From Polaribacter batillariae (lineage in GTDB: Bacteria > Bacteroidota > Bacteroidia > Flavobacteriales > Flavobacteriaceae): a stretch of DNA of 64,000 bases. The stretch spans positions 744,001 to 808,000 of the forward strand of contig NZ_CP071795.1 of assembly GCF_017498485.1 (NCBI RefSeq), given 5' to 3'. The position numbers were made by a program, and so were the translations under genes. The notes beneath the pieces were generated by a model. It was given only the letters and a program-made list of their open reading frames with translations, was not told the DNA's origin and made no database searches. This document shows, piece after piece, positions 1 to 64,000 of this stretch. Numbering within the stretch: the first letter of the stretch is position 1; the number at the start of each line of letters is the position of its first letter.

Positions 1-2
1 AT

Positions 3-161
3 AAAGTAGAAAATACTCAAGAAATTTCTCGTAAAGATGCTCTGAAAAAAATAGGTAATTACGGAAAATACGTAGCATTAACTGCACTTGGAACTTATAT
101 GATTTTAAATCCACAAAAGGCACAGGCACAAAGTCCTGAAGCACCAGGAACAGGATTTTAG
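3..161 (+). CDS. 3' end of small exported peptide gene (partial)
   Basis: Only the last 52 codons are in the window, ending in TAG at 159-161; the start lies upstream. The visible part has a charged stretch SRKDALKKIG followed by a hydrophobic segment (VALTALGTYMIL) and a short tail that ends in SPEAPGTGF. The S-R-K-x-x-L-K pattern before a hydrophobic stretch resembles a weak Tat-type signal, with AQAQ as a possible cleavage region, but only one arginine is present. I recognise the tail style from small Flavobacteria proteins but cannot name a function. A strong hairpin terminator follows 23 nt after the stop, which supports this being a real expressed gene end. Confidence 0.6.
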   Translation, partial: KVENTQEISRKDALKKIGNYGKYVALTALGTYMILNPQKAQAQSPEAPGTGF

Positions 162-184
162 TTACATTGTTCATATTTTATTTT

Positions 185-216
185 AAACCCAAAAATGCAC
201 ATTTTTGGGTTTTTAT
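185..216 (+). terminator. Rho-independent terminator
   Basis: Perfect 12-bp stem (AAACCCAAAAAT pairing with ATTTTTGGGTTT, loop GCAC) running into a T-rich tail just after the partial peptide gene. The rest of 217-347 shows no gene or structure I can support. Confidence 0.8.
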
Positions 217-347
217 GTTAAATAGCATCACTAGTGCCCATTCAAAATAATAATACCAAAAAATATTTCAAGTAAATCTGTACTATTTTTAATATGTGAC
301 CAATCTGTAAAATATGTTTCTAATTTTTTTGGGGAGAGTTTATATTC

Positions 348-380
348 TTGTAAGTATTAAATAATTTATTATTATCTTTG
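348..380 (+). promoter_or_regulatory. Bacteroidota promoter of the giant adhesin gene
   Basis: TATCTTTG at 373-380 matches the TAnnTTTG -7 box, with a TTG at 348-350, 22 bp upstream. This predicts transcription starting near 387 and a leader of about 35 nt before the ATG at 422. Confidence 0.6.
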
Positions 381-421
381 CAATCTCCCCCAAAACCTAA
401 TAAAATTAATAGTCATTCATT

Positions 422-3400
422 ATGAAAAATACTTTTTTATCAGTATTTGAATTTGGGGAAATTCAAAACTCATTTAAAAAAAGCACAAGAGCTATTTGTT
501 TTTTTGCCATTTTAACTCTTTTAAGCTTTAACATTCAATCGCAAACCATTCCAAGTACTGGGTCTTCTGCAACAACTTGTGGAGATTGTACACCTACAGG
601 TTGGTTCGATACTGGAGGTACTCCAGATATTTCGAACAGAACTATAACAGGTGGTTTAGGTTCTACTGGTGGGCAAGCAACTTGGGCAAACGCACCTCTT
701 CCTCTTCCTCCATTAGGGCACTCTACTTGGATTACACTTAGAGATATTGGTCCAGATTTCCCAGAAGAATCTGTAACAACAAAAATAGGAGGTTTAATCG
801 CAAACAAATATTACGAAGTTACTATTTATGCAATGACAAACTTATCCAATCAAGATGGAGGTCCTGGTAACAATCAATATTATGCCGGCACTTATATGGA
901 TAAGTTCGATTATCAGATAGACACTAATCCAAGACAAACAATTACATCTATTTCTAAAGAAAAATGGGGTGTTGCAAAAACTTTTTTTATTGGTACACCA
1001 GATGCAAATGGAGAGGTTAGTATTACACTATACCCAAGAAGTGATGGAGGCTACACTGCTGCAAACCTAAACACTGAGTTATTAGAAGTGGTAAATATTG
1101 CGGTAGGAGTTAATGCAGTAGATGAAGTAGATACAGACAAAGATGGTATTCCAGATACAATAGATATAGATGATGATAATGACGGAATTATAGATACTGT
1201 AGAAACAACTGTAGGCGGCATTACTTACGATCCATTAGGCGATGAAGATGGAGATAAATTACCAAACTATTTAGATAGTAAAGACGACAATGGCACAGGT
1301 GATGGAAGCAACACAAATTATGATGATATTAATGGAGATGGCATACCCAATATTTTCGATTTTGATAATGATGGAATTCCAAACCATTTAGATTTAGATG
1401 CAGACGGTGATGGAATTCCAGATATTATAGAAGCCCAATCTACAACTGGTTACATCGCTCCAAATGGAGTGGTTGGCGCAAATGGTTTAGATAGTGCTTA
1501 CGAAAGTGGAGATGATACAGCGAGTGCAAATGGTTTAGGCGGTGTTGGAGGCGCAGGTCTCATTAATTTTGAGGGCAGTGGAAATCCAGACTATTTAGAT
1601 TTAGATTCAGATGGAGATGGAGTTTCAGACACTATGGAAGCCAATATAACCCTTACAGGAGAAGTAGGTATTAATGGTTTAGATAACGCTTACGACAATG
1701 CAGATAGTTATACAGACCCCAATGGAAGCTTTGACAATACTCAATTAAACAACTTTCCAAATACAAATGTAGCAGATTCTCCAGATGATGTTAACTGGAG
1801 AGACGCAACAACATCTTCTGGAAAAGATACCGATTTAGACGGCATACCAGACTCTGTAGATATAGACGACGATAACGATGGTATTATAGATACAGTAGAA
1901 TGTGCAACATCAAATGTTAGCACAAGCAATGCCTCTGCAATACAAAGCAGTGTAGGCGTTACAAACCCAACATTTGCAATTGGCTCTAATAATTCTAGAG
2001 CTGGTTTAAATGCTGTAACAGATGTTTTAGTTGTAGATTTGGGTAGAGTTGTTGCCAAAAATACAATTATAGAAATAGAATCACGTGTTACCAACAATAT
2101 AGATCATGTGATGAAAGTGCAGCAATCTTTAACTACAACTGCCACTAGTTTTACCAACCCTAAGGTTTATAATTGGGTGGCTATAAACACAGAACAAAAT
2201 AAACAATACAAACTTTCTACAAGTGCAAGGTATATAAGAATAAATTTAGAATTTGCAGGCGCAGGTGGTGGAGAATTACAAATCGACAATGTTCTTTATC
2301 AAGGCTTTACAGAAATATGCGATAGCGATGGAGATGGCATCCCTAATATTATCGATTTAGATTCAGACAATGATGGGATTCCAGACAATATAGAAGCACA
2401 ATCTACATTAGGTTATGTTGCACCTTCAGGACCTGTTGGAGCAAACGGATTGTACAGTATTTATGAAAATAACGACACTTTAGGAGCAACTGGTTTAGGT
2501 GGTGCTGGAGGAACAGGTTTAATTAATACAGATAGCGCAAACGATACCATTCCAGATTATTTAGATACGGACTCAGATAATGATGGCGTATTAGACAGAA
2601 TTGAAGCAAACAACTCTCTTAGTGGAGTTTTTGGAAATAACGGTTTAGATGAAAATTACGAAGTAGCAGACAATTATTCAGATATAAATGGTACTTTCGA
2701 TAACACCCAAGCCGATAATTTTCCTGATGCAGATAGCGATGTAAATACGGGTGGAGATGTAGATTACAGAGATGCAGATTCTTCCTTTAGAGACAACGAT
2801 AACGACGGAATCCCAGACTCTGTAGATTTAGACGACGATAACGATGGTATTTTAGATACAGTAGAAAATGCAAATAGTTGTTCTGGAAGCATAACAACAG
2901 CAGTAAGTAGATTAACTGTAAATGGTGGTGGCTCAGAAACAACAAGACAAATAAACCTTTCGTCTTTAGGGGTGGTTATTGGAGACTTTATAACCGTAAG
3001 CAATGTTAGAGCAAGAGGAGATATAGATTCTGCTCCTGATAATGAAGGCTTTACTTTAAGATTCAACAACTCTATAAACACATCAACTTTACTAACAGCA
3101 GGAATTCAGTGTAGCGGAACACTAAATGCTGTCGCGCCAGCAGTAAACCAAACCTTGGCAGTAGTAGATATTGGTTCTGGAGTACCAGGAATTAGAGTTA
3201 GAGCAACTACTTTACCAGGTGTGGGTAATTTTTGTGATGAGGATGGAGGGCAAGTCACAGCAGATTTAGCCCTAGAATACACCATGGATATCTCATGTTC
3301 ACCACAATTAAAAGATACAGATGGAGATGGCATTCCAAACTCATTTGATCTCGATTCCGACAACGATGGAATTCCAGATAATATAGAAGCACAATCTACA

Positions 3401-5062
3401 GTAGGTTATGTAATACCAAATGGAGTTTTTGACGCGAATGGCGTAGATACAGCCTATACAGGAGGCTTAACACCACAAGATACAGATGGAGATGGTTTAA
3501 AAGACTATCTAGAAAACGATTCAGATAACGATGGTATTTTAGATACTGCAGAAGCAGGTCTTCTTTTATCTGGAATTTATGGCACAAATGGTTTAGACAA
3601 CAACTACGATAATGGAGATAATTATGCAGATGTAAACGGAAGTTTCGATAATTCACAAACAAACAATTTTCCAGATGAAGATGGTGACGTTTTTACAGGA
3701 GGAGATGTCGATTATAGAGACGATACTTTTACAAACGACAAAGATGGAGATGGTATCAGCGATCAAGTAGATTTAGACGACGATAACGACGGTATATTAG
3801 ACACAATAGAAATTGGTTCTTGTACACTTCCTGGAAGCACTGCCTATGTTTGGGAAAACCTATACCAAGTTACTTCACCAAACGGAACATTGGTTACAGA
3901 CGGAGACGATCCAATCTCAGTACCTACCAAAACTGTAAACAATGTAAATATTACATTATCAAGAACTTCAAACGTTTCTAGTGATAGTAATTACAGAGTA
4001 AACGATAACATAACAACAAACAGTTCTCTTAACTTTCATCAAAAAGGTATTGCTACTGGTTTGTCGAGAAATTACTTCGATTTTAGCGATCCTGTTTATA
4101 ATTTAACTTTTACAATTTACGATTTAAATATAGACAACGCACAAACAATAGACAACGTAGAAATCTTTTTAACAAAACAAGATGGAACAAGGTATTTACT
4201 ACAACCAGCCGACTACACTTTAGGTACAACACATACATTTAACGCCGCTACAAGAAATTTTGTAGGAACAACAGCAGGTACTGGTGCCACATCTAACCTA
4301 ACCATTAACCCTATTCCTGCTTGGATTATAAAAATGCAAATTATTTATAAGAATACTGGAACAGGAATAATTACAGGCCACCAAGATATCGCTTTAGGAG
4401 ACTTAAATTTCTGTACACCTTTAGATAGCGACAACGATGGAGTTTTCGATTATATCGACTTAGACTCAGATAATGATGGTATTCCAGACAACTTCGAAGC
4501 ACAACCTACTAACGGTTATATAGCACCAACAGGTAGTTTTAGCAGTACTGGTATCGACTTAGCCTACGGAACCGGAATAACACCTCAAAACACAGATGCA
4601 ACAGCCATTACTGGCGCAGATACAGTTCCAGATTATTTAGATTTAGATTCAGACGGAGATGGAGTTTTCGATATTTTAGAATCTGGTTTAACAACAATTA
4701 CACCAAACTCCGGAGGAAGGGCTACAGGACCTGTTGGTTCAAATGGTCTATTAAATACTTTAGACAATGGAGACGCTTACAACGATGTAAATGGTAGTTT
4801 CGACAATACAGTAAATGACAACTTTATAGATAGCGATGGAGACGTAAACATTGGCGGAGATTTAGATTATAGAGATACGGTTGTAGGTGTAGATACAGAT
4901 AATGATGGTATAGCAAACAATATAGATATCGATGACGATAACGATGGAATCTTAGATATTGCAGAAAGTGGGGAAATAATCCTGATGGAGATGAAGATGG
5001 AGATGGAATTCCTAACTACAGAGATAATTCTGATGATGGAGATAGTGGAGACGGCAGTTTAA
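422..5062 (+). CDS. Giant TSP3-repeat secreted protein, N-terminal part (frame broken)
   Basis: This 1546-codon frame is the first part of a roughly 2910-residue surface protein that continues in another frame to 9153. It begins with a long signal peptide (hydrophobic core near residues 25-37, cleavage probably after IQSQ), then a beta-rich domain to about residue 235. The rest is thrombospondin type 3-like repeats (DxDx[19 protein letters not shown]) that bind calcium. Five large modules each contain an EAQ(S/P)T-x-GY motif and end in V-D/N-Y/W-R-D; three carry an inserted non-repeat domain at about 1900-2310, 2870-3300 and 3810-4420. After GGGG at 4970-4973 the frame turns into unrelated Met/Glu-rich sequence and stops, while the acidic repeats continue one frame over. 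Likely a cell-surface adhesin or matrix protein; ligand unknown. Confidence 0.85.
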
Positions 5063-8000
5063 CAAACTATACAGATTCAAATAGCGATGGCATTCCAGAT
5101 GTATATGACTTCGATGGTGACGGCGTACCAAACCATTTAGATATCGATGCAGACAATGATGGTATCCCAGACAATGTCGAAGCTCAACCTACATTAGGTT
5201 ACGTTGCGCCTTCAACAGATATAGATAACGATGCAGATAACGATGGTTTAAATGATGCTTACGATACAGATTGTACACTAGGCAGTCCTTGTGGTACAAG
5301 TAGCACTGTTGGAACAGACATCTCTGCAATGCCAAGAAATACAGATAACGATACAGGGCCAGTAAACCCAGATTACCTAGACTTAGATTCAGACAACGAT
5401 GGAATCCCAGATATTGAAGAAAATGGTTATCCAGACAATACAATTAGCGGAAATGATGCTGATGGAGATGGTTTAGACGATAATTTCGAAGGCGCAGATA
5501 TTAATGATGGTTATGATGTAAATGATGAAATTAATACCCCATCAACAGATTTACCTGATGAAGATTCAGATGTAAACACAGACGATGTAGATTATAGAGA
5601 CAGTGATATAGACCCAGTATCTCCAGACTATACAGGAAATACATTGTGGTTACGTGCAGATTTAAATGTAACAGGAGGTTCTAATGTTTCTCTTTGGGAA
5701 GACCAAACTGCAAGTTTAGATTTTACAGCACCAGCAGGTCGAGAACCAAATGCAACAGCAAACTTATTAAATTTTAATCCAACAATTACTTTTACCCCAG
5801 CAAATGGAGATGTTTTAAGATATACAGGTAACCTTAACCCTAGAACAATGTATATTGTCTATAACGATACTTCTACAAACTCTTGGGTAACTCCTTTTAC
5901 TAACGACGATGGAGATGGAATAGGTCATGGTCATACTAACGACACACAAATATACAATGCCACATTTACACCTCCCGCTGTTATAAACGGTAACGAGTAC
6001 ATTAATGGTTTAGCTAGTGATTTTCTCACACAAGGAAGACCCGATAATTTTCAAATTCAATCAAGAATTTTTACCTCAAATATTTCAAATGAAACCAGAA
6101 ATTATTACGTAGGTAGAGACAGATTGAATGTAGATAGAGTTATTAACGGTAGTGTTGCAGAGGTTATTTTATACAGCGATGCGCATTCAGATGCAAGAAA
6201 ACAACAAGTAGAAACCTATTTAGCAATTAAATACGGTTTTACCTTAAGTAATGCAAACAGCACTTCTGTTACAGATGGAGACTATGTTTTAACAGGAGGA
6301 GCTCCAAAAATTTGGGACTATACAGCAAATGCTACCTACCATAATGATGTTGCAGGTATTGGTAGAGACGATGCCATGGCTTTAAACCAAAAACAATCTA
6401 AATCTGTAAATTCAGATGCAATAATTACTATTGGTTTAAATGAAATAGAAGCTACAAATGCTTTAAATACAAGTGCTTTTTCTTCCAATAAAGATTTCTT
6501 AGTTTGGGGTAATAACAATGGTGTTATCAACACAACAACAGAAACAGAACTTATTTGTGCTCCAGAAAAAACAATTGGTAGAACCTGGAAAATTGTAGAA
6601 AATGGTAGTGTTCCTTCAACACAAATTGCAGTCAACAGAGCAATTATAGATGCTGCCCTTACAACCCCAAATACTGTAAAAGTGTTAAAAGTTGCAGACA
6701 ATGCCTCATTTACAACAAATGTAAATTACATCCCACTAACCAGCACAACTATAAATTCAGAAGTAGTATATGCTGCTAACTATAATTTTAACGGTGTAAA
6801 ATATTTTACTTATTCAGAAATTAATGGAATTTTCTGGAACGGTAATGCCAATGCATGGTCTGGAGGAAATAGTGTAGCTATAACAGGCGGACCAAGTACA
6901 AACGCTGCAGACTTAGATAAAGTAATGGTTATCAATTCAGAAACATCTCTTACACACGCTGTTTTAACCGAGAATGCAGAGGTAGAATGTGTATGGATTA
7001 AACCAAACTCTAAATTAATGGTTGCAGATGATAGATATTTAGAATTCGACGAAGACTTTATTTTAGATGGTGAAATTAGATTAATTGGAGATGGACAGTT
7101 AATTCAAACCCATGCAGGTTTATCAAACGTACAAGGTTCAGGAAAACTGTTTAGAGATCAACAAGCAGTTGTACCAAGTGTTTATAGATATCATTATTGG
7201 TCTTCTCCGGTAAGAGAAAATGGTTTAGATACCTATAGAGTTGGACAAGTTATGAAAGATGGAAGCACCCCAACTTCTGCCTCTTCTACAATTACAGACA
7301 TTAATTGGATTGATGTAGATCAAGCAGGAGAGCCTAATCGTGCTTTAGACGGAGTTCCTAGTATTGGTGGTGAACCAATAAAAATTTCAACATTTTGGAT
7401 TTACACCTATTTAAATGGTACAACTCAAGCAGACTATGTAAGAAGACTCGAAACAGGTTCCATAAAAAGAGGGCAAGGATACACAATGAAAAGTACTGGA
7501 CAAAACCCACAAAATTTTACTTTTGTTGGAACTCCAAACGATGGTTCTATTACTTTTAACCTTACCCCTAATACACTAAGTATATTAGGGAACCCATACC
7601 CTAGCGCTTTAGATGCTACCGCTTTTATTAATACCAATATAAACCAGATAAATGGTACGTTATATTTCTGGGAACATACAGGAGAAGACGAATCAAACCC
7701 TGCAACTACAGAAGGGCATAAATTAACGGGGTATCAAGGAGGTTACTCTCAAAGAAATATTTCTATGGGAATTGCCGCAAATGGGGTTGGCTCTGTAGAA
7801 CCTTTTGTTTTCGATTGGGAGACTGCTACCAGTAGTGGAAGTAACGTTACACAAACGGTAGAAGGCATTACTGCAACAGTAACACTTTCTTCTGAAAGTA
7901 TAGAATTAAACCCTAATCCATCGAACATAGGAGGAACATCTGGTAACATTATTACAAAAGTAAGCGGTGGTACAAATGAATATCAAGTGACTATAAACTT

Positions 8001-9153
8001 TGATGCTAAAGTAGATCTAAAAAATATTACTTTGTATAACAATGCTCCTTCTAACCCAGCATCAGATCCAACAGTTACTTTAACTCCACATGGAAATAAT
8101 TCTAGTGTAACACAAATCTTAACAGGCGTATCTGAGCAAGAAATTACTTTAAATTGGGAAGACATAACATCGTTTACAATAACGACCAATAGGCCTTATA
8201 ATTTAGTAATAGATGATATGGACTTTACAAAAGGAAATTTACCGAGTTTAGGAGACGGAACTTATCATGCTCCAAATAGATACATTGCTGTGGGGCAAGG
8301 ATTTTTCGTATCTGCTTCTTCAGAAGGAGGAACAGTAAGATTCGAAAATGCTCAAAGAAATTATAAAGACGATGATTATGAAAGTGGTGGTACCTATTTC
8401 TTTAAAAATTCTTCAAAAAAATCTGCTAAAAAAGCATCACAAGAAAATACCGATTTATTACCAATATTAAAACTTGGTTTTAATCACAATGCTGGAAATA
8501 ATATAAAAATACACAGACAAATTGGAATATCGTTTAGAAGAACAAACTCTTTTAAATACGATAATGGTTACGACAGTGAAATTTTCGATTTAAACGACAC
8601 CGATTTTTATTGGCATTTCCCAAATTATTCAGACAAAAAACTAATTATTGCAGGTGTTTCAGAAATTAAAAATTCTTTAGAAGTGCCACTAACCATTGTT
8701 TTAGGCTCTAACAGCCCGTTTGAAATTCAGATAGATGAAGTTAAAAATATAAACAGAAACATTTATTTATTAGATAAATTAACAAACACGTATTACGAAC
8801 TAAGTTCAAAAACCCAAGAGTTAAACATTGGATCTGGAACTTATACAGATCGTTTCTTTATAACTTTCGGTAAACAAAATGTATTAAGTACAGAAGATGT
8901 AAATCCTTTAAGTAAAGAATTATCGATCTTTATGGACAATACTTCAAAAGAAGTAGTGATTAAGAATAACAAATTACTTAAAATTAAAAAAGTAGTATTA
9001 TTTAATCTTCTAGGTCAAAAAGTTCGTGAATGGAAAAATATAGACAATATTACAGAAAACAGATTAAAAACAAACAAACTTTCTGCCACTGTATATATTT
9101 TAAATGTAGAAACCGAGCAAGGTAGAATATCTAAGAAAGTTATGATTGAATAA
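4972..9153 (+). CDS. Giant TSP3-repeat secreted protein, C-terminal part with T9SS signal
   Basis: This is the direct continuation of the preceding frame after a 1-nt loss at 4970-4973; the first ATG in this frame is at 5329, but the repeats are in frame from 4972. It completes the fifth TSP3 module, ending in VDYRDSD near 5600. Next comes a lectin/LamG-like region with a GNTLWLRAD start at about 5640-6530, of the kind found in large Bacteroidota surface proteins. Beta-rich segments follow up to about 8400. The last 80-90 residues are a type A type IX secretion sorting domain ([31 protein letters not shown], ending KKVMIE), so the protein should cross the outer membrane by T9SS and be anchored or released. 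If real in the cell, this half has no signal peptide and would be inert; if the indel is an error, the gene is intact. Confidence 0.85.
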
Positions 9154-9176
9154 AAGTTAAATTACCAATAACACCT

Positions 9177-9212
9177 AAAACCGAAACTTAATTGTTTCGG
9201 TTTTTTGTTTTT
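9177..9212 (+). terminator. Rho-independent terminator
   Basis: Perfect 11-bp stem AAAACCGAAAC / GTTTCGGTTTT with loop TTAATT and a T-rich tail, 23 nt after the adhesin stop codon. Confidence 0.85.
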
Positions 9213-9275
9213 ATACACCTCCACAAAATTTATTATTTTTACATAAAAATTATCTAGAGTAATTAAATATAATTC

Positions 9276-9283
9276 TATATTTG
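9276..9283 (+). promoter_or_regulatory. -7 box directly ahead of a GTG start
   Basis: TATATTTG fits TAnnTTTG. Only 4 nt separate it from the GTG start codon at 9288, so the transcript is probably leaderless or nearly so. No clear TTG at the usual upstream distance. Confidence 0.5.
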
Positions 9284-9287
9284 TAAT

Positions 9288-9701
9288 GTGAAAAATTTCA
9301 AAAGAATAATAAGTTTTTTTCTTGCAGTGGTCATTCTTATGATGCACGCTCTTACTATTTTTCACACATTAGATCACAATGATAACAATCTTGAAAATCA
9401 AAAATTAGAAACATCTTCTTTAATTTTTGATTTTGATAAAAGTTCTAACCTAAGTGAACTATGTAATATCTGTGATATGTATTTTAATGCAGAATTAGAA
9501 GAATTAAAAACTTCTAACTACGCAATTACTACTTCACAGATTATTTTGAGTAAGATTATTTTACAACAAGAAGCGTTTTTTACACCTCTTGTACTCGATC
9601 AAAAACAATCCAGAGCACCCCTTACCAAGCTTCTTAATACAAAAATATACAGTTTTAATTACATTATTGTAATCTTTTATCATACCCTTTTTTTAGGTTA
9701 G
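9288..9701 (+). CDS. Small Cys/His membrane-anchored protein, possibly DUF2946-like
   Basis: 137 residues starting with GTG; the nearby ATG at 9286 is out of frame and stops at once. Residues 7-27 form a hydrophobic signal or membrane anchor, followed by histidines (HALTIFHTLDH), a CxxC pair in the segment LCNICDMYFN, and a late QSRAPLTK motif. A CxxC plus R-A-P pattern is shared with small metal- or haem-linked proteins of the DUF2946 type; this assignment is from memory and weak. It sits 118 nt ahead of the ABC-TonB operon, in the same direction, suggesting a helper for the same substrate, perhaps a metal complex. The C-terminus ends in another hydrophobic stretch. Confidence 0.55.
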   Translation: MKNFKRIISFFLAVVILMMHALTIFHTLDHNDNNLENQKLETSSLIFDFDKSSNLSELCNICDMYFNAELEELKTSNYAITTSQIILSKIILQQEAFFTPLVLDQKQSRAPLTKLLNTKIYSFNYIIVIFYHTLFLG

Positions 9702-9770
9702 TATAACATACAACTGTTTAGTTTCTGTATTCTACACACAGCAAATATTTTTAAAGTTGCTATAAATAGG

Positions 9771-9789
9771 GTTCTTACTTTTTAAGAAC
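9771..9789 (+). promoter_or_regulatory. Short hairpin in leader of ABC/TonB operon
   Basis: GTTCTT and AAGAAC form a 6-bp inverted repeat around ACTTTTT, 31 nt before the ABC ATPase start. It could be a leader hairpin or an operator; in DNA this AT-rich the support is weak. Confidence 0.2.
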
Positions 9790-9819
9790 ACAATCTATCA
9801 CTTACAAAAAAGCACTATC

Positions 9820-10512
9820 ATGTTAGAAGCTAAAAAACTTGTAATGCGCTATGACGAAAAATTAGCGTTAAATGAGTTGAGTTTTTCTGTAGCTCCAGGC
9901 GAAATATTTTGTCTATTAGGACAAAATGGAGCAGGTAAAACAACAACCATTAATATTTTTTTGGGGTTAATAAAACCAACTTTTGGTGACGCCCTAATAA
10001 ACAATACCTCTATTAAAGAGAACCATTCTATTAAAAATTTTATTGCCTATATACCAGAAATTGTTCAACTCTATGGCAATTTATCTGGTTTAGAAAACTT
10101 AGACTTTTTTAGTCGTTTAGCAGGTTTTAAATACACTGAGCAAGAACTTTCAAAATACTTAAATAAAGCCAATTTACAACCAGAAGCCTTTAAAAAGAAA
10201 TTAAATACATACTCTAAAGGAATGCGTCAAAAAGTAGGAATTGCAATTGCTTTGGCTAAAAATGCATCTTATATTTTAATGGATGAACCAACATCTGGAC
10301 TAGATCCTAAAGCGTCTGTAGAATTTGCAACAGTCTGTAAAGAATTATCTGCGAATGGTGTAGGCATACTTATGGCTACTCACGATATTTTTAATGCGGT
10401 AAATATAGGTTCTAAAATTGGAATAATGAGAGAAGGCACTCTAGTCCACCAAACAGAAACATCTAAAATATCTGCCCAAGAACTTCAAGATTTATACATC
10501 AAAACAATTTAA
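9820..10512 (+). CDS. ABC transporter ATP-binding protein (ABC-2 type)
   Basis: A 230-residue ABC ATPase: Walker A GQNGAGKTT at residues 34-42, signature YSKGMRQKVG near residue 130, Walker B ILMDEPTSGLDP near 155 and the switch His in ATHD. Its size and close relation to multidrug/Cu-processing ATPases (CcmA/NosF style) fit an ABC-2 exporter. The partner membrane proteins are the two DUF3526 permeases at 13222 and 14670, separated from it by a TonB receptor gene, so ATPase, receptor and permeases are probably one transcription unit. The substrate is not evident from the sequence. Confidence 0.88.
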   Translation: MLEAKKLVMRYDEKLALNELSFSVAPGEIFCLLGQNGAGKTTTINIFLGLIKPTFGDALINNTSIKENHSIKNFIAYIPEIVQLYGNLSGLENLDFFSRLAGFKYTEQELSKYLNKANLQPEAFKKKLNTYSKGMRQKVGIAIALAKNASYILMDEPTSGLDPKASVEFATVCKELSANGVGILMATHDIFNAVNIGSKIGIMREGTLVHQTETSKISAQELQDLYIKTI

Positions 10513-10714
10513 TTATACCATTTCTTGTTTGAAATTACTATAAGAGAAAATGATGGCTTTTTCTTCTTTACATCAATTAGAAAAAAAGAGTATCGCCTTT
10601 GTTACAGCATCTTTTTATAATAAAACAAAAAGAAAAAAGGTACTTTATTCCCATAATTTCAAACGAAAAATAGAATTAATAATACAAACCCAAATAATTT
10701 ACAAACAACTAAAA

Positions 10715-13216
10715 ATGAAATTTAAAAACATCGTATTTACAATTATTTTTTTAGCAATACAAGTTAGCTTTTCTCAATCTAAAATATCAGGAAAAGTTGT
10801 CGATAAAGAAAATAACCCAATATTAGGAGCCAATATTCTAATTGAAAAGAAAGGTTTAAAACAACAAGGTACATCAACAGATATTGATGGCTACTTTAGT
10901 ATTGAAACTAAAGAAAATGGAACTTATAAATTTCAAATAACATTTATTGGCTTTAAATCTTATAAAAAAAACCTAAACATTGCATCAAATACAAATATTA
11001 ATATAGGAAATATCGTTCTTGAAGAATCATTTGAATCTTTACAATCTGTCGAAATTATTGGAAGAATACGTAAAGATTATAATAGCGATTACTCTTTTTC
11101 GGCTACTAAAATAGCCATTAAAAATAAAGAATTACCTCAAGCAGTTAGCACAGTAACCAAAGAACTCATTTCAGATCGTTTGGCTTTTCAGTTACCAGAT
11201 GCTGTAAAAACAATTAGTGGTGTAGCCGCTACTGGTTTATACAATCATTACAATATTAGAGGTATAACTCAAGCAGACGACGGTCAAGTGCTTAATGGAA
11301 TGCGTACACGCCAATATTACTTTTTACAACCCATTACATCTCATTTAGAACGTGTAGAAGTTATTAAAGGTCCCTCTTCTGTTACTTTTTCTAGTGCAGA
11401 TCCTGGAGGTACTGTAAATATGGTTACTAAAAAGCCACTAGCCAAAAAGAGAAGTTCTGTAGGCTTTACAACAGGTAGCTTTGGAACGCTAAGAGCTACT
11501 GCCGATTTTACAGGACCTTTAAACGATTCGAAAACCTTATTGTATCGTTTTAATGCAGCTTTTCAAGATGCAGATTCTTTTAGAGATTTGGTAAATAACA
11601 ATGCTATTTTAATTACCCCATCTTTAAGTTATGTGCCTAATGATAAAACATCGCTAAATGTTGAAATGATTTACAGTAAAGCCGAAGGTAATTTAGATAG
11701 AGGACAGCCGATTTTTGGTGCAATTAATGGTAAATTCGATATAAATAGTACCCCAATCACAAGAAATGTAGGTGCATCTAACGACTATTACAAAACCAAT
11801 GAACTAATATTTATGGCAAATTTTAGTAAAAAATTTACCGAAAACTTTGGGTTTAATGCACAATATATGAAACAAACTTGGAATGAAGATTTAGCCGAAC
11901 ACAGGTTTGATGGAACTGCAGTAGATATTAATGGCAATGTAATTCCTACACTTGCAAGAATGCGATACGACCAAAGGCAACAATTTTGGGAAACAGATAA
12001 TTTTAGCGCCTACTTTAACTATACCATTAAAAAAGAAAACATTACTAATAAATTTTTAGTTGGCTATGATGCAACTCGCTGGGAAAGGAAAATTGGAGCA
12101 GGATTTTTACGCGCTAGAAGGTATTTAACCGTAAATGGTGGGCAAGCCAATTACGACCCAAGTAATCCAGACAATTTTAAGCAAATGGTTGTAGATGGTG
12201 TAACTATGCCAGTACCAGCTGTACCGCATTTTAATTTAGAACATCCATTTAACGGAGCTAGAAATACAAATGCATATAATTTATCTGAATTATCGATTCC
12301 TGCCAATTTAAATACCTCTAATGGCATTTATATTCAAAATCAGTTTAAAATTGGCAAATTTTCTGCTTTGCTAAACTTAAGATACGAATGGTTTACAGAT
12401 ATTTTTGATTATAAAGGGAATGAGCAAACGTTTAAAACTAGCGCCTTTGTGCCTAGACTTGGTTTAACTTACGAAGTTACTAAAGACATAAGTGCATATG
12501 TTACTTATTTAGAAGGCTTTCAACCACATACAAATACAGTATCATTATCTCCTACTCTAGAAGGTTTCTTTTGGTCTGCATCTCCAGGAAGGTTTGATCC
12601 TCTAGAGAGCAGTTTAACAGAAATAGGTGCGAAAGGAGAATTTTTAAATGGCAAAATATTTGCCAACCTTGCCATCTTTAATATTACACAAAAAAACATC
12701 TTACTAGGAGACACTTATAATTTAGAGAGCTTAACAACAAGAGGTAAACAAAGAAGTAGAGGTTTTGAAACAGATATTTCTGGTTATGTACTCCCCAACT
12801 TACAATTAACAGCTTCTTATGCCTATACAAATGCTACAATTCAAGAAGACGCCATTAAAGAATTTATTGGAAAGCGAATAGGTGGATCTCCAGAACATAA
12901 TACAAATTTTTGGGGGAGATACAACTTTAATTCAAACTCTAAGTTAAAAGGAATTGGAATCGGTTTAGGAGCCCAATATGTAGATAAGAGATTTACCTGG
13001 TACAACCCAACCTATGCTACAGAGAGAGTATTATTACCATCATATACTGTATTTGATGCGGCCTTATATTACAAACCAAATAATACAAACATGCAGTTAA
13101 CGCTTAAGATTAACAATTTGTTTGATAAAATTTATTGGTTAGGTGGCCTTAATCCTTCTAGACTAGGTCCAGGAGCACCAAGAAACTTTTTACTAAATGC
13201 TACTTATAATTTTTAA
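10715..13216 (+). CDS. TonB-dependent siderophore-type receptor
   Basis: 833 residues from the ATG at 10715, chosen because it gives a clean signal peptide (MKFKNIVFTIIFLAIQVSFS|QS); an in-frame ATG at 10550 would add 55 residues with no signal character. Order: carboxypeptidase-regulatory-like beta domain (residues 22-105, SGKVVDKENNPILGANI), plug (about 130-270, with LERVEVIKGPSSVTFSSADPGG), then the 22-strand barrel ending in NATYNF. The plug style (SDRLAFQLPDAVKTISGV, NYNIRG-type stretch) matches FhuA/FoxA-like siderophore receptors. It lies 5 nt before the first permease gene. The combination with an ABC-2 exporter suggests uptake coupled to inner-membrane handling of a metal chelate or peptide; the exact ligand is unknown. 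Confidence 0.88.
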   Translation: MKFKNIVFTIIFLAIQVSFSQSKISGKVVDKENNPILGANILIEKKGLKQQGTSTDIDGYFSIETKENGTYKFQITFIGFKSYKKNLNIASNTNINIGNIVLEESFESLQSVEIIGRIRKDYNSDYSFSATKIAIKNKELPQAVSTVTKELISDRLAFQLPDAVKTISGVAATGLYNHYNIRGITQADDGQVLNGMRTRQYYFLQPITSHLERVEVIKGPSSVTFSSADPGGTVNMVTKKPLAKKRSSVGFTTGSFGTLRATADFTGPLNDSKTLLYRFNAAFQDADSFRDLVNNNAILITPSLSYVPNDKTSLNVEMIYSKAEGNLDRGQPIFGAINGKFDINSTPITRNVGASNDYYKTNELIFMANFSKKFTENFGFNAQYMKQTWNEDLAEHRFDGTAVDINGNVIPTLARMRYDQRQQFWETDNFSAYFNYTIKKENITNKFLVGYDATRWERKIGAGFLRARRYLTVNGGQANYDPSNPDNFKQMVVDGVTMPVPAVPHFNLEHPFNGARNTNAYNLSELSIPANLNTSNGIYIQNQFKIGKFSALLNLRYEWFTDIFDYKGNEQTFKTSAFVPRLGLTYEVTKDISAYVTYLEGFQPHTNTVSLSPTLEGFFWSASPGRFDPLESSLTEIGAKGEFLNGKIFANLAIFNITQKNILLGDTYNLESLTTRGKQRSRGFETDISGYVLPNLQLTASYAYTNATIQEDAIKEFIGKRIGGSPEHNTNFWGRYNFNSNSKLKGIGIGLGAQYVDKRFTWYNPTYATERVLLPSYTVFDAALYYKPNNTNMQLTLKINNLFDKIYWLGGLNPSRLGPGAPRNFLLNATYNF

Positions 13217-13221
13217 ACAAA

Positions 13222-14667
13222 ATGCAAACTAATTTAGTTCTTTTAATAACAAAACAGTACTTTAAAAAGACCTTCTATTCTAAAGGTCTTTTTGTACTGT
13301 TATCGCTTTTTTTAATTTTATTAACCTATATTACAATTAATAGTTGGAGTATTTTTGAAAAAAGACATAATAGTGTTGTACATCATCAAAAAGAATCTAG
13401 AAATAGTTGGGAGTCTAATCCAGACAAACACCCTCATAGAATGGCACATTTTGGCTCTTTTGTATTTCGTACACAGCATCCATTAAGTATTTTTGATTCT
13501 GGAATTGAAACTTATACCGGAAATTCTATTTTTTTAGAAGCACATAAACAGAACACTGCAAATTTTTCTGAAGCTTCGTTATCTACAGGTTTGGTGCGTT
13601 TTGGAGATTTAAACGTTGCATTATTATTACAACTTATTTTGCCTTTAATTATATTTTTTATAGGCTATGCATCCATTACTTCAGAAAAAGAAAATGGCAC
13701 CTTAAAAATAATTTATTTACAAGGTGCAACTATAAAAGAAATTCTTTTTGGCAAAGCTTTAGGCTTATTTTTGGTTGCTGCTGTGTTTTTTTTACCTGCC
13801 TTAATTTCTCTATGGAGTATCTCGTTTTTAGACAGCCATACTACAAATGCAGAAATAATAACACGAACATTAATTATTACACTAAGCTATATATTGTTTT
13901 TTATAATTCTTTGTTTTGTAACTGTAATTATTTCTGGCAAAAGTAAAAATTCGAATAAATCTTTATTACGTTTATTAGCTATTTGGTTGCTTTTTTTTAT
14001 CATTATTCCAAAAACAGCTCAAGTAGTTGGCAATACCATTTATCCTAATTTATCTAAAATTGAATTTAATGAAGCCATTGAAACGGAAATTGCAAAACAA
14101 GGTGATAGCCATAACCCTAATGATCCTTATTTTAATAACATACGCGATTCTATTTTAAAAGCCAATAATGTAACTAGTGTTAAAGATTTACCTTTTAATT
14201 ATAGTGGTTTTTTAATGAGTAAAGGCGAAGAACAAACCGCTAAAATTTTTAACAAGCAACACAAAAAGCTAATTCAAACCTATAAAAAACAAAACAGTAT
14301 TGCCAATCGTTTGGTATTATTTAACCCTTATTTAGCTATTAAAAACGTATCTATGGGGTTCTCTGGAACCGATTTTTATACCTACACTAATTTTTTATCA
14401 CAAACAGAAGCTTATAGATATAAACAATCTCAATATATGAATCATTTACAAATGAAGTTTATTAGTAATAATGCCAAAGGAAGTGAAGGAAAAATAAACG
14501 TAGTAGAAAAAAGCTATTGGAAAGCTATACCCCAATTTAGTTACCATTATCTTCCTGTTTTAGATACCATAAAACATCAACTCATTTCATTAGCAGCTTT
14601 GGGGCTTTGGCTATTATTAAGCGTTATTATCATCAATTATTTTTCAAACCATTTTAAAATTATTTAA
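13222..14667 (+). CDS. ABC-2 permease, DUF3526 family (first of two)
   Basis: 481-residue membrane protein with a transmembrane segment near residues 24-42, a long extracytoplasmic loop, a five-helix block at about 135-265, a second loop and a final helix near 455-475. The first loop is His-rich (VVHHQK, DKHPHRMAHFG) before RTQHPLSIFDSG, the pattern I associate with DUF3526 permeases. The gene starts 5 nt after the TonB receptor and is followed after 2 nt by a second permease, so the two are likely translated together and form a heterodimer with the ATPase at 9820. The histidines might contact a metal, but that is inference. Confidence 0.8.
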   Translation: MQTNLVLLITKQYFKKTFYSKGLFVLLSLFLILLTYITINSWSIFEKRHNSVVHHQKESRNSWESNPDKHPHRMAHFGSFVFRTQHPLSIFDSGIETYTGNSIFLEAHKQNTANFSEASLSTGLVRFGDLNVALLLQLILPLIIFFIGYASITSEKENGTLKIIYLQGATIKEILFGKALGLFLVAAVFFLPALISLWSISFLDSHTTNAEIITRTLIITLSYILFFIILCFVTVIISGKSKNSNKSLLRLLAIWLLFFIIIPKTAQVVGNTIYPNLSKIEFNEAIETEIAKQGDSHNPNDPYFNNIRDSILKANNVTSVKDLPFNYSGFLMSKGEEQTAKIFNKQHKKLIQTYKKQNSIANRLVLFNPYLAIKNVSMGFSGTDFYTYTNFLSQTEAYRYKQSQYMNHLQMKFISNNAKGSEGKINVVEKSYWKAIPQFSYHYLPVLDTIKHQLISLAALGLWLLLSVIIINYFSNHFKII

Positions 14668-14669
14668 TA

Positions 14670-16016
14670 ATGTATATATTGTTAATTAAACATTTTTTTA
14701 GATCTAAAACAGTCGTGTTAGCCTTTAGTTTACTTATGCTTTTAGGTATGTTAAGTATTGGTTCTGGAAAACAATTTCTAAACCAGAAAAAAATAGCGAT
14801 TACCAAAACCATAGAACAACAAAAAAAACATATTAAAACACAAAGAAAATACAATAAAGACGATATTGGTTTGCTCTCTTATTATTTAAAATTTTCGTTT
14901 CTAAAACCCTTAGAACCGTTAGCAGCCATTTCTATGGGGCAAAGTGATTTAAATACCGATATTCAAAATGTAAGTATTGTAGCTCTGGAAGGGCAAAAAC
15001 ACAATACCGATTTAGTAAACCCCATGCGCCAACAAGTTGGAAATTTAGACATTAGCTTTTTAATTATCTTTTTATTTCCATTGGTAATTATTGCACTAAA
15101 CTTTAATCTTTTATCTGAAGAGGAAGAAAAAGGCACCTGGAAAATGATTAAAATTCAATCTAAATCGTCATTTAAATTCTTAATAACCAAACTATCTATA
15201 CGATTGCTTTTTATTTCTATGACTCTTGGCATATTGTTTCTTATAGCAAGTTTTATCTTAGAGATTCCGTTTACAGAAAGTTTTTTAGATATAATACTAA
15301 TGAGCTATTTGTACATTATATTTTGGTTTGCACTTTGTTTTTTTGTAATTCTATTAAGAAAGTCTTCTAATACAAATGCCATAATACTATTGGCAAGTTG
15401 GTTAACTTTAGTTGTTTTTCTACCAATTTTTATTAATAATTATATTAATAAAACATACCCAATTGAAGAAGCCTTTAGTATGGTTATTAAACAAAGAGAT
15501 GCTTATCACAAAAAATGGGACACAGATAAAAAAGAAACGTTAAATCGTTTTTACGAGCATTATCCTCATTTAAAAAAATACGGGTATAAAACAGAAGGAT
15601 TTTCTTGGTTGTGGTATTATGCAATGCAACAATTAGGTGACGACGATTCTAAAGAAGAACGTGAAGCTTTGTATAATAAAATAAAGAAACGAGAAGCATT
15701 GAGTAAAAAAATGGCACAGTTTTTTCCACCATTACAATTACAGCTTTCTATGAATGAAATTGCAAAAACGAGTTTAACCAATCATATTAATTTTTTAGAT
15801 GCCACTGTAAAGTTTCACGAAGATATTCGTTTAGATATTTATCCGAAAGTTTTTGAAAAACATCATCCAGACACTGTAGATTTTGAAAAACATAAACCTA
15901 AGTTTTTTAGGGCAGAAGACAACTTTAGCTTATCTAAAAATTCATTTTCAACAATTTTAATTACTTTATTTTTAATTTGTTTTGGGGTTTTTAAAAATCT
16001 AAAATATTTTAAGTAG
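14670..16016 (+). CDS. ABC-2 permease, DUF3526 family (second of two)
   Basis: 448 residues, with the same topology as its neighbour: N-terminal helix (VVLAFSLLMLLGMLSIG), an extracytoplasmic loop, a block of five hydrophobic segments around residues 125-265, a charged loop and a C-terminal helix. It lacks the HPHRMAHFG motif of the first permease. It starts 2 nt after that gene's stop. It is the last gene of the operon and meets the minus-strand regulator gene tail-to-tail with only 21 nt between the stops; I see no terminator in that gap. Confidence 0.78.
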   Translation: MYILLIKHFFRSKTVVLAFSLLMLLGMLSIGSGKQFLNQKKIAITKTIEQQKKHIKTQRKYNKDDIGLLSYYLKFSFLKPLEPLAAISMGQSDLNTDIQNVSIVALEGQKHNTDLVNPMRQQVGNLDISFLIIFLFPLVIIALNFNLLSEEEEKGTWKMIKIQSKSSFKFLITKLSIRLLFISMTLGILFLIASFILEIPFTESFLDIILMSYLYIIFWFALCFFVILLRKSSNTNAIILLASWLTLVVFLPIFINNYINKTYPIEEAFSMVIKQRDAYHKKWDTDKKETLNRFYEHYPHLKKYGYKTEGFSWLWYYAMQQLGDDDSKEEREALYNKIKKREALSKKMAQFFPPLQLQLSMNEIAKTSLTNHINFLDATVKFHEDIRLDIYPKVFEKHHPDTVDFEKHKPKFFRAEDNFSLSKNSFSTILITLFLICFGVFKNLKYFK

Positions 16017-16037
16017 TTTAAATTTTTAAAATTACTT

Positions 16038-17201
16038 TTATTTACTGGCAAATAGTTTTACGTCGTTTTCAGAAACTTCTTTTTCTCCTAAGATAATTAG
16101 GCGTTCTACAACGTTTCTTAACTCACGAATATTTCCAGTCCAATTATATTCTTGCAATAATTTAATTGCTTCGGTTGAAAAGTTTTTTATAGCCATTCCT
16201 TGCTCTTCTGAAATCTTTTTTGCGAAGAAATCTACCAATAAAGGAATGTCTTCTCTACGATCATTTAAAGCAGGTACTTTTATTAGAATAACAGCCAACC
16301 TGTGGTATAAATCTTCTCTAAACCTTCCTTTAGCAATTTCTTCTTGAAGATTTTTATTTGTTGCTGCTACTACCCTAACGTTTACTTTTATGTCTTTGTC
16401 TGAACCCACTCTAGAAATTTTATTTTCTTGGAGCGCACGCAAAACTTTTGCTTGTGCAGACAAACTCATGTCACCAATTTCATCCAAAAAAATGGTTCCT
16501 CCATTTGCCGCTTCAAACTTACCTGCTCTATCTTTATTTGCTCCTGTAAAAGAACCTTTTACGTGACCAAATAACTCGCTTTCTATTAATTCTGATGGAA
16601 TTGCAGCACAATTTACTTCTATCATAGATGCTTTATGCCTATCTGACTTTTCGTGCAACCAATGTGCAACCAACTCTTTACCTGTTCCATTAGGTCCTGT
16701 AATTAAAACTCTGGCATCTGTAGCGGCAACTTTTTCGATAATTTCTTTAATATGAGAAATAGCATCGCTTTCGCCTACCATTTCGTAATTTTTACTCACT
16801 TTTTTCTTCAACCGTTTGTTTTCTACAACCAATGTTTTCTTTTCTAAAGCGTTTCTTACCGTATTTAAAAGACGGTTTAAATCTGGTGGTTTCGATATAT
16901 AATCAAAAGCTCCCAAACGCATTGTATTAACTGCTGTATCTAAATCTCCATGTCCAGAAATCATAACAACTGGTATTTCTGGCTTTATCTTTTTTGCTTT
17001 TTCTAAAACCTCAACACCATCCATTTTTGGCATTTTAATATCGCAAAGAACCAAATCGTAATCTTTGTCTTTTATCATTTCTATTCCGGCCAAACCATCT
17101 TCGGCTTCTTCTACAACATAAGCTTCGTTTTCTTCTGAAATAATTTTGCTTAAAACTCTTCTAATTGCTGCTTCGTCTTCTATTATTAATATTTTACTCA
17201 T
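16038..17201 (-). CDS. NtrC/AtoC-type sigma-54 response regulator lacking HTH
   Basis: 387 residues. A receiver domain (1-120: IEDE acidic pocket, phospho-Asp in LVLCDIKMPKMDG, Lys in ISKPP) is followed by an AAA+ sigma-54 interaction domain (about 140-380: Walker A GPNGTGKE, the sigma-54 contact loop as GSFTGA, Walker B GGTIFLDEIGD, arginines in FREDLYHRLAV). The protein ends at LGEKEVSENDVKLFASK and so has no Fis-type helix-turn-helix, which most family members carry after residue 400. It may act from solution or via another DNA-binding protein. No histidine kinase gene is adjacent. The gene stands 83 nt downstream of the mscS-like gene, on the same strand. Confidence 0.9.
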   Translation of the reverse strand: MSKILIIEDEAAIRRVLSKIISEENEAYVVEEAEDGLAGIEMIKDKDYDLVLCDIKMPKMDGVEVLEKAKKIKPEIPVVMISGHGDLDTAVNTMRLGAFDYISKPPDLNRLLNTVRNALEKKTLVVENKRLKKKVSKNYEMVGESDAISHIKEIIEKVAATDARVLITGPNGTGKELVAHWLHEKSDRHKASMIEVNCAAIPSELIESELFGHVKGSFTGANKDRAGKFEAANGGTIFLDEIGDMSLSAQAKVLRALQENKISRVGSDKDIKVNVRVVAATNKNLQEEIAKGRFREDLYHRLAVILIKVPALNDRREDIPLLVDFFAKKISEEQGMAIKNFSTEAIKLLQEYNWTGNIRELRNVVERLIILGEKEVSENDVKLFASK

Positions 17202-17284
17202 ATATTTTTTATTTCAAATTTTTATCGAAAATCGTTTTTCAGCATTCAACTTTATTTAAGTTAAATATGCATTTATAATTTCTT

Positions 17285-18151
17285 TTATTCTTTGTTTTGA
17301 AAAAGATGCACATCTCTTTGTGGAAAAGGTATGGTAACGTTATTTTCTCTAAAAGCTTTGTCTATCGCAAATCGAATGTCGCTTTGTACAAATCTAGCTT
17401 CAAAACTATTATTTAAAGAAAACACCAATCTAAAGTTTAAAGAACTGTCTGCAAAATCTGTAAATAAAACAGTTGGTTCTGGTATTTTAAGAACTTTTGG
17501 GTGTTTTTTTGCAACTTCTACTAAGATTTTTTTTACCAATTCTACATCACTTCCATAGGCTACACCAACATTAACAACCTCTCTAGTTTCTACGCCATTT
17601 TCTGTCCAATTGAATAAAATATTTGTTAAATATAAGTGATTTGGTATCACTAGTACTTTATTATCGATTGTTACGGCTCTTGTGGTTCTTAACCTAATGT
17701 CTAAAACACGTCCTACTTTTCCTTCTAACTCTATAATATCGCCAACATGAACGGATTTATCTACCAAAATAAATACTCCAGAAATAATGTCTTGAAACAA
17801 GGTTTGTAAAGCCAAACCAACCCCAATTAAAAGCACTGCAGAGGCAGCAAATACGGCTGTAACATTTACTCCAGAAGCATCCATTGCAACTAAAAAAATA
17901 ACCAAAAAAACCAGCCACCTTATATAACTAAAAACGCTAATAAATTTAATTTTATCGTTTTCGGGCATTTTTCTTGTTATAAACCTTCTAATTAACTTTA
18001 AAATAAAGGCTGTTAAAATAAGGGCTAATGCAACAAATAACAACCCTTTTACGGTGATACTTATTTGATCAGAAAAAACAAATTTATAGTCTAAAATAGA
18101 ATTTGCTTCTTCTACAATTGTATCTTTTACTTGCTCTATCTTGTCTTGCAT
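17285..18151 (-). CDS. Small-conductance mechanosensitive channel (MscS family)
   Basis: 288 residues, like E. coli MscS: an N-terminal amphipathic stretch, transmembrane segments at about 28-50, 70-90 and the pore-lining helix near 95-120 (VFAASAVLLIGVGLALQTLF), then the beta-domain (VDKSVHVGDIIELEGKVGRV) and alpha/beta cage. Such channels release solutes on osmotic downshock. It starts 4 nt after the stop of the ABC permease upstream on the minus strand and is probably co-transcribed with the ABC pair. Confidence 0.9.
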   Translation of the reverse strand: MQDKIEQVKDTIVEEANSILDYKFVFSDQISITVKGLLFVALALILTAFILKLIRRFITRKMPENDKIKFISVFSYIRWLVFLVIFLVAMDASGVNVTAVFAASAVLLIGVGLALQTLFQDIISGVFILVDKSVHVGDIIELEGKVGRVLDIRLRTTRAVTIDNKVLVIPNHLYLTNILFNWTENGVETREVVNVGVAYGSDVELVKKILVEVAKKHPKVLKIPEPTVLFTDFADSSLNFRLVFSLNNSFEARFVQSDIRFAIDKAFRENNVTIPFPQRDVHLFQNKE

Positions 18152-18155
18152 CTTT

Positions 18156-19475
18156 TTAATATTTTAACCATTTGTACAAATCTTTGTAGGTTGCTTTTTT
18201 GCCATACATTAAAATACCAACTCTGTAAATTTTCGCTGCTAGCCACACCATAAAAACGAAGGTAGCAATTAATAAACTCATCGAAATTGCTAATTCTGTC
18301 CAAGAAACGCCAAAAGGAACTCTCATTAACATAACAATGGGCGATGTGAAAGGAATATAGGAAAAAATTATTGAAACGGGGCCATGAGGATCATTTACCA
18401 CAGTTGCAAAACCAACGTAAACTGCCAATATTAATGGCAACATAATTGGCAACATAAATTGTTGCGTGTCGGTTTCGTTATCTACAGCCGCACCAACTGC
18501 CGTAAAAAGAGAACTGTATAACATAAAACCGCCTAAAAAGTAAAAGATAAAAAGTACAAATAATTTTAAAATTGGCAAACCTAAAATTTCTTGAACCACC
18601 AATTGCATTTTATCGCCTTCTGTTGCATTTTTAACAGCATCCATTTGTTCTGCAGAAACAGAGGTATTTTGCATTTGAGACATATCTACACCAAAAACAG
18701 AAGAAACGATGGTTAAAATTACAAAAAGTAATATTCCCCAAATAAAAAATTGAAGTAAACCTGCAGAAGCATTTCCAATAATTTTACCCAGCATTAATTG
18801 AAACGGTTTTACAGAAGAAACAATAATTTCTATAATTCTGCTTGTTTTTTCTTCGATAACGCTTCTCATTACAGAAGTACCGTAAATCATTACAAACATC
18901 ATTAATAAATACCCTGCAATTGCACCAAAGATAATCTTAATCCAATTTCTTAATTTTGATGATTCTTCTCCAGAAAAATCATACATTTTAATATCTGTAT
19001 TCAGTTTTGAAGCTTCAATTTGTGCCAAATCAATCCCAAAATTAGTTAGTTTTTTATTTCTAAGTTTCTTCTCTATTTTGCTTTCTAAAGAATTTATTAA
19101 AGACATATTTGGCGAATCTTTAGAGTAAAATTCTATAGAATTTGCTAAGATTTCTAAGCTATCTTTTTGCGGGATATACAAAACACCATAATAACTTCCT
19201 TCTGCTACTTTTTTCTTGGTTGCTTCGATTCCTAAAGAGGTATAATCGGTATATTTTACAGATTTTGTATCTTTAAAATCGTTTTTTTCGAACAAACCAG
19301 AATTATCTACATAAACAATCGTTTTTGTTTTTTTATCATTTTTTTTCATCAAAAAAACAACCAAAGTTAGCATAGCAACCATAATAATCGGACTCAAAAA
19401 AGTCATCACTATAAATGATTTGTTTCGAACTTTCGCAATAAATTCACGCTGAATAATTAATTTTAACTTACTCAT
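18156..19475 (-). CDS. ABC-2 permease (NatB-like)
   Basis: 439 residues. Transmembrane helix at 22-44, a long extracytoplasmic domain (to about 185) typical of NatB-type ABC-2 permeases, then five or six helices in the C-terminal half with the conserved EEKTSRIIEIIVSSVKPFQLMLGKIIG stretch between the first two of them. It follows the ATPase gene at 19478 after 2 nt, so the two form an exporter; Na+ or another small solute is the family's usual suggestion, not proven here. Confidence 0.87.
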   Translation of the reverse strand: MSKLKLIIQREFIAKVRNKSFIVMTFLSPIIMVAMLTLVVFLMKKNDKKTKTIVYVDNSGLFEKNDFKDTKSVKYTDYTSLGIEATKKKVAEGSYYGVLYIPQKDSLEILANSIEFYSKDSPNMSLINSLESKIEKKLRNKKLTNFGIDLAQIEASKLNTDIKMYDFSGEESSKLRNWIKIIFGAIAGYLLMMFVMIYGTSVMRSVIEEKTSRIIEIIVSSVKPFQLMLGKIIGNASAGLLQFFIWGILLFVILTIVSSVFGVDMSQMQNTSVSAEQMDAVKNATEGDKMQLVVQEILGLPILKLFVLFIFYFLGGFMLYSSLFTAVGAAVDNETDTQQFMLPIMLPLILAVYVGFATVVNDPHGPVSIIFSYIPFTSPIVMLMRVPFGVSWTELAISMSLLIATFVFMVWLAAKIYRVGILMYGKKATYKDLYKWLKY

Positions 19476-19477
19476 AA

Positions 19478-20407
19478 TTAATTGTTTTTATGTATTGCTT
19501 CAATAAAAATATCGTTCGCACTTGGTATCAATTCTACAAAATGTTGCACTTCTCCTCTACTTGTTAAAAAAGATAACAAATCGTTTGCAGAATTGTTTTC
19601 GTTTAACTGAACATTTAAAGTTAAACCGTCATTTAATAATTTAAAATCTGCAGCAGATACTTTAAAGTTTTCTTTTAACGTTTTTTCTACCTCAACTTGG
19701 TTTTCGGTTTTTAAGCCAACTTGAAAGGTGTTTGTTCTAAAATTACGCTTAATATCGTCTAATTTTCCTTCTAAAATTAAATTCGATTTGTTTATTAATG
19801 CAATCTCATCGCACATTTCTTCTACAGATTCCATTCTATGTGTAGAAAAAATAATGGTTGCACCTTCGTCTCTTAATTGTAAAATTTCGTTGGCAATTAA
19901 TTGTGCGTTTATAGGATCGAAACCAGAAAAAGGCTCATCAAAAATTAACAATTTAGGTTTGTGCATTACAGTAACAATAAACTGTACTTTTTGCGCCATT
20001 CCTTTCGAGAGTTCTTCGATTTTTTTTCCCCACCAAGCACTAATATCGAATTTTTCGAACCAATATTGTAATCTTTTTTTTGCTTCAGCCTTACTTAAAC
20101 CTTTTAATTGCGCCAAGTACAAAGCTTGTTCGCCAACTTTCATCGATTTATACAAACCGCGTTCTTCGGGTAAATATCCTATTTGTTCTATATGATGTGC
20201 TGCTAATTTCTCTCCATCCAGTAATACTGTACCAGAATCTGGCATTGTAATTTGATTTACAATTCTAATTAAAGATGTTTTTCCTGCACCATTTGGCCCT
20301 AACAAACCATACACACTTCCTTTAGGAATATGTATGGAAACATCGTTTAATGCTGTAAAATTGCCATATTTTTTTACTACATTATTTATTTCTAATAAAT
20401 TCTTCAT
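19478..20407 (-). CDS. ABC transporter ATP-binding protein (NatA-like)
   Basis: 309 residues: Walker A GPNGAGKTS at about 36-44, signature LSKGMAQKVQF, Walker B LLIFDEPFSGFDP, switch His in STHR. A C-terminal extension (about 225-309) of the DUF4162 kind follows the nucleotide-binding domain. It is the first gene of the natAB-mscS unit on the minus strand, with a TAnnTTTG box upstream at 20447-20454, and is divergent from the MarR gene. Confidence 0.88.
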   Translation of the reverse strand: MKNLLEINNVVKKYGNFTALNDVSIHIPKGSVYGLLGPNGAGKTSLIRIVNQITMPDSGTVLLDGEKLAAHHIEQIGYLPEERGLYKSMKVGEQALYLAQLKGLSKAEAKKRLQYWFEKFDISAWWGKKIEELSKGMAQKVQFIVTVMHKPKLLIFDEPFSGFDPINAQLIANEILQLRDEGATIIFSTHRMESVEEMCDEIALINKSNLILEGKLDDIKRNFRTNTFQVGLKTENQVEVEKTLKENFKVSAADFKLLNDGLTLNVQLNENNSANDLLSFLTSRGEVQHFVELIPSANDIFIEAIHKNN

Positions 20408-20446
20408 TAACTATTTTAAATTAAAATCGATAATTTTTATCTGTTA

Positions 20447-20454
20447 CAAACTTA
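20447..20454 (-). promoter_or_regulatory. -7 box of natA-like operon
   Basis: Read on the minus strand this is TAAGTTTG, matching TAnnTTTG, about 40 nt before the ATPase start. No clear TTG upstream. Confidence 0.4.
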
Positions 20455-20508
20455 CATATTTTGTACTATTAATGTTCGAAAGCTTCATCATTAATTTTTG
20501 TTAAATTT

Positions 20509-20551
20509 ATTATGCATGCATAATTTTTTTGAAATTTACTATGCGTGCATA
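20509..20551 (+). promoter_or_regulatory. Two palindromic operators of the MarR gene
   Basis: ATTATGCATGCATAAT at 20509-20524 is a perfect 16-bp palindrome. TATGCGTGCATA at 20540-20551 repeats its core with one change. Centres are 29 bp apart, just upstream of the -7 box at 20563. MarR-family dimers usually bind such palindromes and autoregulate, so this is the likely binding site for the product of the next gene. Confidence 0.65.
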
Positions 20552-20562
20552 ATAAATTTTTA

Positions 20563-20570
20563 TATCTTTG
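20563..20570 (+). promoter_or_regulatory. -7 box of MarR-fad operon
   Basis: TATCTTTG fits TAnnTTTG and ends 5 nt before the ATG at 20576. This box excludes translation from the in-frame ATG at 20498 and suggests a leaderless transcript. Confidence 0.65.
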
Positions 20571-20575
20571 AGGCA

Positions 20576-21034
20576 ATGGAGAAATATAAATCGATAGATC
20601 ATCAATTAAGAGCAACATGGCAAGCAGTTGCTAAAATGTATAACGAGCAGGCATTGGCTCATAACAGTACAATGGCTACTGCTTTTGTTTTACTAAATAT
20701 AGACAAAGTATATGGAACTCCATCTACGGCTTTAGGGCCTTTAATGGGAATGGAACCCACAAGTCTTTCTAGAATTTTAAAAAACATGGAAGATAAAGGT
20801 GCCATTTATAGAGAAAAAAATCCTGATGATGGTAGAAGTGTAATCATTAAATTAACTGAATACGGAAAAGAAATGCGTGCCGTTTCTAAAGTACATGTAA
20901 TTCAATTTAACGAAACTGTGATACAAAATGTATCTCAAAGAGATTTAGAAGGTTTTTTTAATGTAACTTCAAAAATAAATAAATTAATTGCAGATAAAGA
21001 AATTTATAAAGAAACAAGCAACAAAGCAGTATAA
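20576..21034 (+). CDS. MarR family transcriptional regulator of the fad operon
   Basis: 152 residues from the ATG at 20576; the -7 box at 20563-20570 and the operators lie upstream of it, so the longer frame from 20498 is not used. A winged helix-turn-helix is visible: helices around STALGPLMGMEPTSLSRILKNMEDKGAIYR and the wing DDGRSVIIKLTEYGKE. It starts with MEKYKSIDHQLRATW, a form common in Flavobacteria. It lies 12 nt before the 3-hydroxyacyl-CoA dehydrogenase gene, so it is the first gene of the beta-oxidation operon and probably represses it, with an acyl-CoA or fatty acid as the likely inducer (inference from context). Confidence 0.88.
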   Translation: MEKYKSIDHQLRATWQAVAKMYNEQALAHNSTMATAFVLLNIDKVYGTPSTALGPLMGMEPTSLSRILKNMEDKGAIYREKNPDDGRSVIIKLTEYGKEMRAVSKVHVIQFNETVIQNVSQRDLEGFFNVTSKINKLIADKEIYKETSNKAV

Positions 21035-21046
21035 AACAATAAACAA

Positions 21047-23452
21047 ATGACTAGAAGAATAAAAAAAGTAGCAATTATCGGTTCCGGAATTATGGGTAGT
21101 GGAATTGCTTGTCATTTTGCCAATATTGGCGTAGAAGTTCTTTTATTGGATATTATTCCTAGAGAATTAACTGACAAAGAAAAAGCGAAAGGTTTAACGT
21201 TAGAAGACAAAGTGGTGCGCAATCGTTTGGTAAATGATGCATTAACTGCCTCTTTAAAATCAAAACCGTCACCTATTTATAATCAAAAGTTTGCAAACAG
21301 AATTACCACAGGTAATTTAGATGACGATTTGCACAAAGTTGCAGATGTAGATTGGATTATGGAGGTTGTGGTTGAAAGGCTAGACATTAAAAAATCTGTT
21401 TTTGAGAAAATTGAAAAATATAGAAAAGCAGGAACGATAATTTCTTCAAACACTTCAGGAATTCCTATCAAATTTATGAATGAAGGAAGAAGCGAAGATT
21501 TTCAACAACATTTTGCAGTAACGCATTTTTTTAATCCGCCAAGATATCTAAAACTGTTTGAAGTAGTTCCTGGCCCAAACTGCAAACAAGAAGTTACAGA
21601 CTTTTTAATGATGTATGGTGAAAAATTCTTAGGAAAAACTTCTGTTTTAGCGAAAGATACGCCTGCATTTATTGGAAACAGAGTGGGTATTTTCGGAATT
21701 CAATCTTTATTTCATCAAGTAAAAGAATTGGGTTTAACGGTTGAAGAAGTAGATAAATTAACAGGTCCTGTGATTGGTCGCCCAAAATCTGCCACTTTTA
21801 GAACGGTTGATGTCGTGGGTTTAGATACTTTAGTGCATGTTGCGAATGGTATTTATGAGAATTGCCCTAATGACGAAGCTCACGAATTGTTTAAACTTCC
21901 AGATTTCATTAATACAATGATGGAAAACAAGTGGTTGGGAAGCAAAACAGGGCAAGGGTTTTACAAAAAAACAGTAAATGCCGAAGGAAAAAAAGAAATT
22001 CTTGCTTTAGATTTAGATACAATGGAGTATCGACCTTCTAAAAAAGCAAAATTTGCAACGTTAGAATTAACAAAAACAATAGAAAAACCAATTGATCGAT
22101 TTAAAATATTAGTTGGCGGAAAAGATAAAGCCGGTGAGTTTTACAGAAAAAACTTTGCAGCAATGTTTGCCTATGTGCAAAATAGAATTCCAGAAATTTC
22201 TGATGAATTATACAAGATAGATGATGCCATGAAAGCTGGTTTTGGTTGGGAAAATGGTCCTTTCGAAATTTGGGATGCTGTTGGCGTAGAAAAAGGAATC
22301 GAGTTAATAAAAGCCGAAGGAAAAGAACCTGCAACTTGGGTTACAGAAATGGTAGAAAATGGGGTGTCTTCTTTTTATGCTGTAAAAGACGGTGCAACTT
22401 ATTATTACGATATTCCTTCTAAATCTCAAACGAAAAAACCGGGTCAAGATGGATTTATTATTTTAGACAATATTCGAAAATCGAACCAAGTTTTCAAAAA
22501 CTCTGGCGTGGTTATCGAAGATATTGGAGACGGAATTTTAAATGTAGAATTCCAATCGAAAATGAACACCATTGGTGGCGATGTTTTAGCAGGAATTAAT
22601 AAAGGAATAGATTTAGCGGAAAAAGATTTCCAAGGTTTGGTCGTTGGTAACCAAGCCGCAAACTTCTCTGTAGGAGCAAACATTGGTATGATTTTTATGA
22701 TGGCTGTAGAGCAAGAATATTACGAATTAAACTACGCCATAAAATATTTCCAAGATACTATGATGCGCATGCGTTATTCTGCAATACCAACCATTTCTGC
22801 ACCTCATGGAATGGCTTTAGGCGGTGGTTGTGAAATTTCTTTGCATGCAGATAAAGTAGTTGCTGCAGCAGAAACCTATATGGGATTAGTAGAATTTGGA
22901 GTTGGTGTAATTCCAGGTGGTGGTGGTTCTAAGGAAATGGCTTTAAGAGCCTCAGATTCTTTTAATAAAGGCGATGTTGAGTTAAATATTTTACAAGAAA
23001 ACTTTTTAACCATTGGAATGGCAAAAGTATCTACTTCTGCCTACGAAGCGTTTGATTTAGGGTTGATGCAAAAAGGAAAAGATGTTGTGCTAGTTAATAA
23101 AGACCGACAAATTGCCACTGCAAAAGCACACGCAAAATTAATGGCTGAAAGTGGTTACACACAACCGCCAAAACGCAAAGACGTAAAAGTCTTAGGAAAA
23201 CAAGCCTTAGGAATGTTTTTAGTAGGAACAGATTCGATGGAACATTCTAACTACATTTCTGAACACGACCAAAAAATCGCAAATAAATTAGCTTATGTAA
23301 TGGCTGGTGGAGATTTATCTGAACCAACCTTAGTAACAGAACAATATTTATTAGATTTAGAAAGAGAAGCATTTTTATCGCTTTGTACAGAACGCAAAAC
23401 CCTAGAAAGAATTCAAGCGATGTTAAAAACCGGAAAACCATTGCGTAATTAA
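21047..23452 (+). CDS. 3-hydroxyacyl-CoA dehydrogenase/enoyl-CoA hydratase (FadN-like)
   Basis: 801 residues carrying two beta-oxidation activities. The N-terminal part is an NAD-dependent 3-hydroxyacyl-CoA dehydrogenase (GSGIMGSGIACHFANIG at residues 12-28, THFFNPPRYLKLFEVVPG). The C-terminal part from about 490 is a crotonase-fold enoyl-CoA hydratase (GMALGGGCEISLHAD, EFGVGVIPGGGGSKE). This order is the reverse of E. coli FadB and like Bacillus subtilis FadN. With the thiolase and acyl-CoA dehydrogenase downstream it gives the fadN-A-E gene order, which completes the saturated fatty-acid cycle. Confidence 0.92.
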   Translation: MTRRIKKVAIIGSGIMGSGIACHFANIGVEVLLLDIIPRELTDKEKAKGLTLEDKVVRNRLVNDALTASLKSKPSPIYNQKFANRITTGNLDDDLHKVADVDWIMEVVVERLDIKKSVFEKIEKYRKAGTIISSNTSGIPIKFMNEGRSEDFQQHFAVTHFFNPPRYLKLFEVVPGPNCKQEVTDFLMMYGEKFLGKTSVLAKDTPAFIGNRVGIFGIQSLFHQVKELGLTVEEVDKLTGPVIGRPKSATFRTVDVVGLDTLVHVANGIYENCPNDEAHELFKLPDFINTMMENKWLGSKTGQGFYKKTVNAEGKKEILALDLDTMEYRPSKKAKFATLELTKTIEKPIDRFKILVGGKDKAGEFYRKNFAAMFAYVQNRIPEISDELYKIDDAMKAGFGWENGPFEIWDAVGVEKGIELIKAEGKEPATWVTEMVENGVSSFYAVKDGATYYYDIPSKSQTKKPGQDGFIILDNIRKSNQVFKNSGVVIEDIGDGILNVEFQSKMNTIGGDVLAGINKGIDLAEKDFQGLVVGNQAANFSVGANIGMIFMMAVEQEYYELNYAIKYFQDTMMRMRYSAIPTISAPHGMALGGGCEISLHADKVVAAAETYMGLVEFGVGVIPGGGGSKEMALRASDSFNKGDVELNILQENFLTIGMAKVSTSAYEAFDLGLMQKGKDVVLVNKDRQIATAKAHAKLMAESGYTQPPKRKDVKVLGKQALGMFLVGTDSMEHSNYISEHDQKIANKLAYVMAGGDLSEPTLVTEQYLLDLEREAFLSLCTERKTLERIQAMLKTGKPLRN

Positions 23453-23539
23453 TTAAAAAAAGTATTTAGTAGATAGAATTAAGTACTAAGACTGTGAAAA
23501 CATAACCTTAACACCAACATTTTAATACTAAACACGAAC

Positions 23540-23550
23540 AATCTTAATAC
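23540..23550 (+). repeat. 11-bp direct repeat flanking a four-helix-bundle gene
   Basis: AATCTTAATAC here recurs at 23929-23939, just before the thiolase start, so the two copies bracket the gene at 23559. TTAATACTAA also occurs at 23522-23531 and 23544-23553. It could be a target duplication or a short AT-rich motif repeat. Confidence 0.35.
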
Positions 23551-23558
23551 TAAATAAA

Positions 23559-23915
23559 ATGCACAGATTTGAAGAGCTGAAAATATGGCAAAAGGCAATG
23601 GACATTACCGAAAAATGTTACAGAGTTTCAGAAAATTTCCCCAAAGAGGAAAAATATGGTTTGACATCACAACTTAGAAGAAGTGCTGTTTCTATTCCCT
23701 CTAATATATCTGAAGGAGCAGGAAGAAATACAAATGGAGAATTCAAGCAATTTTTAGGAATTGCAAATGGTTCTTCTTATGAATTATTAACTCAATTATA
23801 TTTATCTAAAAGGTTAAATTTAATTAATGAAGAAAATGTAAGACCTATAATTAATGAAATTATTGAAGTAACAAAAATGAATTATTCTCTTCAAAAATCA
23901 CTTACAAAGTCTTAA
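23559..23915 (+). CDS. Four-helix-bundle protein (23S rRNA IVS-like family)
   Basis: 118 residues, the usual full length for this family. Recognisable features are the start MHRFEELKIWQKAMDI, GLTSQLRRSAVSIPSNISEGAGR and the C-terminal helix. These proteins, first noted inside 23S rRNA intervening sequences, are common in Bacteroidota; no biochemical role is established. Here the gene sits between fadN- and fadA-like genes in the same direction, which is odd for a fatty-acid operon and suggests insertion as a cassette. An 11-bp direct repeat flanks it. Confidence 0.85.
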   Translation: MHRFEELKIWQKAMDITEKCYRVSENFPKEEKYGLTSQLRRSAVSIPSNISEGAGRNTNGEFKQFLGIANGSSYELLTQLYLSKRLNLINEENVRPIINEIIEVTKMNYSLQKSLTKS

Positions 23916-23943
23916 TTCTTTATACTAAAATCTTAATACAATT

Positions 23944-25137
23944 ATGAGCAAAACAGCATATATCGTAAAAGCATACAGAACTGCAGTAGGTAAAGCGCCA
24001 AAAGGGCTTTTCCGTTTTAAACGTGCAGACGAGTTGGGTGCAGAGACCATTCAACACATGATGAAAGAATTACCAAACTTAGATGTAAAACGCATCGATG
24101 ATGTAATTGTAGGAAACGCCATGCCAGAAGGTTCGCAAGGATTAAATATGGCACGTTTTATATCTTTAATCGGTTTAAATTCTGTAGATGTCCCAGGAGT
24201 AACTGTCAATCGTTTCTGTTCTTCAGGATTAGAAACCATTGCAATGGCTGCAGCGAAAATTCAAGCAGGAATGGCAGAATGTATTATTGCTGGTGGTGCA
24301 GAAAGCATGAGTTCTGTTCCGATGACGGGTTTTAAACCAGAATTAAACTACGATACTGTTAAAAACGGTCATGCAGACTACTATTGGGGCATGGGAAATA
24401 CTGCAGAAGCAGTTGCCAATCAATTTAAAGTTTCCAGAGAAGACCAAGACGAATTTGCCTACAATTCTCATATGAAAGCACTAAAAGCACAAGCAGAAAA
24501 TCGTTTTCAAGACCAAATTGTACCTATTGAAGTAGAAGAAACCTATTTAGATGCCAATGGCAAAAAAGCAACCAAAAAATATACCGTAAATAAAGATGAA
24601 GGACCAAGAGCAGGAACTTCAATCGCTGTTTTAAACAAATTACGTCCCGTTTTTGCAGCTGGTGGAAGCGTTACAGCAGGAAACTCGTCTCAAATGAGTG
24701 ATGGCGCTGCTTTTGTAATAGTAATGAGCGAAGAAATGGTAAAGGAATTAAATATAGAACCTATTGCAAGAGTTGTAAACTATGCTGCTGCTGGTGTAGA
24801 ACCTAGAATTATGGGAATTGGGCCTGTAGCTGCCATTCCAAAAGCGTTAAAACAAGCAGGTTTGCAACAAAACGATATCGATTTAATTGAATTGAACGAA
24901 GCTTTTGCTTCTCAATCTTTAGCAGTAATGCGTGAGTTAAACTTAAATCAAGATATTGTAAATGTAAATGGTGGAGCCATTGCATTAGGACATCCATTAG
25001 GCTGTACAGGGGCAAAATTATCAGTACAGTTATTTGATGAAATGCGCAAACGCAATCTAAAAAACAAATACGGTATGGTAACCATGTGTGTAGGAACTGG
25101 ACAAGGTGCTGCTGGTATTTTTGAATTCCTTTCTTAA
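23944..25137 (+). CDS. Acetyl-CoA C-acyltransferase (thiolase, FadA-like)
   Basis: 397 residues with the thiolase catalytic set: nucleophile Cys92 in NRFCSSGLE, the [16 protein letters not shown] histidine block and the second Cys in [16 protein letters not shown]. It cleaves 3-ketoacyl-CoA, the last step of each beta-oxidation round. It starts 28 nt after the first four-helix-bundle gene and belongs to the operon headed by the MarR gene. Confidence 0.93.
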
Positions 25138-25174
25138 AAAAGACTGTAGAAAATAGAGAAAAGAAAATAAACTT

Positions 25175-25468
25175 ATGTGCACTAAACAGAGACATAATTA
25201 TAAGAATTTGAAGATTTGGAAACTCGGATTAGAAATTACAAATAACATTTCTGATCTCTTATTATATTTCTCAAAGCACAAAAGATTTGATTTGAGCTCA
25301 CAAATGAGTAGATGTTCAGTTTCAATGCCAAGTAATATTGCTGAAGGGTCTTCAAGAACAGATAAATCTTTTAGCCATTATCTTGATATTTCTTTAGGCG
25401 CATCATTTGAATTAGGCACACAATTATTAGTCGCAAAACATAGAAAATATATTAATAACGAAGATTAA
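25175..25468 (+). CDS. Four-helix-bundle protein, truncated by in-frame stop
   Basis: 97 residues instead of about 118. The start (NYKNLKIWKLGLEITNNI) and the central block (DLSSQMSRCSVSMPSNIAEGSSR) identify a second, diverged member of the four-helix-bundle family. After NNED comes TAA at 25466-25468, yet the same frame continues with KKIEDKIEEFQRI, the expected C-terminal helix, so the stop is a nonsense change inside the last helix. The gene lies between the thiolase and acyl-CoA dehydrogenase genes; about 260 nt follow it without another gene. Probably a decaying insertion. Confidence 0.7.
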   Translation: MCTKQRHNYKNLKIWKLGLEITNNISDLLLYFSKHKRFDLSSQMSRCSVSMPSNIAEGSSRTDKSFSHYLDISLGASFELGTQLLVAKHRKYINNED

Positions 25469-25728
25469 AAAAAAATTGAAGATAAAATAGAAGAATTCCA
25501 AAGAATAACAATAATAGTATCCAATAGTGGCCTATTTTCTTTCTTCTATAATCTAAAAAAACAAACGAAAAAGATAATTAAGACTGAATGACATAAGACC
25601 TCAAGACTGTTGGGAAGTTTTGGTAAATTTCATTCATCATTAAAATTAATAAAATAATATTCAATAACTAAAGTAATTCAAAAGTCGTCACAAGTCATTT
25701 GTCTTACTGTCATAAGTCAACAAAAAAT

Positions 25729-27537
25729 ATGGAAACATCAAAAAAAGAACTTTTAAGAGGTGGTCAATTTCTTGTAAAAGAAACAAACTGCGAAGACGTT
25801 TTTACTCCAGAAGATTTTACAGAGGAGCAACAAATGATGAAAGAAGCTGTGATGGAATTTAACGACCGTGAAATTATTCCTCATAAAAATCGTTTCGAAG
25901 CAAAAGATTATGCTTTAACAGAAGAAGTAATGCGTAAAGCTGGAGAATTAGGGTTCTTAGGCGTTGCTGTACCAGAAGAATATGGTGGATTGGGAATGGG
26001 ATTCGTTTCTACCTTATTAACTTGTGATTATATTTCAAGTGGAACAGGGTCTTTTAGTACTGCATTTGGTGCGCATACAGGAATTGGAACCATGCCAATT
26101 ACTTTATACGGAACTGAAGAACAAAAACAAAAATATGTACCCAAATTAGCTACTGGAGAGTGGTTTGGCGCGTATTGTTTAACAGAACCTGGAGCGGGTT
26201 CTGATGCAAATTCTGGAAAAACCACTGCAGAACTTTCTGCTGACAGAAAATCTTACAAAATCAACGGACAAAAAATGTGGATTTCTAACGCAGGTTTTTG
26301 TCGTTTAATGATTGTATTTGCAAGAATAGAAAATGATAAAAATATTACAGGTTTTATTGTAGAATACGACAAAGACAATCCAAACGGAATTACTTTAGGA
26401 GAAGAAGAACATAAATTAGGTATTAGAGCATCATCAACAAGACAAGTATTTTTTAACGATACTGTTGTGCCTGTAGAAAACATGCTAGCTGGACGTGGAG
26501 AAGGTTTTAAAATAGCCATGAATGCTTTAAACGTTGGTCGTATTAAATTGGCAGGCGCATGTTTAGATTCTCAACGTAGAGTGCTTACAACTGCAGTACA
26601 ATATGCCAATGAGCGCAAACAATTTAAAACTCCTATTGCAAATTTTGGTGCCATTAAAGTAAAATTGGCAGAAATGGCAACCAATGCTTATGTGGGCGAA
26701 TCTGCAACGTATAGAGCCGCTAAAAATATAGAAGATCGAATTGCATTAAGAGTAGAAGCTGGTAACACACACCAAGAAGCAGAATTAAAAGGTGTAGAAG
26801 AATATGCAATCGAATGTTCTATTTTAAAAGTGGCAGTTTCCGAAGATATTCAAAATTGTGCAGATGAGGGAATTCAAATTTTTGGTGGAATGGGCTTTTC
26901 CGAAGAAACACCAATGGAAGCTGCGTGGAGAGATGCAAGAATTGCCCGTATTTACGAAGGAACCAACGAAATTAACAGAATGCTTTCTGTGGGAATGTTA
27001 ATTAAAAAAGCCATGAAAGGGCATGTAGATTTATTAGGTCCAGCAACTGAAGTTGCAAACAGCTTAATGGGCATTCCTTCTTTTGATACGCCTGATTATT
27101 CTGAATTATTTGCGGAAGAAAAAGAAATGATTGCAAAATTGAAAAAAACTTTCTTAATGGTTGCTGGTGCAGCATTGCAAAAATATGGGCCAGAAGTCGA
27201 AGAACAACAACAATTATTAGTTGCAGCTGCAGACATTTTAATTGAAATATACATGGCAGAATCTGCGATTTTAAGAACCGAAAAAAATGCAAAACGTTTT
27301 GGTGAAGCATCTCAATCTGTACAAATTGCCATGTCTAAATTATATTTATATCATGCCGTAGATAAAATCGAAGAAAAAGGAAAAGAAAGCATTATTTCTT
27401 TTGCTGAAGGTGATGAGCAGCGTATGATGTTAATGGGCTTAAAGCGTTTTACAAAATACGCGAATTACCCAGATATTGTAGATTTACGTAACGAAATCGC
27501 AGAAAAAGTAAAAGCCGAAAATAAATACTGCTTCTAA
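25729..27537 (+). CDS. Acyl-CoA dehydrogenase (FadE-like, long form)
   Basis: 602 residues from the ATG at 25729; an upstream in-frame start at 25699 adds only 10 polar residues. The acyl-CoA dehydrogenase fold is clear: [16 protein letters not shown] (FAD/substrate), KMWISNAGF, and the catalytic Glu region in [19 protein letters not shown]. An extension of about 170 residues after that is typical of very-long-chain or FadE-type enzymes. It performs the first oxidation step of beta-oxidation. It lies at the end of the MarR-fad operon, downstream of the truncated four-helix gene, and a hairpin terminator follows at 27661. Confidence 0.92.
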
Positions 27538-27660
27538 AGCTCTTAATGTTAAAATAAGTGTTTAGAAACTAAAATTTCTTCTCACTCAGGCTTACAATTT
27601 TATAAATATTAAAAAATTTCTTAAAAATCAAAATTTTAAGAATTAGTTGTTTGTTTAGAA

Positions 27661-27690
27661 AAGATCATCTTAATTGATGGTCTTTTTTTT
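27661..27690 (+). terminator. Rho-independent terminator of the fad operon
   Basis: Nine-base stem AAGATCATC / GATGGTCTT (one T-G pair) around TTAATT, then a T run. Confidence 0.8.
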
Positions 27691-27754
27691 GATGGAGTAA
27701 ATTAAATTTAAGATGCTTATTTTTTGTAAATTAGTAGTCTAAATTTTTAGTATA

Positions 27755-28651
27755 ATGAAACTTTCTCTTAACATAACACTTCCAATTTTTGCAACTATAC
27801 TTTTATTTGTTTTCTGTAATCATGTCGAACCTAAAACAACAAAATCTATTGAAGTTGCTCAAAAACATCCAAAATTTAACGAATATTGGTATCAAGGAAA
27901 GGCAGAAATAACTTCTTATAAATTAACACAAAGCAGGTATGGAGAATTGTACGAAGGAACTGCTGTAAATATTTTTGTTACGGAAGATTTTTTACCAGAC
28001 AAACAGGTAAAAGCAGATAACAGAAATGATAAAAACATACCCATTTTAAAATTAAATAGTACTAAAAAATTTATTACAGGTATTTACCCTTACTCTTTAA
28101 TGACCAGCACCTTCTCTCCTATCAACACAAACGAAAAAGCAATTAAAATTTCTTTTTCTGCACAAGAATGGTGTGGAAATACGTTTGTTCAGTTAAATAA
28201 TAGAGAACAATTTAAAATTGATTTTCACTCTTATTTCGAAAGTAATGCTGATAGAAAGATATCTTTAGATAAAAATATTTTAGAAGATGAACTGTGGAAC
28301 ATCTTACGAATCAATCCGAAGAGTTTACCCATTGGAAAATTAACCATCATTCCTTCTTTTGAGTTTTTAGCGTTAAATCATCAAAAAATAAAAGCATACA
28401 AAGCAACAACCTCTTTAGTTGAAAAAGATAATTTTATAATTTATGCGATACATTATCCTAAATTGGAAAGAACTCTTGTTATCAAAGCCACAAAAGAATT
28501 CCCTTTTATTATCGAAAGTTGGGAAGAAACTTCAACTAGAAACGGAAAAACATTAACGACAAAAGCCCAAAAAATTAAGACTATAAAATCTGCTTATTGG
28601 AATAAAAATAGTGCTTCAGATACTAAAGAACGAAAAGAATTGGGCTTGTAA
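27755..28651 (+). CDS. Conserved lipoprotein of unknown function
   Basis: 298 residues with a lipoprotein-like N-terminus (hydrophobic 8-20, lipobox-like LFVFC near residue 21). The mature part starts HPKFNEYWYQGKAEITSYKL, a pattern I recall from Flavobacteriaceae proteins often mislabelled as Maf septum inhibitors; there is no Maf nucleotide pyrophosphatase signature here. A conserved SAQEWCGNTF segment stands out. Probably a surface or periplasmic lipoprotein; function unknown. It stands alone between terminators/intergenic gaps and lies 56 nt before the M28 peptidase. Confidence 0.7.
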   Translation: MKLSLNITLPIFATILLFVFCNHVEPKTTKSIEVAQKHPKFNEYWYQGKAEITSYKLTQSRYGELYEGTAVNIFVTEDFLPDKQVKADNRNDKNIPILKLNSTKKFITGIYPYSLMTSTFSPINTNEKAIKISFSAQEWCGNTFVQLNNREQFKIDFHSYFESNADRKISLDKNILEDELWNILRINPKSLPIGKLTIIPSFEFLALNHQKIKAYKATTSLVEKDNFIIYAIHYPKLERTLVIKATKEFPFIIESWEETSTRNGKTLTTKAQKIKTIKSAYWNKNSASDTKERKELGL

Positions 28652-28707
28652 ATTTAATTAAAACACGATTTTAGAAAAAACATTTAACTTCATTCAAAAA
28701 AATTATT

Positions 28708-29666
28708 ATGAACACCAAATTCTTATTCCTCTCGTTTCTTGCAATTCTATTGTTTCGCTGTAATGCCCCAAAAGATATTCAAATAGACGAACAAATGCTT
28801 TTAGAAAGTATTAAAATTTTGTCTCACGATTCTTTAGAAGGAAGAGGTTTTTCTAAAGTTGGAAACTACAAAGCACAAAAATTTATAGCCAAAAAGTTCG
28901 AAGAAATTGGTTTAGAAAAAATGGTTAGAGATTCGTACATTCAAAAATTTCCTTATACTTTCTCCGGAAAAAGAAGGTTAAAAATGTTTCCTATTTCTAA
29001 TCTTGAAAAAGAGGCAGAAAACATTCCTGACACCACGGTTATTGGAGGAAATGTAATTGGAAAAATTACTGGAAAAACAGACAAAACAATTGTAATCACG
29101 GGTCATTTAGATCATTTAGGTATTAAAAACGGACAAATTTACAATGGTGCAGATGACGATGCTTCTGGTACTGCTGCCTTATTCGCAATTGCTTCTTATT
29201 TCAAAAAACACAAACCAAATCACACCTTGGTTTTTGCTGCTGTAGATGCTGAAGAAATTGGTTCTTTAGGTGCAGATTTTTTCTTGAAAAACTACACTGA
29301 TAAAAAAATATTATTTTGAATATTAATATGGATATGATTGCACATAACGATTCTCTGGAGTTATATGCTTCTGGTTTGCATCATTATCCGCAATTAAAAA
29401 AACCCCTTCAAAATATAAAATCTCCTATAACTTTATTATTTGGTCATGACAACCCTGATGATAAAACTAAAGACGATTGGACATATTCTTCTGATCACAG
29501 AATTTTTCACAAAGAAAAAATTCCGTTTATTTATTTTGGTGTAGAAGACCATAAAGATTATCACAAACCTACAGACACTTTCGAAAATATCAACCAAGAT
29601 TTTTATGTAGATGCCGTAAAACTGATTATCAAAGCAATTGAAAATTATGATTCTTTTTTAGAATAA
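28708..29666 (+). pseudogene. M28 family zinc aminopeptidase, frameshifted
   Basis: A lipoprotein (lipobox LLFRC near residue 18) with an M28 peptidase domain split across two frames. The first frame, 28708-29319, carries metal ligands in TGHLDHLGI, NGADDDASGT and VDAEEIGSLGA. It stops at TGA 29317-29319. The next frame from about 29316 to 29666 continues as NINMDMIAHND and provides YSSDHRIFH and the C-terminal helix. One extra T in the TTTT run (29314-29317) would rejoin them as a single protein of about 319 residues. All expected zinc ligands are present, so this is either a very recent loss or a 1-base sequence error. Confidence 0.85.
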
Positions 29667-29710
29667 AAAATCTATTTTATATTTAGAAACCCCTTACAAC
29701 TACTACAAAG

Positions 29711-29773
29711 TGTCATCTAGGTGACACCTATATGTCACAATAAAAACAATTGTATATAAATATCTTTGTGACA
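29711..29773 (+). promoter_or_regulatory. Periodic TGTCA operator and -7 box of HTH gene
   Basis: Half-sites TGTCA (29711), TGACA (29722) and TGTCA (29733) alternate in orientation exactly 11 bp apart, giving two overlapping palindromes; a fourth, TGACA, is at 29769. The -7 box TATCTTTG lies at 29761-29768, 15 nt before the ATG. This looks like an autoregulatory operator for the XRE-type product of the next gene. Confidence 0.6.
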
Positions 29774-29783
29774 AATAAAAATT

Positions 29784-31094
29784 ATGGAAACACAAACAAT
29801 TGCAAAAAAATTAAAGTATCAAAGAAAGTTAAAAGGATATTCTCAAATAGAACTATCAGAAAAATCAAACGTCACAATTAGAACTATACAACGAATTGAA
29901 AAAGGAGATGTTACTCCTCATCTTCAAACCTTAAAATTATTAGCAGAGGCTTTAAATATAGGTGTAGAAGATATTTCTGTACTAAATAACCCAAAAGAAG
30001 AATCAATACAAAAAAAGTGGTTATTATTTATACATGGTTCTCCAATACTTGGTTTTATTTTTCCATTTACAGTTCTCTTTCCTTTATTTTTATGGATTCA
30101 TAAAAGAGAAGATAATTCCATTTATAATATTCATGCCATTAAAGTTATAAATTTTCAATTAAGCATTGCTTTAATACACATACTATCCTTTATCCTATTA
30201 CTAACAGTTCAAGGTTGGGGATTTTTATTTTTTATACTAATTATTCCAATTAATTTTCTTTTAATTATTTATAATATTTTTAAATCCATAACTACACAGA
30301 AGTGTTTTTACCCTTTATCAATTCCTTTTTTAAACATCAAAAAAAATAGTACAACAACAATTTTAAAATCATTTTTAATCTTATTAATTACAATTAGTTG
30401 TACTACAAATAAAAAAAACAAATTACAAAAACTTACTGAATATGAGGGACTATATGAATATAAAGAACAAACAACTTTAAATATAGTCGCTTCTGGTTTA
30501 GACACTACTTTATACGCTATATTAGACGATGCAAAATATCCTTTAAAACATATTAAGAAAGATAGTTTTTTAAATATAAGAAAGATACCTGTTGTTTTTA
30601 AAAGAGATAAAAATAAAAGTGTTATAGGTTACGAATCTGAAAGTGAGTATTTTAAACTTTTAAGTACCAAAATTAAAAAGCCAGAAATGTTTCCAAGAAA
30701 AGAGCTATTTAAAAAACCAGAAAAATATAAATACAATATCCCTTCAGATAATAATGACGGATTAAAAGTGGGAAATTTATTGGATGAGTTCTCTAACCCT
30801 GAACTTATTATAGAAATGGTAAAAGAAACCATAAAAGGAAATTTTCCTGAAGTTCACAGTATTTTAATATACAAAAATGATAAATTAGTACTTGAAGAAT
30901 ATTTTTATGGTTATGATAAAAACACCCAACATCAATTAAGGTCTGCAAGCAAACCTTTTATTGGAACATTACTCGGAATTGCAATTGATAAAGGTTTTAT
31001 AAAAGATGAAAAACAAAAATTATTACCCTATTTTTTTGATACATACAAAAACATTAAAAACATAGATGCAAAAAAAAAAAGGAAATTACCCTAG
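29784..31094 (+). CDS. HTH-DUF4870-serine hydrolase fusion, N-terminal part (broken)
   Basis: 436 residues. Residues 1-66 are an XRE-type HTH (GYSQIELSEKSNVTIRTIQRIEKG). Residues 70-175 resemble a DUF4870 membrane block with three hydrophobic segments. A further hydrophobic stretch ends in LLITISCTTNKK, which looks like the lipoprotein signal of a once-separate gene now fused in frame. A linker follows, then a beta-lactamase/penicillin-binding-like serine hydrolase with S387-x-x-K390 in LRSASKPFIG. The frame is lost in an 11-A tract (31070-31080); the hydrolase continues one frame over and is then split by IS982. The HTH-membrane half could still act as a regulator. Confidence 0.75.
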   Translation: METQTIAKKLKYQRKLKGYSQIELSEKSNVTIRTIQRIEKGDVTPHLQTLKLLAEALNIGVEDISVLNNPKEESIQKKWLLFIHGSPILGFIFPFTVLFPLFLWIHKREDNSIYNIHAIKVINFQLSIALIHILSFILLLTVQGWGFLFFILIIPINFLLIIYNIFKSITTQKCFYPLSIPFLNIKKNSTTTILKSFLILLITISCTTNKKNKLQKLTEYEGLYEYKEQTTLNIVASGLDTTLYAILDDAKYPLKHIKKDSFLNIRKIPVVFKRDKNKSVIGYESESEYFKLLSTKIKKPEMFPRKELFKKPEKYKYNIPSDNNDGLKVGNLLDEFSNPELIIEMVKETIKGNFPEVHSILIYKNDKLVLEEYFYGYDKNTQHQLRSASKPFIGTLLGIAIDKGFIKDEKQKLLPYFFDTYKNIKNIDAKKKRKLP

Positions 31095-31486
31095 AAAATA
31101 TTCTAACCTATAAACATGGAATGGATTGCGAAAACAACAATTCAGAAAGTAAAGGAAATGAATTAAAAATGATGGAAAGCAAAGACTGGGTAAAACATAC
31201 TTTAGATTTACCAATGGTTGCAAAACCAGGTGAATACTCTTCATATTGTTCAGGTTGTTCTTTAATTTTAGGAAAATTAATAGAAATTACAACAAACCAA
31301 AAAATAGAAAATTTTGCTAAAAAAAATTTATTTTATCCTATGGGAATAACAAACTATAGTTGGGTTTTTGAACCAAATCAAGCAAGTAAAACAACATTTA
31401 ATCAAAAATACATTACCTCTAGAGATTTAATAAAATTAGCAAAAATGTACAAGGATGGTGGAAAATGGAATGACCAACAAATAGTA
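31082..31486 (+). pseudogene. Serine hydrolase, middle fragment
   Basis: Continues the hydrolase of the previous entry after a 1-nt loss in the A tract, beginning EITLENILTYKHGMDC. It includes the SSYCSGCSLILGKLIE block, where beta-lactamase-type hydrolases have their Tyr/Ser-x-Asn motif (Y-S/C here), and ends with GGKWNDQQIV at the IS982 insertion point. Confidence 0.75.
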
Positions 31487-32495
31487 ACCTGAGTTCGATT
31501 AATAAATTGTCAACTGATTAGACTTTACAGTCTGATATTTTATAGCAGGTTTTTTTGGTAAAAAGCTATATGCAATAAGACCTGCGATTATGTTTGACAA
31601 GAAATTAGTAAAACTTCTATGTCTAGAATGTTCAATTTGACAAATATTTTTGAGTTCGTCATTTACGGTTTCAATAACAGAGCGTTTACGCAGTAAAATT
31701 TTATCACTCATTGTCATTAAAGAATTCTTCATATTGTTTTTAATATGAGTAATTAAATGCAATCCATCAGCAAAAAGTAACTGCATTAAATCTTTTCCAA
31801 CATAACCTTTGTCCGCATATAACTTACCATAAATTTTATCTAAAAAAGACTTCTTTTTTAATGGCGTTCTATCATCAACATTAGCTTGGGTTATGCAGAA
31901 GTTTAGGATTTCACCTTTATCATTTATAACGATATGCAATTTAAAGCCATGGAACCATCCTATAGTGGATTTTCCAGTGGTTGCAATGCCTTTAAATACT
32001 TTATTATTCTTAATTCGTTTGGGGCTGCAAACTCTAACAGGTGTAGAATCTACAAAAGAAATACCCGTAGAATTACCTAAACAACATGTCTTTAAAAATA
32101 AAGTCATTGGCATGAGGTTTTGCTGCATGAGTTCTGTAAATCTATTGTATGAAACTGTAGCTGGGAAATCATCTTGCATATGCTTTTGCAAGTAATACAC
32201 GTAAAAGTGTTTAAAGGTCCTAAAACCACTAAGCTGAAACAAAATGGTAATGGTAATTACCTCGCTATTTGACATAACACTGGGACGTTTTGATGGATTG
32301 CCTAAAAGGTGTTTACTGACTATTTGGTCATATTCTTTACAAAATTCATCAACAAGACAGAAAATTTCAGTAATTTTAGAGTAGATTATCATAGATAGAT
32401 TTTTAGATTAATAAATTGAAATTCAATACTTTAATTTACTGAAAATCTATCTTTTTTACTAGAAAAAAATGCCTAAATTTTAATCGAACTCAGGT
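31487..32495 (+). mobile_element. IS982-family insertion sequence
   Basis: 1009 bp bounded by perfect 16-bp inverted repeats: ACCTGAGTTCGATTAA at 31487-31502 and its complement at 32480-32495. TAGTA flanks both sides (31482-31486 and 32496-32500), a 5-bp target duplication; removing the element and one copy restores the host reading frame (QQIVSKKW). It carries one transposase gene on the minus strand. The intact ends, intact transposase and clean duplication indicate recent transposition. Confidence 0.93.
31499..32392 (-). CDS. IS982 family transposase
   Basis: 297 residues, full length for IS982. The DDE residues are visible: Asp in [10 protein letters not shown], Asp in LYADKGYVG and Glu in [14 protein letters not shown]. 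It begins [21 protein letters not shown] and contains the family's [14 protein letters not shown] stretch. It fills nearly the whole element and appears intact. Confidence 0.93.
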
Positions 32496-32761
32496 TAGTA
32501 TCTAAAAAGTGGATAGATAAAACTTTCAAAACACAAAAAGGTGATTATGGTTATTTATGGGAACATAAATATTTTCTAATAAATGGTAAAGAATATAATT
32601 CTTATTTAGCTTCTGGTAATGGAGGTCAAAAAATAAATATTTGGCCAGAATTAGATATGATTACTGTTTTTACAGGTGGGAACTACAACTCTTTTGAACT
32701 CTATAAAAAAACTACACCTCCAAATAAAATGATACCCGAATATATTTTAAAGGCACTTTAA
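32496..32761 (+). pseudogene. Serine hydrolase, C-terminal fragment beyond IS982
   Basis: The third part of the hydrolase: VSKKWIDKTFKTQKG onward to TAA at 32759-32761. It has the LASGNGGQKINIWPELD block, the Lys/His-Thr-Gly-like box position of class C-like hydrolases. It is in the same frame as the middle fragment once the IS and one TAGTA copy are removed. Confidence 0.75.
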
Positions 32762-32802
32762 AAAAACAATCATTCTAAAACATCTAATCTCTTTTTTATC
32801 AG

Positions 32803-32810
32803 TACTTTTG
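32803..32810 (+). promoter_or_regulatory. -7 box of J-domain/KTSC gene
   Basis: TACTTTTG matches TAnnTTTG, 22 nt before the ATG at 32833. Confidence 0.5.
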
Positions 32811-32832
32811 CACGCAATTTGAAAACATTACA

Positions 32833-33279
32833 ATGAAGCGTATAAAACAATATAAAAAACTTTTTAAAGTTGAAGGACCAATTAATTTGAAAGAATTAAA
32901 AACTACTTATAGAGGTTTGGTTAAAGAATGGCATCCAGATAAATTTCTCGATGAAGATAAAAAAGCAGCAGCAGAAATTAAAAGTACAGAAATTATTGAT
33001 GGTTATCATTTTTTAGTAAGTATTGCTCCAGAAACTAAAGAAGCAAATTTAGAGGCTTACAAAAAAACAATTACCGAATTTCAAGTAGCAGATTGGCATC
33101 ATAAAAGTATGTTACTAGAAGTTACTTTTACTGACGGAAATACTTACGAATACTTTGGTGTGAGTAAAATTTTATTCGGAAAATTTGTAAATGCAAAATC
33201 TATGAATAATTTCGGAAAAAGAAATATTTTCAATTCTTTTACTTATAGAAAATCAATGAAAGCTTCAGTTACAGCTTAA
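32833..33279 (+). CDS. J-domain-like and KTSC domain protein
   Basis: 148 residues. The N-terminal half resembles a J-domain, with the hallmark HPD at residues 34-36 (KEWHPDKF) between two helices; the C-terminal half (about 88-140) resembles a KTSC domain with the GNTYEYFGVSK and SFTYRK segments. HPD stimulates Hsp70 ATPases; KTSC is of uncertain function, proposed in nucleic-acid related proteins. Free-standing gene with its own promoter, ended by a terminator shared with trxB. Confidence 0.75.
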   Translation: MKRIKQYKKLFKVEGPINLKELKTTYRGLVKEWHPDKFLDEDKKAAAEIKSTEIIDGYHFLVSIAPETKEANLEAYKKTITEFQVADWHHKSMLLEVTFTDGNTYEYFGVSKILFGKFVNAKSMNNFGKRNIFNSFTYRKSMKASVTA

Positions 33280-33330
33280 TTATTTTTGTAGAATATACAG
33301 ATTGCTTCGTTTCTCAGAATGACGCAAACA

Positions 33331-33360
33331 AAAAAGAGATTGCTTTCGCAATCTCTTTTT
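33331..33360. terminator. Bidirectional terminator between KTSC gene and trxB
   Basis: Perfect 13-bp stem AAAAAGAGATTGC / GCAATCTCTTTTT with loop TTTC, giving a T tail on both strands between two convergent genes. Confidence 0.85.
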
Positions 33361-33383
33361 TTGTAACAATTTATTGAGAAAAC

Positions 33384-34331
33384 TTACTCTAAAGCACCTA
33401 AATAACGTTCTGCATCTAAGGCTGCCATACAACCTGTACCTGCTGCAGTTACTGCTTGCCTGTATTCTTTATCTTGAATATCTCCAGCTGCAAAAACTCC
33501 TGGTAAATTTGTTTTTGTTGTTTTTCCTTTTGTGATTAAATAACCTGTTTCATCCATATCTAAAACGCCTTTAAACAAATCTGAATTTGGTGTATGCCCA
33601 ATCGCAATAAAAACTCCAGTTACAGGAATTTCAAATTTCTCTTTGGTTTGGTTATTTACGGCTCTTACGCCTTCTACAACTTTGTCTCCTAAAACCTCAT
33701 CTACTTCTGTATGATACAAAACAGTAATATTTTCGGTTTTATCAACTCTATGTTGCATCGCTTTAGAAGCTTTCATATAATCTTTGCGAACTAACAAGGT
33801 TACTTTACTGCAAATATTGGCTAAATAAGTTGCTTCTTCAGCAGCAGTATCTCCACCTCCTACAACTACAACTTCTTGTCCTTTATAGAAAAAACCATCG
33901 CAAGTTGCACAAGCAGAAACTCCTCCACCAATTAAGCGTTGCTCGCTTTCTAAACCTAAATATTTTGCAGTTGCACCAGTAGAAATTATTACGGTTTCTG
34001 CCTCTATCTCTTTAGATTCATCAACAATAATTTTATGAATACCACCAACTTCTTTACTTAAATTTACCTTTGTAACCATTCCAAAACGTACTTCTGTTCC
34101 AAAACGTTCTGCCTGTTTTTTTAAGTCTTCCATCATGGCAGTTCCGTCTGTTCCTTCTGCATACCCTGGAAAATTATCTACTTCTGTAGTTGTGGTTAAT
34201 TGACCCCCCATTTGCATTCCTGTGTACATTACTGGTTTCATATCTGCTCTTGCTGCATAAATTGCAGCTGTATAACCTGCAGGTCCCGAACCAATAATTA
34301 AGCATTTTATTTTCTCTATATTTTCTGACAT
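33384..34331 (-). CDS. trxB: Thioredoxin-disulfide reductase
   Basis: 315 residues, normal TrxB length. FAD-binding GSGPAGYTAA near residue 15, redox-active C141-A-T-C144 (SACATCDGFF), NADPH-binding VGGGDTAAEEA and the C-terminal FAD stretch FAAGDIQDKEYRQAVTAAGTG. It reduces thioredoxin with NADPH in the cytoplasm. It has its own -7 box on the minus strand at 34356-34363. Confidence 0.96.
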   Translation of the reverse strand: MSENIEKIKCLIIGSGPAGYTAAIYAARADMKPVMYTGMQMGGQLTTTTEVDNFPGYAEGTDGTAMMEDLKKQAERFGTEVRFGMVTKVNLSKEVGGIHKIIVDESKEIEAETVIISTGATAKYLGLESEQRLIGGGVSACATCDGFFYKGQEVVVVGGGDTAAEEATYLANICSKVTLLVRKDYMKASKAMQHRVDKTENITVLYHTEVDEVLGDKVVEGVRAVNNQTKEKFEIPVTGVFIAIGHTPNSDLFKGVLDMDETGYLITKGKTTKTNLPGVFAAGDIQDKEYRQAVTAAGTGCMAALDAERYLGALE

Positions 34332-34355
34332 AATTAGTATTGAAAAATTTGACTA

Positions 34356-34363
34356 CAAATCTA
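34356..34363 (-). promoter_or_regulatory. -7 box of trxB
   Basis: On the minus strand the sequence reads TAGATTTG, a TAnnTTTG match, 24 nt before the trxB start. Confidence 0.5.
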
Positions 34364-34454
34364 ATTTTTTAGATTTATTTATACCACTTTTCTTTATGAA
34401 TAATTACAATTAGTTTATAACAAAAATTTATAGATTGTTTCTCTTGAAGTAATT

Positions 34455-34892
34455 TTATTTTTTTGAAATTTTTTCTACTTCTTTTTCAGTAATCATTTTA
34501 TCGTTTTTATTTCCCCAAGCATTGGTAATGTAATTCATTACATCAGCAACCTCATCATTATCTAAACCTAGTTTTGCCATTCTTTTGTTGTATGTAATTC
34601 CATTTACAACAATCTTACCATTTAAACCATATTTTATGGCTCTTATACTAGCTTCTCTTTTTTGCATTAAATAATCTGATTTTGCCAAAGGCGGATAAAT
34701 CTTAGCTTGTCCTTCTCCAGAAGGTAAATGACATACTTTACACATATCATTATAAATTTTTGCTCCTCTTTTTATGCTTTGTTTCAGTACTAATTCTTGT
34801 TCTTCTTTAGAAACATTTTTACAAGAACTGCCTCCTATTGTTAGAGATAACAGTAAGAAACCAACAAAAATTATTGTTGCTTTTTTTTTCAT
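34455..34892 (-). CDS. c-type cytochrome lipoprotein
   Basis: 145 residues with a lipoprotein signal (LSLTIGGSSC, Cys24) and one haem c site CKVCH at residues 51-55; the downstream RMAKLG segment can supply the axial Met. It starts 11 nt after the stop of the sugar dehydrogenase gene, so the pair is probably an operon in which the cytochrome takes electrons from the PQQ enzyme. Confidence 0.88.
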   Translation of the reverse strand: MKKKATIIFVGFLLLSLTIGGSSCKNVSKEEQELVLKQSIKRGAKIYNDMCKVCHLPSGEGQAKIYPPLAKSDYLMQKREASIRAIKYGLNGKIVVNGITYNKRMAKLGLDNDEVADVMNYITNAWGNKNDKMITEKEVEKISKK

Positions 34893-34903
34893 TTTTATAG
34901 TAA

Positions 34904-36001
34904 TTATGGATTAATTCTTACAATTCCTACCCCTTCAATTCCTGCATATAAATACCCATTATTATCTTGTTCTATAGAGCGTACTCTGCCTAAACCTTCT
35001 AAAATCTTCTCTTCTTTTATTACTTTTCCATTTTTTAAGGTACAATTAGAAATGTATTGAAATTTTAGTGACCCCACTAATAAATTTCCTCTCCATTTCA
35101 TATATTTATTAGAATTTACAAAAGCCATTCCACTAGGTGCAATCGAGGGTGTCCAATAATGTAAAGGTTGTTCCATACCTTCTTTTTTAGTAATCTCTGT
35201 AAATTTTGTTCCAGAATAATTTACTCCATAACTAATTACTGGCCAACCATAATTTTTTCCTTTTTTTATTATATTAATTTCATCTCCTCCTTTGGGACCA
35301 TGTTCGTGTGACCAAATTTCATTTGTAAATGGGTTTATTTCCATTCCTTGTGGATTTCTATGCCCGTAACTAAAAATTGCTTTTTTTGCATTCTCTTCAT
35401 TTATAAACGGGTTGTCTTTAGGAATGGTTCCATCGTCATTTAGTCTGTAAATTTTGCCTCCATCTCTAGTAATATCTTGCGGATTGTTATCTCTATTACC
35501 TCTGTCTCCCACACTAAAATATACACGATTTTGTGAGTCAAAAACAATTCGAGAACCAAAATGTTGCCCTTTTCTAGTATTTGGCGAAGCTTTGTATAAT
35601 ACTTTTTTATTGATGAGTTTGTTGTTACTCAATTCTGCACTCATTAAAGCTGTATTTGCTCCTTTACCTTCTCCTTCAGACGAAGCATAGGTAAAATAAA
35701 TTCGATTATTTTCTTTAAAATTTGGGTGCAATTCAATATCCATTAAACCACCCTGTCCTCTTAAAGTAACTTCTGGCAATCCTTTAATTTCGGTCTTTTT
35801 TCCATTTTTAAAATGAATTAATCGTCCTTCTTTTTCTGTAATTAATATAGAATTGTCTGGTAAAAAGGTAAAGCCCCATGGAATATCGAGATTGGCAACA
35901 ATAATTTCGTAGTTTTTGTCTTTTTCTTCTTGCGAATAACAAGAGTAAAAAAAGGTTAAGAAACTGATTACCAACAAATAAGAAAGCTTCATTTTTAACA
36001 T
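34904..36001 (-). CDS. PQQ-dependent sugar dehydrogenase (sGDH/Yli-like)
   Basis: 365 residues, with a signal (MKLSYLLVISFLTFFYSCYS, Cys near 21 possibly a lipobox; an in-frame ATG three codons upstream is the other start). The six-bladed propeller pattern of glucose/sorbosone dehydrogenases is clear: LDIPWGFTFLPDN, LPEVTLRGQGGLMDIELHPNF, SYGHRNPQGM and WSHEHGPKGGDE. PQQ and Ca2+ are expected cofactors. The substrate is an aldose, not determined here. The cytochrome c gene follows at once. Confidence 0.88.
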   Translation of the reverse strand: MLKMKLSYLLVISFLTFFYSCYSQEEKDKNYEIIVANLDIPWGFTFLPDNSILITEKEGRLIHFKNGKKTEIKGLPEVTLRGQGGLMDIELHPNFKENNRIYFTYASSEGEGKGANTALMSAELSNNKLINKKVLYKASPNTRKGQHFGSRIVFDSQNRVYFSVGDRGNRDNNPQDITRDGGKIYRLNDDGTIPKDNPFINEENAKKAIFSYGHRNPQGMEINPFTNEIWSHEHGPKGGDEINIIKKGKNYGWPVISYGVNYSGTKFTEITKKEGMEQPLHYWTPSIAPSGMAFVNSNKYMKWRGNLLVGSLKFQYISNCTLKNGKVIKEEKILEGLGRVRSIEQDNNGYLYAGIEGVGIVRINP

Positions 36002-36045
36002 GGATTAAATTTTAAAAAAACCATTACAATATATAAATATTATTC

Positions 36046-36053
36046 TATATTTG
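36046..36053 (+). promoter_or_regulatory. -7 box upstream of tRNA-Pro
   Basis: TATATTTG matches TAnnTTTG about 80 nt before the tRNA gene. Confidence 0.5.
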
Positions 36054-36135
36054 CATTCCTTAAAATAAGGAATCGTTTTCGAATTGTAGTTTTTTGGTAT
36101 TGCCGAGATAAACGACACTGAAAATGGTTATTTTT

Positions 36136-36210
36136 CGGGGTGTAGCGTAGCCCGGTTATCGCGCCGCGTTTGGGACGCGGAGGTCGCAGGTTCGAATCCT
36201 GCCACCCCGA
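36136..36210 (+). tRNA. tRNA-Pro (anticodon TGG)
   Basis: 75-nt cloverleaf: acceptor CGGGGTG / CACCCCG, anticodon stem CCGCG / CGCGG around loop TTTGGGA with anticodon TGG, T-loop GTTCGAATC. Discriminator A; the 3' CCA is not encoded. Confidence 0.95.
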
Positions 36211-36234
36211 CTGAAAAGAATACCAATAGAAACT

Positions 36235-36268
36235 AAAACCTTGTAAATCGTATGATTTACAAGGTTTT
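36235..36268 (+). terminator. Terminator after tRNA-Pro
   Basis: Perfect 15-bp stem AAAACCTTGTAAATC / GATTTACAAGGTTTT with loop GTAT. Confidence 0.7.
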
Positions 36269-36790
36269 GTGGTTTTTGACTATCATAAGAATTGTATTAA
36301 TATAGCATACGATTTTAAGAAGATATTAATTTACCTAGATGCAAAAGGGAAATTCCTGTTTGGCAAAAACTTCAAGATTTACGAAGAAGATGAGATGGTC
36401 CTTTACAAGTTATATATCTATTTTATTCGTGATTTTGAAACATGTAAAAAATTAAATATAGACCCAAATAAAGGTATTTTGCTATCTGGTCTAGTGGGGT
36501 GTGGTAAAACAAGTTTAATGAAATTACTTCGACACATAGTACCTCATTACAAACCTTATGAAGTAATTCCTGCAAGAAATATTACATTTTCATTTAATAA
36601 TATTGGTTTTAAAACCATTGAAGAATATGGTAACAGCAATTTCTATTGTTTTGACGATTTAGGAGTAGAAACTACCGGAAGACATTTTGGGAAGGACTGC
36701 AATGTAATGGGTGAAATCCTCTTATCGCGTTACGATTTATTTCTAAAACGCAACATTAAAACCCACGCAACTACAAATTTAAACGCATAA
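36269..36790 (+). pseudogene. P-loop ATPase fragment from a mobile island
   Basis: A 173-codon frame with Walker A GLVGCGKT at residues 74-81 and Walker B FYCFDDLG near 130. I recognise it as a Bacteroidota mobile-island ATPase normally about 200-250 residues (ending after ATTNLNA with EELEERYG... and an Arg-finger region). Here it begins by GTG right against the tRNA-Pro terminator and stops right after TTNLNA, so both ends seem lost. An IS4-type remnant begins at the 3' break. Probably non-functional. Confidence 0.6.
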
Positions 36791-37080
36791 GGGCATGACA
36801 AAAACTGATAAATTTCTATATTAGTTTGATTTTTAGAGTTTAAGAATGTTCTAGCTAAGAAATCAAGTCCATGTTTTGAATATAGATTTAGCTTTCCTAT
36901 CGTGTTTTTTTAATTAGAATCGGTTTTTTCTATATCAAATCCACTCGATTTCATTGCTTTAAAACACACTTCAATTTACCATCTTTTACGTAGTTTGTTG
37001 TGCTTTTTCAGGCTTATTAAAAGTAATAAGAATTAGAAAATCAAGTTTTCGTGTTCTGGTAAAAGATTCATTCTATTAAA
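36786..37080 (-). pseudogene. IS4-type transposase C-terminal remnant
   Basis: On the minus strand this otherwise gene-free 300-bp gap translates, with frameshift and stops, into a chain typical of IS4-family C-termini: FLILITFNKPEKA, LRKRW, IEVCFKAMKSSGFDIEKT, YSKHGLDFLA and a final FLSC. At least two in-frame stop codons (after LRKRW and after EKTDSN) interrupt it. It abuts the truncated ATPase, so insertion of this element may have cut that gene. Homology is from pattern memory. Confidence 0.6.
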
Positions 37081-37104
37081 ATCTAAAGATTGTTTAAAAT
37101 GGTT

Positions 37105-39522
37105 TTAGAACTTATATTTCATTGCTACTCGTATGATTTGAGTTTCGTAATAATTTTCGTATAAAGCCGTAAAGCCCTCTCCCTTAATGCGTTGTCTTAA
37201 TCCGAAATTGTTTAACAAATCACTTGCAGATAATGTAATTTCTCCTTTTTTATTCCAAATAGATTTCTTTAAACCTAAATCTAAAGAAGAACGTGCCAAC
37301 TCTTCTCCTTGTGGAATATTTCTTTTGGAATAATACAAACCTGTTATTTGCGCTTCAATTTCTAAAGGAAGCATAAAAGAGTTCGTAATTTTAAAATCTC
37401 CGGCTGTGTTAGATGTTTTTTCTATAGTAAAAGGTCTTATAAAAGGAAACAGTAAAGTACCTTGAAAAGCATTTATTTTATTTTGATATACATTTGTACT
37501 GGCGATTAATTTCCAGTTTTCTAAAATGTCTTGACTGAACAACAATTCTATTCCTGTATTTGTGCTTTTGCCTGTGTTTTGATAAATTTTGTTTACAATA
37601 TCGTAATTAGGGTTGCTATTATCAATAGCAAAAACACGTTGATATGCTCCCGATATTTGCCTATGATATACCGCCGAAAACAAAGAACCAGAGCTCCAAT
37701 TATAACGATGTGCCATTTCTACACTGTTTGTAAATTGTGGGCGCAAATAAGGGTTACCAACCTTTAATAATTCTGGGTCATCGTATTTTGGAAAAATTCG
37801 TAATTCAGGTTCTCCTGGCCTGTCTATTCTTCGATTGTAAAATAATGAAAGTTTATTTTCATCATTTATTTTATAAGTAAATCTTACACTTGGAAATAAT
37901 TCAAAATAATCATATGCATCATTGGTTGCATAATAAATATTCACAGGGTCTAATTCATAAGAAACATCTGTTTGTTCTGCTCTTAAACCAGCTTCAATAT
38001 CAAAAAATTCTTTTTCTAATAAATAATTTCCATAAAAAGCATATAGGTTTTCTTTCCAAATTGAAAAATCTCCTAAATCTGGATAAATAATAGATTCATT
38101 TCCACGATTAATTGTATAATCTACTGGTAAGTTTCTAAATCTTGCTTTTGCACCCAATTCTAAACGACCACTACTTAGTGCTTTTGTATAATCTGCAGAT
38201 AAACTTGTGGTATGTTCTATGGCTCTAATATTGGTCATATCTCTACCAATTCTTATTTCAGAATTATCATTTAAAAAATAATCTTCGTCTTCTAAACCTC
38301 TTGTGTATTGTGCATTTGCAGAGATTGAATGCCCTGCTTGTTCGAAATTATGTGTATAGTTTACAGATGCATTTATATAACTTGTAACTTCTTTTTCTTT
38401 CCAAGTATATAAACGATTACGCACATTATTATTTAGGTTGATAAAGGCTACTTGAGAGGTATCTATATGTTTTTCTCTATCGTACATTGCAGAAATTGTA
38501 ATGGCATCGTTTTTACTCAATTCCCAATCGATTCCACCAGTAATTATAGAACGAAATTGTTTTCTGTTTTCTGGAACTTGCGAAATAATATTTCTACCAT
38601 CATCGTAATTTCTTGTTGTAAATTCGTTATTTGGTAATGCCTCTTGAATAATAAATTCTGATTGTAAAAAATAATTTAAATTTTTAGTTTTATAGTTTAA
38701 GTTTAAACTCGGAATTAATTTTGGATTTACAGCATAACTCCCCAAATCTGTTTTAGTGTCTTCTTTTCTTTTAGATAATGCTCCTAAACCAAAAGACAAA
38801 CCAACATCACCATTTAAACCGGTTTGTTTTTCTTTTTTGTAAATAATATTTACAATTCCTGCAAAACCATTTGCATCATATTTTGCTGATGGATTGTTAA
38901 AAATTTCTATTCTCTTAATATTTGAAGCAGGAATATTACTCAACCCTTTTTGATTTCCAAAACCAGTTAAACTCGATTGTTTTCCATCGATTAAAACTAC
39001 AACTTTATCACTACCCCGTAAAATTACTTTTCCATCTTGGTCAAAAGCAATACCAGGCATTGTTTTCATCGCATCTAAAACAGAACCACCAGATTGTGCA
39101 ATATTATCTGCCAAACTAAAAGACTTTTTATCTAAAGCCGCATTAATAGTAGCTTTTTTTGCTTCAATTGTAATTTTATCTAAAGATTCTGTAACCGCTT
39201 TTAATGCTATTTTACCCAAATCGAAAATAGGGTTTAATCCGCCAGAATTAATGCTTCTTTTTACCGTTTTAAAACCCAAATAAGAAATATGAACGACATA
39301 CTTTCCTGTAGCAAGATTTTTAATTTTAAATCGTCCATTATCATCTGAAATTGTTCCTGTAACTATTTTATTGGTTTCGTTATCATTCACAGAAATGGTT
39401 ACAAATGGTAAGACTTTTTTGGTATCACTCTCTATTATTTGACCCGTAATTGTAATGGTTTTTTGAGCATTTACAAACATTGTAAATGCCAGCAAAATTG
39501 TTGTAAAGGTGTATTTAAACAT
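37105..39522 (-). CDS. Outer-membrane TonB-type receptor/beta-barrel protein
   Basis: 805 residues. Signal peptide (cleaved after FVNAQ), CarboxypepD_reg-like domain (23-110: GQIIESDTKKVLPFVTISV, GYLGFK-like SYLGFKTVKRS), plug (about 130-230: SVLDAMKTMPGIAFDQDGKV, VVVLIDGKQSS, NIKRIEIFNNPSAKYDANGFAGIVNIIYK) and a barrel ending in AMKYKF. This is the OMP_b-brl_3 type lacking a strong TonB box, common next to two-component systems in Flavobacteria. Its promoter carries a site almost identical to the one at the downstream-encoded OmpR-HK operon, so the receptor is probably a target of that regulator. Ligand unknown. Confidence 0.85.
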   Translation of the reverse strand: MFKYTFTTILLAFTMFVNAQKTITITGQIIESDTKKVLPFVTISVNDNETNKIVTGTISDDNGRFKIKNLATGKYVVHISYLGFKTVKRSINSGGLNPIFDLGKIALKAVTESLDKITIEAKKATINAALDKKSFSLADNIAQSGGSVLDAMKTMPGIAFDQDGKVILRGSDKVVVLIDGKQSSLTGFGNQKGLSNIPASNIKRIEIFNNPSAKYDANGFAGIVNIIYKKEKQTGLNGDVGLSFGLGALSKRKEDTKTDLGSYAVNPKLIPSLNLNYKTKNLNYFLQSEFIIQEALPNNEFTTRNYDDGRNIISQVPENRKQFRSIITGGIDWELSKNDAITISAMYDREKHIDTSQVAFINLNNNVRNRLYTWKEKEVTSYINASVNYTHNFEQAGHSISANAQYTRGLEDEDYFLNDNSEIRIGRDMTNIRAIEHTTSLSADYTKALSSGRLELGAKARFRNLPVDYTINRGNESIIYPDLGDFSIWKENLYAFYGNYLLEKEFFDIEAGLRAEQTDVSYELDPVNIYYATNDAYDYFELFPSVRFTYKINDENKLSLFYNRRIDRPGEPELRIFPKYDDPELLKVGNPYLRPQFTNSVEMAHRYNWSSGSLFSAVYHRQISGAYQRVFAIDNSNPNYDIVNKIYQNTGKSTNTGIELLFSQDILENWKLIASTNVYQNKINAFQGTLLFPFIRPFTIEKTSNTAGDFKITNSFMLPLEIEAQITGLYYSKRNIPQGEELARSSLDLGLKKSIWNKKGEITLSASDLLNNFGLRQRIKGEGFTALYENYYETQIIRVAMKYKF

Positions 39523-39542
39523 TAGATTTTTCTTTTATCTCA

Positions 39543-39580
39543 CAAAAGTAGTGTCGAAATCTAAAGTTATTTTAAAGATA
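39543..39580 (-). promoter_or_regulatory. -7 box and response-regulator site of OMP gene
   Basis: Minus strand: TACTTTTG (39543-39550) is the -7 box. TATCTTTAAAATAACTTTAG (39561-39580) lies 10 bp upstream of it and holds CTTTA twice, 11 bp apart, the arrangement of OmpR-family sites. A matching site precedes the response regulator gene. Confidence 0.55.
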
Positions 39581-39602
39581 GCTTTTAAAAACTAAAATTT
39601 AA

Positions 39603-40847
39603 TTAAAATTCTATCGAAAAGATATGATGATTCGCTTTAAATTGATAAGAGATTTTAAATTGATATAAATCACATATTTTTTTAACAATTGCCAAACCCA
39701 AACCAGTCGCATAATTTTTGTTAGATTCTCTATAAAAACGATTAAATAACTTTTCTGGATCTACTAATGCTTTATCGCCGATATTAGAAATTGTTAATGA
39801 ATTTTTAGTGGTGTTAATTAATATTTTATCTTTTTTACGACTGTATTTAATAGCATTAGAAAATAAATTATTAATTAAGATGTCTGCTAAATAAGAATCC
39901 ATAGACACCATTAGCACTTCAGTAGAATTACAACTAATGTTGTTGATATTCAAGCCCTTATAACTATCTATTTTGTCGTTAATTAAATGGGTAAGATGTA
40001 TTGAGCTTACGTTTATGTACTGATTATTATCGATCTTTGTAAGAATGGTAATTCGTTTGTTTAGCTGTTTTAAGCGCTGTATATCTTTTTGTATTGAAGT
40101 AATTTGCTTAAATTGTTTGTCGTTTATTTCGTGGGCATTAATAATGTTATCTATTTTTGCCTGAATAATCGCTAAAGGTGTTTGCATTTCGTGAGAAACA
40201 TCTTCTGTAAATTGTTTTAAGTTTTCGTAATCTGTTTGTACTTTTTGGGTTAAAGTTTCAATTTGCATCTTTAATTCTGAAAATTCTAAAACATCACTTT
40301 CGATAAGTTGAATTGGTTTTTTTGATGTTAAAGAAAATTGTTTCATTTGTTCTAGGTTTTTAAAAAAGGGTTTCCACAATTTAAGGTTTCTAGAGGTATT
40401 TAAATAATACAAAAAGATAAATGAGATTAAAAAAATAGCGAAATTAGAAATTACAATTCCCAATAAAATATTTTCTGATTCTACAACTAAATTACGAACT
40501 GTAATTTGGTAATTTTCTCCATTAATATTTTTAAAAGTAGTAAGTTCTCTAAACAATTCCATTTCGTCTTGAGATGCGTCGTAAATAACAGTGTCTTTTA
40601 AAATCTTACGCTTTAACTTATTAACCTTTTTAATTTCTGTAACTGGCGGAAGTGAAAACTGTATTTTGTTATTTTCGATAGCAAAAACAACTCTTGCTTC
40701 TGTAGAATATAAACTTTCTTCAATTTCATTTTGCAGTAAGTTTCTTGTATAGAAATACAGTATAATAGAACTTAAAACAATTAATATAAACCCAGTAATA
40801 AGAAAACTTTTTGATGTTTTTTTTATAAGTTTTGTTTTCTTTGACAC
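39603..40847 (-). CDS. Sensor histidine kinase
   Basis: 414 residues. Two transmembrane helices (about 15-33 and 132-148) flank a 100-residue sensor region. HisKA has the phospho-acceptor in DVSHEMQTPLAIIQ; the HATPase domain shows NLFSNAIKYS (N-box), the GDKALVDPEKLFNRFYR and GLGLAIVKKICDLY (G boxes). It follows the response regulator after 3 nt and phosphorylates it. The receptor gene begins 80 nt downstream under its own promoter. Confidence 0.92.
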   Translation of the reverse strand: MSKKTKLIKKTSKSFLITGFILIVLSSIILYFYTRNLLQNEIEESLYSTEARVVFAIENNKIQFSLPPVTEIKKVNKLKRKILKDTVIYDASQDEMELFRELTTFKNINGENYQITVRNLVVESENILLGIVISNFAIFLISFIFLYYLNTSRNLKLWKPFFKNLEQMKQFSLTSKKPIQLIESDVLEFSELKMQIETLTQKVQTDYENLKQFTEDVSHEMQTPLAIIQAKIDNIINAHEINDKQFKQITSIQKDIQRLKQLNKRITILTKIDNNQYINVSSIHLTHLINDKIDSYKGLNINNISCNSTEVLMVSMDSYLADILINNLFSNAIKYSRKKDKILINTTKNSLTISNIGDKALVDPEKLFNRFYRESNKNYATGLGLAIVKKICDLYQFKISYQFKANHHIFSIEF

Positions 40848-40850
40848 TTT

Positions 40851-41525
40851 TTAATCTTCTATAAATTTATAACCACTTCCATAAGCTGTTTTTATATATT
40901 TTGCTCCTTCTGCAGTTAGTTTTTTTCTTAAATTATTAATGTGAACATAAATAAAACAAAAATTATCTAGTAAATCGCTATCATCTCCCCAAAGATATTC
41001 TGCAATAATTTCTTTTGATAAAACTCGCCCTTTGTTAGATATAAAAAACACCAATAAATCGTATTCTTTTCGAGTTAATGCAATGGCTTTATGGTTAATA
41101 TATGCTGTTCTAGATTTTGTATCGATTTTAATTTCATTAAAAACCATAATTTCATCTCCACCATATTTTCCTCTTCTTAAAACGGCTTTAATTCTTGAGT
41201 TTAATTCAGCTAAATGAAATGGTTTTGTAATATAATCGTCTGCACCTAAATCTAGCCCCTGTAATTTATCTGTTAATGAATTATTGGCTGAAATAATAAT
41301 TACACCGGCTCTTTTTTTCTCTTTTTTTATGATTTTTAAAACATCTAAACCGCTCCCAGAAATTAGGTTAATATCTAAAATAATAGCGTCATAATCATAA
41401 ATACTAACTTTTTCTGAAGCTTCTTCGAAATTCGATGCAACTTCACAGATATTACCATCTCGTTGTAAATACGTTACAATAGATTGTTGTAAGTCTATTT
41501 CGTCTTCTGCTATTAAATATTTCAT
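40851..41525 (-). CDS. OmpR/PhoB-family response regulator
   Basis: 224 residues: receiver domain with acidic pocket AEDE, phospho-acceptor Asp51 (IILDINL) and Lys in ITKPF, then a winged helix (ALTRKEYDLLVFFISNKGRV, VHINNLRKKL, IKTAYGSGYKF). With its kinase it forms a two-component pair. A TTTA-n7-TTTA-type direct repeat at 41564-41583 sits at its own promoter and, nearly unchanged and at the same distance, at the outer-membrane protein promoter, implying autoregulation plus control of that gene. Confidence 0.93.
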   Translation of the reverse strand: MKYLIAEDEIDLQQSIVTYLQRDGNICEVASNFEEASEKVSIYDYDAIILDINLISGSGLDVLKIIKKEKKRAGVIIISANNSLTDKLQGLDLGADDYITKPFHLAELNSRIKAVLRRGKYGGDEIMVFNEIKIDTKSRTAYINHKAIALTRKEYDLLVFFISNKGRVLSKEIIAEYLWGDDSDLLDNFCFIYVHINNLRKKLTAEGAKYIKTAYGSGYKFIED

Positions 41526-41545
41526 TTTTAATAAATTTAAAGCAA

Positions 41546-41583
41546 TAAAACTACCTTTTAATTCTAAATTTAATTTAAAGATA
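41546..41583 (-). promoter_or_regulatory. Promoter and response-regulator site of RR-HK operon
   Basis: Minus strand: TAGTTTTA at 41546-41553 is a near-match to TAnnTTTG. TATCTTTAAATTAAATTTAG at 41564-41583 matches the site at 39561-39580 in 18 of 20 positions and starts the same 39 bp from the start codon. Confidence 0.55.
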
Positions 41584-41672
41584 ATTGTATTGTTTTAGGT
41601 ATTAGGATTATGAGAAATATTTTTGTAAGTTTTTATTATTGTTTAGAGAATAGCTAACTATAACAATATTTT

Positions 41673-42626
41673 TTACAACAAAGAGTTTATAATTTCTTTA
41701 ATGCTTATCCCTTCTGCTTCTGCTTTATAGTTTTTTACTATTCTATGAGATAAAATAGGAACTGCAACCGCTTTTACATCTTCGATATCTGGTGAAAATT
41801 TACCATGAACTGCTGCATGTGCTTTTGCGGCCAAAATTAAATTTTGTGAAGCTCTTGGCCCTGCACCCCAATCTAAATAAGATTTTACCAATTCTGTCGC
41901 TTCTGCAGATTTTGGTCTTGTTTTGCCTACCAAACGAACGGCATATTCTATGACGTTTTCTGCAACTGGTATTTTTCGAATTAAATGCTGAATTTCTACA
42001 ATTTCTGCACCAGAAAAAATAGATTTTATTTTTTGTTGCAAACTTGATGTTGTATTTTTTACAACTTGTACTTCTTCTTGAAAAGTTGGGTATTCTAAAT
42101 TAATAGAAAACATAAACCTATCTAATTGTGCTTCTGGTAAAGGATAGGTTCCTTCTTGCTCAATGGGGTTTTGAGTTGCCAACACAAAAAATGGCAATTC
42201 TAATTTATAATGGTTTCCAGAAACTGTTACAGAGCGTTCTTGCATGGCTTCTAATAAGGCTGCCTGCGTTTTTGGTGGTGTTCTATTAATTTCGTCTGCT
42301 AAAATAATGTTCGAGAAAATGGGTCCTTTTATAAATTTAAAATGTCGGTTTTCGTCTAAAATTTCGCTTCCTAATATGTCTGAAGGCATTAAATCTGGAG
42401 TAAACTGAATTCTTTTAAAATTTAAACCCAGTGCGTCTGAAACGGTATTTACCAATAACGTTTTTGCCAATCCAGGAACTCCTATTAATAAAGAATGCCC
42501 TCCACAAAAAATAGATAGTAAAGTAAAATTTACAGCTTCTTGTTGCCCAATAATTACTTTTCCTATTTCAGATTGTAGTTGTTCGTATTTACCAACTAGG
42601 TTTTTAACTGCTTCTACGTCTGACAT
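41673..42626 (-). CDS. MoxR family AAA+ ATPase
   Basis: 317 residues: Walker A GVPGLAKT, Walker B ILADEINRTPPKTQAALLEAMQER and sensor 1 FVLATQNPIEQEGTYPLPEAQLDRF, the MoxR signature set. MoxR ATPases act as chaperones for metal-cofactor insertion or protein assembly, usually with a VWA/DUF58 partner; none is in this window downstream. Its ATG overlaps the stop of the upstream PPIase gene by 1 nt (TAATG), so the two are translationally coupled. Confidence 0.92.
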   Translation of the reverse strand: MSDVEAVKNLVGKYEQLQSEIGKVIIGQQEAVNFTLLSIFCGGHSLLIGVPGLAKTLLVNTVSDALGLNFKRIQFTPDLMPSDILGSEILDENRHFKFIKGPIFSNIILADEINRTPPKTQAALLEAMQERSVTVSGNHYKLELPFFVLATQNPIEQEGTYPLPEAQLDRFMFSINLEYPTFQEEVQVVKNTTSSLQQKIKSIFSGAEIVEIQHLIRKIPVAENVIEYAVRLVGKTRPKSAEATELVKSYLDWGAGPRASQNLILAAKAHAAVHGKFSPDIEDVKAVAVPILSHRIVKNYKAEAEGISIKEIINSLL

Positions 42627-44008
42627 TATTTATTTTTTATTTCTTTTTTCCAATTCTTTTTAAACTTACAGATTGCATGGTCTTCTGAAATTTTAATATA
42701 AGTATCTTTTATTTTTTCTTTAGACCATTCTTCTATAGTTTCTTCTTTCTTTTTGTTTAAAGCTAAATCTTGAATTTTTACGTAATCTTCTACAATATCT
42801 GCTGTATGTGTGTCTGTTCTTTCTTTCATTAAGATAAACTTATACATTTTTCCTTCTCTCGTTTCATCATAAAAAACATCAGACATTTCTCCTTTTTTTA
42901 AATCGTTAACTCTTGCATAAAACGCAGGATCCATTCTTGTTAAATCGAATTTAGATTCTCCAGTGAATGGGTTTAAAATAAGCCCTCCATTGTTTTTAGA
43001 TGCTTTGTCTTCGGAATATTTTTTAACAGCTTCTTCGAAAGTAATTGTACCATCTTTAATGTCTTGTTTAATTTTCTCTAACTTATCTTGAGTTTCTTTT
43101 AATTTACTATCTGGTACTTTTGGTTGCAATAAAATATGAGAAACAATTCTTGTGTTTCCTTTTATTTTGTGCAATTGAATAATATGGTACCCAAAAGCTG
43201 TCTTAAAGGGTTCCGAAATTTCGCCTTCTTCTAAAGAAAATGAGACTTCTTTAAATTCTTTAATAAAATTAGACTCTTTGGTTACCTCCATTCTACCTCC
43301 ATTTTGGGTTACACTAGGGTCGTTAGAGTTAATAACTGCCTTCATTCTAAAACTTGCACCGTCTAAAATTTCTTTTTTAAGTTGTTTTAATTCGGCAATA
43401 ATTCTATCTATCTCTTCTTGTGAAGGTTCTGCTTTTAATACAATTTGTGCCAGCTCTACCTCTGCAGCAAATTCTGGCAATTCTCCTGCGTCTTTTAAAC
43501 CATTGTAATACAAGCGAACTTCTTCTGGTGTTACATCTACTTTTTCTGTTATTTTTTGTTGTTCTTTTTCAATTAAAAGATTTTCTTTTTGAACCTTGTA
43601 TAATTCTCCTTTTAAATCGTCTAAATCATTAAAACCATAGGCTTTAATAACCTTATCTAAGCTACCATATTGTTGTGTAAAATATTGTACACTTCTATCT
43701 ACACTGCCATTAATTTCTGTTTCAGAAACGGTAACACTATCGATTACTGCATGGTGAGATAATAGTTTTTGTTGCATTAATTCTTCTAACATTTCGCAGT
43801 CTGTAAATGTAACTTTTCCTTCGCTTCTAAGTTTTACTTCTTGTTTAAACTTTTCTATATCAGAGTCTAAAACAATATTTTTACCCACAACCACTGCTAC
43901 ACCGTCTATTTTTTCTTTTTGTGCATGTACTGTTTGTGAACCTATTAAAAGAAAGGCAATTATTGGTAGAAATTTAATATATTTTAAAATTGTTGTTTTG
44001 TGTAGCAT
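42626..44008 (-). CDS. SurA-like periplasmic peptidyl-prolyl isomerase
   Basis: 460 residues. Signal peptide ends at TVHAQ. An N-terminal SurA-like region is followed by two parvulin/rotamase domains (about 175-275, with FGYHIIQLHK, and 285-385, with SEDKASKNNGG and NPFTGESKFDL). SurA-type chaperones escort outer-membrane proteins across the periplasm. The start overlaps the end of the previous gene by 35 nt. Last PPIase of three in the operon. Confidence 0.88.
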   Translation of the reverse strand: MLHKTTILKYIKFLPIIAFLLIGSQTVHAQKEKIDGVAVVVGKNIVLDSDIEKFKQEVKLRSEGKVTFTDCEMLEELMQQKLLSHHAVIDSVTVSETEINGSVDRSVQYFTQQYGSLDKVIKAYGFNDLDDLKGELYKVQKENLLIEKEQQKITEKVDVTPEEVRLYYNGLKDAGELPEFAAEVELAQIVLKAEPSQEEIDRIIAELKQLKKEILDGASFRMKAVINSNDPSVTQNGGRMEVTKESNFIKEFKEVSFSLEEGEISEPFKTAFGYHIIQLHKIKGNTRIVSHILLQPKVPDSKLKETQDKLEKIKQDIKDGTITFEEAVKKYSEDKASKNNGGLILNPFTGESKFDLTRMDPAFYARVNDLKKGEMSDVFYDETREGKMYKFILMKERTDTHTADIVEDYVKIQDLALNKKKEETIEEWSKEKIKDTYIKISEDHAICKFKKNWKKEIKNK

Positions 44009-44819
44009 CTTTTACTATTATTTTTTCGATATCTCTTATTAATTCGATTTTACGTTTGTGTAAAATCATTTGTTTTATTTTAGATTCTATATAACTTAAG
44101 GGTGCTATTTCGTTTCTTGGTAAAACATCTTTTATAGCCACCAAATATAAACTTAATGAATCTTGTTTTTGAGTGAATTTTGTTTTTTTTAACAGATTTT
44201 CTTTAGAAAAAGGTAGTTTTAACAAAATCTTATCTACTTCTGTCCAAACCGAGTCGTTTAAATTGTAAAGTTTAAAGCTTAATTGCTTTCTCTCTAATTC
44301 TTCTAGGTCTTCAATTTTATTTGACTGAAAGAGTGTTATAATTTCTTTTTTATCTTTTAAATCGTTGTCGAAAGATAAATACTTTGCTTTTACCAACTCT
44401 TCATTTAACTTAAAATTCTCTTTGTTTAAATTATAATAATTCGCGACTTCTTCTTCTGAAATAACGGTATCTAATTTTTGATTGATAATTTCTGACTTGT
44501 ATTTATTAATCAATAAACTTTCTCTATAATCGTTTACTAAAACCTCTATTTCTTTTAAGCTTTCTAAAGAGCTATTATTTTCTGCTTTTTTTAAAAGAAG
44601 TTTTTTAATTGCCCAATCTTGTATGTAGCTTTTTACGAGTACTAAGCTATCTTCTTTAGAGATGTTTACTGGTAAAATGCTTTTTAAGTCTTCTCTAAAA
44701 AGCTTGTCTGTATTTACGATAGCAACAATTTCCGAAGAAGAGGCTTCTTTTTCTTTTACGCTAAAATAATCGCACGAAGCGAATGTAAGTACACAAAAAC
44801 CGATCAGTAAAAATCTCAT
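43974..44819 (-). CDS. Peptidyl-prolyl isomerase-related lipoprotein
   Basis: 281 residues with lipoprotein signal (lipobox TFASC, Cys16). No complete rotamase motif is obvious; the sequence is mostly helical (SurA N-terminal-like, charged segments such as NYYNLNKENFKLNEELVKAKYLS). It sits between two clear PPIases, overlapping the next gene by 35 nt and starting on the last base of the previous one, so it is likely a helper subunit or degenerate PPIase in the same pathway. Enzymatic activity uncertain. Confidence 0.75.
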   Translation of the reverse strand: MRFLLIGFCVLTFASCDYFSVKEKEASSSEIVAIVNTDKLFREDLKSILPVNISKEDSLVLVKSYIQDWAIKKLLLKKAENNSSLESLKEIEVLVNDYRESLLINKYKSEIINQKLDTVISEEEVANYYNLNKENFKLNEELVKAKYLSFDNDLKDKKEIITLFQSNKIEDLEELERKQLSFKLYNLNDSVWTEVDKILLKLPFSKENLLKKTKFTQKQDSLSLYLVAIKDVLPRNEIAPLSYIESKIKQMILHKRKIELIRDIEKIIVKDATQNNNFKIY

Positions 44820-46456
44820 TATTTTTCTTCGTAAAATTTAATTAGTTTTCTTAATTGTTTTTTATTAATTTTTATTTCACTCTTTTTTCTTAAGTCTGCA
44901 ATCCAATTTTTCTCTAAAAAGTTTTGGTAATCGTTCATTACCTCTCCTTTGTTATTTTTTAACTCTTTAGATGGATATTTATTTTTATTGGCTTCGAAAT
45001 AATTTTTTAAACCCAAGGTGTCTTTGGAAGAAGCGTTCCATATTTTTTGTTGCATCAATTCAAAAAGTAACAAACCATCTTCGTACTCTTTTAACGTGTA
45101 TGCATATTCTGGTTCGGTATGTACCAAATTCTCTTTGTAATACGACAAAATTTCTTCATTTTTAAACATATCGAACAATAAATACACTGGTTTGTGCCTT
45201 CTATTGCGAATGTAGTTTATAAAAGATTCTTGCGTAATTTCTTTATCGTTTATTGTTAAAATAACATTTTGTAAAGAGTCTTTTGGAATGGCTCTAATGT
45301 TTTTTCTATTTAATATTTTTTTTGCTTCTTCGTTTTCTGTAATCGTATATTTTGCTTTTAATTTATTAATTACAGCAATTTCCGACAATTGCATTCTAGA
45401 ACTTCTTTTAATTTTATTGCCGAGTTCTTTTTTTAATTCATTAAAAGGTTTTATCGGAAATTTTTCAACTAATTGTATAATATGCCATCCAAAACGCGTT
45501 TTAACAGGCGCTGCATAATCTCCTACATTTTTTAGTGAAAAAGCAGCCTCTTCAATAGGTTTTAGCATTCTACCTTTTCGAAATTTTCTTAATTTACCTC
45601 CGTTCTTTTTTGAATTTTCATCTTCTGAATATTGTGTTACCAACGCTTCGAAATTTCCATTATTTTTAAGTTTTGCATACACATCATCTATTTTCTTTTT
45701 ACCAACAGCAGTGGTATCTGCTATTAAAAGATGTGCAACTTGCACCTCTCCTAAAGAGGGTCTTTTATCATCTACTTTTAAAATATGATACCCAAATTGG
45801 GTTCTAAACGGTTCTGAAACTTCGCCAACTTTGGTTTTATAAGCCTTATCTTCGAATTCTAAAACCATATCAAAAGCAGAGAAATAGCCTAAATTTCCTT
45901 TATTTCCTTTTCGACCTGATTTAAGATCGTCTTTCGCAGAATTATCTTCGGATGCTACAACAGCAACTTCCTCGAAATCTTCGCCATTAACAATTCTGTT
46001 TCTAATTTTAGTTATTTTTTTATACGCTACTAAAGTATCTTTTGGAGTGGCATCTCTAGGAATTCTAACCAATATATGCTTTGCTTTTACTTCGTTTTTT
46101 GTTCTTTTATACACTTCTTTTACCAAATCTTCTATAAAAGTAGTGTCTTGTAAGTAAGGTGCAGAAAGTTGGTTTTTATAGGTTTCTATTTCTCTTTTGT
46201 AAGAGGGTAAGGTATCTAATTGTAATTGGTAAGCTTCTTTTACTTTTAATTTATAGTTGATAAAAAGTTCTAAATTTTTAGCAACGTCTTTAGATTCTTC
46301 GTTATCTATGACATCTAAATTTTTTTCGTAAACACGCTTAAAGTCTTCTACTGTTATTTTTTCTCCATCGATGGTTAGTAAGGTTTTCGACTTTTTTTGA
46401 CCTAAAATTGGAACCGTTAAAAACAAAAAAATAATTAATAAAACACTGTTTTTCAT
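44819..46456 (-). CDS. Two-domain parvulin-type PPIase (PpiD/SurA-like)
   Basis: 545 residues with a signal peptide (cleavage near ILGQ). Two rotamase domains stand out: about 120-230 (KAKHILVRIPRDATPKDT, NKGNLGYFSAFDMVLEFE, FGYHILKVDDKRP) and about 235-335 (VQVAHLLIADTT, KKNGGKLRKFRKGRMLKPIEEAAFSL, FGWHIIQLVEK). An extended C-terminal helical region follows. It is presumed to act on secreted or outer-membrane proteins. Starts 10 nt after the DUF493 gene and overlaps the next gene by 1 nt. Confidence 0.87.
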   Translation of the reverse strand: MKNSVLLIIFLFLTVPILGQKKSKTLLTIDGEKITVEDFKRVYEKNLDVIDNEESKDVAKNLELFINYKLKVKEAYQLQLDTLPSYKREIETYKNQLSAPYLQDTTFIEDLVKEVYKRTKNEVKAKHILVRIPRDATPKDTLVAYKKITKIRNRIVNGEDFEEVAVVASEDNSAKDDLKSGRKGNKGNLGYFSAFDMVLEFEDKAYKTKVGEVSEPFRTQFGYHILKVDDKRPSLGEVQVAHLLIADTTAVGKKKIDDVYAKLKNNGNFEALVTQYSEDENSKKNGGKLRKFRKGRMLKPIEEAAFSLKNVGDYAAPVKTRFGWHIIQLVEKFPIKPFNELKKELGNKIKRSSRMQLSEIAVINKLKAKYTITENEEAKKILNRKNIRAIPKDSLQNVILTINDKEITQESFINYIRNRRHKPVYLLFDMFKNEEILSYYKENLVHTEPEYAYTLKEYEDGLLLFELMQQKIWNASSKDTLGLKNYFEANKNKYPSKELKNNKGEVMNDYQNFLEKNWIADLRKKSEIKINKKQLRKLIKFYEEK

Positions 46457-46466
46457 AATAATAACA

Positions 46467-46748
46467 TTATAAAGAGATAATTCCTTCTATTTTTTCTACT
46501 TTTTTATAAAACGAAATTACTTCGTCTGAATTTTCTATTTTTAAAATAATGGAAACACTTACATATCTTCCTGTTTTCGATTTTTTAGTTGTAATTACAG
46601 CGCCTCTATTATCGAAAATATCTTCTACCTCTGTTACTTGATTTTTAGTAGTAGGCACAATAAACTTGTACAAGTAATCTGCAGGAAAACTTGTAGTATC
46701 GTCTAACTGAACTTTTAATTTGCTATAAAACTCGCTTTTTTTACTCAT
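46467..46748 (-). CDS. DUF493 (YbeD-like) small protein
   Basis: 93 residues of the DUF493 ferredoxin-like fold (SFPADYLYKFIVPTTKNQV, KTGRYVSVSIILKIENSDEVISFY). YbeD-family proteins are small, probably ligand-binding, proteins without firm function. First gene of the PPIase-MoxR operon; its -7 box is at 46793-46800. Confidence 0.85.
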   Translation of the reverse strand: MSKKSEFYSKLKVQLDDTTSFPADYLYKFIVPTTKNQVTEVEDIFDNRGAVITTKKSKTGRYVSVSIILKIENSDEVISFYKKVEKIEGIISL

Positions 46749-46792
46749 AATATCTCTAAAATTTTAATAAACCATTTGCAAATAGCAAGCCA

Positions 46793-46800
46793 CAAAATTA
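46793..46800 (-). promoter_or_regulatory. -7 box of the DUF493-PPIase-MoxR operon
   Basis: Minus strand TAATTTTG matches TAnnTTTG, 44 nt before the DUF493 start. Confidence 0.45.
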
Positions 46801-46832
46801 CATTAAAAATTAGTTTTATAAAGGGAATGATT

Positions 46833-46840
46833 TATTTTTG
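46833..46840 (+). promoter_or_regulatory. -7 box directly ahead of the AAA ATPase start
   Basis: TATTTTTG fits TAnnTTTG and ends 4 nt before the ATG at 46845, the same layout as at 9276 and 20563. The upstream in-frame start at 46776 would lie before the promoter. Confidence 0.55.
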
Positions 46841-46844
46841 TAAA

Positions 46845-47387
46845 ATGCAACAAAAAATTGTGCTTATTGGAGGGCCTAGTACTGGCAAAACAACCGTACT
46901 TAACAACCTTATTTCTAGAGATTTTTTTTGTATGGAAGAAGTTTCTAGAGAAGTAATTCTTAAAGCCAAAGAAAAAGGCATAGACCAGCTCTTTTTAACA
47001 GAACCGCTTCTTTTTAGCACAATGTTGTTAGAAGGTAGAGAACAACAATACAAAATTGCAAATAAAACAAACCACAAACTCGTTTTTTTCGATAGAGGAC
47101 TTCCAGATATTTATGCCTATATGAATTATTTTAAAACTTCGTATCCAGCTGTTTTTTTAGAAAAAAGCAAACAATATAAATACGACGCTATTTTTCATTT
47201 TTCTCCATGGAAGCAAATTCACACAACAGATAACGAACGTTACGAAACTTTCGAACAAGCTGTAACTATAGACCAATTTTTAGTAGATGCTTACAAAAAA
47301 TTAGGTTATACAATTACAAATGTACCTTTTGGAAAGGTAGAAGAAAGAACAAATTTTATTTTAAATTCGCTTTCTTGCGATTTATGA
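46845..47387 (+). CDS. AAA-type ATP-binding protein (NadR-like kinase fold)
   Basis: 180 residues from the ATG at 46845, chosen because the -7 box lies just upstream and the glycine-rich loop GPSTGKTT then falls at residues 10-17. Other features: LVFFDRGLPDIYAYMNYF (Walker B-like) and PWKQIHTTDNERYETFEQA. It belongs to the AAA_28/NadR ribosylnicotinamide-kinase-like group; actual substrate unknown. Its stop overlaps the recQ start as ATGA, giving translational coupling. Confidence 0.8.
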   Translation: MQQKIVLIGGPSTGKTTVLNNLISRDFFCMEEVSREVILKAKEKGIDQLFLTEPLLFSTMLLEGREQQYKIANKTNHKLVFFDRGLPDIYAYMNYFKTSYPAVFLEKSKQYKYDAIFHFSPWKQIHTTDNERYETFEQAVTIDQFLVDAYKKLGYTITNVPFGKVEERTNFILNSLSCDL

Positions 47388-49273
47388 TTTCTCCTGAAAA
47401 AATACTCGCCCAATATTGGGGTTTTTCGCAATTTAGAACGCCTCAAAAAGAAATTATTACTGCTGTTTTAGAGGAAAAAGACGTTATAACATTACTACCA
47501 ACTGGTGGCGGAAAATCATTATGTTTTCAAATACCTGGCTTAGTAAAAGAAGGAACTTGCTTGGTAATTTCACCTTTAATTGCCTTAATGCAAGATCAAG
47601 TAGAAAATCTTAAAAAGCTACATATAAAAGCGGTTACAATTCCTTCTGGAACTAGCCCAGATGAAATAATTACGCTTTTCGATACCATAAAATTCGGAAA
47701 CGTAAAATTTCTATACATTTCTCCAGAAAGATTACAGTCTCCCTTAATTCAGCAAAAATTAACGGAAGTAAATTTAAATTTGGTTGCTATTGACGAAGCA
47801 CATTGTATTTCGGAATGGGGTTATGACTTTAGGCCTTCGTATAGAAACATTAAAATTTTAAAAAATCTTAATGCAAGGGTTCCTTTTATTGCATTAACAG
47901 CAACCGCAAATAAGAGAGTTCTTAAAGATATTGAAGAAAATTTAGAGCTAAAAAGTCCAAAAATATTCCGAAAATCTTTTTCTCGAAAAAATTTGGCTTA
48001 TCAAGTTTTTAAAATTGAAGATAAATTACAACGCTTGTTACAAATTTTTACAAAAACGAAAACACCAGCAATTGTTTATGTAAATTCAAGAAAAAAAACA
48101 GAAGAAATTGCCAATTTCTTAAATGCAAATGGTTTTAGAAGTGGTTTTTATCACGCTGGCTTATCTAAAATTAACAAGCAGATTTCTTTTGACAATTGGA
48201 TGACAGAAAAAACACCTATAATGGTGGCTACAAATGCATTTGGAATGGGAATAGATAAGCCAAATGTGGGGCTCGTAATACATTATAATTTGCCTTTTAG
48301 TCTAGAAAATTATGTACAAGAAACAGGCAGAGCTGGTAGAAATAACAAAAAATCGTTTGCAGCACTTTTTTATAACGAGCACGATATTTTAATGTTTAAA
48401 GAACAACTGCAAAAATCGTTGCCAACAATTTTAGAAATTAAAGAAATTCATAAAAAACTATACCAATATTTTAGAATTGCAAATGGCGAAATTGCAGAAA
48501 CTTCTTTTGACTTTAATATCTTAGAATTTTCTAAAAAATATAATTTTTCTGTCTTAAAAACAGATGCCGTTCTTAAAATAATTTCTAATTACGGGATTAT
48601 AGAAATAACCGATAATTACAATAAAAAATCTACTTTAAAGTTTATTACCCATCATTCTGCCATTCTAAAATTCGGAGAAAAAAACAAGTCTCTTAGCAAC
48701 TTTATTAGCGTTTTATTAAGAACTTATGGTGGTCTCTTCGATAATGAAATTAAAATCGACGAATTTTTTATTGCCAAAAAGGCAGGCATTACTTCAAAAA
48801 AAGTAATCGAAAATTTAGAGATATTGCAAGAACTAGAATTTTTAGAGTACATTCCTGTACAAGCTGCTGCTTCGTTACTATTTTTAGTTCCTAGAGAAGA
48901 CGATAAAACCATTAATCGTTTTGCGAAAAACATCCAACAGTTTTTATATCAAAAAAATAAAAAAGCGGCAGATTTACTCCGTTTTATAAAAAACGATGCC
49001 CTTTGTAGAAGCATTCAACTTCTTTCTTATTTCGATGAGCATACAGCAGAAAAATGTGGCATTTGCGATGTTTGCTTATTAGAAAGAAAAAGTATAAAAG
49101 AAAACCTTTCAGAAAAAATAATTGCCCTTTTAAAGGTTGAAAAAATGCTAACTTCAAAAGAAATTAGCGATTCTTTACATAGTAACGAGAAAGACATTTT
49201 AATACATTTGCGAAACCTTTTGGCTTTAGACAAGATATTTTTAAATCATCAAAATAAATTTCAAAATAAATAA
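47384..49273 (+). CDS. RecQ family ATP-dependent DNA helicase
   Basis: 629 residues starting at ATG 47384, which overlaps the upstream TGA (ATGA); the TTG at 47375 is a less likely start. Q motif QFRTPQKEII, Walker A LLPTGGGKSLCFQ, DEAH box AIDEAHCISEWGYDFRPSY, motif VI QETGRAGR, and the C-terminal zinc set EKCGICDVC. It has a winged helix after the zinc region but no obvious HRDC domain, so it is shorter than E. coli RecQ by a domain, as in many Bacteroidota RecQ paralogues. Role: DNA repair and recombination. Confidence 0.92.
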   Translation: MISPEKILAQYWGFSQFRTPQKEIITAVLEEKDVITLLPTGGGKSLCFQIPGLVKEGTCLVISPLIALMQDQVENLKKLHIKAVTIPSGTSPDEIITLFDTIKFGNVKFLYISPERLQSPLIQQKLTEVNLNLVAIDEAHCISEWGYDFRPSYRNIKILKNLNARVPFIALTATANKRVLKDIEENLELKSPKIFRKSFSRKNLAYQVFKIEDKLQRLLQIFTKTKTPAIVYVNSRKKTEEIANFLNANGFRSGFYHAGLSKINKQISFDNWMTEKTPIMVATNAFGMGIDKPNVGLVIHYNLPFSLENYVQETGRAGRNNKKSFAALFYNEHDILMFKEQLQKSLPTILEIKEIHKKLYQYFRIANGEIAETSFDFNILEFSKKYNFSVLKTDAVLKIISNYGIIEITDNYNKKSTLKFITHHSAILKFGEKNKSLSNFISVLLRTYGGLFDNEIKIDEFFIAKKAGITSKKVIENLEILQELEFLEYIPVQAAASLLFLVPREDDKTINRFAKNIQQFLYQKNKKAADLLRFIKNDALCRSIQLLSYFDEHTAEKCGICDVCLLERKSIKENLSEKIIALLKVEKMLTSKEISDSLHSNEKDILIHLRNLLALDKIFLNHQNKFQNK

Positions 49274-49274
49274 A

Positions 49275-50219
49275 ATGAGAGAGATACGCATCGTTTTTAT
49301 GGGAACCCCAGATTTTGCAGTAACCATTCTTAAAAATTTGGTTGAGAAAAATTACACCATTGTTGGGGTTATTACAGCTCCAGACAAACCCGCAGGCAGA
49401 GGAAGAAAATTAAATGAATCTGCAGTTAAAAAGTATGCAAAATCTCAAAATTTAACCATTTTACAACCTACAAATCTTAAAAATGAAGCTTTTACACAAA
49501 AATTAAAAGATTTAAATGCCAATTTACAAATTGTAGTTGCTTTTAGAATGTTACCAAAATCTGTTTGGCAAATGCCAGCATATGGTACTTTTAATTTGCA
49601 TGCCTCTTTATTACCAGAATATAGAGGGGCTGCTCCTATACATTGGGCCATTGTTAATGGAGAAACCAAAACTGGAGTGACGACTTTTTTTATTGATGAT
49701 AAAATTGATACTGGAGAAATTATTTTACAAGAAAAAATGGCGATTGCCAAAGACGAAACCGTTGGTAGTTTGCACGACAAATTAATGTATTTAGGTGCAA
49801 ATTTGGTAATAAAAACTGTAGAACTCATAAAAAAAGGAGCTGTTAAAACGATAAAACAACCAAATTTAGAAGAAAAATTGGCTCCAAAATTAAACCCCGA
49901 GAATTGTAGAATCGATTGGAATGATTCTTTAGACAACATTTACAATAAAATTCGCGGTTTAAATCCATTTCCGGCAGCTTGGACAATAATACGTAGTCAT
50001 AACGAAGAAATTTCTGCAAAGATTTATGGAGTTCAAAAAGAAGAAGAAAACCATAATTTTGAGTTTGGAAACATTATAAGTTCTAAAAAAGAGCTGAAAG
50101 TTGCAGTGGACAAAGGATACATTATTATAGACGAAATTAAACTTTCTGGAAAGAAAAAAATGGATGCAAAAAGTTTGCTAAATGGCTTTCATTTTTACCC
50201 AGACGCAAAAATGATGTAA
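49275..50219 (+). CDS. fmt: Methionyl-tRNA formyltransferase
   Basis: 314 residues. N-terminal formyl-transferase domain with catalytic NLHASLLPEYRGAAPIHWAI and the THF-binding VITAPDKPAGRGRKL, followed by DDKIDTGEIILQ and the C-terminal OB-like domain (NPFPAAWTI). Transfers a formyl group from 10-formyl-THF to initiator Met-tRNA. It starts 1 nt after the recQ stop and so is in the same operon. Confidence 0.96.
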   Translation: MREIRIVFMGTPDFAVTILKNLVEKNYTIVGVITAPDKPAGRGRKLNESAVKKYAKSQNLTILQPTNLKNEAFTQKLKDLNANLQIVVAFRMLPKSVWQMPAYGTFNLHASLLPEYRGAAPIHWAIVNGETKTGVTTFFIDDKIDTGEIILQEKMAIAKDETVGSLHDKLMYLGANLVIKTVELIKKGAVKTIKQPNLEEKLAPKLNPENCRIDWNDSLDNIYNKIRGLNPFPAAWTIIRSHNEEISAKIYGVQKEEENHNFEFGNIISSKKELKVAVDKGYIIIDEIKLSGKKKMDAKSLLNGFHFYPDAKMM

Positions 50220-50324
50220 AGCCTTTATTCGTGCGGTTTTTAGAGTTTTTGTAATTACAACACTTGCTTTATTAACAATTTATATACTTTTATTAACAAA
50301 AAGGCACTTTTTTAGGGGGCGAAT

Positions 50325-50354
50325 TTGCGTAAGCCCACAATCCGTCTATATTTG
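50325..50354 (+). promoter_or_regulatory. Promoter of HU gene
   Basis: TTG at 50325-50327, 19 bp spacer, TATATTTG at 50347-50354. This fits the Bacteroidota consensus very well, as expected for an abundant protein; the start codon is 57 nt further on. Confidence 0.8.
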
Positions 50355-50411
50355 TTAAGCTTTTAAGCAAAAAAACTATTTTATTCAATTAATTTTAAAA
50401 ATCAATTTATT

Positions 50412-50684
50412 ATGAACAAATCAGATTTAATCGATGCAATGGCTGCAGATGCAGGAATTTCTAAAGTAGCAGCTAAAGCAGCTTTAGAGTCTTTTACAAG
50501 CAACGTAACTTCTTCTTTAAAAAAAGGTGAAAAAGTTGCTTTAGTAGGATTTGGAACTTTTTCGGTATCTAACAGAGCTGCAAGAAGTGGAAGAAATCCA
50601 CAAACTGGAAAAACGATTCAAATTGCTGCTAAAAATGTAGCTAAATTTAAAGCTGGAGCAGGATTAAGCGATGCTGTAAACTAA
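50412..50684 (+). CDS. HU family DNA-binding protein
   Basis: 90 residues, standard HU length: [40 protein letters not shown] (the beta-arm with the RNP-like motif) and the C-terminal [13 protein letters not shown] nucleoid-bending protein with its own strong promoter and terminator. Confidence 0.95.
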
Positions 50685-50712
50685 ATCATTACAGTTTTAA
50701 ATAAAATAAAAG

Positions 50713-50737
50713 CTCTCTTTTTTAAGAGAGTTTTTTT
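50713..50737 (+). terminator. Terminator of HU gene
   Basis: Stem CTCTCTT / AAGAGAG with a four-T loop and a seven-T tail. Confidence 0.8.
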
Positions 50738-50777
50738 GTTTTATATTTTTTCTTACCTTACAATTTAAATTCGATGA

Positions 50778-51335
50778 ATGAAAGAAGCAAATTTACAAAA
50801 GGGAAAACTGCTAGTTGCGGAACCTGCTATTTTAAACGATAGTTCTTTTAATAGAGCCATTATTTTATTAACAGAGCATACAGAAAATAACACTGTAGGC
50901 TTTATTTTAAATAAACCTTTAGAATATACTGTAAACGATTTGGTGCCAGATGTTCGTTGCCGTTTTCATGTGTATGAAGGTGGCCCTGTAGAACAAGACA
51001 ATTTGTATTTTGTACATAAAATTCCGGAGTTGTTAGATGGTAGTTTAGAGGTTGCCAACGGTATTTTTTGGGGCGGTAATTTTAGGCAACTTAAAAAATT
51101 ATTAAATGAAGGTTTGCTAGAAGAAAGTGATATTCGCTTTTTTTTGGGTTATACTGGATGGAGTAAAAATCAATTAGAAAATGAAATTAAAGAAAACTCT
51201 TGGTTTGTTTCTGAAAATGATTTCGAAAACATTTTTACATTAAATGAAGAAGACCTTTGGAAAAATAAACTGCTTCAAAAAGGTGGAAACTACAAGTTAT
51301 GGGCAAATGCTCCTAAAGATTTTAATTTAAATTAA
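50778..51335 (+). CDS. YqgE/AlgH family protein
   Basis: 185 residues of the YqgE/AlgH (DUF179) fold: KGKLLVAEPAILNDSSFNRAIILLTEH, GFILNKPL, VYEGGPVEQDNL and FLGYTGWSKNQLENEI. The family has no settled activity. ATG at 50778 is in frame; an ATG at 50774 is not. The 182 nt after it up to the next gene hold no coding sequence I can support. Confidence 0.92.
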   Translation: MKEANLQKGKLLVAEPAILNDSSFNRAIILLTEHTENNTVGFILNKPLEYTVNDLVPDVRCRFHVYEGGPVEQDNLYFVHKIPELLDGSLEVANGIFWGGNFRQLKKLLNEGLLEESDIRFFLGYTGWSKNQLENEIKENSWFVSENDFENIFTLNEEDLWKNKLLQKGGNYKLWANAPKDFNLN

Positions 51336-51517
51336 TTGTTATTTTCTTTTACTTTACAGGATTAAATGAGCTTGTTAGAGATTGAAGCATTTGTTTGAAC
51401 TTTTTTATTTGCCCTAAAATGCTAATAAAAAGTGAGTGCCTTTCGACTTCGCTTAAGATAAACCTCCCAAGCCCAACTTTACTGCAAATGCTTTTGGCAG
51501 AAAGGACCACCCAAAAA

Positions 51518-52351
51518 TTATTTTCCGGTAATTTGCAGCACTTTTAAATTATTGTTTAACTTTTCGCCAAACTCAGTGGTAAACGATTTTTTCTTATAAT
51601 GGGTTACTGGTTGAATTCCCATGATTGTATTGGTTACAAATACTTCGTTTGCTTTTTGAATTTCGAATGGAGAAATTACAGTTTCTTCTAGGGTAAATTC
51701 TTTATTTTTTTTAATCATATCAATTACTTTACCCCTTATAACTCCTTTAATACAACCTTCTGTTAAAGCTGGTGTTTTAACGACATTGCCTTTTATTATA
51801 AAAATATTTCCATTGGCAACCTCTACAACCCCTTTTTTTTCGTTGAGCAAAATACAATTGTCTAAATCGTTTTCATTGGCAAAAATACTTGCCAACGTAT
51901 TTAGCATTCTATTATTGGTTTTTACGGTCGATAAAAGTCCGGAATAATTATAAAAATCTTTAAAAACATCGATTTTATAAGGTTTCTTTGTTTTGTAATT
52001 GTTTGGAGAAACTTCTATTAAATAATCGATTTTATGGGTTGTTGGCGTGTACAAACCTCCATCTTTTCTATAAACATTTAAGCGAGCTCTAAACGAAGAA
52101 GCTTCTTTTTGAACAGCCACTGTTTTTAAAATTTCTTGTTCTAGAAATTCTAAAGTAAATTCCATCGGAATTTTCATACGTAGCATTCTCATAGAAGCCA
52201 TTAACCTAAAGTAATGATCTTCCCAAAAAACAACTTTTTTGTTTGCTATTTTAATGGTTTCAAAAATTCCATCTCCATATTTAAATCCTCTATTATTTGT
52301 AGATAAATGTACGTTTTCTTTAAAAAGTAATTCGCCGTTAAAATTAATCAT
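51518..52351 (-). CDS. Class IV PLP-dependent aminotransferase
   Basis: 277 residues. Fold type IV features: RGFKYGDGIFETIKI at the start, the PLP lysine near NNRMLNTLASIFANENDLDNCILLNEKKGVVEVANGNIFIIKG region and the EVFVTNTIMGIQPVTHY end. This family includes 4-amino-4-deoxychorismate lyase (PabC) and branched-chain/D-amino-acid transaminases; length and the T-N-T/S-x-M-G end suggest the PabC/IlvE-like group, but I cannot assign the substrate. Between it and the next gene is a terminator for that gene. Confidence 0.82.
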   Translation of the reverse strand: MINFNGELLFKENVHLSTNNRGFKYGDGIFETIKIANKKVVFWEDHYFRLMASMRMLRMKIPMEFTLEFLEQEILKTVAVQKEASSFRARLNVYRKDGGLYTPTTHKIDYLIEVSPNNYKTKKPYKIDVFKDFYNYSGLLSTVKTNNRMLNTLASIFANENDLDNCILLNEKKGVVEVANGNIFIIKGNVVKTPALTEGCIKGVIRGKVIDMIKKNKEFTLEETVISPFEIQKANEVFVTNTIMGIQPVTHYKKKSFTTEFGEKLNNNLKVLQITGK

Positions 52352-52405
52352 TGGTAGTTTTTTACAGAGATGCGAAATTACTATAATTTCGATAATTTTT
52401 TACAT

Positions 52406-52438
52406 AAAAAAACCAGCAATTCTGCTGGTTTTTTTTTT
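52406..52438 (-). terminator. Terminator of the START-like gene
   Basis: Perfect 13-bp stem AAAAAAACCAGCA / TGCTGGTTTTTTT with loop ATTC, positioned after the minus-strand gene's stop and giving a U tail on that strand. Confidence 0.8.
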
Positions 52439-52456
52439 AATATTTTTAAAAGTTTT

Positions 52457-52840
52457 TTAAGCTCCTATGGTATGTTTTAATTCCTCGATTTGATTTTCCC
52501 AAAGTTTTTTTGCTTCTTCTATCTCATCTTTATCATCTGCAAAATCGGTGACAATTATAGAAACATCTTTGGTTAGTGGATCTACTTGTATCTTTAGCTC
52601 AAAAAAACTTTCGTCGCCTTCACTTTCTAACCATTTCCAACGAATTCTTTCGTCTGTTTTTTTAGAGATTAATGTTGCTTCTTCTTTAACTCCATCCCAA
52701 ATAAAGCTAAATATTTTACCTCTAGAATTTACTTTATCTGCAAACCATTCTTGTAAATTAGATGGCGAAGATATATACTGATATAGCATGTTTGGTGAGG
52801 CATGAATTGGGATTTCTAATTCGAATTTTACTTTTTCCAT
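52457..52840 (-). CDS. START-like domain protein (AHSA1/SRPBCC)
   Basis: 127 residues with an SRPBCC-type helix-grip fold: LEIPIHASPNMLYQYISSPSNLQEWFADKV, RWKWLESEGDESFFELKI and the final helix AKKLWENQIEELKH. Such proteins bind hydrophobic ligands; this short Bacteroidota form has no known role. Its neighbour on the other side is tRNA-Met. Confidence 0.85.
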   Translation of the reverse strand: MEKVKFELEIPIHASPNMLYQYISSPSNLQEWFADKVNSRGKIFSFIWDGVKEEATLISKKTDERIRWKWLESEGDESFFELKIQVDPLTKDVSIIVTDFADDKDEIEEAKKLWENQIEELKHTIGA

Positions 52841-52904
52841 TATTGATTTTCTTAGGTTGACAAGATAGGTAATAATTCTATTTAAAAAAAATTAAAAACA
52901 CCTC

Positions 52905-52934
52905 TTGCTTATCTACAAAATTCAATTATATTTG
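52905..52934 (+). promoter_or_regulatory. Promoter of tRNA-Met
   Basis: TTG at 52905-52907, 19 bp spacer, TATATTTG at 52927-52934, identical in form to the HU promoter; the tRNA starts 16 nt later. Confidence 0.8.
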
Positions 52935-52950
52935 CACCCTCGATAAATTA

Positions 52951-53024
52951 GGCGAGGTAGCTCAGTTGGTTAGAGCGCAGGATTCATAACCCTGAGGTCG
53001 GCAGTTCAAATCTGCTCCTCGCTA
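52951..53024 (+). tRNA. tRNA-Met (anticodon CAT, elongator type)
   Basis: 74 nt: acceptor GGCGAGG / CCTCGCT (first pair G-T), anticodon loop TTCATAA, T-arm GTTCAAATC. The stem lacks the three G-C pairs of initiator tRNA. No encoded CCA. A CAT anticodon can also belong to tRNA-Ile(k2C); Met is more likely. Confidence 0.9.
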
Positions 53025-53045
53025 CAAAGTGATAAAGTCAATGAT

Positions 53046-53070
53046 AATGCGTCTTCGGACGCATTTTTTT
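53046..53070 (+). terminator. Terminator after tRNA-Met
   Basis: Stem AATGCGTC / GACGCATT with the stable TTCG tetraloop and a T tail. Confidence 0.85.
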
Positions 53071-53220
53071 ATGACTAAAATTAATGATATATTGCGAATG
53101 CAGTACTCTAAACGGTACTCTGGAAAAACCTTGAGATTGAAGTATTCAGAACCTAAAATATACCCAAAGATTTTAACATCAAAACCATCTTCATCTTTTA
53201 CTCAAAAAAAGAAAACCTAG
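53071..53220 (+). pseudogene. Possible integrase N-terminal stub cut by IS30
   Basis: A frame beginning MTKINDILR and containing LRLKYSEPKIYPK, a start I associate (from memory) with tyrosine recombinases of tRNA-borne Bacteroidota elements. It runs into the left end of the IS30 element; beyond the IS the frame closes after a few codons, so the catalytic domain is absent. Position next to tRNA-Met fits an integrated element. Weak evidence. Confidence 0.35.
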
Positions 53221-53251
53221 ATTCAAATGCTAGTGCAAGTTTTTGATAGGA

Positions 53252-53282
53252 TTTTCCTACGGGTTTTACCCCGTTAGGAAAA
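53252..53282 (+). repeat. Hairpin in the 5' end of IS30
   Basis: TTTTCCTACGGG (53252-53263) pairs with CCCGTTAGGAAAA (53270-53282) with one bulged base. It lies between the IS end and the transposase start and could block read-through transcription or translation from outside promoters, as described for several IS elements. Confidence 0.5.
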
Positions 53283-53309
53283 GTCCAAAAAAAGTCAAAG
53301 ATTTGTGAT

Positions 53310-54293
53310 ATGAACTACAAACAATTAACTTTCGAACAAAGGTACTCAATAGAATTAATGCTTAAGGCAAAAATTAGTAAAAAAGAGATTATTAAATCAC
53401 TTTGTATTAATGAAAGTACTTTTTATAGAGAATTGAAAAGGAACTCAAAACCTAGGACTTATAGTGCTAAACACGCACAAAAATTAGCTGATGAGCGTAA
53501 AAAAGAAGGCCATTATAAGACTATTTTTTCAACGGAAATGAAAAAAATAATCAAAGAAAAAATGATTAAATTTCAATGGTCTCCAGAACAGATAGTTGGT
53601 TGGTGTAAACTTAAAGCAATACAGATGGTCTCTCACGAGCGAATTTACCAATATGTTTGGCAAGATAAAAGACAAGGAGGATTGCTTTATAAAGAACTAC
53701 GAACAGGTCAAAAAAAATATAAAAAAAGGTATGGAAGTAAATCCAATAGAGGACAAATACCCGATAAAGTGTCTATAGAAAAACGTCCAAAAATTGTAGA
53801 ACTCAAAGAAAGAGTAGGTGATTTAGAATCTGATTTAATTATAGGAAAAGACCATAAAGGAGCTTTATTAACCATTGTAGATCGCTATTCTAGTTTTTTA
53901 TGGATTGAAAATGTGACAGGAAAAAAAGCAGATATGATTACAAAAATGACTATAAACACTTTAGCACCACATAAAAAATGGGTTCGAACAATTACCAATG
54001 ATAATGGAAAAGAGTTTGCAGGACATAAAAAAATAGCAGAAAAATTAAATTGTGATGTCTATTTTGCTCACCCTTATAGCTCTTGGGAACGTGGACTTAA
54101 CGAGTATACGAACAAACTTATCAGACAATATTTCCCAAAAAATGAACACTTGGATAATGTCAAACAAAAGGATATTTTTGAAACGGTAAACAAACTCAAT
54201 AATAGACCAAGAAAAAAGTTAGGATACAGAACCCCTAAAGAGGTTTTTTATCAATTTATTAACCAAAATCAAAAACTTGCACTTGGTACTTGA
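53310..54293 (+). CDS. IS30 family transposase
   Basis: 327 residues: N-terminal helix-turn-helix (LTFEQRYSIELMLKAKISKKEI), then the DDE core with Asp in ESDLIIGKDHKGALLTIVDRYS, Asp in TITNDNGKEFAGH and Glu in WERGLNEYTNKLIRQYFPK. Full length, no frame breaks. Confidence 0.93.
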   Translation: MNYKQLTFEQRYSIELMLKAKISKKEIIKSLCINESTFYRELKRNSKPRTYSAKHAQKLADERKKEGHYKTIFSTEMKKIIKEKMIKFQWSPEQIVGWCKLKAIQMVSHERIYQYVWQDKRQGGLLYKELRTGQKKYKKRYGSKSNRGQIPDKVSIEKRPKIVELKERVGDLESDLIIGKDHKGALLTIVDRYSSFLWIENVTGKKADMITKMTINTLAPHKKWVRTITNDNGKEFAGHKKIAEKLNCDVYFAHPYSSWERGLNEYTNKLIRQYFPKNEHLDNVKQKDIFETVNKLNNRPRKKLGYRTPKEVFYQFINQNQKLALGT

Positions 54294-54445
54294 ATCTACG
54301 GGTTATTATAAAGTTGACGACTGGTCAGACATTTTAAAATAATTCAGTATATTTATACTTTCTTTTTCATAGCAATTTATACCACCTCTTTACAATGTGG
54401 TTTTTTTACTCTTTTTTTTTAAAAAAACCACCAAAATATTTGCTT

Positions 54446-54470
54446 ATTAAACAAATGTTTAATATCTTTA
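54446..54470 (+). promoter_or_regulatory. Palindrome and -7-like box ahead of small gene pair
   Basis: ATTAAAC-AAAT-GTTTAAT at 54446-54463 is a palindrome ending on TATCTTTA (54463-54470), a near TAnnTTTG box, 24 nt before the ATG at 54495. Possibly the operator of the two small genes. A second structure, GTGGTTTTTTT (54397-54407) pairing with AAAAAAACCAC (54421-54431), lies just upstream. Confidence 0.4.
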
Positions 54471-54494
54471 CATTGTAATTAAAATCATACTATT

Positions 54495-54623
54495 ATGCAA
54501 GTAGAATTAACAGAATTAGAATGGGAATTAATAAGTACCATTCGAAACTACAAAAAAACCTATCCAAGGTCAAAGCAATTAGAAGTTTATATTGATACTT
54601 TGGTAGATGAATTAACAGATTAA
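54495..54623 (+). CDS. Small protein (42 aa), mobile-island type
   Basis: 42 residues (MQVELTELEWELISTIRNYK... ending LVDELTD), mostly helical and acidic. Not recognised as a named family. It is followed after 40 nt by a DUF5053 gene with a GC-rich hairpin (GCCACCC-GAAA-GGGTGGC, 54632-54649) between them, and both lie in the tRNA-Met island. Confidence 0.5.
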   Translation: MQVELTELEWELISTIRNYKKTYPRSKQLEVYIDTLVDELTD

Positions 54624-54663
54624 TAATCAATGCCACCCGAAAGGGTGGCTAAATTTTAGAAAT

Positions 54664-54906
54664 ATGGAAACAGTAAAACAGAAAGTAACAATGCAACAGA
54701 AACTATGGGATATTATAGTTGATGTAAAATGGGCGAGTATATCCACAAAGTATTTTGGCAAATCGAGAAGTTGGTTGAGCCAAAAAATGAATGGCAAAGA
54801 TGGAAATGGCTCTGATGTGGAATTTTCAGAAATCGAAAAAGAAACATTAAGAAATGGACTTTATGATTTAGCAGATAGAATTAGAAAGTGTGCTGACACA
54901 ATATAG
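54664..54906 (+). CDS. DUF5053 family small protein
   Basis: 80 residues. The core ISTKYFGKSRSWLSQKMNGKDGNG resembles a helix-turn-helix region, as in the DUF5053 family found in Bacteroidota mobile elements, and the end (LRNGLYDLADRIRKCADTI) is helical. Probably a small DNA-binding or phage-like protein. A terminator follows. Confidence 0.65.
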   Translation: METVKQKVTMQQKLWDIIVDVKWASISTKYFGKSRSWLSQKMNGKDGNGSDVEFSEIEKETLRNGLYDLADRIRKCADTI

Positions 54907-54941
54907 GCTCTCAAGTTCTACTTGATTTTAATTACAAAAAT

Positions 54942-54969
54942 CCTGCATTGAGCCGATGCAGGTTTTTTT
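54942..54969 (+). terminator. Terminator of DUF5053 gene
   Basis: Stem CCTGCAT / ATGCAGG with loop TGAGCCG and a seven-T tail. Confidence 0.8.
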
Positions 54970-55195
54970 ATTTAGAGATTAACAGAGTGATAATAACACC
55001 AATAGCAACCCCACTTGTTCCGTATATCAAACCGTTATTTTTGCGTTTAACCATTTTCTGAAGGTTTTGGTTGGTTTTTTGCAGTTGTAATTGTAACTGT
55101 TCTCTTTTAATTTTCTCCTTTTCTAAATCAGAGAATATTAAAAGATTATTCTTTATCAAATCCTGTAATAAAATGCTTTTTTGGTTAAAAGCCAC
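54968..55195 (-). CDS. Coiled-coil protein with C-terminal membrane helix
   Basis: 75 residues from GTG (55193-55195); the frame stays open further upstream but has no ATG. Heptad-rich coiled coil (LEKEKIKREQLQLQLQKTNQNLQKMVKRK) followed by a membrane helix YGTSGVAIGVIITLLISK. This layout is common in phage/ICE tail-anchored or lysis-associated small proteins, but I cannot name a family; it may be a truncated remnant. Confidence 0.45.
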   Translation of the reverse strand: MAFNQKSILLQDLIKNNLLIFSDLEKEKIKREQLQLQLQKTNQNLQKMVKRKNNGLIYGTSGVAIGVIITLLISK

Positions 55196-55320
55196 CTTTA
55201 CGGAATCACATTTGCGACTTTCTTTTACAATAGATTTTAAAACCTTAGCACAGAGAGGAAACTTGAATAAATTAGCTTAAAACTTGCATCAAATTTATTA
55301 AATCGTCTAACCGTTATGTT

Positions 55321-55373
55321 AATGTACGACTAAAATTGTATTTTAGTCGTACATTGTTCACGGGAATAACAAT
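55321..55373 (+). repeat. Perfect 15-bp hairpin and adjoining short hairpin
   Basis: AATGTACGACTAAAA (55321-55335) and TTTTAGTCGTACATT (55341-55355) are exact inverted repeats around TTGTA. ATTGTT (55353-55358) and AACAAT (55368-55373) form a second, smaller one that shares its ATT. No T tail. The surrounding 55196-55444 has no gene I can support. Could be an attachment/transfer site or regulatory RNA. Confidence 0.5.
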
Positions 55374-55444
55374 TTCAACGCAAACCTCGAGCTAGCGCCT
55401 TGAAAAATTCTTTTCGATTAAAATTTTAAATCGTTTAATTAATT

Positions 55445-55585
55445 ATGAAATACTGGACACGAAGAAAGATATTAAAAAAATTAAGATTCGTACCAACTGT
55501 TTTAATCGTCTCATTAGATGCTATTGCCATGGCATTTGAGAAAAATTTAAAAAAACAATTAAAACTTTCTCTAAAAAAAAATTAA
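55445..55585 (+). CDS. Short ORF with Tat-like signal ahead of sulfatase
   Basis: 46 residues: WTRRKILKKL then a hydrophobic stretch LRFVPTVLIVSLDAIAMA, resembling a twin-arginine signal; then Lys-rich tail. If one A is added to the A run at 55549-55555 the frame joins the open frame leading into the sulfatase. It may therefore be the lost N-terminus of that gene, or part of an unrelated decayed gene. Low certainty. Confidence 0.3.
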   Translation: MKYWTRRKILKKLRFVPTVLIVSLDAIAMAFEKNLKKQLKLSLKKN

Positions 55586-55644
55586 TTACTGTTGTTGGTG
55601 CAGGTACTTGTAGAAATCTAAAATCAAAAACACCACTACTTTTT

Positions 55645-57066
55645 GTGTTTCTTACACTGTTTTTATCAACTGGCTGTAGTAAAAATACACAACAAGATAA
55701 AAGTACAAAACCCAATGTAATTATTATTTACCTAGATGATAGTGGTTATGGCGATTATGCACACAATGGCAACCCTACCATAAAAACACCAAATATTAGC
55801 TCATTAAAACAAAGTGGTATTAATTTTACACAGTTTTATGTAACCTCTCCTGCGTGCTCTGCATCTCGCTATTCTTTATTAACTGGCCGTTATCCTGGGC
55901 GTTCTGGACTGGGCTCTTGGGTAATTGGTCCTGATTCGAAAAAACATATCCATGAAAAAGAAATAACAATGGCTGATGGATTAAAATCTATTGGCTACAA
56001 AACAGGTATGTTTGGTAAATGGCATCTTGGAACCCCTAATAATAGAAACAATTTTACGCCCAAAGCATTGCCATTAGCCCATGGATTTGATGAATGGGTT
56101 GGCACTAATGTATCTCACGATTACGATACTGCTATGTTTTTAAAAAGCAGTCATAAAGGAAATAGCTTGATACCTGGATACGAAATACTCGCCGAAAATT
56201 TACCTTCAAATGAAAAAGCCTCAAAAGCACTAACAGGTGCATGCACAAAAGCGGCAATTAATTTTATCAAAAAAAATAAAAACAATCCCTTTTTTGCATA
56301 TATCGCTTATAACATGCCACATTTAGGTCTTTTTGTAAGTGATTCGTATAAAGGAAAATCGCTCAATGGAAAATTGGGTGATGTTATGGAAGAGTTAGAT
56401 GCTTCTATTGGTGATATCTTACTAGCATTGGAAGATACTGGTGTTAGAGAAAATACGATTGTAATTTTTTCTTCGGATAACGGTCCATGGATTAAATTTA
56501 GCAATCAATCTGATACAAAATATGGAGATACCCGACTGCAAGTAGGGTATGCTACCCCTTTTCGTGATGGAAAAGGATCTACTTGGGAAGGTGGACATCG
56601 TGTGCCAGGAATTATTAGCTGGCCTGCGCAAATAAAGGGCAATAGAAATGAACAAATGCCTGTAAGTACTTTAGACATTTTACCTACCATTTTTCATATA
56701 ACTGGTGTAGCCTTACCCAAAGACAGAACTATTGATGGACGCAATATTTGCTACAAATTAATGCCCAATAAATACGAAAACCAATCCGAAACATTTACCT
56801 TTTTTTATAATTATGCAGATAATTTACCATCTGCAATAAGAAAAGGACCTTGGAAACTCCATACTCGAATAGCCTCGCAAACGAACAACAATTACGGTTT
56901 TGAGGCATCAAAAGAAAAGCCTCTCTTATTTCAAATAGAAAAAGATTTGGGAGAGCGTATTGATGTTGCCAAACAACAACCAGAAAAAACATCTGAACTA
57001 CTTTACGAATTAGAAACATTTGAAAAACAACTTAAAGAAGAAGGTTCTTTTTGGGATCATAAATAG
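55645..57066 (+). CDS. Sulfatase (S1 family, formylglycine type)
   Basis: 473 residues from a GTG at 55645. It carries the sulfatase signature with the formylglycine precursor Cys in SPACSASRYSLLTGRYPGR, metal ligands in IYLDDSGYG and FSSDNGPW, and GKWHLGTP. Its lipoprotein signal (LLFVFLTLFLSTGC) begins before the GTG, and no ATG, GTG or TTG exists upstream in frame before a stop at 55537. So the true start is uncertain or lost. It acts on sulfated carbohydrate, probably of algal origin; an activating anSME/FGE gene is not in the window. Confidence 0.85.
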   Translation: MFLTLFLSTGCSKNTQQDKSTKPNVIIIYLDDSGYGDYAHNGNPTIKTPNISSLKQSGINFTQFYVTSPACSASRYSLLTGRYPGRSGLGSWVIGPDSKKHIHEKEITMADGLKSIGYKTGMFGKWHLGTPNNRNNFTPKALPLAHGFDEWVGTNVSHDYDTAMFLKSSHKGNSLIPGYEILAENLPSNEKASKALTGACTKAAINFIKKNKNNPFFAYIAYNMPHLGLFVSDSYKGKSLNGKLGDVMEELDASIGDILLALEDTGVRENTIVIFSSDNGPWIKFSNQSDTKYGDTRLQVGYATPFRDGKGSTWEGGHRVPGIISWPAQIKGNRNEQMPVSTLDILPTIFHITGVALPKDRTIDGRNICYKLMPNKYENQSETFTFFYNYADNLPSAIRKGPWKLHTRIASQTNNNYGFEASKEKPLLFQIEKDLGERIDVAKQQPEKTSELLYELETFEKQLKEEGSFWDHK

Positions 57067-57116
57067 TATTATATTTTTGCTATCTTTCTACAAAAAGAAG
57101 ATATCAAACAAACAAA

Positions 57117-57146
57117 ATACCCACTCAAAATAAATGAATGGGTATT
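57117..57146. terminator. Hairpin between sulfatase and HmuY genes
   Basis: AATACCCA / TGGGTATT stem with a 14-nt loop that can add two more pairs; A/T-rich flanks. Possible bidirectional terminator for the two convergent genes. Confidence 0.4.
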
Positions 57147-57172
57147 ATATTTATGCCTAAAAAGTGAATTAA

Positions 57173-57802
57173 TTATTCTAAACTTTTATCTCCTTTATTA
57201 GGGTTATATACATAGTTAAAGGTATAATATCTGGCATTTTTAGGGTTCGAAGAATCATTGTCTTTATAATAGCTTAAAATTTCCATTTTTGCATAATGCC
57301 CATCATTTGTTTTTATAATTATTACTTTTCCTGCAATAGGGTTAATTTCATGTAATGGAGGTCCTGAATAAGAATACCAACCATTATTACTCCCTGTTGG
57401 TAAAGCATACGTTTCAGAAGTATCTTGTTTAAAGTTTGCTTCTGCTGGAGCCTCTAAAATACTAGCAAAAGTGCCTGTTTCTAAAGCTAAAGCTGCGTTT
57501 TCTGTTCTTTCAGGTTCATCTGCTAAACCTATTTTTGTGCCACCATTTACTATAATTTTAGTTGCTCTAAAGGCAATGTCCCAACTATTATCTGTAACTA
57601 CTTTTCCTGTTTTAAAACTAAATTTTGTAAATTCTCCAGACTCTACAGGCGGATTTACACTTCTATCTGAAGTTGCAGGAGCATGAATGTTTGTTGCTTT
57701 TTTAGAAACTACGGGCTCTAAACTTAGTTCCTCGTTTTTACTACAAGAACTTACTAAAATAGCTACAAAAGCTATTGCTAAAATTGATTTTAAATTTCTC
57801 AT
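57173..57802 (-). CDS. HmuY family haem-binding lipoprotein
   Basis: 209 residues with lipoprotein signal (LVSSC, Cys20). HmuY core: NSWDIAFRATKIIVNGG, NPIAGKVIIIKTNDGHYAKMEILSYYKD and the end ARYYTFNYVYNP. HmuY captures haem at the surface and passes it to the TonB receptor. It starts 48 nt after the receptor's stop, so the pair is co-transcribed; the usual Porphyromonas order (Y before R) is reversed. Confidence 0.88.
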   Translation of the reverse strand: MRNLKSILAIAFVAILVSSCSKNEELSLEPVVSKKATNIHAPATSDRSVNPPVESGEFTKFSFKTGKVVTDNSWDIAFRATKIIVNGGTKIGLADEPERTENAALALETGTFASILEAPAEANFKQDTSETYALPTGSNNGWYSYSGPPLHEINPIAGKVIIIKTNDGHYAKMEILSYYKDNDSSNPKNARYYTFNYVYNPNKGDKSLE

Positions 57803-57850
57803 TGTTAATTGTTTAATTGATTATTATTTGTGTTTAAAAACTCTTTTTCT

Positions 57851-59899
57851 CTATAAATTGAACCGTATTCGTGTGTAAAAATTTCTTCCTAATAATAAAA
57901 CCGCATCGTTATTTTTAAATTTTTCGCTGTTAGATAAACCTTTTTCATCAAATAAATTATCTATTCCAAATTGTACATTCAATAAATTGAAAAAAGTTTT
58001 TTCCATAGCTATATTTACTTGTGTGTTTCCTGCAACAAAATCATCATAAACATCTATAATACCTTGACTATTATTGGTGTCGAAAAGCGCGTATTTACCT
58101 CTAAAAATAGCTCGTAGGTTTGCAGAAAAATTATGTTCTAAATTTTGATAAAATAATTTTGCATTTACGGTGTGTTTAGATCGGTTCGATAACCCAAAAT
58201 AATCTGCAGGTTTTAATACCTCTGAAGGTGATGATGGCGTTTTTCGAAAGAAAATTTTACCTGATTTAATTTTATGAATCTCCTCTTTATCTTTTGCTAC
58301 TAAAAATTGATAACCACCAATAAATCTAAAATTGTTTGAAATTTTATAATTCAAATCCAACTCGATTCCCTGTGTAAAAACTTGGTTTCTGTTTTCGTAA
58401 TAAAAAACTGTAGTTCCTGTATTTAAATTTGGCAAACTTCCTTTTAAAGCTACCGCATTAATTAAATCTTTAATATTATTTCTAAAGCCATTTATAGAGA
58501 TTTTTAAGTTAGAAATGGGTTTTATTTCGAAACCAAAATTGTATCCAATCGAATTTTCTGGGTTTAAATCTTTGGGAGTTGCTTGTACATTAGATTCGGT
58601 ACCATACAATTCGTGCAAGGTTTTAACTCCTAAAACTACGTAGCCACCAGCAGTATTGTTAAAATTGAAGAAAAGTTGTCTAAAATCTGGTGCTTTAAAT
58701 CCATATCCCACAGAGCCCTTTAATTGTAACCAATCGTTAATTTTATAGGTTGAAGAAATTTTTGGACTAAAGGCCGATTTGTATTGATTGTGATGGTCTA
58801 AACGAGCACCAATAATCGTATTTATTTTTTGAAATGGACGAAAATCGTATTGTGCAAAAACATATTTGGCATTAAAAGTTTTCTTTCCTTCAAAAAAAGT
58901 TCTCTCTAAAGCATCTAAATTAAACCCAACTCCGCTTATTAAATAATTGTTTTTAAATTTTGCAGAAACTCTAATTTCTGGACGAAATAAAGTTTGATTG
59001 TATTTAGACAGTTCTTCATTAAATTTGCTTTCGGTCTTAAATTTGGTCGCGTAGAAAGAATAATTGATACTCCAAACTCTGTTTATTTTTTGATGCAATT
59101 CTATATAAGCATTCCAATCGCTTTGTAAGGTGTTTTTAGTTTGTGATTCATAAAAATATCTTTGCGATATTAAAAATTTTAATTTATCAGAAAAATCGTA
59201 GGTTAGTTTTAAATTTCCTGTATAATTTTGATATGCTTCTGTTGTTTTGTAAGGCGTTTTTGGACTTAAATCGAAACCTCTGCTTGAATTTAAGTTTATT
59301 CCTGCAACAAGACCAAGCCGTTTTTTTCTGTATAAAAAGTTGGTATTTATATCTAGTTCGTCTTGCGAACCTGCACTTAAAAAATAGCTAATATTACCTT
59401 TTAAAGTCTCCTTTTTAGGCTTTTCTGTAATGATATTTATAACACCTCCTAAAGCTTCTGAACCATATAAAGAAGAAGAAGGCCCTTTTACAATTTCGAT
59501 TTGTTTAATATTATTTATACTAATTCTATTTAGATCTAAATTGCCCGATTTTCTACCCACTAAAGGAGCTCCATCAATCATTATCATTGTATATTCTGCA
59601 GCCAAACCTTGCATTTGTATTCCTGTAAAACCACCATGGGTAGTTACAAAATTAATTCCTGTTTGTTCCTGTAGAATATCTTTTAACCTGGTTGCACCCG
59701 ATTTTTGAATTTGCTTTTTTGATATTAAAGTTACTGGCATTGGCAAAGAAGACAATTGCCTAACAGTTCTTGTTGCTGTAACAATTACTTCGTCTAAAGC
59801 ATTCACTTTTACAGTATCTTTTTCCCCTACTTTTTCTTGGGAGAAACTAAAAATAGTTGCCGATAAAAAAAAGAAAAACAAAACTCTATTTAGAAACAT
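57851..59899 (-). CDS. TonB-dependent haem receptor (HmuR-like)
   Basis: 682 residues: signal peptide ending FSFSQ, TonB-box-like DEVIVTATR near residue 38, plug with IDGAPLVGRKSG and IVKGPSSSLYGSEALGGVINIIT, barrel ending YTRIRFNL. A FKAPDFRQLFF segment followed by LNPENS recalls the FRAP/NPNL haem-receptor box. With HmuY and the divergent DUF6607/PepSY genes it forms the haem-uptake locus. The -7 box is at 59916-59923. Confidence 0.88.
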   Translation of the reverse strand: MFLNRVLFFFFLSATIFSFSQEKVGEKDTVKVNALDEVIVTATRTVRQLSSLPMPVTLISKKQIQKSGATRLKDILQEQTGINFVTTHGGFTGIQMQGLAAEYTMIMIDGAPLVGRKSGNLDLNRISINNIKQIEIVKGPSSSLYGSEALGGVINIITEKPKKETLKGNISYFLSAGSQDELDINTNFLYRKKRLGLVAGINLNSSRGFDLSPKTPYKTTEAYQNYTGNLKLTYDFSDKLKFLISQRYFYESQTKNTLQSDWNAYIELHQKINRVWSINYSFYATKFKTESKFNEELSKYNQTLFRPEIRVSAKFKNNYLISGVGFNLDALERTFFEGKKTFNAKYVFAQYDFRPFQKINTIIGARLDHHNQYKSAFSPKISSTYKINDWLQLKGSVGYGFKAPDFRQLFFNFNNTAGGYVVLGVKTLHELYGTESNVQATPKDLNPENSIGYNFGFEIKPISNLKISINGFRNNIKDLINAVALKGSLPNLNTGTTVFYYENRNQVFTQGIELDLNYKISNNFRFIGGYQFLVAKDKEEIHKIKSGKIFFRKTPSSPSEVLKPADYFGLSNRSKHTVNAKLFYQNLEHNFSANLRAIFRGKYALFDTNNSQGIIDVYDDFVAGNTQVNIAMEKTFFNLLNVQFGIDNLFDEKGLSNSEKFKNNDAVLLLGRNFYTRIRFNL

Positions 59900-59915
59900 T
59901 CTTAATAATTTTCTG

Positions 59916-59965
59916 CAAATATATTATCTTATTTTTATTAAGTCTAAATAAATTTTATATTTTTG
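59916..59965. promoter_or_regulatory. Divergent promoter with central palindrome, haem locus
   Basis: Minus-strand -7 box TATATTTG (59916-59923) for the receptor and plus-strand TATTTTTG (59958-59965) for DUF6607. Between them TTTATT-AAGTCTA-AATAAA (59934-59952) is a 19-bp interrupted palindrome, placed where one dimeric repressor could block both promoters. A Fur- or haem-responsive operator is possible; arms are AT-only, so support is moderate. Confidence 0.45.
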
Positions 59966-59997
59966 TCAAAAAAATTTTAATTAAAACAAATTATAAA

Positions 59998-60894
59998 ATG
60001 AAAAAATTATTCTTAGGAAGTTTATTTCTTCTTGCAATTTTTGTAAATGCTCAAAGCAAAAAAACAAAAGATCGCAATGCGATTAAAGAAATGTGTGGTT
60101 GTTTTGAAGTTACTTTTAATTTTGCAGAAACTTTTAATTATACGAAAGATTCTACGTATATACCTTCAAAAACAAAAGTTAGTAAAGCACTAGAATGGGC
60201 TGGTTTAATTGAAGATAAAAACAACAAAATTTCAATTCAACATATATTACAGGTTGGCAACCCTACAAAACCAAAAATTGTAAAACATTGGCGACAAGAT
60301 TGGTTGTACCAAAATAGAGAGTTTTATATGTACAATGGAGATAATCATTGGGTTTTTGATAAAAAAGGCAAGAAAGATGTAAAAAAACAATGGACCCAAA
60401 AAGTATATCAAGTAGATGATAGCCCACGTTACGAAGGCTCTGCAACCTGGGTTCATGTAGATGGAAAAAGTTATTGGGAAAACCAAACACCTGCTCCATT
60501 ACCAAGAAGAGAGTACACCAAAAGAAGCGATTACAATATTACTTTAAGAGGAAACAGACACGAAATTACCAATGATGGTTGGGTGCATGACCAAGACAAT
60601 AGCAAAATACTTCGCAAAAATGGAAATGATATTATAATTGCAAAAGAAAAAGGCTATAACACATATAAAAAAGTACCCGATAGTAGATGCAAACCTGCAA
60701 AAGAATGGTGGCTTGCAAATGCGAATAAATGGCAGTTCGTTAGAAATAAATGGAGCGAAATTTATGGCAGAAATACCGATTTAAGTTTAAAAACAAAAGT
60801 CGATAATAAGCCTTTGTACAAGCATTTGTTTTCTAATGAGGTTGTAAAAGAAAATGAAATAAATGCTATTGTAGAATCATTTATAAAAAATTAA
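59998..60894 (+). CDS. DUF6607 family protein of haem locus
   Basis: 298 residues starting at the ATG 59998, which follows the -7 box at 59958 by 32 nt and gives a signal peptide (MKKLFLGSLFLLAIFVNAQ); the longer frame from 59857 crosses the promoter. Features: MCGCFEVTFNFAETF, KHWRQDWLYQNREFYMYNGDNHWVF. DUF6607 genes are regularly found beside HmuY/TonB receptors in Bacteroidota, suggesting a periplasmic haem-handling role; not proven. The DUF2271 frame starts 2 nt after its stop. Confidence 0.82.
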   Translation: MKKLFLGSLFLLAIFVNAQSKKTKDRNAIKEMCGCFEVTFNFAETFNYTKDSTYIPSKTKVSKALEWAGLIEDKNNKISIQHILQVGNPTKPKIVKHWRQDWLYQNREFYMYNGDNHWVFDKKGKKDVKKQWTQKVYQVDDSPRYEGSATWVHVDGKSYWENQTPAPLPRREYTKRSDYNITLRGNRHEITNDGWVHDQDNSKILRKNGNDIIIAKEKGYNTYKKVPDSRCKPAKEWWLANANKWQFVRNKWSEIYGRNTDLSLKTKVDNKPLYKHLFSNEVVKENEINAIVESFIKN

Positions 60895-60896
60895 AA

Positions 60897-61391
60897 ATGA
60901 AAACAAGAAAACATTTTATAATAGTTCCTCTTTTTTTAATGTTGATAACGGCACTCTTCAGTTTTAAAAATCGTACAGATAATTCTCGCTACAAGTGCAT
61001 GATTTAAATGAAAAATTATGCAGGCGAAGGCGCTTATGTAGTTGTTTCTTTGCTAAACCCAAAAGGCGAATATGAAAAAACGTTGTATGTACAAGGAGAT
61101 GATGACGATTGGTATTTTGATATTACAGAATGGTGGAATTTTCAAGGTAAAAAACGAACCAATATAGATGCCATTACGGGTGCAACAATTAGTGGAGGAC
61201 AAAGAACAGTTAGTATCATTAAAATCGATAATTCTAAATTAAACAAAGGTTACAAAATTCGTTTCGAAACTGCAGTAGAAGACAAAGAATATTACAAAGA
61301 CGATGTTGAGTTTGAATTCACGTCAGAAAATGTAAGGTCTAAAATCGCAGGAAAAGGATTTATCCGTTTTGTAAGAATGCTACCACAATAA
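60897..61391 (+). pseudogene. DUF2271 protein interrupted by a nonsense codon
   Basis: A 164-codon frame, signal-like start MKTRKHFIIVPLFLMLITALF, then YKCMI-TAA-MKNYAGEGAYVVV. The TAA (61005-61007) is in frame and most simply a CAA to TAA change (Gln to stop). After it the DUF2271 core is intact (YVQGDDDDWYFDITEWWNF, NIDAITGATISGG). An ATG follows the stop immediately, so re-initiation could still make the core without a signal peptide. The IDAITGATxSGG motif is that of FMN/redox-associated periplasmic proteins, fitting the next gene. Confidence 0.85.
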
Positions 61392-61508
61392 AAATTTCCT
61401 AATTTTTGTAGAAATCTAAAGAATTTCTTTTCGTGAAATAAATAGACTTTTTAATTAAGACCTTTTTGTACAGTTTGTACAAAAAGGTTTATAATCACAT
61501 AAAACTAA

Positions 61509-63704
61509 ATGACAATTTCTATTTGGAGATATAGCCATTTAATACTGGCAATTTCTACAGCTTTATTTATTATAATTACCTCAATTACAGGTATAATTTT
61601 AGCTTTTGAGCCTATTTTAAATAAACTAAAACCTTTTGATGTAGAAAATATTAATAAAATTTCAATTTCGGAAACCCTTACTGCTTTAGAAAAGCAATAT
61701 AAAGAAGTAATTGAAATAGAAATTGACGAAAATAATTTTGTTTCGACTTCCGTAATAACAAAAAATGGAAAAAACAAAACGTTTTACATCAACCCAAAAA
61801 CGGGTTTAAAAATTGGTAAAATCATTCAAAAAAAAGCCATTTTCGAGTTTGCAACAAATTTACATCGATCTTTATTTTTAAAATCTACAGGACGTTTTTT
61901 AATTGGTTTTGTTTCTTTTTTACTCTTTTTAATTGCTGTAACTGGGGTTCTTTTAATTATAAGAAGACAAGGTGGAGCTTGTAAATTTTTCTCGAAAATT
62001 ACCAAAGAAAACAGCAAGCAGTATTACCACATTATTGTTGGAAGATATGCCTTAATTCCTATAATAATTATTAATTTAACTGGAGCTTACCTGTCTTTAG
62101 AAAAATTTTCTTTGTTACCAAAAGATAAAAAACCTCGCCAAGAAATTGTACAAAAAACAACAACGAAACATGTAAAAGTAGCAGATTTTAATGTTTTTAA
62201 AACGACATATTTAAATGAAGTAAAAAAGATTGAATTCCCTTTTTCTTCTAATGAAGAAGATTATTTCTTACTTAAACTTCGCGATAAAGAATTGGCAATT
62301 CACCAATATAGTGGAGAAATTATATGTGAAAAAAAATTAAGCTCTTTCTCTTTGGGCACTTATTATAGTTTGTTTTTGCATACGGGAAAAGGCACTATTA
62401 TTTGGTCGATCGTTTTATTATTAACTTGCTTTGCCATTTTGTTTTTTATCTTTTCGGGATTTTCGATAACAGTAAGTAGAAGAAAAAAGTTCGTTGCTCT
62501 AAAAAATGAAATACTACCAAATAAAGCCGAATATATCGTTTTAGTTGGTTCTGAAACAGGAAGTACAATTCGCTTTGCAATGGCTTTTAAAAACGCATTA
62601 TTAAAAATAAATAAAACGGTTTTTATTGCTGAATTAAACAATTATAAAACTTATAAAAAAGCAAAAAACATCGTCATTTTTACGGCCACTTATGGAAATG
62701 GAGAACCACCAACAAATGCAAATAAGTTTATAAAATTAATAGGTACTGTTCAACAAAATAGGTTGTTAAAATATACTGTTGTAGGTTTTGGCTCTAAAGA
62801 ATACCCAGCGTTTTGCCAATTTGCAATTTTTGTGCACGCTTCTTTACAAATTCATCCAAAATTTATTCCTCAAATGACTTTAATTAAAATTAATCATCGA
62901 AATATGCAATCTTTTAAAAATTGGGTAAATGAATGGAGTGTTTTAAATAACCTCTCGCTAAAAATTAATGAAGAAGATGTAGTAGAAACTTCAGAAAAAG
63001 AAGTAAAATTTAGTGTTTTAAAAAAAACTGATGTAAATAAAGACAACACTTTTTTAATTTTTTTAAAACCCAATTGCAAAACAAAATTTGTTTCTGGAGA
63101 CGTGCTTTCTATTACTCCAAAAAACGAAAATAAAAGTAGATTATATTCTATTGCTAAAATCGATAAGTACATTTTATTAAGTGTAAAAAAGCACGAATAT
63201 GGAGTATGTTCTAACTATTTACAACAACTACAAATTAACGATTTTGTAAACGGAGTTATTAAACAAAATAAACATTTTTATTTGCCTAAAAAAGCAAAAG
63301 AAGTAATTCTTATTGCAAATGGAACAGGAATTGCCCCTTTTTTAGGGATGATTCTAGAAAATTCGAAAACTAAAATTCATTTATTTTGGGGCGGAAGAAC
63401 CCCAAAATCTTTTGAAATTTATAACAAATACATCACTAAAGCTTTAGATACCAAAAAGCTAACTTCTTTTTACATTGCGTATTCACAAGAAAAAAAAGAA
63501 AAAAATTATGTTCAAAACCTTCTTGAAAAGAAAACTGAATTCGTTGCTAAAACGCTGCAAAACCAAAATTGCATTCTAATATGTGGTTCTTTAAAAATGC
63601 AACAAGGAGTAGAAATTGTTATAGATAAAATTGCCAAAGAAAAATTAAATTTAAGTATTAAAAACTTAAAAGATTATGGCGTAATTAAAACAAACTGTTA
63701 CTAA
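61509..63704 (+). CDS. PepSY-flavodoxin-reductase fusion (sulfite reductase-like)
   Basis: 731 residues with three parts. N-terminal PepSY/PiuB-type membrane region with helices near 10-31, 131-153, 178-198 and 292-320. Flavodoxin domain from about 345 (IVLVGSETGSTIRFAMAFKNA, FTATYGNGEPPTNA). C-terminal FAD/NAD(P)H reductase (SRLYSIAK, VILIANGTGIAPFLGMI, CILICGSLKMQQGVE). This is a transmembrane electron carrier, likely passing NAD(P)H electrons through flavins to the periplasm to reduce ferric iron or haem. Found commonly with HmuY/TonB loci in this group; starts 117 nt after the DUF2271 frame. Confidence 0.88.
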   Translation: MTISIWRYSHLILAISTALFIIITSITGIILAFEPILNKLKPFDVENINKISISETLTALEKQYKEVIEIEIDENNFVSTSVITKNGKNKTFYINPKTGLKIGKIIQKKAIFEFATNLHRSLFLKSTGRFLIGFVSFLLFLIAVTGVLLIIRRQGGACKFFSKITKENSKQYYHIIVGRYALIPIIIINLTGAYLSLEKFSLLPKDKKPRQEIVQKTTTKHVKVADFNVFKTTYLNEVKKIEFPFSSNEEDYFLLKLRDKELAIHQYSGEIICEKKLSSFSLGTYYSLFLHTGKGTIIWSIVLLLTCFAILFFIFSGFSITVSRRKKFVALKNEILPNKAEYIVLVGSETGSTIRFAMAFKNALLKINKTVFIAELNNYKTYKKAKNIVIFTATYGNGEPPTNANKFIKLIGTVQQNRLLKYTVVGFGSKEYPAFCQFAIFVHASLQIHPKFIPQMTLIKINHRNMQSFKNWVNEWSVLNNLSLKINEEDVVETSEKEVKFSVLKKTDVNKDNTFLIFLKPNCKTKFVSGDVLSITPKNENKSRLYSIAKIDKYILLSVKKHEYGVCSNYLQQLQINDFVNGVIKQNKHFYLPKKAKEVILIANGTGIAPFLGMILENSKTKIHLFWGGRTPKSFEIYNKYITKALDTKKLTSFYIAYSQEKKEKNYVQNLLEKKTEFVAKTLQNQNCILICGSLKMQQGVEIVIDKIAKEKLNLSIKNLKDYGVIKTNCY

Positions 63705-63715
63705 AAAAATAGATT

Positions 63716-64000
63716 ATGTTCGAAAAAACAAAAGTTATATCGAGAGTAAAAAACGGAGAAATTACGATGTGTACACGTTGTAAAATCTACAATCTTGTTT
63801 ACAATAATATCTTTTTTCAATTTAATGAAGAACAATTAAATCACTTTAAAGAATATATTTCTAAAATCGATATCGATTATTGGTTAGATTTTAGCGCTTG
63901 TACAACACAAAGAAGAAAAATACCCGTACAAACCTTTCATCAAAATTTAATCTTAGTTTTTGACCTTCATGAAATAAATGAGTTGAAAACACTTTTGGGA
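63716..64000 (+). CDS. DUF6686 family protein (partial, runs off window)
   Basis: The first 95 codons of a gene starting ATG at 63716, 11 nt after the reductase stop. MCTRCKIYNLVYNNIFFQF carries a CxxC pair, and KIPVQTFHQNLILVFDLHEINELKTLL is the family's end. I recognise the DUF6686 pattern, which accompanies the DUF6607/PepSY cluster. Its role is unknown; CxxC suggests metal or redox. Continues beyond 64000. Confidence 0.75.
   Translation, partial: MFEKTKVISRVKNGEITMCTRCKIYNLVYNNIFFQFNEEQLNHFKEYISKIDIDYWLDFSACTTQRRKIPVQTFHQNLILVFDLHEINELKTLLG

Follow-up and report, generated by a model that had tools for sequence, protein, structure and literature searches.

The gene family represented in the 64,000-nucleotide stretch of Polaribacter batillariae DNA analyzed here (the window) probably constitutes a portable, self-regulated envelope-enzyme cassette, in which one promoter, one operator and one ORF would yield a regulator-enzyme polyprotein that is cut by signal peptidase. 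The window copy is a degenerate, dead member of this conserved regulator-hydrolase family. It is ordinary as a pseudogene, and the interest lies in the family, which is widespread and apparently undescribed. A literature search found no description of the HTH-DUF4870-hydrolase architecture or of HTH/beta-lactamase/Tic20 fusions. The functional reading rests on the homologues, which mostly carry hydrolase type I; the window gene is broken and of type II.

Architecture and Disruption of the Window Gene

Pfam profiles were used to analyze the first in-frame ORF, which contains HTH_3, DUF4870 and the start of PF00144 (Table 1). The DUF4870 match spans positions 1-107 of the 107 in PF09685 and scores 65.6 bits against a cut-off of 25. 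A first-pass annotation of this DNA had described a cytoplasmic HTH, a DUF4870-like membrane block and a serine hydrolase with a SASK motif joined in one gene, and all three parts were recovered. The start of PF00144, at aa 359-405, is weak when taken alone (18 bits), but PF00144 matches were obtained in both hydrolase fragments, and the SASK motif occupies aa 387-390 (S387-A-S-K390). Between the membrane domain and the hydrolase lies the joint sequence KKNSTTTILKSFLILLITISC, which contains Cys206 (codon 30399-30401).

The gene is disrupted twice, by a frameshift in an A-run and by an insertion sequence, just as the first-pass annotation had proposed. The element was assigned to the IS982 family on the basis of the transposase match, its terminal inverted repeats, the target duplication and the presence of multiple copies. 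The 5-bp duplication, TAGTA, was read directly from the sequence at 31482-31486 and 32496-32500. Ten of the copies in the genome match all 1002 bases of the query without a difference, and a further 5 are full-length and near-identical, which gives 15 in total.

Table 1. Positions of the features of the disrupted regulator-hydrolase gene in the window.
Feature	Position	Strand	Evidence and remarks
Candidate operator, TGTCA-N6-TGACA-N6-TGTCA	29711-29737	+	Match to family consensus; 79/79 homologous loci
Putative -7 promoter box, TATCTTTG (TAnnTTTG)	29761-29768	+	23 nt past operator; Bacteroidota consensus
Fused gene, first in-frame fragment	29784-31094	+	436 aa; residues past the A-run out of frame
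HTH_3 (XRE type) DNA-binding domain, aa 10-63	29811-29972	+	Pfam PF01381, E 5e-14, 52.5 bits
DUF4870/HOTT (Tic20-like) membrane domain, aa 76-183	30009-30332	+	Pfam PF09685, E 5e-18
Predicted internal signal peptide with a basic n-region (KKN...K), the hydrophobic run FLILLITI and the lipobox ITIS-C	30339-30401	+	Joint compared with fused homologues
DUF3471-like extra domain, type II form, aa 215-280	30426-30623	+	Pfam DUF3471, E 0.025, weak, below cut-off
Serine hydrolase, N-terminal part (PF00144, NylB/6-aminohexanoate-dimer-hydrolase-like)	30858-30998	+	Pfam and homology
A-run, site of reading-frame loss	31070-31080	+	Compared with intact same-genus locus L094
Second hydrolase fragment, out of frame; 3' end just within the IS element	31073-31492	+	PF00144, E 4e-9
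IS982-family insertion sequence inside the hydrolase; transposase ORF 31499-32392	31487-32495	-	NF033520, E 6e-80
Hydrolase C-terminal tail beyond the IS element, GNGGQ motif	32498-32761	+	Compared with L010 ORF

Age and Distribution of the Fusion

In a genome of the same genus (G013, loci L010/L094), the same locus with the same neighbours holds an intact single-frame ORF of 653 aa; thus, intact copies exist. This ORF is 99% identical to the window gene across the first 429 aa, with 10 synonymous and 4 non-synonymous differences in the 425 codons compared. The HTH-DUF4870 profile found matches in 60 of 397 genomes of the bacterial family. Of these matches, 25, located in 24 genomes, are undisrupted open frames roughly 583-675 aa long, about 23 are unfused HTH-DUF4870 forms of about 190-204 aa, and others are weaker.

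The GTDB collection yielded 231 relatives. A continuous HTH-DUF4870-hydrolase ORF is present in 76 of the best 79 of them, a count that includes L125 and L152, where the contig ends before the stop, and L164 (a Saprospiraceae MAG), which stops at aa 322, ahead of the hydrolase. The fused forms occur in Flavobacteriaceae, Cytophagales (Marivirga, Xanthovirga), the Saprospiraceae MAG and Gammaproteobacteria (Alteromonadales: Alteromonas, Pseudidiomarina), so that intact three-part homologues, which the first-pass annotation had suggested looking for, extend across Bacteroidota and Gammaproteobacteria. Other arrangements were also observed. In Subsaximicrobium (L161) the HTH-DUF4870 part is fused to DJ-1/PfpI instead, in Aquimarina algiphila (L104) it stands alone, and in Alteromonas hispanica (L159) the regulator and the hydrolase are two genes, the hydrolase having its own N-terminal signal. 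Split neighbours were seen at L017 too.

The fusion might in principle be a purely local accident in which two adjoining genes give a pseudogene artefact, a view that could draw on the double breakage of the window copy and on the split genes at L017 and L159. Nevertheless, the intact ORF in the same genus, the 25 long ORFs and the 76 fused relatives refute it, and we regard it as practically excluded. The fusion, as judged from these comparisons, is real and old, and relatives with two separate genes, which the first-pass annotation had named as grounds for refutation, are confined to the split cases. At the loci compared, neighbouring genes are not conserved outside the genus and gave no functional clue. 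The unit is therefore self-contained.

The Joint as a Probable Internal Signal Peptide

The segment between DUF4870 and the hydrolase is poorly conserved, yet it keeps a basic start and a hydrophobic core. In the joints compared, the mean net charge of the 14 residues preceding the core is +3.9, with no value under +2. A strict PROSITE-type lipobox was found at 42 of 76 joints, and outside the joint none of these 76 proteins contains one. When N or T was also allowed at position -1, the number rose to 55 of 76, compared with 1.2 (maximum 6) in shuffled segments. The motif is that of bacterial lipoproteins, placed internally and not at the N-terminus. Most of the other joints end in type-I signal-peptidase sites (ASA-D, AVA-Q, GFA-Q, YSQ). 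The Cys is lost in L113, and the joints of L145, L147 and L153 fall outside simple cleavage patterns. On the tree, up to 9 transitions between the lipobox and the type-I form were counted by a rough classification that mislabels a few Cys-bearing members. Such switching between two cleavage modes suggests selection for cleavage, of which it would be the expected trace, and not for a plain membrane helix. The lipoprotein signal had been called vestigial in the first-pass annotation; with a lipobox or a signal-peptidase-I site kept in nearly all 76 fused homologues, this description does not hold.

The architecture of DUF4870/HOTT proteins combines a re-entrant helix and a charged loop with two spans (PMC11628618). 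An AF2 model of the L096 homologue (pLDDT 88.7) places helices at 70-89, 96-108, 113-142 and 146-172, which match this published layout, and the joint at 187-209 is of low confidence. Since DUF4870 has two spans and the HTH is cytoplasmic, the chain would be back in the cytoplasm ahead of the outward-pointing signal.

Two proteins could also arise by an internal translation start, with a second ribosome start giving a hydrolase with its own N-terminal signal peptide. Some members do have an ATG shortly before the hydrophobic segment, e.g., L011 (MSIKAATLLVIGMLSFTSC), and split genes exist (L159). However, in 36 of 72 members the 28 residues around the signal contain no Met, which argues against internal initiation as the general mode. 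No Met lies near the signal in the window gene or its intact sister, and the frame has been kept, which translation from a separate start would not require. We consider an internal start improbable. Because the joint keeps a lipobox Cys or a signal-peptidase-I site in nearly every homologue, the product is most likely a polyprotein that signal peptidase cleaves, and not a tethered sensor of the BlaR type.

Operator and Promoter

The first-pass annotation had placed an autoregulatory operator in front of the gene, and the homologous loci bear this out. A candidate operator of 27 bp with an 11-bp repeat phase and the family consensus TGACA-N6-TGACA-N6-TGTCG, preceded by aaa, is located upstream of 79 of 79 loci. 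Over the 15 specified bases, 57 sites are exact, 21 have one mismatch and 1 has two mismatches, and 1580 shuffled upstream sequences gave one match at two mismatches and none better. The window operator carries two half-site changes from the consensus. The HTH_3 profile match and the conserved candidate operator identify the protein as an XRE-type regulator.

The operator is followed by TAnnTTTG, the -7 consensus for Bacteroidota (PMC7366714), at a spacing of exactly 23 nt in 73 of 79 loci. Four of the 6 exceptions are gammaproteobacterial (L145, L147, L156, L159) and have further TGTC half-sites instead. In L122 the exception is a pattern-matching effect, as an earlier weak match masks the box at 23 nt, and in L160 the spacing is 22 nt. 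TTG is present at the -33 distance in 0 of 73 spacers. We considered the absent -33 box as proof of activation and dropped this argument, as no -33 motif is identifiable in F. johnsoniae (PMC7366714). The position of the operator upstream of the promoter would be no less compatible with activation than with repression.

The operator is present once in 19 of 20 genomes tested, and G160 alone has a second, weak site (L194, 1 mismatch). Among the 31 exact sites in the 397 genomes, 29 directly precede the regulator gene or its operon. The regulon search found no targets beyond the own gene or operon except the isolated sites L213 and L216 and the one in G160; the L216 match sits at a contig edge. 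This near-uniqueness per genome, together with the location before the own gene or operon, is strong evidence for a dedicated autoregulator with a candidate operator. Genome G407 carries both hydrolase types. Its type II copy (L072) keeps the layout and the 23-nt spacing, with half-sites altered to TGGCG/TGGCA/TGACG, which suggests that the two paralogues may have become mutually insulated.

Hydrolase Types and Exchange of the Output Enzyme

Most of the fused proteins (about 585 aa) carry an S12-type hydrolase, here called type I. Its nearest matches by both sequence and fold are 2qmi (a Pyrococcus PBP homologue, Pab87), Flp (4gdn), R61 DD-peptidase and D-aminopeptidase. The type II proteins (about 655 aa) comprise those of the window, G013, G342/G159, G407 and G234 (L160). 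Their hydrolase is nearest to Lsa45 and NylB/6-aminohexanoate-dimer hydrolase, and a DUF3471-like stretch (weak, below cut-off) was seen in L094, L079, L072 and L160. An AF2 model of type II (L160, 4 sequences) reached a pLDDT of 32.7 and was not used. S281, K284 and Y375 are invariant in 56 type I homologues, and SASK/SATK is present in every type II member. The hydrolase is predicted to be a catalytically complete S12-type enzyme, with the S-x-x-K and Tyr motifs kept.

In the HTH-DUF4870 tree, whose root is uncertain as the outgroup branch is very long, type II groups with the DJ-1 form in a single clade inside type I (SH-aLRT 99), and the CPBP-linked forms have a clade of their own (100). 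The nested position of the former indicates that the regulator was kept while the enzyme was swapped. Judging by the tree, the regulator is retained and the output enzyme replaced, at least once in hydrolase type and likewise as a whole enzyme (DJ-1/PfpI).

Within 2 mismatches, this operator also stands before 24 of 27 unfused HTH-DUF4870 genes that are linked to CPBP genes. Of the exceptions, L040 (G183) has the operon order operator-CPBP-HTH, L049 (G143) has an exact operator site further upstream, and L041 has the CPBP gene in front. The same regulator and operator are thus predicted to drive unfused operons with CPBP intramembrane proteases in a sister clade, which would make the output a swappable envelope-acting hydrolase.

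A part in immunity to antimicrobial peptides has been proposed for CPBP proteins, and the microcystin-degrading cassette pairs the CPBP-family protease MlrA with the beta-lactamase-family serine protease MlrB (PMC6914704). By analogy with these precedents, and because the outputs appear to be envelope-acting hydrolases, we offer the guess, with considerable doubt, that the shared role may be the removal of membrane-active or D-amino-acid peptides. A role in anti-phage defence was rejected, as PADLOC matches the HTH alone and nothing on the enzyme or the CPBP proteins.

Proposed Mechanism

In the proposed mechanism, a single promoter and a dedicated operator would drive one ORF encoding the regulator-enzyme chain. 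The chain would insert with the HTH on the cytoplasmic side, and DUF4870, with its re-entrant helix and two spans, would return it to the cytoplasm. The internal signal would then export the hydrolase, which signal peptidase II (signal peptidase I in some lineages) would cut off. The hydrolase would become an envelope lipoprotein or a free protein, and the HTH-DUF4870 half would remain in the inner membrane, bind its own operator and set the level of itself and of the enzyme in response to some membrane or envelope cue. If the halves are always separated, the fusion has no evident benefit, and a function of the uncut chain is possible. One version, which we hold to be possible but improbable, is a one-gene feedback device in which regulator activity depends on the export and cleavage of its own passenger enzyme. 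In this way the cell would gauge, molecule by molecule, its capacity for export or lipoprotein maturation, or damage to its envelope, and would adjust the enzyme supply through one private operator.

The first-pass annotation had likened the arrangement to BlaR-type beta-lactam or cell-wall sensing. In a BlaR-like sensor, the whole chain would be retained, the periplasmic hydrolase would serve as a ligand-binding or acylatable sensor, and the signal would pass via DUF4870 to the cytoplasmic HTH. The conserved HTH-membrane-hydrolase architecture in one chain, the operator preceding the gene itself and the retention of the fusion across a long evolutionary distance agree with it. The joint, however, keeps signal-peptidase sites that alternate between the lipobox and the type-I form, and cleavage would separate the hydrolase from the regulator, so the BlaR-type reading is not supported. 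Moreover, the hydrolase is swapped for an unrelated NylB-like type, for DJ-1/PfpI or for a separate CPBP gene, while the regulator and the operator stay, and the S-x-x-K and Tyr residues show no variation, which is the pattern of active S12 enzymes. A profile search of the window and the intact homologues revealed no M56 match at E<=1, and in place of the PF00905 sensor domain they contain PF00144. There is no separate BlaI/MecI-type repressor gene: the ORF itself encodes the DNA-binding domain, and the neighbours are unconserved beyond the genus. BlaR-type membership is ruled out on domain content, and a BlaR-like sensor in the wider sense is unlikely. The cleaved polyprotein remains the preferred reading. 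With an operator that is exactly predictable and occurs about once in each genome, and with a regulator that stays while the enzyme is swapped, the family provides a directly testable handle on a common membrane domain, DUF4870, and on the purpose of these envelope hydrolases.

Comparison with Known Systems

The membrane domain is a clear member of DUF4870/HOTT. The HOTT members studied so far are MamF-like magnetosome proteins, and the rest of that family has been called uncharacterised (PMC11628618); unlike them, the family described here is a regulator. The hydrolases share the fold and the S-x-x-K and Y motifs with S12 enzymes (Pab87/2qmi, Flp, R61 DD-peptidase and D-aminopeptidase; NylB and Lsa45). 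However, an S12 hydrolase usually stands alone, as a secreted enzyme or a lipoprotein that bears an N-terminal signal of its own, whereas those of the present family are made behind a regulator.

BlaR1/MecR1 resemble the family in that a membrane protein links an extracytoplasmic fold of the penicillin-recognising type to the control of gene expression. In BlaR1, a cytoplasmic M56 zinc protease is combined with a class-D-like PF00905 sensor, and DNA binding falls to a separate protein, BlaI. The family, in contrast, has the HTH and the enzyme in one chain, a PF00144/S12 domain and a predicted cleavable export signal between them. In ToxR and CadC, a winged-helix DNA-binding domain is tethered to the inner membrane by a single span and connected to an uncleaved periplasmic sensor; the family differs in its XRE HTH, its multi-span Tic20-like domain and the likely release of its enzyme.

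Few bacterial polyproteins are split at an internal signal by signal peptidase, and none known to us links a DNA-binding regulator with an exported enzyme. The closest parallel in mechanism that we are aware of is FbcH, the cytochrome b/c1 polyprotein of Bradyrhizobium, in which a multi-span protein and an exported protein are made as one chain and signal peptidase splits it at an internal signal. Unlike the present family, FbcH provides two subunits of one respiratory complex and does not regulate itself.

Disrupted genes and IS982 copies

The peptidase gene directly 5' of the broken HTH-DUF4870-hydrolase gene is likewise split, into ORFs of 203 aa and 116 aa, and is a second frameshifted gene adjoining the broken one. 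At the equivalent position in G013, a genome of the same genus, its counterpart is a single intact ORF of 319 aa. The whole 3.89-Mb genome of P. batillariae carries 15 full-length, near-identical copies of the IS982 element together with fragments, pointing to a recent burst.

Paralogues and related fusions

Both type I and type II fused genes are present in the genome G407, about 35 kb apart (L071 and L072, respectively). The operator half-sites of the type II copy are altered and the 23-nt spacing is kept, suggesting that the two paralogues may be insulated from each other. In G031, a stand-alone hydrolase similar to the type II hydrolase of the window was found immediately 5' of a type I fused gene; it is partial, being interrupted by the contig start. 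Two loci, L213 (G095) and L216 (G141; site at the contig edge), have exact operator sites with no recognisable HTH-DUF4870 gene beside them. In Subsaximicrobium wynnwilliamsii, a DJ-1/PfpI domain replaces the hydrolase behind HTH-DUF4870, and the operator is identical in kind to that of the hydrolase fusions. A single 416-aa ORF of G051 combines an XRE HTH and a lone membrane helix with Amidase_3, an N-acetylmuramoyl-L-alanine amidase domain. It is a second HTH-membrane-cell-wall-hydrolase fusion, apparently independent of the HTH-DUF4870-hydrolase family.

Coordinates of the features described
Feature	Genome	Position
Split peptidase gene	P. batillariae	window 28708-29666
Intact peptidase gene	G013	L010:2926-3885
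IS982 element	P. batillariae	window 31487-32495
Altered operator, type II copy	G407	L072:4900-5020
Stand-alone hydrolase	G031	L011:2-664 (= L158)
HTH-DUF4870-DJ-1/PfpI gene	S. wynnwilliamsii	L161:6001-7578
HTH-helix-Amidase_3 ORF	G051	L033:1483-2733
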